This document shows positions 1 through 23,957 of a stretch of 23,957 bases of DNA, in pieces (within the stretch, counting starts at the first letter, position 1; every line of letters starts with the position of its first letter). The notes below the pieces were generated by a model. The model ran no database searches. It was not told where the DNA came from and was given only the letters and a program-made list of their open reading frames with translations. Source of the stretch: a virus. The stretch spans positions 1 through 23,957 of the IMG/VR virus record IMGVR_UViG_3300007755_000023; one strand, written 5' to 3'. A program made the translations under genes and the position numbers.

Positions 1-536
1 GCAAAGTATGCCGGCTGAACACCTGGGGTCAGATGAACACCAACAGGTTTGTTTGTTTTACTTTTTAGATGTGCGACTAGAGCCTGCACTTGAGCAGCAC
101 TCCAATACTCATCACATTCTAAACAAGTAACATACCCTGTGACCTTACTATCAAATCTATTCACCATGTTAGTGAAGTGTGCCTTCTGGGCATCCATAGA
201 TTGATTTGTGATAGAAGGACTATCATCAGGTGTCAACCAAAGAACTGGTTTGAGTCCTAGGTTGTTGAGTTCATCTAGTCTGGCTTCCCAATCGGGTTGG
301 GGACTGATGGCACTGAGATTGAATCCACCACCGTTATCTCCACCATTTCTGGTGTAAAGATAGATGTGAGTATCGCCATTTGCTTTTGCGGCATTTCGCA
401 TACCGGCTTTATTGGCGTTGGGGTGTAGATAGTTAAGTGTCATCCACTTACTATCTAACATCAAAAAACTTGCGCTGTGTCCGTGTAGTGAAAAGTTTGT
501 GTCATAACTTCTTGCCGGGCCAGTGGTCGTCATCAT
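1..536 (-). CDS. Partial protein, probable beta/alpha-barrel (glycoside hydrolase-like), C-terminus off window
   Basis: The frame is open from an ATG pair at 536/533 to the window edge, giving 178 codons and no stop, so the 3' end is missing. The N-terminus (MTTTGPARSYDTNFSLHGHS) is followed by alternating hydrophobic strands and helices, including LKPVLWLTPDD and later KPVGVHLTPG, which resemble strands of a TIM barrel. A Glu/Asp-rich strand (TCLECDEYW) could hold acidic catalytic residues. Carbohydrate-active function is only inference from this pattern; no family was firmly recognised. The start overlaps the end of the preceding gene by 35 bases and has no clear Shine-Dalgarno sequence. 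Position next to lysis-type genes would fit a cell-wall or glycan-acting enzyme or a tail-associated protein. Confidence 0.65.
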   Translation of the reverse strand, partial: MMTTTGPARSYDTNFSLHGHSASFLMLDSKWMTLNYLHPNANKAGMRNAAKANGDTHIYLYTRNGGDNGGGFNLSAISPQPDWEARLDELNNLGLKPVLWLTPDDSPSITNQSMDAQKAHFTNMVNRFDSKVTGYVTCLECDEYWSAAQVQALVAHLKSKTNKPVGVHLTPGVQPAYF

Positions 537-741
537 TACGATTGTCGATATTAGCAAACATATCAATTTGTTTGCTTTTTTCACGGGCAACATTTTCTTT
601 CCTCATTATCTTGCTCAACACCTTGTCAAGTCTAGCATCAAACCAAATTCCAATTTTGGTTTTTGAAAACCATTTATAAAAACTGTTTCCAATACATGAA
701 AAAATAATAGACCTCAACAAGGCCCAAAACAATAAACTCAT
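502..741 (-). CDS. Small membrane-anchored protein, 79 aa, function unknown
   Basis: The start is ATG at 741, which overlaps the stop of the DUF1353 gene as ATGA; a longer reading from 819 would lie inside that gene. The N-terminus (MSLLFWALLRSIIFSCIGN) is hydrophobic enough for one membrane segment or amphipathic helix. It is followed by a basic stretch (FYKWFSKTKIGIWF) and a charged C-terminal tail ending DDDHWPGKKL. One membrane segment and a charged tail next to spanin-like genes make a holin or lysis accessory role possible, but no family motif supports this. It is probably translationally coupled to its upstream neighbour. Confidence 0.6.
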   Translation of the reverse strand: MSLLFWALLRSIIFSCIGNSFYKWFSKTKIGIWFDARLDKVLSKIMRKENVAREKSKQIDMFANIDNRNDDDHWPGKKL

Positions 742-1223
742 ATTTGAGCCATGCCGGCCTTGCGAATTGCGAATCGACCAAAAGGACGGACAGACCAATA
801 ACATGGTTTGGCCTTCCACATCTTGACGGGTGGTTCAACATGGTACATTCCTTCTAGGAATACACGGTCTGCCGCTGCTCGCATTTCGTCTACTAACTTT
901 ACCTCGTGAGTTTTGTTTTTTAGTGCATCTCGTAGTACACCATATAGTACATCGTGAATAATGGCTGGACGGGCAACGTCCCAAGGAGCAACTGCTACCC
1001 ATCCAAACCGGGGTATTGAAGCCAGGTCTGTATCATAACCTTTCGGTGCATATACCTTTGAATAGCCTTCCGGCGATCTCGGTTCTGTAATCTTTACACC
1101 CATCTCTTTCCAGATATCGTGATGAGTCTTTGCCTCTTTAGACAAAAACCAAATTTCTTTATTGAGTTCCCAATGCATCTTACCATGGAAGGTGCAATCA
1201 AGTTTACCAGACCAGACTTTCAT
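738..1223 (-). CDS. DUF1353 family protein, 161 aa
   Basis: The protein carries the two hallmarks of the DUF1353 phage family: a TDLASIPR motif at residues 65-72 and IIHDVLYG at about 88-95. The conserved Asp and His suggest a metal or catalytic site, but the biochemical function of the family is not established. Members occur in many tailed phages, often near tail or lysis genes, as here. The start is supported by GGAGAG a few bases upstream of the ATG at 1223. The C-terminal 30 residues (PVKMWKAKPCYWSVRPFG) are basic and aromatic. It follows the 52-residue membrane protein with almost no gap and overlaps the next gene by four bases. Confidence 0.85.
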   Translation of the reverse strand: MKVWSGKLDCTFHGKMHWELNKEIWFLSKEAKTHHDIWKEMGVKITEPRSPEGYSKVYAPKGYDTDLASIPRFGWVAVAPWDVARPAIIHDVLYGVLRDALKNKTHEVKLVDEMRAAADRVFLEGMYHVEPPVKMWKAKPCYWSVRPFGRFAIRKAGMAQI

Positions 1224-1224
1224 T

Positions 1225-1383
1225 CTACTCTCCCTTTAGAAGTGTCCAAGCACCATAGGCGATTGCCGCATAGGCCGCCCACTTAATCAACGGTGCAAAT
1301 AATACACAAACCAAACCGACGGCAATCAATACACCACCGTCCCATGATGTTCTTTCTTTTAATCTATCTTTTAACCAGTTCAT
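1225..1383 (-). CDS. Small double-hydrophobic membrane protein, 52 aa
   Basis: This short ORF fills the gap between the lipoprotein and DUF1353 genes. It starts with MNWLKDRLKERTSWDGGV, a charged amphipathic N-terminus, and continues with two hydrophobic stretches (VLIAVGLVCVLFAPL and AAYAAIAYGAWTLL) separated by IKW, ending KGE. Its ATG overlaps the upstream TGA in an ATGA junction, and its stop lies within the Shine-Dalgarno region of the next gene, so the fit between neighbours is exact. Two short membrane segments within a lysis-like cluster would suit a small holin or antiholin, but this is inference from topology and position alone. Confidence 0.7.
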   Translation of the reverse strand: MNWLKDRLKERTSWDGGVLIAVGLVCVLFAPLIKWAAYAAIAYGAWTLLKGE

Positions 1384-1727
1384 TCTTCGTAATACTCCCT
1401 ATATTGTTTTAGGATAACAATGTACTCACCTAACTGAGCACGAATGTCTTTTATATTTAGGGCAAGACGTTCATAGTCACCATGACGGAGAGCAAACAAT
1501 GCTACACCCTCATTATCATCTTTCAACATCTGCCACACTTCATCAATGTTGGCTTCAGTTACAATCACCCAACCCACTTCTCTCAACTCTAATGGTTCTG
1601 GATTAGGAATACTTAGGGGCAACTTCTCTGTAGGTACTGATGTTACCTCTACCTGTTTTGTCTTAGGGGTAATACTACAACCTGCAAGAAATGCCACTCC
1701 AACCAATAATATAATCACCTTCTTCAT
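1380..1727 (-). CDS. Outer-membrane lipoprotein, o-spanin candidate, 115 aa
   Basis: The N-terminus MKKVIILLVGVAFLAGC is a classic lipoprotein signal peptide with a lipobox L-A-G-C; Cys17 would be lipidated after cleavage by signal peptidase II. The rest is soluble and moderately charged, with a C-terminal helix rich in Tyr and Glu. It directly follows a gene for an N-terminally anchored coiled-coil protein, overlapping it as ATGA. An inner-membrane coiled-coil protein followed by a lipoprotein is the layout of two-component spanins, which fuse inner and outer membranes at the end of phage lysis in Gram-negative hosts. The spanin role is inferred from topology and order; at 115 residues it is long for an o-spanin. 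Confidence 0.7.
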   Translation of the reverse strand: MKKVIILLVGVAFLAGCSITPKTKQVEVTSVPTEKLPLSIPNPEPLELREVGWVIVTEANIDEVWQMLKDDNEGVALFALRHGDYERLALNIKDIRAQLGEYIVILKQYREYYEE

Positions 1728-2194
1728 TCTGTATTCTCCTTACCTAAGTTGGGATTAGCCAACCCAGGACACTCACGATTACTCTGCGACTTCTTTGTGG
1801 CCGCAAGTTCTTCTTCTGTATGCTGTGCACCCGTAGTAAGTTCAAAGCATCTCAACTCCGCACCAGATGCTCTGTTGATAATACGGTCAACGAGTCCTGG
1901 TTTGTTCTGTGCTAGAATATCAAGTTCATGTCTGCCAAGTTTATTGGCAAGGTTCTTTGAATCTTGACGGAGTTTGGTCTGGGCATCACGCAACTCAGAA
2001 TTTGCTTTCTGAATTGCGGCGGCCTCTTCTTGCTGATTAGCAATCGTCTTTTCTTGTTCGGCAACAGCTCCTTCAAGTTTCTCTTGATTGACTTGAAGGA
2101 TCTGATTCTCTGCCTGTAGGTTGGTGATCCAACTGTATGCTCCAAATCCACCTGCACCCATTAGTAATACTAATATAATAATAACCTGTATCAT
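1724..2194 (-). CDS. Inner-membrane coiled-coil protein, i-spanin candidate, 156 aa
   Basis: Residues 3-20 (QVIIILVLLMGAGGFGAY) form one N-terminal membrane segment, followed by a long Glu/Gln/Lys-rich region (about residues 27-100) with the heptad pattern of a coiled coil. The C-terminal third has two Cys residues (ELRCFEL and NRECPG), which could form a disulfide in the periplasm. An N-terminal anchor with a periplasmic coiled coil is the topology of Rz-type i-spanins, and the next gene is a lipoprotein. It lies 14 bases after the stop of the large modular protein gene. No sequence-level family match was recognised, so the lysis role is an inference. Confidence 0.65.
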   Translation of the reverse strand: MIQVIIILVLLMGAGGFGAYSWITNLQAENQILQVNQEKLEGAVAEQEKTIANQQEEAAAIQKANSELRDAQTKLRQDSKNLANKLGRHELDILAQNKPGLVDRIINRASGAELRCFELTTGAQHTEEELAATKKSQSNRECPGLANPNLGKENTE

Positions 2195-2208
2195 AATATA
2201 TCCTCAAT

Positions 2209-5145
2209 TTAAATATTGGCTATAGAAAACTCCGCAAATGTATTGATACCCTTTTTGGATTTCAACATCTGTTCTACCTTCTGTTGATTGGCATGACTGA
2301 GATTATCAAACACTTTGCACATTGCCGATGCACTGTAAACATCAACTTTATGTCCATCAATTTCAGCGGCCTCTTTACTATCAGCAATCTTACGAATGAT
2401 ATCCATAGATTCAAAAACTTCTTCTTTTATTCCCTTATCCTTCATAAACTTTTTTATTCTCGGATCATCAAAAAACTTTTTGAATGCGGGTCGAATATCA
2501 CCCTTGGGACCTTCCTTTTTAAGAATATCCTCAACATCATCCCAAACCTCATCATCGCCAATCACATTGAAATACTTTTTATCTGCGCCCTGTGCCGGAA
2601 TAGGTTTTTTCATCAACTTCATCACTTTATCATATTTCGCTTGAGTGTCTGGAATGGCCCAGGTGCCTTCAAGGATATATTCTTCTCGGGCCATACGACC
2701 TTTTACGACATCCTTCCGTTTCTTTTCCATACCTTTCAAACGACCACCGGGCTTCAACTTTTTGATTTTGCCTCCACCCTTTTCAAATTTATCAATTTCT
2801 TTATCACTTACAGCAGACGGTTTTACCGATCTTATTTCATCGACAGCAACTTCCTTCAACTGACCGTTATCATGGACTCGTAGAATGCCATACCCACTTA
2901 ATTCTCGGTCTGCATCCTTAACTAATTTTTTAAGTTTTTTAGAATCACCTTTAACTTCAACACTGTCACCTCTGACACCTCCATCACCTTTAACATCTTT
3001 ACCCCTAAGACCAAAATCTCTCAGTGTATTTTTAAACTTTTTACCATCTTCAACATCAAAGGTTACTGTAATGGCAGCTTCGTCAAGTGATTTTTTTTTT
3101 ACATTCGCTATTGCGAATTCAGCAAACTTATTTACTCCTGCTGGAGACTTCAACATCTGCTCCACTTTCAGTTTATTACCGGCACTCAGTTGGTCAAACA
3201 CTTGGACCATCGCATTGGCACTATGAATATCAACTTTGGTATCATTGACTCTACCGTGCGCTTTACTATCAACAATCTTTCGTAGCTCATCAATGCTTTC
3301 ACCAAAACTTTCACCAACAGGATCTTTATCTTCGTCTTCCTTCTCACCGTTTTTCTTTTTCCGCTTAGCATCAATAGCTTTTTTCAAGGCGGGTGGGAGT
3401 TCGCCTTCGGAAAATTCTTGCTGTTCTTCTTTAGTCCAGTTCTTGTCAATGTAATCAAAAAACTTTTTCTTTTTCTCATCATCCATCTCAGCAGGACTCT
3501 TTGCACCAAACTTTTTCAGTGCCGCTTGAAAAAACTTCTGATACTCTTCCTTACTGCCTTCTGTCATCATAGCTCTATGATGTACACGGGATTCAAAATG
3601 TGTATCTTTGAAATCGTCCATGTCATCAAAATCGTTCTTATCACCATAACCACTCTTTACATACCAGTTCCAAACATCTTCGACACTCTTACCAGAAACT
3701 TCCCATTCATCCCAACCAGGATTTACATCTTTATGCTTTATCTTTCCTTTGAGTTTATATTTCGCTAAATCCTTTTTCATCCTTTTAGGATCCGATACAT
3801 CAAAATAACCTTTGACTGCTTCAGCCAACTTCCAACCGTTCTTCAAATACTCAGGTTCATCTTTCTTATCTATGACAATAACGTAATTCTTTTTGACGAC
3901 CATAGTTTCTTTGTCGGGATTAGTCAACTGACGTGCTCGCAGCTCTGCCGGAGCTCCACGGTAACGTAGTCCCTTCTTAGCTTCATGGACAACTTCTTCG
4001 TTGGCATCTTGCAACGCAGCCTTTACTGTAGGCTCATCAGCAAGTCCTCGTTTGATTTTTTCAATCTTCTTCCAAGCGCCTGTCATGTTGCCTTCCATAT
4101 CATAAGCAATCTTGATGGCCTTCTTGACATCACTATCACGGAACTTTCCTTCCTCTAACTCATCTTCTTCTTTGACTGTAGACTTTGATTTATTGAGTCG
4201 TTCTTTTCGCATTGCGATGCGTTTCAAAGTCTCTTTGTATTCTTTTGAACGGCCGTCGACCTTTTTAGGAGCAGTTGCTTCAGCATCTGTAGCTTCTTCT
4301 ACTTCAGGAGTCGTCGGAGTATCCGCTTGTGCTACGTTAGCACCTGCCTTCCAGACACTTAAGATAGTATCTTCAAGACTTCCACTTTTTGATTTTAGAT
4401 ATTTTTCTGTCATAGTTTCTTCGGTTGCCATGCTGTCCTTGATTTTAGTTTGTATTGCGGTCAGCTTCTGAACACGCTCCTGTGCTTTAGCAATTTCTAA
4501 TTGCGCCTGTGCAATAGCCCTTGCTATTTTTAGTTCTTTCTCCTTTGCCCGGTCGAGCTTTTCTTTATTGGGATCTCCTTCTTCAAAAATAGATTCGTTC
4601 TTGGCAACTTTAGTAGCAATAGCCATCTTGACTGACTTCCACCGTTCACCATATTTCTTTTTCATCTCTGAATCATCTATTTTTTGAGCGATTTCCTCTC
4701 GACGTTTTAGTTCTGTTGAACTCAATTCTCTTTCATCTATATTTATAATTTCTTCTTTTCTCAAACGAGGCTCCCGTCTATTCCAAGATGGGTCAGTTAG
4801 TTTGAGATTAGTTTCATCATTATTCAAAGGATTATTATCTTTGTGATGAACATCTTTACCGTCTCCTCTGGCGGCCTTACCGTTCTTTATCATAAGACGG
4901 CGGGCTCTCAGACGAGCGGCATTCTTTTCTCTCTGTTCGGGTTTGGAATGATAGTTGTCATATTCTTTTCTATAATTACGTTGTGCCTCTTCAATTTGTT
5001 CGGCAGACATTCTACGTTTACGTTTATAGACTTTAGGTTTCTTCTTAACTACCACAGTGGAATCATCATCTCCAGTTCCAGGCACTGCTGTACCTGTAGC
5101 ATTAGTGGGAGCATCTTCTTCCAAATAATGACTAAATCTTTTCAT
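2209..5145 (-). CDS. 978-aa modular protein with HNH motif; candidate injected internal polyprotein
   Basis: The N-terminus MKRFSHYLEED resembles the T4 capsid targeting sequence with an LxE prohead-protease site. An HNH endonuclease-like segment follows at about residues 85-125 (DVHHKDNNPLNNDETNL; His100, His101, Asn105, Asn113). After a charged helical region (130-330) come short modules, among them FRDSDVKKAIKIAYDM (about 335-350), KEEYQKFFQAALKKFG (532-547), two copies of a 66-residue module (616-681 and 912-977), and TWAIPDTQAKYDKVMKLMK (828-846). Many module borders carry (L/I/M/F/V)xE followed by Gly or Ala, at residues 332, 388, 529, 580, 689 and 826, similar to prohead-protease sites. 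Similar modules occur in structural proteins of marine T4-like phages, as far as I recall. Processing, packaging and nuclease activity are inferred. It overlaps the preceding gene by 14 bases. Confidence 0.8.
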   Translation of the reverse strand: MKRFSHYLEEDAPTNATGTAVPGTGDDDSTVVVKKKPKVYKRKRRMSAEQIEEAQRNYRKEYDNYHSKPEQREKNAARLRARRLMIKNGKAARGDGKDVHHKDNNPLNNDETNLKLTDPSWNRREPRLRKEEIINIDERELSSTELKRREEIAQKIDDSEMKKKYGERWKSVKMAIATKVAKNESIFEEGDPNKEKLDRAKEKELKIARAIAQAQLEIAKAQERVQKLTAIQTKIKDSMATEETMTEKYLKSKSGSLEDTILSVWKAGANVAQADTPTTPEVEEATDAEATAPKKVDGRSKEYKETLKRIAMRKERLNKSKSTVKEEDELEEGKFRDSDVKKAIKIAYDMEGNMTGAWKKIEKIKRGLADEPTVKAALQDANEEVVHEAKKGLRYRGAPAELRARQLTNPDKETMVVKKNYVIVIDKKDEPEYLKNGWKLAEAVKGYFDVSDPKRMKKDLAKYKLKGKIKHKDVNPGWDEWEVSGKSVEDVWNWYVKSGYGDKNDFDDMDDFKDTHFESRVHHRAMMTEGSKEEYQKFFQAALKKFGAKSPAEMDDEKKKKFFDYIDKNWTKEEQQEFSEGELPPALKKAIDAKRKKKNGEKEDEDKDPVGESFGESIDELRKIVDSKAHGRVNDTKVDIHSANAMVQVFDQLSAGNKLKVEQMLKSPAGVNKFAEFAIANVKKKSLDEAAITVTFDVEDGKKFKNTLRDFGLRGKDVKGDGGVRGDSVEVKGDSKKLKKLVKDADRELSGYGILRVHDNGQLKEVAVDEIRSVKPSAVSDKEIDKFEKGGGKIKKLKPGGRLKGMEKKRKDVVKGRMAREEYILEGTWAIPDTQAKYDKVMKLMKKPIPAQGADKKYFNVIGDDEVWDDVEDILKKEGPKGDIRPAFKKFFDDPRIKKFMKDKGIKEEVFESMDIIRKIADSKEAAEIDGHKVDVYSASAMCKVFDNLSHANQQKVEQMLKSKKGINTFAEFSIANI
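2215..2412 (-). repeat. Protein-level repeat, copy 2 of a 66-aa module
   Basis: This segment encodes residues 912-977, the last module of the 978-residue protein, from ESMDIIRKIADSK to FAEFSIAN. It matches copy 1 at 3103-3300 without gaps. It follows an IxE-type site (IKEE at residues 906-909) and ends one residue before the stop codon, so the domain would form the extreme C-terminus or a separate processed peptide. Confidence 0.85.
3103..3300 (-). repeat. Protein-level repeat, copy 1 of a 66-aa module
   Basis: This segment encodes residues 616-681 of the 978-residue protein, from ESIDELRKIVDSK to FAEFAIAN. It aligns without gaps to the C-terminal copy at 2215-2412, with 39 of 66 identical residues by hand count. 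The most conserved blocks are VEQMLKS, FAEF and the KVD..SA.AM core. The divergence shows an old duplication of a folded, probably helical domain. Confidence 0.85.
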
Positions 5146-5704
5146 GATCCAAATCCTCTAGAGAAACATATCTTTCATTTCCCTTATAAACAGCTTTAAA
5201 AATAGGTTGACCTAATACATAATCTACAGGAATTTTATCAAAGATCGTAACGGTGCCACCCTCTTTGAGATTATGTTTACCCGACAATAAAATCTCATGT
5301 TCCAGGTGTTCTTTGACTTCTTCCTCTGTAGCATATCCGTTATCTATCAACCAACTTTTAAAGGCGTTTTCTATGGTATCTTCTTCTTCTACTTGATCTG
5401 CAAAATGTTGTTTCAAAAGATAGAGGGCCGTAGCATACGTTCCTATCTTTGTTCTTACACCAGGGATTTTGTGAAGTATACGTTTTAGATTGAATACCAA
5501 ACGAATGAGTAAGGTGAAAGCTTCTTTCTCCTCAGTAGTTTTCAACTCTTTAGCTGTCTTGAGAAGTCTTCCATCTTCATCTATAATACCGAGTTTGAAT
5601 GCGGGTTGTTCATCCCACGGTGTAGTGAGAATTCTCAGAAACCGATAGGCCACGAACAAATCAATGGCTCTACCTTCTGTTAAATTTTCTCTAGTGTTTC
5701 CCAT
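5132..5704 (-). CDS. Conserved phage protein of unknown function, 190 aa
   Basis: I chose the ATG at 5704 (MGNTRENLTEGRAIDLFVAY) because the upstream ATG at 5788 would overlap the previous gene by more than 100 bases. The N-terminal 100 residues are helical and well structured (LFVAYRFLRILTTPWDEQPAF, then LLIRLVFNLKRILHKIPGV). The C-terminal part is acidic and ends with a beta-rich segment (TVTIFDKIPVDYVLG). The N-terminal half resembles a protein I recall from marine T4-like genomes near small structural genes, but its function is unknown to me. It overlaps both neighbours, by 25 bases upstream and 14 downstream, which suggests coupled translation with the large modular protein. Confidence 0.75.
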   Translation of the reverse strand: MGNTRENLTEGRAIDLFVAYRFLRILTTPWDEQPAFKLGIIDEDGRLLKTAKELKTTEEKEAFTLLIRLVFNLKRILHKIPGVRTKIGTYATALYLLKQHFADQVEEEDTIENAFKSWLIDNGYATEEEVKEHLEHEILLSGKHNLKEGGTVTIFDKIPVDYVLGQPIFKAVYKGNERYVSLEDLDHEKI

Positions 5705-6042
5705 ACATATGGATCCAGTTCTATATCCCGTAACTCTGTTTCGGGTATCATGTGCAAATAAGTCATAAATGTCTTTAGTGCAGGCCAATACTCCTTATCA
5801 ATTTTAAAAAATAACAAGATACCAGAAGCCTCAACTCCAAACACATTAGATAAAACTATAATGTGATTAAGAATCAATCGCTCTTTCAATTCACCCGTTT
5901 CTCTATACTTCTTGAAAAGTCGTTTCAAATACTTAAATCTTTTTAGATCGTCTTGAAACTCATCTTCACTTTCACATTGCGGGTTATCATAATTATGCAT
6001 GGCGAACATTACCCAGTTCGCCGGAGTTATCTTTTCATACAT
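5680..6042 (-). CDS. Conserved phage protein, 120 aa, function unknown
   Basis: The sequence (MYEKITPANWVMFAMHNYDN, then LKRFKYLKRLFKKYRETG, then LILNHIIVLSNVFGVEA and LKTFMTYLHMIPE) looks like a compact helical protein. It matches my memory of a small family shared by T4-like cyanophages and pelagic phages, always without assigned function. No catalytic motif, signal peptide or membrane segment is seen. It starts four bases after the stop of the 151-residue gene and overlaps the next gene by 25 bases, so it belongs to the same transcription unit as the probable virion proteins around it. Confidence 0.8.
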   Translation of the reverse strand: MYEKITPANWVMFAMHNYDNPQCESEDEFQDDLKRFKYLKRLFKKYRETGELKERLILNHIIVLSNVFGVEASGILLFFKIDKEYWPALKTFMTYLHMIPETELRDIELDPYVWETLEKI

Positions 6043-6046
6043 TCAT

Positions 6047-6502
6047 TCACGCAATATTAGCGAACACCTTACATCTGCCATTATCCAATTTCATATATTT
6101 AAAGTTGATACTCAATCCACCGTCATGCCTATGAGAGATACCATCATCATTGACCAACTGGCCATCTTCGGTGCCACTGCCATCATTTCCATAACGGCCA
6201 CCAAACTGTGATAACGGTGAAGAAACTTCTCCTTCCCCTACGATGGTATGTTCATCGTAAATATCGACCTGACCAAACTCAAGGCCGACTCTCATAAGTT
6301 TTTGTCGTAATTCAGCTATAGCGTGATTTGCATTTAGATACTCTTTATCAGCAATAGACCCAACAAAGGCATTGACACGTTTACGAACTTCGGGATCAGC
6401 AATGTCATGGACATCCATCCCACCATCTTCAACGCCAATAGAATTGTGGTGCATGATAGCACTTTGGGTACTATTCTCATTAAAGGTCTTATACGTTTTC
6501 AT
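6047..6502 (-). CDS. Conserved phage protein with capsid-targeting-like N-terminus, 151 aa
   Basis: The N-terminus MKTYKTFNENS begins with the same MKTY as the T4 internal proteins (MKTYQEFIAEA), and Phe-Asn-Glu at 7-9 is a weak version of the prohead-protease site. The body contains DPEVRKRVNAFVGSIADKEY and LRQKLMRVGLEF, a helical domain I recall from marine T4-like phages, then a Gly/Asp/His-rich loop (LSQFGGRYGNDGSG, ISHRHDGGLSINF). Function is unknown; an internal or capsid-associated role is inferred from the N-terminus and position. It overlaps the 52-residue gene by 14 bases, with GGATT upstream of the ATG. Confidence 0.75.
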   Translation of the reverse strand: MKTYKTFNENSTQSAIMHHNSIGVEDGGMDVHDIADPEVRKRVNAFVGSIADKEYLNANHAIAELRQKLMRVGLEFGQVDIYDEHTIVGEGEVSSPLSQFGGRYGNDGSGTEDGQLVNDDGISHRHDGGLSINFKYMKLDNGRCKVFANIA

Positions 6503-6647
6503 CGTTTTTTAATCCTAATCTTTCAAGCTCATTGTCAGGAGTTTCTGTTTCTGTCCAGGTAACTACTACTTTGGGCTCTTTTTTCTTTTTCTGTTTAGGT
6601 TCCTCAGATGCTTCATCAACTTCATATTTAATAACTTCTTCACTCAT
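6489..6647 (-). CDS. Small charged protein, 52 aa
   Basis: The ATG at 6647 is preceded by AGGAGAAAGAGAAAG, a good ribosome-binding site lying inside the end of the upstream gene, so I prefer it to the longer reading from 6692. The protein (MSEEVIKYEVDEASEEPKQ) is very acidic at the N-terminus, has a poly-lysine run (KKKKEPK) in the middle, then VVVTWTETETPDNELERLGL. It is probably largely disordered. No function can be assigned. It overlaps both neighbours and is likely co-translated with them. Confidence 0.65.
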   Translation of the reverse strand: MSEEVIKYEVDEASEEPKQKKKKEPKVVVTWTETETPDNELERLGLKNDENV

Positions 6648-6837
6648 CTTTCTCTTTCTCCTGAGTCGGAATGGCTGCGAGGAAAAAGTCACAAGTTTGA
6701 ATCGCCCCTCTCATAGCATTTATATTAGCTACAACTTGTATTCTCTGCTCCTCTAATTGTGACAAATTTTCCTGCAGTGATTCCATTTCATTCAATAATA
6801 CAGTTTTACGTTCCTTAATAGTTTCACCAGTAATCAT
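6640..6837 (-). CDS. Small coiled-coil protein, 65 aa
   Basis: The protein (MITGETIKERKTVLLNEMES followed by LQENLSQLEEQRIQVVANIN) has a continuous heptad-like helix over about residues 5-45, then GAIQTCDFFLAAIPTQ and a charged tail. It resembles short coiled-coil proteins common near structural genes in marine phages. A ribosome-binding site (AGAGGA) precedes the ATG. Its function is unknown; an oligomerising virion or assembly role is possible. Confidence 0.7.
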   Translation of the reverse strand: MITGETIKERKTVLLNEMESLQENLSQLEEQRIQVVANINAMRGAIQTCDFFLAAIPTQEKEKDE

Positions 6838-6852
6838 AATATAAATCCTCTA

Positions 6853-7296
6853 TTACGCTAATGTACAACCCTGGTTAGAAATAACACTCCATCCACCAGT
6901 CGAGTTATAGAGAAGAACAACAGAATCTCCAACATCATTGAAAGTAATTGTGGAATAACCATTTAGTGTGGTCGGTGTAAGTGTTGCATCACCACCATCG
7001 GTAGTCATACAAATCATTTTGACCTGACCAACGGAACCATTCGCCAGTGTCAGAGCAATCGCTGCTGAACTCGCAACAGTTGTAACAGCCGTTGTCAAGT
7101 TAACTGCACCCGCTGCTGTCAATGCCTGCGGGGTCGAATCAAACGCCAACCAAGTCGGCAGATTGTTCATAAGATTTGCAACAGAAATCTTTTTGTTTAC
7201 TGGCGTTCCTGCCGGATCATCAATAACGTGTAAAAGGTCTTCCGCTGCGATACCTGTTCCCAGGTCTGTTAGTGCTGTGATTTTCTTATCAGCCAT
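6853..7296 (-). CDS. Probable virion surface or fibre-related protein, 147 aa
   Basis: The N-terminal region [20 protein letters not shown], followed by [19 protein letters not shown], resembles the conserved N-terminus of many phage tail-fibre and head-decoration proteins. The rest is rich in Thr, Ala, Gly and Val with a beta pattern ([20 protein letters not shown], then [19 protein letters not shown]), like a small beta-sandwich or trimeric fibre tip. A strong ribosome-binding site (TATAGGAGAAAGAA) precedes the ATG, as expected of an abundant structural protein. The exact virion position cannot be told. Confidence 0.75.
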
Positions 7297-7354
7297 TTCT
7301 TTCTCCTATATAAACCCTTTCGGGAATTCTACTTCGTGCATATACACAAATCAA

Positions 7355-7618
7355 TTACGAATAAAAGGCAACCGAAACCAAACGAACCTCTGCGTGTGCC
7401 GCAAAGATTTGATCCGTGGTTGCTTTATCAACATACTCTGTAGCGCCACCGGCAAGAGTGAAGGTACCGATATCAGTACCATCACTCTCTTCCAGTGTAA
7501 CTAATCTTGAAGTGGATCCAGAGTTATGAACTCTAACCAGAGTTGCAGATCCAACATTGGAAGCTCCGGCAGTATCAGTGCCGGCGGCAACCTCTGTTCC
7601 TTTAAGTTTTAGTTTCAT
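7355..7618 (-). CDS. Small beta-rich probable virion protein, 87 aa
   Basis: The protein (MKLKLKGTEVAAGTDTAGAS, then NVGSATLVRVHNSG and GTFTLAGGATEYVDKA) is short, Thr/Ala/Gly-rich and has alternating beta-strand patterns, similar in style to both neighbours. It looks like a small head-decoration or coat-accessory protein, but no named family was recognised. AGGGAA lies upstream of the ATG. The 58 bases after it, up to the next gene, hold that gene's ribosome-binding site and nothing else I can support. Confidence 0.7.
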   Translation of the reverse strand: MKLKLKGTEVAAGTDTAGASNVGSATLVRVHNSGSTSRLVTLEESDGTDIGTFTLAGGATEYVDKATTDQIFAAHAEVRLVSVAFYS

Positions 7619-7633
7619 ACTAATAGTTCCCTA

Positions 7634-8266
7634 TTACGCCAGGACTGTATGTGTTACTGCTGTCAACCCACTCAGCACCAATGATGCCGCCAAGGTTGTT
7701 CCACCAACAACTGTATCAGAAATCGTACCGCCTGCAAGAGCGATATTAGAACCACCCAATGTCAGTACGTCATCTTCAACAATCGTCTGACTGGCCAACG
7801 TGAAGCGTTTTCTGTTTGCAGTAGAACCAGTTGCAGTATAAACCAACGTGTAGGGTCCACGACCCGTACCAGCTCCCTCGTTACCGTTAGCAACAGCAAC
7901 GGTAGGACTACCAGCCACTGTAACACCTTCATCCCATGTAATTTCAACCGTAATGGTTTGAGCAGAACTGCCAGCCGTGAGGTCTGTAGTTGCTGTCGAA
8001 CCAACGATGAAACGTATATCTGTGACAGTAGGTGCTCGGAGACCAGTTGTCGAACTAGTACCCGCCAAGCCACCAATAGCCACCAACACTTCTGGTGTAG
8101 CAGAAGCGTTATTATTTCCTGATGCGGCTGTTCCAGCCTGCATTACCCAACCTGCCTGTGTAGCATAGACATTACCTTTCGTGCCTTCTGCTACTGCATT
8201 TTCATCTTCTGACAAAAACTTGGGTTTGTTGCTTGCCGAAGCGTGTGCCGTGCCCCATAAACTCAT
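7634..8266 (-). CDS. Probable virion decoration protein with Ig-like or SwmB-like beta repeat, 210 aa
   Basis: The N-terminus MSLWGTAHASASNKPKFLSE is followed by VAEGTKGNVYATQAGWV, a start I associate with head-associated proteins of marine T4-like phages. Residues about 80-160 (VTDIRFIVGS, QTITVEITWDEGVTV, SPTVAVANG, GPYTLVYTATG) have the repeated-strand pattern of Ig-like or SwmB-type adhesion domains, and the C-terminus is a run of small hydrophobic residues. It is the first gene after a T4-type late promoter and has a strong AGGAG site, both fitting high late expression. It probably sits on the capsid or tail surface. Family assignment is by pattern only. Confidence 0.75.
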   Translation of the reverse strand: MSLWGTAHASASNKPKFLSEDENAVAEGTKGNVYATQAGWVMQAGTAASGNNNASATPEVLVAIGGLAGTSSTTGLRAPTVTDIRFIVGSTATTDLTAGSSAQTITVEITWDEGVTVAGSPTVAVANGNEGAGTGRGPYTLVYTATGSTANRKRFTLASQTIVEDDVLTLGGSNIALAGGTISDTVVGGTTLAASLVLSGLTAVTHTVLA

Positions 8267-8297
8267 AATTCTAATCTCCTAGATTATTTCTTTTTAT

Positions 8298-8305
8298 TAT
8301 TTATA
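8298..8305 (-). promoter_or_regulatory. T4-type late promoter, exact TATAAATA
   Basis: The minus strand reads TATAAATA here, the -10 element read by the gp55 sigma factor with the gp45 clamp in T4. It overlaps the stop of the nucleotidyltransferase gene. A transcript starting about six bases downstream would have a leader of roughly 25 bases containing AGGAG before the ATG at 8266. The exact match, position and downstream structural gene support the call. Confidence 0.7.
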
Positions 8306-9350
8306 ATACTTTGTGCTTTTGTAAATAGACAAGGAAGTCTTTATCATTCAATCCCTTTATCATACTAGCAGCCTTATGTATAGCAACTGCTGAGTTATCA
8401 CCTCGTTGTATAAATTTCTTATACCACTGTACTGCCACATCGTAACTTTTCTTCTTTAAAGTTCTACCAAGAAAACCCTCATGTTCAACATCTTCAAGTT
8501 CTAATTCAGCATATGTTTTATTCACCTTTGCAGGCTTTAATTTAAAACCTGAATCGGGTATGATTATTTCATATTTGTCAGTAGTTTTTGTTGATGTTTC
8601 TTTAGGACTGCCATCTTTTTTTAATACTTGAAAACTATTTTTACTTAATTGTTTTACCCAGTTTTTTTGTTTCTTACCTTTGGGATTAGTCCAAGTCAAC
8701 TGAAATATTTTCTTTTTAGTTGCCCCTGCTCCCAGTCGATACTCTCTTTCTTCATCTTCATCTAATTCAAACCATTCATTCATACGTTTTACCCCCATAG
8801 CTTTCTGTATATCTCTGAATAATCGCATAGCGTCAGAACTGTTAGCAAACTTTGGTGGTAAACCTTGTTTGAAACTATCAAAATCATCTTGTGAAGCCGC
8901 AGCCCTCATTTTAGAAGCTGACATACCTGATGCCCCTTCTGAATCTGGATCACGTTCTCCTGCACTGATGACCTTGATACTGTCAAACTTATAATACCCG
9001 TGTCGTTTACCCTCGACGCCGTTATAGGCATTTAACACCTCTTGAAAATCTTTTACTCTATCTGAACCAGCTATAAAAATTATAGTTGTAAAGCCTTCAT
9101 TATATAAACTCACAGCCACTTCTATAGCCGTTCGTGCTGAACTTTTGATAATATTTTTAGCATGCTTTGGGAACATCTTTTTCATATATTTCAATTTATC
9201 ACTATAGCCTAAAGGATTCTTTTTTCTATCCTGTGATTGACTTATATAGATACGATAGTTTTTACCCCCCACGGACTTTGCTTTGTCCATGAGAAGTTCA
9301 TGCCCAATAGTAGATGGATTGAATCGCCCAAATGCAAATGTCATTTTCAT
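8301..9350 (-). CDS. Nucleotidyltransferase (cytidylyltransferase/adenylyltransferase superfamily) with C-terminal extension, 349 aa
   Basis: The N-terminal domain (residues 1-155) has the nucleotidylyltransferase fold motifs: FGRFNPSTIGHELL with the TxGH signature at 14-17, and SASKMR at 144-149, matching the ISSTxxR-type motif. YISQSQDRKKNPLGY and IIFIAGSDR are further conserved blocks. Relatives in marine T4-like phages are often annotated as cytidylyltransferases. The substrate is unknown; NMN, a phospho-sugar or an RNA end are all possible. Residues about 200-349 form an extra domain with a beta part (KIFQLTWTNPKGKKQ) and a helical end (WYKKFIQRGDNSAVAIHKAA). It lies in one late operon with the ligase-like protein, so a nucleic-acid or NAD role is plausible. 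Unlike that protein it has no capsid-targeting N-terminus. Confidence 0.85.
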   Translation of the reverse strand: MKMTFAFGRFNPSTIGHELLMDKAKSVGGKNYRIYISQSQDRKKNPLGYSDKLKYMKKMFPKHAKNIIKSSARTAIEVAVSLYNEGFTTIIFIAGSDRVKDFQEVLNAYNGVEGKRHGYYKFDSIKVISAGERDPDSEGASGMSASKMRAAASQDDFDSFKQGLPPKFANSSDAMRLFRDIQKAMGVKRMNEWFELDEDEEREYRLGAGATKKKIFQLTWTNPKGKKQKNWVKQLSKNSFQVLKKDGSPKETSTKTTDKYEIIIPDSGFKLKPAKVNKTYAELELEDVEHEGFLGRTLKKKSYDVAVQWYKKFIQRGDNSAVAIHKAASMIKGLNDKDFLVYLQKHKVL

Positions 9351-9353
9351 AAT

Positions 9354-9641
9354 TTATTCTTCATTACCATCTTGTTCTTCTAATGCATCTTCTACCATAC
9401 GATGAAGTGAATGTAACATTTCTTTAACTTCTTTATTATCATCCACAACAGTAACCATATCTTTTACAATTTCAGTTTGTTGAACTCGCATTATAGCGAT
9501 TTCCTTTTCATTCTCAATAACCTGTTCTATCACTGTGGTATTATTATTTACTTGACTATCAGTGCCTGAGGCCCACCATACGGCTGCGCCTGCTTGAGCA
9601 ATTATAAAAACACCTAATCCGGTACCTACCCAGTCGTTCAT
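9354..9641 (-). CDS. Single-pass membrane protein with coiled coil, 95 aa
   Basis: Residues about 6-24 (GTGLGVFIIAQAGAAVWWA) form one membrane segment. The rest is an acidic region with a coiled-coil pattern (VIEQVIENEKEIAIMR, later EVKEMLHSLHRMVED). A clear ribosome-binding site (AGAGG) precedes the ATG. Similar short membrane-plus-coiled-coil proteins occur in marine T4-like genomes without known role. It could be a holin-like or membrane-tethering factor. It lies three bases before the nucleotidyltransferase gene and 21 bases after the ligase-like gene. Confidence 0.7.
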   Translation of the reverse strand: MNDWVGTGLGVFIIAQAGAAVWWASGTDSQVNNNTTVIEQVIENEKEIAIMRVQQTEIVKDMVTVVDDNKEVKEMLHSLHRMVEDALEEQDGNEE

Positions 9642-9662
9642 ATGAACCTCTTTTTGATTTTA

Positions 9663-10898
9663 TTATGTCCAATTCTTGGCCACCGTGAAGTTGGCCCTAC
9701 TAAATTCCATCCTATCAACCAACTTCAATGCATTGCCGACATGATCTATGGCCACGAACCCCTCAGGTGCAGTAACCTTATATCCGTCAGACGTTTTTAT
9801 AAATGATGCTACAGAACTTTTAATTTTTTCAAGTTTTTTTACCATATAATCTTTCGCAACTCTTAATGTTATGTATGATGCGAATACAAAATAAATAGAT
9901 GTCTTATATTTAGTTAATTCTTTTCGTCCATCATCTAATATTTTTTGATATTGTTTCTTAGCAGCATCACTTCTTACACTATTAATCTTTTTCTCTAACT
10001 TATCTACATAAAACTGTTCAAACTCTCCAGCTAATCGTTTGGTGTCTTGAATACCTGCACCAGAACGAATTTGAGAATTGAAAAATATTTTTAAAGATGA
10101 ACCTACTTCCCAAGGATCATCCTTAGGATTGATTGGTTCTAAAATCTTTAAATAAGATTTGGCCTTCTTCAAAGAACCTCGGGCTATATTCAAAACTCTA
10201 TTAAACTTATCAACTTCATCAGTAGTCATGGTTACAGTACCCGACTCATCTTGGAAGGTGGCATCAGTAGACCATACCGCAGTATTCTGTTTCAGTTTAG
10301 AACTATCAACACCAAACGATGCGGACAAGGCCGACATAGTATCGCCTGAATAGGTTGTATGCCACACCACACCTATCCTTGCCCGAGACATAGATTTTTC
10401 TAGTTTACTACCTTCTGGTACTGCATAAGTAATCGTATTTGGTGTGAAGGTAATCATACTCTCACCATCAATAGTTTGAGAAGTCAAATCATCTTTAATA
10501 AAGAGTATATCGCCCTGCCATATGCCGGGTATTTTTAATTTCTTAAAATGATCCAAAGCAACATGAAGTTTTGGTCCGGGGCCACTAGGATGATTCTTAT
10601 CTATATCTGCATGGGTATAATTTATTTTAGGTGTCTTATTGAAAATAGACTTTGTACCCACAAAAAACTTACCGTTCTCCGGATTAGTGCCAGCAAAGAT
10701 GGCAGGTGCACCATCCCATTTCACCGTAACACTAACAGACTTGCCGGTGTGACCCGCCAACATATCCCGCAGACTTTCTAGAAAATGAATGGCATTCTCA
10801 CCACCGACGATACCATTATCTATGATATCATCTTCAAGATGTTCCAGATGAGTATTCCTATCTTCTATTAAAAAATCTTGAAAATTAAAAGATTTCAT
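9663..10898 (-). CDS. Ligase-like nucleotidyltransferase with KxDG motif and capsid-targeting-like N-terminus, 411 aa
   Basis: The sequence TVKWDGAPAIF places Lys60-Trp-Asp62-Gly63 as a KxDG motif, the nucleotidylated lysine site of ATP-dependent DNA/RNA ligases. GIWQGDILF (125-133) could be motif III, and EGFVAI (379-384) followed by ALKLVDR (390-396) matches motifs IV and V near the C-terminus. A long helical insertion (about 230-370) lies between them, so this is not an ordinary ligase. I recall relatives in marine T4-like phages as proteins of unknown function, possibly DUF6267. The N-terminus MKSFNFQDFLIED fits a capsid targeting sequence with an L-I-E cut site at residue 12. DNA or RNA end joining is inferred. 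The start overlaps the previous stop as TAATG. Confidence 0.8.
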   Translation of the reverse strand: MKSFNFQDFLIEDRNTHLEHLEDDIIDNGIVGGENAIHFLESLRDMLAGHTGKSVSVTVKWDGAPAIFAGTNPENGKFFVGTKSIFNKTPKINYTHADIDKNHPSGPGPKLHVALDHFKKLKIPGIWQGDILFIKDDLTSQTIDGESMITFTPNTITYAVPEGSKLEKSMSRARIGVVWHTTYSGDTMSALSASFGVDSSKLKQNTAVWSTDATFQDESGTVTMTTDEVDKFNRVLNIARGSLKKAKSYLKILEPINPKDDPWEVGSSLKIFFNSQIRSGAGIQDTKRLAGEFEQFYVDKLEKKINSVRSDAAKKQYQKILDDGRKELTKYKTSIYFVFASYITLRVAKDYMVKKLEKIKSSVASFIKTSDGYKVTAPEGFVAIDHVGNALKLVDRMEFSRANFTVAKNWT

Positions 10899-11314
10899 TA
10901 TCTTCTTCTAGTTTTAGCCTTAAACCGAGCAGTATCATAATCTATATTTTTTTGATATGTGTCTTGCTGTTTCTTTTTCATCAAGGTTAGTTTGCGTTTT
11001 ACTTTAGATGAGTTCAATTGCTGTTTTACATCCATGTATGCTTTTACTTTATACATGAACGCACTTTTCTCATCAAGTAAAAAATGATTTGCTACAATAT
11101 CTAATCCACCGGACTTTGTTTTCTTTGACAGATCAGCTAACTCGTTAGCAATGTTCTGTTGTAAAAAATCAATAGACATTGTACCGTAGCCACGAATTGC
11201 TACTGTAGGATTCTCTGGATCAAAATCGGGAGCATCCCAATAAATTTCACCAGCGCCATATCCTTTGGCTTCGCCTAATACTCGTTTAATTGCATCTCTT
11301 TCTGTTCTATACAT
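10898..11314 (-). CDS. Basic protein of unknown function, 138 aa
   Basis: The N-terminal part (MYRTERDAIKRVLGEAKGYG, EIYWDAPDFDPENPTVAIRG) is followed by a helical region and a very basic C-terminus (KVKRKLTLMKKKQQDTYQ, ending RFKAKTRRR), which suggests nucleic-acid binding. No family or catalytic motif was recognised. AGGAAC lies upstream of the ATG. It sits between the 521-residue protein and the ligase-like protein with almost no gaps, so it may be a partner of one of them, but this is inference from order alone. Confidence 0.7.
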   Translation of the reverse strand: MYRTERDAIKRVLGEAKGYGAGEIYWDAPDFDPENPTVAIRGYGTMSIDFLQQNIANELADLSKKTKSGGLDIVANHFLLDEKSAFMYKVKAYMDVKQQLNSSKVKRKLTLMKKKQQDTYQKNIDYDTARFKAKTRRR

Positions 11315-11323
11315 TTTATGTTC

Positions 11324-12889
11324 CTAAATTCTTACAGTTTGATTCAATAGGGTATCATTGACAATCATTTCATATCCAAAAACAGCTCCTAAAGCTTGAA
11401 TTCCATCTCTAGCAGCATCTTTAATTTTCTCAATCGCTTCTGTAAAGAAACTTGCAAGTTTAGCACCAAGTTCTTTAATTTTTGCTACAAAATTACCAGT
11501 CAACTCTTTAACTTTATCAAAAAATTTCCATTCAGAAAGATAACCTTCATCTAACTGTTCGTCAAGTTTATTATATTCTTCATACAGCATATTTTCAGCA
11601 TGATCCATTTCTTCCATAAGTTTTCCCACACCAATACGAATAGTCTGAAAAACATTATAACCCTTATGTTTGTGTGTTGAAGATGATTTCCAACTAACAT
11701 CCAAATTCATTGATTTAGCATATTTTCCAACAACACTAGAAGAAGATGATGCTAAATCATAGATTTGAATTTTAAAGTCTGCAACATTATCAGCCGGTAC
11801 CCAAGATAACATATAGTGTGCTGCTTGTTTTGAACTTTTACCGAATTTATAATTTCCAGTAGATGCTTCATATACAAATTCTAATTTATATTGATCCGAG
11901 GACTTGAAAAGATTATTCAAAGCATCACCTACAGCAGTTGAATTTCTTTTAAATGCTCCATCAACATAACGAGTAAATTTTTGATTAGTTGCAGATAATG
12001 TAGTTTGCAGTTCTTTAGGTTGTGGACCTTTGGCTAATACTTTAGGTAAATCTCGTCCTAAAGTAGGTCTACCAGTAGTACCTAATTCTCCCACACCGGA
12101 CCAACCCCTTTTTACTTTCTTGACGGCTTTATATTTTCCTTTTCCACCAACAGCTCCGGGAGGCCAGCGTTTAGCAAAGTCATCTTCTAATTTTTTAATT
12201 TTAGCCTTATCTCTACTTACTTTCTTTTTAGCCTTTTTCAGTTCTTCAAATTCTATATCAAATTTTTCTAATTCTTTTTTAGAAGCCACAGCTAAATCAT
12301 ATAAAGTTTTATGTCTTCCAGCATCATCTTTTAATCTTTGTAAATTTCCAGCTGATGCATAATATCCTTCAGTCGTAACTTGACTTAATTTATCTATACT
12401 AGAAATAAGTATTTGAACAAGTTCCGAATTTTCAAAATTAGGATTAACTTCTCTAGCCGCCGCAACAGCTGTTGCTGTAGATTCACCTTTCTTACCGCTC
12501 ATTAGTTGAGCACCGTCAGCATTCTTTACAGAGTATTGATGTCCACCTAATGTAATATCTGTTTTTGATGTTACATTACTACCACCATTCTCTTTCCAAA
12601 ATGAAGTAAGGGAACCCTTTTCTTGAAAATCAAAGCCACCGCCCTTAGGAGCTCCAGCATTAATTATATTTTGACCAAATATTTGTAAATTCTTTAGGTC
12701 TGCTGTAGGATTACCAGTATTCCAATATTTTTTTGCCTTTTTAAAATTTCCATCATCGGCCATTGCATCTTTTAGGATTTTAGGTTTACCTTTAGATACT
12801 GATTCATACGCAACACCCAATACAGTTTCTAATGCTGTAGAAACTTCTGTAGATTCCTCATACAGCATATGTTGTTTAAAAGATTTCAT
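11324..12889 (-). CDS. 521-aa late protein with capsid-targeting-like N-terminus; possible PD-(D/E)XK-like core
   Basis: The ATG at 12889 follows TTGGAG at suitable spacing; the reading from 12901 would need a TTG codon within that site. The N-terminus MKSFKQHMLYEES resembles a capsid targeting sequence with an L-Y-E site. Residues 108-136 (SKTDITLGGHQYSVKN, then GAQLMSGKKGES) have Asp111 and SxK at 120-122, which may be a divergent PD-(D/E)XK nuclease core. A Lys/Glu-rich coiled coil covers about 200-240. An L-D-E/G site at about residue 448 precedes a helical C-terminal segment (GYLSEWKFFDKVKELTG). It is the first gene after an exact late promoter. It could equally be a plain internal structural protein; the nuclease idea is weak. 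Confidence 0.75.
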   Translation of the reverse strand: MKSFKQHMLYEESTEVSTALETVLGVAYESVSKGKPKILKDAMADDGNFKKAKKYWNTGNPTADLKNLQIFGQNIINAGAPKGGGFDFQEKGSLTSFWKENGGSNVTSKTDITLGGHQYSVKNADGAQLMSGKKGESTATAVAAAREVNPNFENSELVQILISSIDKLSQVTTEGYYASAGNLQRLKDDAGRHKTLYDLAVASKKELEKFDIEFEELKKAKKKVSRDKAKIKKLEDDFAKRWPPGAVGGKGKYKAVKKVKRGWSGVGELGTTGRPTLGRDLPKVLAKGPQPKELQTTLSATNQKFTRYVDGAFKRNSTAVGDALNNLFKSSDQYKLEFVYEASTGNYKFGKSSKQAAHYMLSWVPADNVADFKIQIYDLASSSSSVVGKYAKSMNLDVSWKSSSTHKHKGYNVFQTIRIGVGKLMEEMDHAENMLYEEYNKLDEQLDEGYLSEWKFFDKVKELTGNFVAKIKELGAKLASFFTEAIEKIKDAARDGIQALGAVFGYEMIVNDTLLNQTVRI

Positions 12890-12911
12890 ATAGAACTCCA
12901 ATAGTTTATAA

Positions 12912-12919
12912 TATTTATA
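12912..12919 (-). promoter_or_regulatory. T4-type late promoter, exact TATAAATA
   Basis: The minus strand reads TATAAATA in the 35-base gap between the gp41 stop and the 521-residue gene. Initiation about six bases downstream would give a short leader carrying TTGGAG before the ATG at 12889. It marks the border between the replication genes and the late genes, which is where such a promoter is expected. Confidence 0.75.
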
Positions 12920-12924
12920 TGTTC

Positions 12925-14277
12925 TTATACCTTGAAGTCTTTGAACCTATCAATAATTTCTTCTTCATCCTGGCCAGTATCAACCAAACCTTCTTGTGCT
13001 GATTGTTCAACATCATATAATTTCATTTTTGCTCTATCTACACCTATAACGAATCTCTTATTGATAGTTGGATCATTATATCTATTCTTCAACTGCTTAA
13101 CCAACATCTGGTTTAGTTTCTCCAACTCCTCTGTAGATATCAATGCAAACATCAAGTCTGCTGTTGCTGGTAGGCCAAAGGACTCTGATGTATCTTCCAA
13201 ACCAATGTCTGTAGACACAAACCCAGTTCTGGTTGTCTGTGTTGCAGACATAATCGGAATATTAAATTCTACTGCAAGGCCTCTCAACTCCTCTGCAATA
13301 CTTTTGATATATGAATACGAATTTATATTGGCACCCATCTTGAATCTTGCAGATGCACAGATATTCAGATAATCTATAATGACAATATCGGGTCTAAAGT
13401 TTTTCTTTATGATAAGTTCATTCATCAATGCCCGGAAGTGCCCTGTATGTGCTGATGCAGTAGGATACTCTTTGACAATCAATTTACCTTTTGTCTTTTT
13501 ATCTATTCGTTTGATTTTATCATCAAACATCTTTTTAGGTAGTGTAGCCAAATCATCCAAAGAAATATTCATTAGATTTGCATCAATACGTTCTGCAATC
13601 TTTTTGTCAGACATTTCTAATGTGATGTATAATACATTCTTACTCTGCATCAATGTAGCCGCTGCTACATGACACATGAATAATGATTTACCCACACCTG
13701 TACCTGCAAGACAAATATTCAATGTCTTGTTAGGCATACCGCCCTTGGTAATACGATTGAAAAAATCTAAATCGAATGGAATCTTTTCCTCGACTGTATG
13801 ATAAAAATCATAACGGTCGGGAGACTGTTCGATATAATCATGTCCAATATGACTATCAAACGATACGCCTAACGCATCTGACAGAATGCCCGGAATTGCT
13901 TCTGCGGACTCATCAGTCTTACCATCAATAATTTGAATGCCTTTGAATATGGCATTGTAAATGGCTCTATCCTTACACCATTTTTCGGTTTCGTTTATTA
14001 CCCACTCTAAATCAACATCTGACTTTTCTATATGGGTATCAATATATTCTTTGACCTGACCAAACTGCTGTTCGGTCAAACTGACTTTTTGAACATCTAT
14101 CAGTAATGCTTCTACCGCAGGCGGGTCATTATACTTATCAACATATTTTTGGATAGTTTCAAATATAGTTCTCTCTGTAAAGTCAGTAAAATATTCGGAT
14201 TCAATAAAGGGAATACACTTGCGGATATATTCCTCATTGTGAAGTAGGTTGTTCAGTATCGTCGTTTCTATTCTCAT
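12925..14277 (-). CDS. 41: Replicative DNA helicase gp41 (DnaB type), 450 aa
   Basis: This is the hexameric 5'-3' helicase that unwinds DNA ahead of the phage polymerase and works with the primase. The N-terminal helical domain (residues 1-150) is followed by the RecA-like core: Walker A GTGVGKS at 192-198, a conserved LEMSD at 220-224, and Walker B DIVIIDYLNI with Asp302, then MSATQTTR near the sensor region. Length and the N-terminal MRIETTILNNLL agree with T4 gp41 relatives. The gene overlaps the previous gene by 44 bases; TAGG lies upstream of the ATG. It ends the replication block just before a late promoter, matching the uvsX-41 order of T4. Confidence 0.95.
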   Translation of the reverse strand: MRIETTILNNLLHNEEYIRKCIPFIESEYFTDFTERTIFETIQKYVDKYNDPPAVEALLIDVQKVSLTEQQFGQVKEYIDTHIEKSDVDLEWVINETEKWCKDRAIYNAIFKGIQIIDGKTDESAEAIPGILSDALGVSFDSHIGHDYIEQSPDRYDFYHTVEEKIPFDLDFFNRITKGGMPNKTLNICLAGTGVGKSLFMCHVAAATLMQSKNVLYITLEMSDKKIAERIDANLMNISLDDLATLPKKMFDDKIKRIDKKTKGKLIVKEYPTASAHTGHFRALMNELIIKKNFRPDIVIIDYLNICASARFKMGANINSYSYIKSIAEELRGLAVEFNIPIMSATQTTRTGFVSTDIGLEDTSESFGLPATADLMFALISTEELEKLNQMLVKQLKNRYNDPTINKRFVIGVDRAKMKLYDVEQSAQEGLVDTGQDEEEIIDRFKDFKV

Positions 14278-14572
14278 TATCTAACCTATAGTTTCCGGTG
14301 TTTACACTTTCATACATAAGAGTCATAAAGATATCACCGAGAAAATCTTTAAACTTCTTATCAAAAATATTCTTATCATTAGGATTATACAGTACTTCGT
14401 AATCAAAGTCAATAGGAATTGCGTCTACGGCATCGAGGTCTAAAGCCTCACCAAACTCATCTGTCAGTTTGACCTTTCCATCTATAAACTTAAAGACAAG
14501 TCCATCATACTCGCCTTCGTTTATCATCAAGGCACTCTCGCCCGTTTCTTTGTGTTCTACAAATTCAAACAT
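14234..14572 (-). CDS. Small acidic protein between uvsX and gp41, 112 aa
   Basis: I chose the ATG at 14572 ([20 protein letters not shown]), which overlaps the oxygenase stop by eight bases; a start at 14593 would overlap further. The protein is acidic, with a beta-rich first half (GLVFKFIDGKVKLTDEFGEA) and a helical second half (FDKKFKDFLGDIFMTLMYES), and a polar tail. No family was recognised. T4 has gene 40 in the uvsX-41 interval, but I see no membrane segment or clear similarity to it. It likely shares the mRNA of uvsX and gp41. Confidence 0.65.
   Translation of the reverse strand: MFEFVEHKETGESALMINEGEYDGLVFKFIDGKVKLTDEFGEALDLDAVDAIPIDFDYEVLYNPNDKNIFDKKFKDFLGDIFMTLMYESVNTGNYRLDNENRNDDTEQPTSQ
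14384..14412 (-). promoter_or_regulatory. 41: Possible sigma70 promoter upstream of gp41 (TTGACT-17-TATAAT)
   Basis: The minus strand has TTGACT, a 17-base spacer and a perfect TATAAT within the 112-residue gene, about 100 bases before the gp41 start. Spacing and -10 are ideal, but the site lies fully inside coding sequence in AT-rich DNA and does not share the A-rich spacer of the two stronger promoters in this window. It may be chance. Confidence 0.35.
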
Positions 14573-15149
14573 AATGTAAATACGAATGGACAAAATACTT
14601 CGGGCCCGATACTGGTTTTCTACCAGCGTGTAACCAAGGCCACATCGGAGGAAATATTACCATCGTTCCTGCTTTTGGTTTTACTGATAACGGCATATAT
14701 GTTCCTGGGGTATATATCTGAGGAAATTCTGTTTCACCGCCTTCTTCAACATCATTCAAATAGATAAGAAAATTTAAAAATCTCTTATGGCAACCCCCAA
14801 CTTGATTAGAGTCAACATGCTCATCAAATCTATCGTAGTCATTAGGAAGATATCTTTTCATTCTTATGGCCTCATAACCATATTCCTTCGGCCACATTAA
14901 ACCATCAATAATATTACACTCTTTTTTGTAAAGTTTAATAAAGTGTAGCATCGCCTTGATAATTTGTTCTCGTATACCTGCCCAACTATCGTGATTATAC
15001 ATATTGATTTGTTTGAAACAATATACTAAATCAGAATTTGTTTCGTGAATATCCTCGTATTCATGCTCGGAAGTATCAAACTTCTCAATAAGAAACTGAC
15101 AAGCTTCTTCATCTAAAACATTACTGTATGTGCGAATATAATTATCCAT
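14565..15149 (-). CDS. 2OG-Fe(II) oxygenase, prolyl 4-hydroxylase-like, 194 aa
   Basis: This is a small dioxygenase using Fe(II), O2 and 2-oxoglutarate. The iron ligands are visible as H-x-D (FDEHVDSN, His111 and Asp113) and a distal His174 (PWLHAGRKP), with Lys184 ten residues later as the likely 2-oxoglutarate anchor, the spacing of prolyl 4-hydroxylases. [13 protein letters not shown] and AGTMVIFPP are also typical of that family. The ATG at 15149 has AAGGAG upstream, inside the end of uvsX. Such genes are frequent in marine T4-like phages; the substrate (a protein side chain, DNA base or other) is unknown. The gene is complete and all key residues are present. Confidence 0.9.
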
Positions 15150-16146
15150 AAGTAAATTTCTCCTTAGCAAAGGCATCAAGTTTTTCCATTACCTCTGGTG
15201 TGTAATATTTTCCTGGATCATTGTTTATAGTTTTACCAAATGTCTTTGTGCCATCAGGCAACTCGACTCGGGTTGATACAGACTTAAATATACCTGCTTC
15301 AATAGCAAGTTCCAATAGACCATAATATCTGTCAAGGCCTTTAGTATATGACAAACGAACATCTACCATTTGGTTTTCTTTTGTCAGGCGTGATTTGTAT
15401 GTCTTACAGTGAATAATGTTGCCGACAACCTCTGTGCCGTCTTTGTCTTTTTTCTTTGACAGATAGATGATACTCGATGCGGCATACTTGAGGCCACTGC
15501 CACCACCCATCTCTTTGGTTGGGAACATTGAACCAATAACATCATAGGTGTGATTGGTCATCAGCATTGGTACTTTTAGTTTGCCGAGTTTCAATGTCAG
15601 GACACGGAAGGTCGACTTGACTATCTGTGAACGGGTCATGTCTCTTGTCTCTTTACCTGCCTCGGTATCTTCCAACTCTTTGGTTGTTGATAGCATACCG
15701 AGACTGTCAAGACAAAGCATCAGTGGTTTGCCTTCACCTTCTTTCTCATACAGGTCTAGTACCTGAAGTGCCTGATAACGAAACTCTTGTACGGTCGTCA
15801 CAGGTAGAATAGCCAAACGAGAGGAGTCAATACCTCTCTGTTCTATCATGTCTTTTGTAATAGCAGATTCTGATTCAAAGAATACTACATTCGCTTCTGG
15901 GTTTTCCAGAAAAGATTTACAAACACCTAATGCGAAAAAGGTTTTACCTGTCGCACTTTCACCAGCAATTGCCGTAATTTTATTATTGGGTAGACCACCG
16001 TATATCGTACCAGATACCAACCCATTAAAAATATAAGAACCAGTATCCACATACCCATCAACATCACTGGCGTCAATGCCATCCGCAGCGATAACCCCAA
16101 ATTCGTTTCCGGCATTTTTAATCGCATTTTTCAGAAATCCTGTCAT
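15142..16146 (-). CDS. uvsX: RecA-like recombinase UvsX, 334 aa
   Basis: UvsX forms filaments on single-stranded DNA and drives strand exchange for recombination-dependent replication and repair. The Walker A motif GESATGKT (62-69) and Walker [11 protein letters not shown] (about 141-150) are present, together with [15 protein letters not shown] and [14 protein letters not shown], typical of marine T4-like UvsX. It is shorter than T4 UvsX (about 390 residues), as in cyanophage relatives. The start [17 protein letters not shown] fits the family. GGGAAG lies upstream of the ATG, and a near-consensus promoter lies about 60 bases upstream. It overlaps the next gene by eight bases and the preceding small ORF by 29. 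Confidence 0.95.
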
Positions 16147-16297
16147 TTATTTCTTCCCTCTCATTTTCTGCATAACCGATGCAGTATTCAATAATATTAT
16201 CTTTATAAGTATACAACATTTTTTTCACTTCGTCAATAGCCTCACTAGGAAGATATATAGTTTTTTTACCTTGTCTCGTCCATATAGTTAGCATCAT
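16118..16297 (-). CDS. Small protein upstream of uvsX, 59 aa
   Basis: The ATG at 16297 (or the next one at 16294) overlaps the methyltransferase stop as ATGA, and the frame runs 59 codons into the start of uvsX. The protein is [20 protein letters not shown], then [20 protein letters not shown] and a charged end. The [13 protein letters not shown] part looks like a small helical domain. It fills an otherwise empty 147-base gap with the packing typical of this genome, which is the main support. The uvsX promoter lies inside it. No function can be given. Confidence 0.55.
16208..16236 (-). promoter_or_regulatory. uvsX: Early-type sigma70 promoter for uvsX (TTGACG-17-TATACT)
   Basis: The minus strand reads TTGACG, a 17-base spacer (AAGTGAAAAAAATGTTG) and TATACTTA. 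The same -10 and an A-rich spacer with 11 of 17 identical positions occur in the gp43 promoter at 19935-19963, which argues for a shared phage promoter class. Initiation near 16201 would give a leader of about 55 bases before the uvsX ATG at 16146. Confidence 0.65.
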
Positions 16298-17433
16298 AGT
16301 TTAGAAAGTACCTTGTTATAAACTGATTCTGCTATCGCCTTCATCATTAGACTTGGCACCATTCGACCACACCGTTCGGCCTTCTGATTGAATGTACCGG
16401 TCAACTTAAAGTCATCAGGCAAACTTGTAATACGCATCAGTTCCTTGATAGTAAACTTTCTATCTTCACACCAATGTACCGCACCCGCTGTAGTCATAGC
16501 AGAACCCATGGCCGTAATAGTAGGGGCAGGAACTAAAGCAGAAGTTTTCTTACAACTAAAATGTAAATTCTTTTTACCAACATTCTCGCCACTAATAACC
16601 TTATCCGGATTTTGTGGAAACATATAACCAGTCTTTTTATGAAAGGCTGTATTAGTCCACTTCTCAGTAAGCATATTTACTTCTTCTTGATCCAGTTCTA
16701 AATTTTCCATAGCCGCCGCAAGAGGAATAATCTCTTTACTCTCTGTAGGGAATACACTGTGAATATTCATAAAGGACATTCCAACCTTGGCCGTGATGTC
16801 TTTTCTCAAAGCAATGAAGATAGTCCTAGTCCTCGACTGTGCAACACCAAAATGTTTTGCATTGAGAACTTTAGAACAAACATCATAACCGATATTGTCA
16901 AACTCGTTTATAATACGATGATAGTATTCCTTCGCCTCTCCAATAGTAAGGCCTTTGACATTTTCACCAACAATAACTTTTGGTTGAATGTCTTTGGCAA
17001 CTCGTAGAAACTCAAAAAACAAATCTTCAATATTTTCTACTTCTTGCTCGTCGGAGTAGTGTTTCTTTTTTCCAAAGCCAGCCTTATGACTTCCGCCGTG
17101 ATGTGTAAAGCCCCGTCCCGCAATACTAAATGCTGAACACGGTGGAGACCCATCTAATAGGTCTAACTCCCCTACACCTATTCCAGCGACCTCTAGAATG
17201 TCCGCTCCTGACAATTTCTTGATATCGTCGGGGATAATAGGGGTACTAGGATAGTTGGCCGCATATGTCTCCCTCGCCGCTTGGACAAATTCATTTATCG
17301 CCAATATCTTTCCACCTGCAAGTCTATAACCTGTAGACGACCCACCACCACCGGCGAATGTAGAAATAACTGAGAATAAGTTTTTATTCTCTCCCTGGTA
17401 GACATCGTTCATTGTATATGGTTTATATTTCAT
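16294..17433 (-). CDS. DNA (cytosine-5) methyltransferase, 379 aa
   Basis: The enzyme would transfer a methyl group from SAM to C5 of cytosine in DNA. Family motifs appear in order: motif I STFAGGGGS (24-32), the catalytic PC motif GSPPCSAFS with Cys99, ENV at 157-159, QSRTRT at 199-204, a variable target-recognition region (about 220-310), and the late motifs FTIKELMRITSLPDDF and CGRMVPSLMMKAI. All catalytic residues are present and the length is normal. No restriction enzyme lies beside it, so it probably acts alone to protect or mark phage DNA. The ATG overlaps the polymerase stop as ATGA, with GAAGGA upstream. The recognition sequence cannot be read. Confidence 0.93.
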   Translation of the reverse strand: MKYKPYTMNDVYQGENKNLFSVISTFAGGGGSSTGYRLAGGKILAINEFVQAARETYAANYPSTPIIPDDIKKLSGADILEVAGIGVGELDLLDGSPPCSAFSIAGRGFTHHGGSHKAGFGKKKHYSDEQEVENIEDLFFEFLRVAKDIQPKVIVGENVKGLTIGEAKEYYHRIINEFDNIGYDVCSKVLNAKHFGVAQSRTRTIFIALRKDITAKVGMSFMNIHSVFPTESKEIIPLAAAMENLELDQEEVNMLTEKWTNTAFHKKTGYMFPQNPDKVISGENVGKKNLHFSCKKTSALVPAPTITAMGSAMTTAGAVHWCEDRKFTIKELMRITSLPDDFKLTGTFNQKAERCGRMVPSLMMKAIAESVYNKVLSKL

Positions 17434-19928
17434 CCAAATAATCCTTCAAGTGTTCTGCGTGTGCCGTAACTTCTATCTATATTCCAACCGATACTATCCA
17501 AAATAAATGTCAATGGTTCAACAAAACTTTTGTCAAACATAATATCATAATCAATCGTATCTTTTAGATCAAACTCCCTCGGTAATGTAGTCATAAACGA
17601 TATCACGTTTGACTGCATTTTATTTGGTTTTCTCAACTGAAGAAATTTTATCTTATCACCTTCCTGTATCATTGGAAACTTATTTGTAATTCTATTTTGT
17701 TTCAACAAATGATTATATAACAAGGCACCCTTGACGTGCATCGGTGTTCCTTTCTTGAATACACTGGAACTGTCTGACCATTTCTTCACACCATTACACG
17801 ACCTGGGATATGCTATACTCTCAGGATCCATTTCCATAAAGTCCTTACGAAAATCTTGTATAAACTTATTTAGCTCTGCTTCATCACTGTTGATAATAAC
17901 TCGTAGAGCTTCTTTAATTTTATCACGACACGGCTCTGGCGTTGAGGACTTCACAGCCTCAATGCCCATAATTTTTAGTTGTGGTTCTTTATACCTAACA
18001 CCCTCATTGTCATGCACATTGAGAATGTATCTTTTCTTTGCTGTCCATATGCCCTTGTCCGCAATGATCTCACGTTTCATTTCCATCTTTTGGGCATAGG
18101 CCTTTACATAACTTGCAAGGTCCTTATAAGACTTATCAATAAACGGTTCCAACTTCTTTTTAGCCACGCTATCGAGAAAATTGATAACCTTTTCGGTTGG
18201 GACAGTTCTTCCATTAAAAGACTTGCGTACCAATTCGTCAAAAGTAACGTATATTGAGTCTGTATCTGATGCAATGATATAATCTTCATTTTCTGTTTCC
18301 AATATCTTGTTTAGATATTCGTTCACCTTTCCTTCTATCCAACGAATAGATAACTGTCCAGACGTTGTAATTGCTATCGCCACCCTTTCATCATAATATC
18401 TAAAAAACTGATTACCCATCGCACCATAAGCACTATTCAAGGCAATCTTACGAGCCATCTGGATATTGTTGAACTTTGAAATATCCTTTAAATATTTAGG
18501 CTCTTTAGTATCTTCGTATTTTTGTTTTGCTTCTAAAGATAACTTTTTAAATTTCACTCGGTCTGTATAAAACTTTTCCATAAGTGCTGGAAGGAAACCT
18601 TGATATCGTTTTGTAAAACGTGCACCATTTGGCGTCACTGTGAATCCGTCGTCAGGAATATCTACTTCCTGTTCCAATAATTTATTTACATTGATATTTG
18701 GAAAACTCTCTTTTGTAATAGTTTCTGGTGAAATATTATATTGCATGATAAGATGTGGATACAGACTATTCAAGTCAAACCCTACAACGTGTTTATGCAA
18801 ACCGGTCTGTGGTTCTTTTACATAGGCACCTTCATAACGACTGGACTTATTGCCCTCACGTTTCATTGGTACAACTACATTTCTTTCACGGAGAAAATTA
18901 AATATAATAGAATCCCACATACGAACCTGTGAGAAAACATCGTTATAGTTTATCTTTGCCTCATAGGCCATTGTCACCTGTAGTTCGATCAATTTCATCT
19001 TGTCTTCCAATCTATCGACAAGTTCCACATCACGAATATTGTATTCTACAAACGACTGAAAATCTTTTTCATACCATTCTCTATATGTTTCAAATGGATT
19101 TTTTAGTTTACGTTCTCCCAACTCAACATATGCGATATGATCTAATCTATAGGACTCTTGATTTGTGTAAACATATTTTTTATACAGGTCCAAGTAATCC
19201 AACACAGTAACGCCAAACAATTCATACATCAAAAGGGAACGACCCATCATATTACTATAACGACTGTGAACAACCTTCCACGGGGACAATCTTTGTACAT
19301 CATTCTCAGACAATAATTGTTCTATTCTTCGGCAGATATATGGAATATCAAAAAACTTACAGTTCCAACCTGTAACAATATCTACATCATACTTGTTCCA
19401 AAAGTCTAAAAACTTATCCAGCATCTGTGTTTCGTTTGCACATCGAATATAATGAACGTCATCCCGATCATTTTCAAATTCATCTACACCCCAAACAATA
19501 ATGCGTTTGTTATTATAGTTCTTGACTGTGATACACAGTATTTCTTCTTCGGCTTTCTCTACATCGGGAAATCCGTTATCACAACGAACCTCAATATCAA
19601 TAGATAAAATATTCAATCGTTCAAAGTCCCAATCAATCAGGCCTTTATAGTTATCGGATATCCAAGTGTAATGAAAACGCTCAAGACCATTGACCAACTC
19701 TGGTTGATCTTCATATTGGTCTATGAATTCTTTTGCTTTTGAAATGCCTGCACATTTATGGGGAGCAACATACTTCCCATCTAGTGTACGGTATTTCGTT
19801 TTCTTTGCTGCAGGAACAAACAAAGTGGGTTCATAACGAACCCGATACTTTATTCTTTCACCATTAGCAATCTCACGGACAAGGAGTTGATTACCCCTTT
19901 GCAATACATTGATATAAAAATTTGCCAT
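17430..19928 (-). CDS. 43: Family B DNA polymerase gp43, 832 aa
   Basis: This is the replicative polymerase with 3'-5' proofreading. Exo I is at LSIDIEV (Asp111, Glu113), Exo II at GWNCKFFDIPY (Asn189, Asp194), and Exo III at YNIRD (Asp300). Pol A is DLNSLYPHLI (385-394), Pol B is ARKIALNSAYGAMGN (492-506) with Lys494, and Pol C is SDTDS with Asp555 and Asp557. It is shorter than T4 gp43 (898 residues), as in marine relatives, and shows no intein or split. The N-terminus MANFYINVLQRGNQLLVREI fits the family. No Shine-Dalgarno sequence precedes the ATG; a strong promoter ends six bases upstream, so the mRNA is probably leaderless. Confidence 0.97.
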   Translation of the reverse strand: MANFYINVLQRGNQLLVREIANGERIKYRVRYEPTLFVPAAKKTKYRTLDGKYVAPHKCAGISKAKEFIDQYEDQPELVNGLERFHYTWISDNYKGLIDWDFERLNILSIDIEVRCDNGFPDVEKAEEEILCITVKNYNNKRIIVWGVDEFENDRDDVHYIRCANETQMLDKFLDFWNKYDVDIVTGWNCKFFDIPYICRRIEQLLSENDVQRLSPWKVVHSRYSNMMGRSLLMYELFGVTVLDYLDLYKKYVYTNQESYRLDHIAYVELGERKLKNPFETYREWYEKDFQSFVEYNIRDVELVDRLEDKMKLIELQVTMAYEAKINYNDVFSQVRMWDSIIFNFLRERNVVVPMKREGNKSSRYEGAYVKEPQTGLHKHVVGFDLNSLYPHLIMQYNISPETITKESFPNINVNKLLEQEVDIPDDGFTVTPNGARFTKRYQGFLPALMEKFYTDRVKFKKLSLEAKQKYEDTKEPKYLKDISKFNNIQMARKIALNSAYGAMGNQFFRYYDERVAIAITTSGQLSIRWIEGKVNEYLNKILETENEDYIIASDTDSIYVTFDELVRKSFNGRTVPTEKVINFLDSVAKKKLEPFIDKSYKDLASYVKAYAQKMEMKREIIADKGIWTAKKRYILNVHDNEGVRYKEPQLKIMGIEAVKSSTPEPCRDKIKEALRVIINSDEAELNKFIQDFRKDFMEMDPESIAYPRSCNGVKKWSDSSSVFKKGTPMHVKGALLYNHLLKQNRITNKFPMIQEGDKIKFLQLRKPNKMQSNVISFMTTLPREFDLKDTIDYDIMFDKSFVEPLTFILDSIGWNIDRSYGTRRTLEGLFG

Positions 19929-19934
19929 ACATTA

Positions 19935-19963
19935 AGTATATCAAATATTTTTCTTTTTGTCAA
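19935..19963 (-). promoter_or_regulatory. 43: Strong sigma70-type promoter for gp43 (TTGACA-17-TATACT), likely leaderless
   Basis: The minus strand reads TTGACA, a 17-base spacer (AAAAGAAAAATATTTGA) and TATACT, followed by only six bases (TAATGT) and then the gp43 ATG. A normal start about seven bases after the -10 falls on or next to the A of the ATG. The -10 touches the stop codon of the preceding gene. The element resembles the uvsX promoter at 16208-16236, including TATACTTA and the A-rich spacer. Confidence 0.8.
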
Positions 19964-21431
19964 TGGTACCAGAGGGCATCTTATCGCGAGAAGTCCAATC
20001 GGAAAGTATAAATTTTTTATTTGGATTTACAGATACTTTGAAACGTATTAGCAAATCTCTGTTCACCAACATTTCACTAAAACTATCTTCGGTTGTCAAA
20101 CCAAAAAGAACATTATCGTAAACCCTATTGTTAAAAGTAATAGATAATTCTATTATAGGTCGTTCTTCTATCTTTTTAGCAAAGGCTCGTTCTGGTTTAC
20201 TTATACCCTTCAAATCAGAAACAAAAGTTTTTTTATTTTTCTTCCAATGAACCTTATCTTTTTTTATTTCAAAATCATCTACATGAAACATTGTTGCATC
20301 TGTTCCATTACCCGTATCCATTTTTGCCCGAATAAGATCCGGTATACCATCAACAGATATAGACTCTATAAATCCACACTCTTGAGAAAATCTATTTGTT
20401 CTGTGCTGGGTATATTGTAAATACTCAAGAACTATTTTGAAGATTTCTTTATCCGTTTTTGCACCAGCCGGTTTCTGCGGCCATTCTGTAACATCATAAG
20501 ACATAAACTTGGAACGTATACCAGGAGAACCATTGACTTCCAAAATAACAGGTTCACCTTTTATAACACAATGGTCAACACCTACCATATATCCGCCAGT
20601 AGTTCGTGATGCGGCCAAAACAATATTCTTCTCCACATCAGTTAAAGAATATGGTTCTGTCTCTGCTCCCATGTGAACATTACTTCTAAACTCTTCCTTG
20701 TCGGTAATTCGTTTAGCAGAACCAATAATACGATTATTCAATACCAAAGTTCTAACATCAAAATCTATATCCAACCATTCCTGTAAAAGTATAGCTGCAT
20801 CATATTTCCAAAGAGCCTCACAAACAGAAACTAAAGATTCCATGCTATCTACTTTAGAAACACCAATGCCTTGTGTACCAGTTAGAGTTTTTATAATTAC
20901 TGGGAACTTACCACCAATTCGGTTATGAGTATCCTCGATGGACTTTCTACTGTTCACAATAGAAGTACTGGGAATAGCTACATTATGCTTCATCAACTGA
21001 ATTGCTGATGCCATTTTGTTATCACACAGCAACATAGATTCCAAATCGTTTATCATAAAACAACCAGCACTTTCAAACGTACTTGTTAGTGCTTGACCAC
21101 TCATGGTCATAATTGCTCCACGTCTTGCAAATACAACTGCAGACTTGGTTGTGACTTTTTCTTTAGAATCTTCGCCATCATAATTAGAAACAGTCAAAGT
21201 ACCCATTTCAACATCCTGATCCGATATCCAGGCTTCTTCAACATTTACAGAAATTTGCTTTATACCCAAATCTTCACAAACTTCAGAAATAATTTTATTA
21301 ACTGTATTCTCACCTTGATCTATACCCAGGACAACAACTTCTATCTTGGACTTTTTATCAGGTAATTCATGCTTTTCTTCCCGCACAACTTGCCGGGCCC
21401 GACGAATCATCGAAAAGGTTTTTGTAGTCAT
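19941..21431 (-). CDS. RimK-like ATP-grasp ligase fused to a RimB-like aspartic protease domain, 496 aa
   Basis: Residues about 90-340 are an ATP-grasp domain like RimK, which adds glutamates to the C-terminus of ribosomal protein S6: KTLTGTQGIGVSKVD (181-195), LLQEWLDIDFDVRTLV (215-230), EEFRSNVHMGA (246-256) and VILEVNGSPGI (295-305). Residues about 350-480 resemble the retropepsin-like RimB/DUF785 family, with AKMDTGNGT (Asp372-Thr-Gly) and IIELSITFNNRVYDNVLFGL. In Pseudomonas, RimB trims the glutamate tails made by RimK. Both domains keep key motifs, though DTGA is DTGN and LxGR is LVNRD here. The N-terminal 90 residues are unassigned. No Shine-Dalgarno sequence precedes the ATG; CATAAATA, one base from a late promoter, lies just upstream. 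Target and activity are inferred. Confidence 0.88.
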   Translation of the reverse strand: MTTKTFSMIRRARQVVREEKHELPDKKSKIEVVVLGIDQGENTVNKIISEVCEDLGIKQISVNVEEAWISDQDVEMGTLTVSNYDGEDSKEKVTTKSAVVFARRGAIMTMSGQALTSTFESAGCFMINDLESMLLCDNKMASAIQLMKHNVAIPSTSIVNSRKSIEDTHNRIGGKFPVIIKTLTGTQGIGVSKVDSMESLVSVCEALWKYDAAILLQEWLDIDFDVRTLVLNNRIIGSAKRITDKEEFRSNVHMGAETEPYSLTDVEKNIVLAASRTTGGYMVGVDHCVIKGEPVILEVNGSPGIRSKFMSYDVTEWPQKPAGAKTDKEIFKIVLEYLQYTQHRTNRFSQECGFIESISVDGIPDLIRAKMDTGNGTDATMFHVDDFEIKKDKVHWKKNKKTFVSDLKGISKPERAFAKKIEERPIIELSITFNNRVYDNVLFGLTTEDSFSEMLVNRDLLIRFKVSVNPNKKFILSDWTSRDKMPSGTIDKKKNI

Positions 21432-21439
21432 GTGACTAT

Positions 21440-21739
21440 TTATGACAATAACATTGATTGCTTTGGAACTTCAATACCAGAACCAAAATTACTTCTCCAA
21501 CCATCAGCAATATCATCAGCCGGTTCGGTATCAGTCACGATCCAATCCCTTGGTATTTGAAAATCTTTTGATTTACTAAAAGGTTGCCAAGGTACCATGC
21601 CCATCTGAACTGTGCCACCTCGGCCGTCAGGCATGGGCATGAGTACCGCTGGTTTTTCTACATTTATGAATTCTTGGTTTTCACTTACTACATCACCAAT
21701 AACATCTTCACCTGATCTCATTCTAAATAATCTAATCAT
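21440..21739 (-). CDS. Small conserved phage protein, possibly Sm-like fold, 99 aa
   Basis: The sequence (MIRLFRMRSGEDVIGDVVSE, NVEKPAVLMPMPDGRGG, MGMVPWQPFSKSKDFQIPRD, WIVTDTEPADDI) has the pattern of a small five-strand barrel, and the opening LxSGEDVIGDV resembles Sm/LSm-type beginnings. I recall similar proteins close to regA in marine T4-like phages, without known function. An RNA-related role would fit its place between RegA and the RimK-like gene, but that is inference. Its ATG overlaps the regA stop as ATGA. The gene is complete. Confidence 0.75.
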   Translation of the reverse strand: MIRLFRMRSGEDVIGDVVSENQEFINVEKPAVLMPMPDGRGGTVQMGMVPWQPFSKSKDFQIPRDWIVTDTEPADDIADGWRSNFGSGIEVPKQSMLLS

Positions 21740-22140
21740 TCTATTCGTTTCTTCCCAATATTATATTTTGTTTCCAAAATCCATTCATCTTTTTCTTTAA
21801 AACTTAACACCTTTATTTGTGATAATGGTGCTTTAGGTTCATCCATACCGATAATTTCTATCAAGTCCCAATCAGACAATAGCCCTGCAATAGTATTTCG
21901 ACGTTCAATATCATTTTGAGATAAGTTGGTAGGTTTACCATCTAACGCAAATAGTTCTTTAAAATGAACAATGAAATAACGTCCTTGTTTATGTAGGATG
22001 TGGCACGACTGATATAGTTTTCTCTCTTTCCTTGAGGCAACGCCTATACGAGATAAAGTTTCACGGACTTTGAGGAAATCATCAGGATCTTTGAGTTGGA
22101 CCTCTAGCATTAAGCCAGGATCCCAATCAAGTTTTTCCAT
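21736..22140 (-). CDS. regA: Translational repressor RegA, 134 aa
   Basis: RegA binds phage early mRNAs near the start codon and blocks translation of several replication genes, including its own in T4. The sequence matches T4 RegA strongly over most of its length, for example DPDDFLKVRETLSRIG, RKLYQSCHILHKQGRY and FIVHFKELFALDGKPT, ending with KYNIGKK as in T4. I chose the ATG at 22140, which has GAGGTGG upstream; a GTG at 22149 is also in frame but lies on that site. The family is about 120 residues, so there are a few extra at the N-terminus. It overlaps gp62 by 14 bases, the T4 order. Confidence 0.95.
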   Translation of the reverse strand: MEKLDWDPGLMLEVQLKDPDDFLKVRETLSRIGVASRKERKLYQSCHILHKQGRYFIVHFKELFALDGKPTNLSQNDIERRNTIAGLLSDWDLIEIIGMDEPKAPLSQIKVLSFKEKDEWILETKYNIGKKRIE

Positions 22141-22522
22141 GTTTTCCACCTCGACTTATTATAGTTTTTATTTCTTCAAGTTGGTCATCGTTTAGAATTT
22201 CAAGGGCCTGTTTGGCCTTTTCATTACTATAACCATAGTATTCTTTTACATATTCAAGATTCTTAATCTTGCTAGACCTGAGCCATTTACTGAATCTCTT
22301 TTTTGGTCTTATACTATTTAGAAAAAATTGGAACTGTAACTTCTTGTCGAGGTGGTGCATCTTGTTCATTTCTTGTACATACAAGATGCAATCAGGAAAA
22401 GAAGATAATGCCTTATTTATGATAAAGGCAGGATACTTCTTCTCCCAGAACGTGTCATCCCCATCCATCAAATCCACCTTTTCGTGGTTGATGGCATTGA
22501 GGTAGTCCTTAAGTTCGTACAT
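22127..22522 (-). CDS. 62: Clamp-loader small subunit gp62, 131 aa
   Basis: gp62 joins the ATPase subunit gp44 to load the gp45 sliding clamp onto primed DNA. MYELKDYLNAINHEKVDLMD, KKYPAFIINKALSSFPDCIL, HLDKKLQFQFFLNSIRPKKR and VKEYYGYSNEKAKQAL are conserved blocks of the marine gp62 family; T4 gp62 is longer (187 residues). No nucleotide-binding motif is expected or seen. It starts on the glutamine synthetase stop (TAATG) and overlaps regA. The gp44 and gp45 genes normally lie directly upstream of gp62, but glutamine synthetase occupies that place here. Confidence 0.92.
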   Translation of the reverse strand: MYELKDYLNAINHEKVDLMDGDDTFWEKKYPAFIINKALSSFPDCILYVQEMNKMHHLDKKLQFQFFLNSIRPKKRFSKWLRSSKIKNLEYVKEYYGYSNEKAKQALEILNDDQLEEIKTIISRGGKHGKT

Positions 22523-23523
22523 TAGTCAATCAAACTGGAAACAATGTGAGCCATAACACGATACGGATCAGCATTTGATGCAGGTCGTCTATCTTCAAGA
22601 TATCCTAACCACCCATGGTTAACAGTATGAATAGGGATACGGATACTAGCCCCCCTATCACTAACGCCGTAACTAAACTTTTTAATTGATTGTGTTTCAT
22701 GTTTACCTGTCAATCTTTGTTCATTAGATGAACCATATGCCCTGATAGCGCCTGTATGAGTATGTTTCAACTTTTCACAAGTAGCTTCAAAATAAGGCCG
22801 GCCACCTACATTTCTCATATAGTCATTAGAAAAATTCGTGTGCATACCCGATCCATTCCAATCACCTTTTTGTGGTTTGGGATGAAAATTGATAGTCACA
22901 TCATGTTTCTCAGCGATACGTTGTAGAATGTAACGTGACATCCACAAGTCATCGCCTGCACGAATACCACTACCTAACACTTGATATTCCCACTGGCCTA
23001 AGGCAACTTCTGCGTTAGTCCCGGTAATACCAATGTCGGCGTTCATACAGGCCTCAGCATGACGGTCAGCAATTTCACGGCCGATTACATTATCAGCACC
23101 TACTCCACAATAGTAGTCGCCCTGTGCTCTGGGTTTACCTCTTGCAGGCCAACCCAAAGGACGTCCATCTTTATACATGAAATATTCTTGTTCAAAACCA
23201 AACCACCATTCGTCACTAATAAGATTCTGACAATGGGTTCTGGTATTTGACTTATGCGGTTCGCCATCAGCAGTCATCACTTCACACATCACATAAGAAC
23301 CTTCCAACCCTGGAGCCGTTCGTGTTGCATCTGCCCGAATACGGTCGATAGTTCTATACTCTGCAACCGGCATCAAGTTACAATCCGAACTGGATCCTGT
23401 TGCCTGTTGTGTAGATGAACCATCAAAGGACCACAAATCAGCATACTCGTCAATCTTCACTTTACTCCGTAGAGTCGGCTCAGGTTTATAACCATCAAGC
23501 CAAACATATTCAAATTTTCTCAT
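22522..23523 (-). CDS. glnII: Glutamine synthetase type II, 333 aa
   Basis: The enzyme makes glutamine from glutamate, ammonia and ATP. It is the GSII (eukaryote-like) form: LWSFDGSSTQQATG (31-44), WWFGFEQEYFMY with Glu111 and Glu113, GDYYCGVGADNVIGRE, GITGTNAEVALGQWEYQV with Glu172 and Glu179, KGDWNGSGMHTNFS with His228, NEQRLTGKHET, RGASIRIP and YLEDRRPASNADPY. All metal and substrate motifs are in order, so it is probably active. It lacks about 25-40 residues against typical GSII, mostly at the N-terminus. Its ATG overlaps the CmoA-like stop (ATGA) and its stop overlaps gp62, so it is fully built into the early operon. It could relieve nitrogen limits on nucleotide synthesis in the infected cell. 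Confidence 0.95.
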   Translation of the reverse strand: MRKFEYVWLDGYKPEPTLRSKVKIDEYADLWSFDGSSTQQATGSSSDCNLMPVAEYRTIDRIRADATRTAPGLEGSYVMCEVMTADGEPHKSNTRTHCQNLISDEWWFGFEQEYFMYKDGRPLGWPARGKPRAQGDYYCGVGADNVIGREIADRHAEACMNADIGITGTNAEVALGQWEYQVLGSGIRAGDDLWMSRYILQRIAEKHDVTINFHPKPQKGDWNGSGMHTNFSNDYMRNVGGRPYFEATCEKLKHTHTGAIRAYGSSNEQRLTGKHETQSIKKFSYGVSDRGASIRIPIHTVNHGWLGYLEDRRPASNADPYRVMAHIVSSLID

Positions 23524-23957
23524 TTTGTCTCCGTTGAAAATTTACCTTCTGCTTCCTTGATACAAAGCAAAGCAACAAAATTAAAGTTTTGCCAAAATGG
23601 TTGGACAACTTCAAATCCAGCAGTCCTACACATTCCAACTAATTCATCCATAGTCAGAGGTTTCATCATATGTCGTAGATTCTGTTCCTTATCTAACAAC
23701 TCCTCTGCACTATAAAACTGACGTTTGTAATCGTAATAGCAAAACTGCATCATCTCTTGTAACTGCGCATGTTCACTATATATCTTCTCCGCACATATAA
23801 ACGCCCCACCCTTTACAAGTGATTCATAGACACGTTGAATAATAATCTGTCTATTTCTTTTCGGCATAAACTGTAATGAAAATATTGAGGTGGTAAAACA
23901 GTTATTCACTGCTCCTGTTACCCATTCAAAAGACCTAACATCTTGTTTATAAAACTT
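23520..23957 (-). CDS. Partial CmoA-like SAM-dependent enzyme (carboxy-SAM synthase), N-terminus off window
   Basis: The frame is open to the window edge (146 codons including the stop), so the SAM-binding N-terminal half is missing; a GTG at 23909 is internal, since DVRSFEWVTGAVNNC reads through it. The visible part follows the second half of CmoA: TSIFSLQFMPKRNRQIIIQR (compare NFTLQFL in CmoA), GGAFICAEKI, the helical YYDYKRQFYSAEEL region, and AGFEVVQPFWQNFNFVALL near the end. CmoA converts SAM and prephenate into carboxy-SAM, used by CmoB for the 5-oxyacetyl modification of tRNA uridine 34. No CmoB is visible. It could also be another class I methyltransferase of similar shape. Confidence 0.8.
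   Translation of the reverse strand, partial: KFYKQDVRSFEWVTGAVNNCFTTSIFSLQFMPKRNRQIIIQRVYESLVKGGAFICAEKIYSEHAQLQEMMQFCYYDYKRQFYSAEELLDKEQNLRHMMKPLTMDELVGMCRTAGFEVVQPFWQNFNFVALLCIKEAEGKFSTETK

Follow-up and report, generated by a model that had tools for sequence, protein, structure and literature searches.

Gene setting and modules of the locus

The window, by which we mean the whole 23,957-nucleotide stretch analysed, carries on its minus strand an ORF of 978 amino acids (2209–5145), which begins with ATG, ends with the stop codon at 2209–2211 and lies in a gene cluster downstream of gp41; another public contig (L001) holds the same ORF at 100%. Coordinates of the gene and its features are collected in Table 1, where a slash marks the predicted cut. 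A T4-type late promoter motif, TATAAATA, precedes the cluster, and the same motif or CTAAATA occurs 10–47 nt before the corresponding gene in Melnitz, HTVC008M, P-HM1 and C48C1. The promoter evidence is positional, because a general count finds the motif at 23 of 293 ORFs with capsid-targeting (CTS)-like starts and at 83 of 1011 other ORFs, with no difference between the two. A second TATAAATA is located at 8298–8305 on the minus strand, 39 nt before a gene start. Elsewhere, the window encodes a phage glutamine synthetase (22525–23523, minus strand; Pfam Gln-synt_C, 1.5e-17) and a RimK-like ATP-grasp protein (19944–21431, minus strand), whose C-terminal part weakly resembles a putative ATP-dependent zinc protease family.

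Table 1. Positions in the window of the 978-residue protein, its modules and sites, and associated features
Feature	Positions	Strand	Remarks
T4-type late promoter motif TATAAATA	12912..12919	-	30 nt before the cluster's first gene, after gp41
Gene with CTS-like start MKSFKQHMLYEE/S	11327..12889	-	ATG at 12889
DUF6267 gene, CTS-like start MKSFNFQDFLIE/D	9666..10898	-	
Neighbour gene, CTS-like start MKTYKTFNE/N	6050..6502	-	read from sequence
Proposed head cargo polyprotein, modular, 978 aa	2209..5145	-	
Leader MKRFSHYLEE, capsid-targeting-like, residues 1–10	5116..5145	-	weak phrog_36347 match
DAPTNATGTAVPGTGDDDSTVVVKKK module, residues 11–53	4987..5115	-	also in Melnitz 172-aa homologue
Site IEE/A, residue 53	4984..4995	-	inserts at this point in L002, L003
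HNH nuclease-like bead, residues 54–189	4579..4986	-	Pfam HNH_3 E=0.0044, below cut-off; phrog_4590 E=3.5e-11
Site FEE/G, residue 189	4576..4587	-	VDE/A in L002
Helical/coil region (IAQAQLEIAK, EKYLKSKSGSLED), residues 190–332	4150..4578	-	
Motif VEE/A, residue 284	4291..4302	-	not conserved in L002
Site LEE/G, residue 332	4147..4158	-	
Bead M333, residues 333–388	3982..4149	-	pLDDT mostly >90; 95 ORFs
Site VHE/A, residue 388	3979..3990	-	
Bead without counterpart in L002, residues 389–442	3820..3981	-	flanked by two hxE/A sites; alignment
Site LAE/A, residue 442	3817..3828	-	absent from preliminary description
Bead, residues 443–529	3559..3819	-	alignment and structure model
Site MTE/G, residue 529	3556..3567	-	
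Bead M530, residues 530–580	3406..3558	-	own gene in L021, MKTYKSFIE/GSKEEYQ
Site FSE/G, residue 580	3403..3414	-	
Linker peptide(s), residues 581–616	3298..3405	-	predicted fragments
Sites VGE/S (612) and FGE/S (616)	3295..3318	-	
Bead M615, first copy, residues 617–689	3079..3297	-	module profile and structure model
Site LDE/A, residue 689	3076..3087	-	
Predicted alpha/beta bead with basic tail, residues 690–826	2668..3078	-	
Site ILE/G, residue 826	2665..2676	-	GTW-type junction; P1 Glu in 39/39 distinct contexts
GTW bead M827, residues 827–912	2410..2667	-	93 matches
Site VFE/S, residue 912	2407..2418	-	IHE/A before same bead in L002
Bead M914, residues 913–978	2212..2409	-	diverged second copy of M615

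A Pfam scan of the protein returned a weak HNH match and no peptidase domain, and a PDB sequence search gave nothing significant; in named phage records, single modules match and there is no near-full-length counterpart. The HNH bead contains the core VHHKDNNPLNN and matches PHROG HNH families, which suggests a nuclease cargo. Across 76 ORFs of the fetched loci the same bead has many unrelated in-frame partners and frequently follows VEE; it may be a mobile element or a shared cargo.

The window, a genome fragment, has no gene of the Peptidase_S77 (gp21) family. In one search of related records the family exceeded the cut-off in 10 of 14, namely in every record of about 70 kb or more, including the named phages Melnitz, HTVC008M, C48C1 and P-HM1, and the four negative records are contigs of 42–55 kb; in a second search of mostly short records it did so in 2 of 17. 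The gp23 of one record carries AAMLSE/SP near its N-terminus. Two jumbo phage contigs of 316 kb and 328 kb (L124, L137) encode GTW-bead proteins together with Peptidase_S77.

The full-length AlphaFold model has confident small domains between low-confidence stretches (mean pLDDT 65.8, pTM 0.29). The preliminary description had held that burial of the sites in folded domains would speak against processing, and on this point the model mostly does not count against it: P1 or P1' is in coil at 8 of 13 sites, and 8 of 13 lie no more than 3 residues from a low-confidence stretch, whereas sites 53, 388 and 442 fall inside predicted helix in a low-confidence model. At sites 616 and 912 the first helix of a bead begins. 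Modelled as a pair from their own alignment, the two C-terminal beads fold well (mean pLDDT 84.6); site 826 then lies in the start of the model, which has low confidence, and site 912 adjoins the inter-bead loop. Neither the full-length model nor the C-terminal pair has a significant Foldseek match in the PDB, and no match to viral models passes E 0.001; the best of these (probability 0.9–1.0) include uncharacterised marine phage proteins.

A Glu-containing motif at module borders

The preliminary description had listed seven prohead-protease-like sites, at residues 332, 388, 529, 580, 689 and 826 and, as LEE/D, after the N-terminal residue 10, and all seven are present; seven further matches occur at residues 53, 189, 284, 442, 612, 616 and 912. 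Written as hxE/GAS, that is [LIMFV]xE/[GAS], the motif occurs 13 times within the protein compared with 4.2 expected from 2000 composition shuffles (P about 0.0005), and its hxE/GA form 10 times compared with 3.1 (P about 0.001), while the control motifs hxD, hxK, hxxE and hE are not enriched in the same shuffles. P3 is Leu or Ile at 5 of the 13 internal sites and Val, Met or Phe at the rest, and P1' of the leader site is Asp. The motif at residue 284 is not conserved in the relative L002 and is probably a chance match.

More telling is the behaviour of the borders among relatives, for which 240 loci were gathered from three scans of viral contigs, HMMs of four modules were searched in their ORFs, and similar upstream contexts were collapsed into distinct ones. 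The modules recur behind unrelated neighbours with the site kept at the junction. The motif stands at the module start in 31 of 39 contexts for the GTW bead, 25 of 31 for the KIVD bead, 17 of 26 for M333 and 11 of 16 for M530, a rate of 65–81% in contexts that partly share descent and are incompletely independent, compared with 14–19% at random positions in the same proteins. At module starts hxD and hxK reach 0–12%, with no enrichment of the matched motifs, and hxxE and hE are enriched weakly or in single modules. The earlier proposal that site placement at module starts exceeds chance is thus borne out. The 39 GTW contexts all have Glu at P1, never Asp; P3 is Ile or Leu in 28 and lacks a hydrophobic residue in 8, and P2 and P4–P12 have no consensus. 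This pattern is the L/I-x-E cleavage rule of T4 gp21 (PMC9026906).

In a broader count, N-terminal edges of all-versus-all ORF alignments show a peak of 94 hxE/GAS motifs per 5-aa bin, compared with 27–46 at 10–30 residues away, and no peak for hxK or hxQ. Across a dereplicated set of 68 string proteins, [LI]xE/[GA] occurs 162 times against 57 expected (2.9-fold), and the reversed motif is at 1.0-fold. Non-string ORFs are enriched as well, by 1.3–1.7-fold (1.7-fold for [LI]xE/[GA] in other long ORFs), so the excess is in part general and in part peculiar to string proteins; a grammar of helix ends may lie behind some of it.

Module gain, loss and stand-alone copies

L002 is 70% identical to the window protein over aligned residues, and because it and the truncated L003 have the same architecture, that architecture is, judged by these relatives, no assembly fault. 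L002 lacks the bead at residues 389–442, and its join reads ANEEVVHE/AVKG; after residue 53 (IEE/ or VEE/), L002 and L003 each insert a different segment. At the leader position they have MKRYGLWVEE and MKKYKWWVEE, and P1' after the leaders of the three proteins is Asp or Val rather than Ala or Gly. In the pair of the window protein and L002 alone, the motif Glu is kept no better than other Glu residues (7 of 11 compared with 50 of 72), a result due in part to alignment shifts and lost modules. In the isolate Melnitz, at the corresponding place in the gene order, a 172-aa protein consists of the N-terminal and C-terminal modules of the window protein with LMVE/D between them.

GTW, KIVD, M530 and M333 are also encoded singly or placed first in a protein, behind T4-like leaders and at the corresponding junction: MSKTYTKFMVE/GTW, MKKFKEFRQVDE/AKNL, MKTYKSFIE/GSKEEYQ and MTRYSTTMSEILYNIRE/GYSP. 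Similarly, MKTFRKLSKELEE precedes an HNH module. The majority of stand-alone M530 genes have a different N-terminus, MSFTGxxLGLTDSLIEASKK. Among Melnitz ORFs, CTS-like N-termini number 23 compared with 12 expected; this modest excess comes mainly from the gene cluster that follows gp41.

CTS-like leaders are also found on other kinds of protein. An NMNAT/cytidylyltransferase-like enzyme has one in Melnitz (L086, 7990–9942; MKKFSEIIE/A) and in L243 (2410–3675; MKVKNFSDYIVE/A), and may be a nucleotide or NAD enzyme packaged in the head; in the window the gene (8304–9350) lacks such a leader. A P-loop kinase-like protein starts with MIKFKEHFNIDE/G, followed by GGPGSGKS, in L243 (5536–5958), L248 (11742–12404) and Melnitz (65855–66520).

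A proposed prohead-processed cargo polyprotein

We consider it likely that the 978-residue protein is a prohead-processed cargo polyprotein of a marine T4-like (Kyanoviridae-type) phage, its encapsidation and cleavage being putative. In this model, a single chain of about ten small modules would be made late and brought whole into the prohead core by its N-terminal capsid-targeting-like leader. A gp21-type serine protease (Peptidase_S77) would then cut the chain at the leader and at the majority of module borders, each time after [L/I/V/M/F]-x-Glu. This would free about ten small proteins, for the most part neutral to basic and one of them with an HNH nuclease-like domain, which would remain with the DNA and then be ejected into the host. 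We infer cleavage, packaging, retention, ejection and the functions of the beads from the motif and from comparison. The beads-on-a-string reading of the preliminary description explains the comparative evidence best, in which the site is kept through module shuffling, and it fits the indels at sites, the CTS-led single genes, the protease in long relatives and the promoter motif. Its expectation of both basic and acidic small peptides held for the former: the predicted fragments have net charges of -1 to +10, being near neutral or basic, and none is strongly acidic.

Other explanations have to be weighed against this one. Genes for CTS-led internal proteins could have been fused, leaving internal sites that are uncut and a full-length protein that is packaged minus its first leader. 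The existence of the modules as CTS-led single genes agrees with such a history, as do CTS-like relics within strings, for example MKTFGQVISE/AKF before M333. At most internal junctions, on the other hand, only P3 and P1 of the CTS survive, and since the constraint at GTW borders falls on these two positions alone, decay, which would not spare just two, is a poor explanation; we regard fusion relics as unlikely. It is less probable still that the protein is of scaffold type, cut like T4 gp22, gp67 and gp68 with all fragments expelled and none serving as cargo. T4 core proteins are indeed cut at several sites into peptides that mostly leave (PMC9026906), and the fragments predicted here are also small, mostly 32–137 aa; however, several beads are confidently folded in models, one of them an HNH unit, two relatives have separate ORFs at the usual scaffold position before gp23, and the module set varies between phages, unlike a scaffold.

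The least credible alternative, to which we attach very little weight, dispenses with the protease altogether: helix ends followed by Gly or Ala in acidic linkers would yield hxE/G by themselves. The motif excess in non-string ORFs is what such a grammar would produce, but it does not account for an invariant P1 Glu in preference to Asp and a mostly Ile or Leu P3 at GTW borders, nor for borders where hxD and hxK are not enriched and hxxE and hE are so weakly or in single modules. Two further candidates were rejected, a gp22 homologue on grounds of gene position, downstream of gp41 rather than next to gp21/gp23, and a polyvalent protein with its own peptidase because the Pfam scan shows none.

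With moderate confidence, the prohead-processed polyprotein can be extended to a wider claim, namely that the abundant marine T4-like phages and some jumbo phages of 316–328 kb have a true viral polyprotein strategy, in which plug-in cargo modules behind one capsid-targeting leader would be shuffled by recombination at protease sites, freed in the prohead and injected with the DNA as a mixed payload. Polyproteins are typical of RNA viruses; in tailed phages, cargo made as one chain and processed in the prohead would offer a new means of loading injected proteins and of evolving them. A leader followed by hxE/G/A/S borders would also serve as a sequence rule for locating head cargo, perhaps including factors for counter-defence or takeover, in the unannotated genes of ocean phages. 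The isolates Melnitz and HTVC008M have pieces of the system, which makes it directly testable.

Comparison with known systems

The open-access papers searched include T4 CTS and gp21 work, and none of those found describes a prohead-processed cargo polyprotein. Three known systems come close. Giant-phage ejection proteins (phiKZ, SPN3US, 201phi2-1) are alike in being head proteins that a gp21-related protease cuts after Glu and that are then ejected; processing in SPN3US is propeptide removal (PMC7411985), whereas here the release of a string of beads is proposed. Polyvalent proteins of phages and conjugative elements are multidomain, are thought to be delivered with DNA and are split into units, for which embedded peptidase domains have been proposed (Iyer et al. 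2017, PMC5512222); the 978-residue protein differs in that no peptidase was found in it and splitting is assigned, as a proposal, to the prohead protease. T4 gp22, gp67 and gp68 are cut into pieces by gp21 and resemble it as single substrates with many L/I-x-E sites, here predicted, but they are scaffold, their fragments mostly leave the head and they form no string of mobile modules.

The closest likeness is to T4 IPI, IPII, IPIII and Alt, whose short N-terminal leaders end in a hydrophobic-x-Glu site. MKRFSHYLEE is of this type, with about 10 residues, basic and aromatic, and a hydrophobic-x-Glu end, and the gp21-family protease in the group, the small and often basic predicted products and the late promoter motif at the cluster head also recall the T4 internal proteins. 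In T4, each cargo has one gene and only terminal propeptides; here, on the other hand, there are about ten modules per chain, a site at nearly every border and exchange of modules between chains. The locus is thus best read as a new variation on T4 internal-protein biology.
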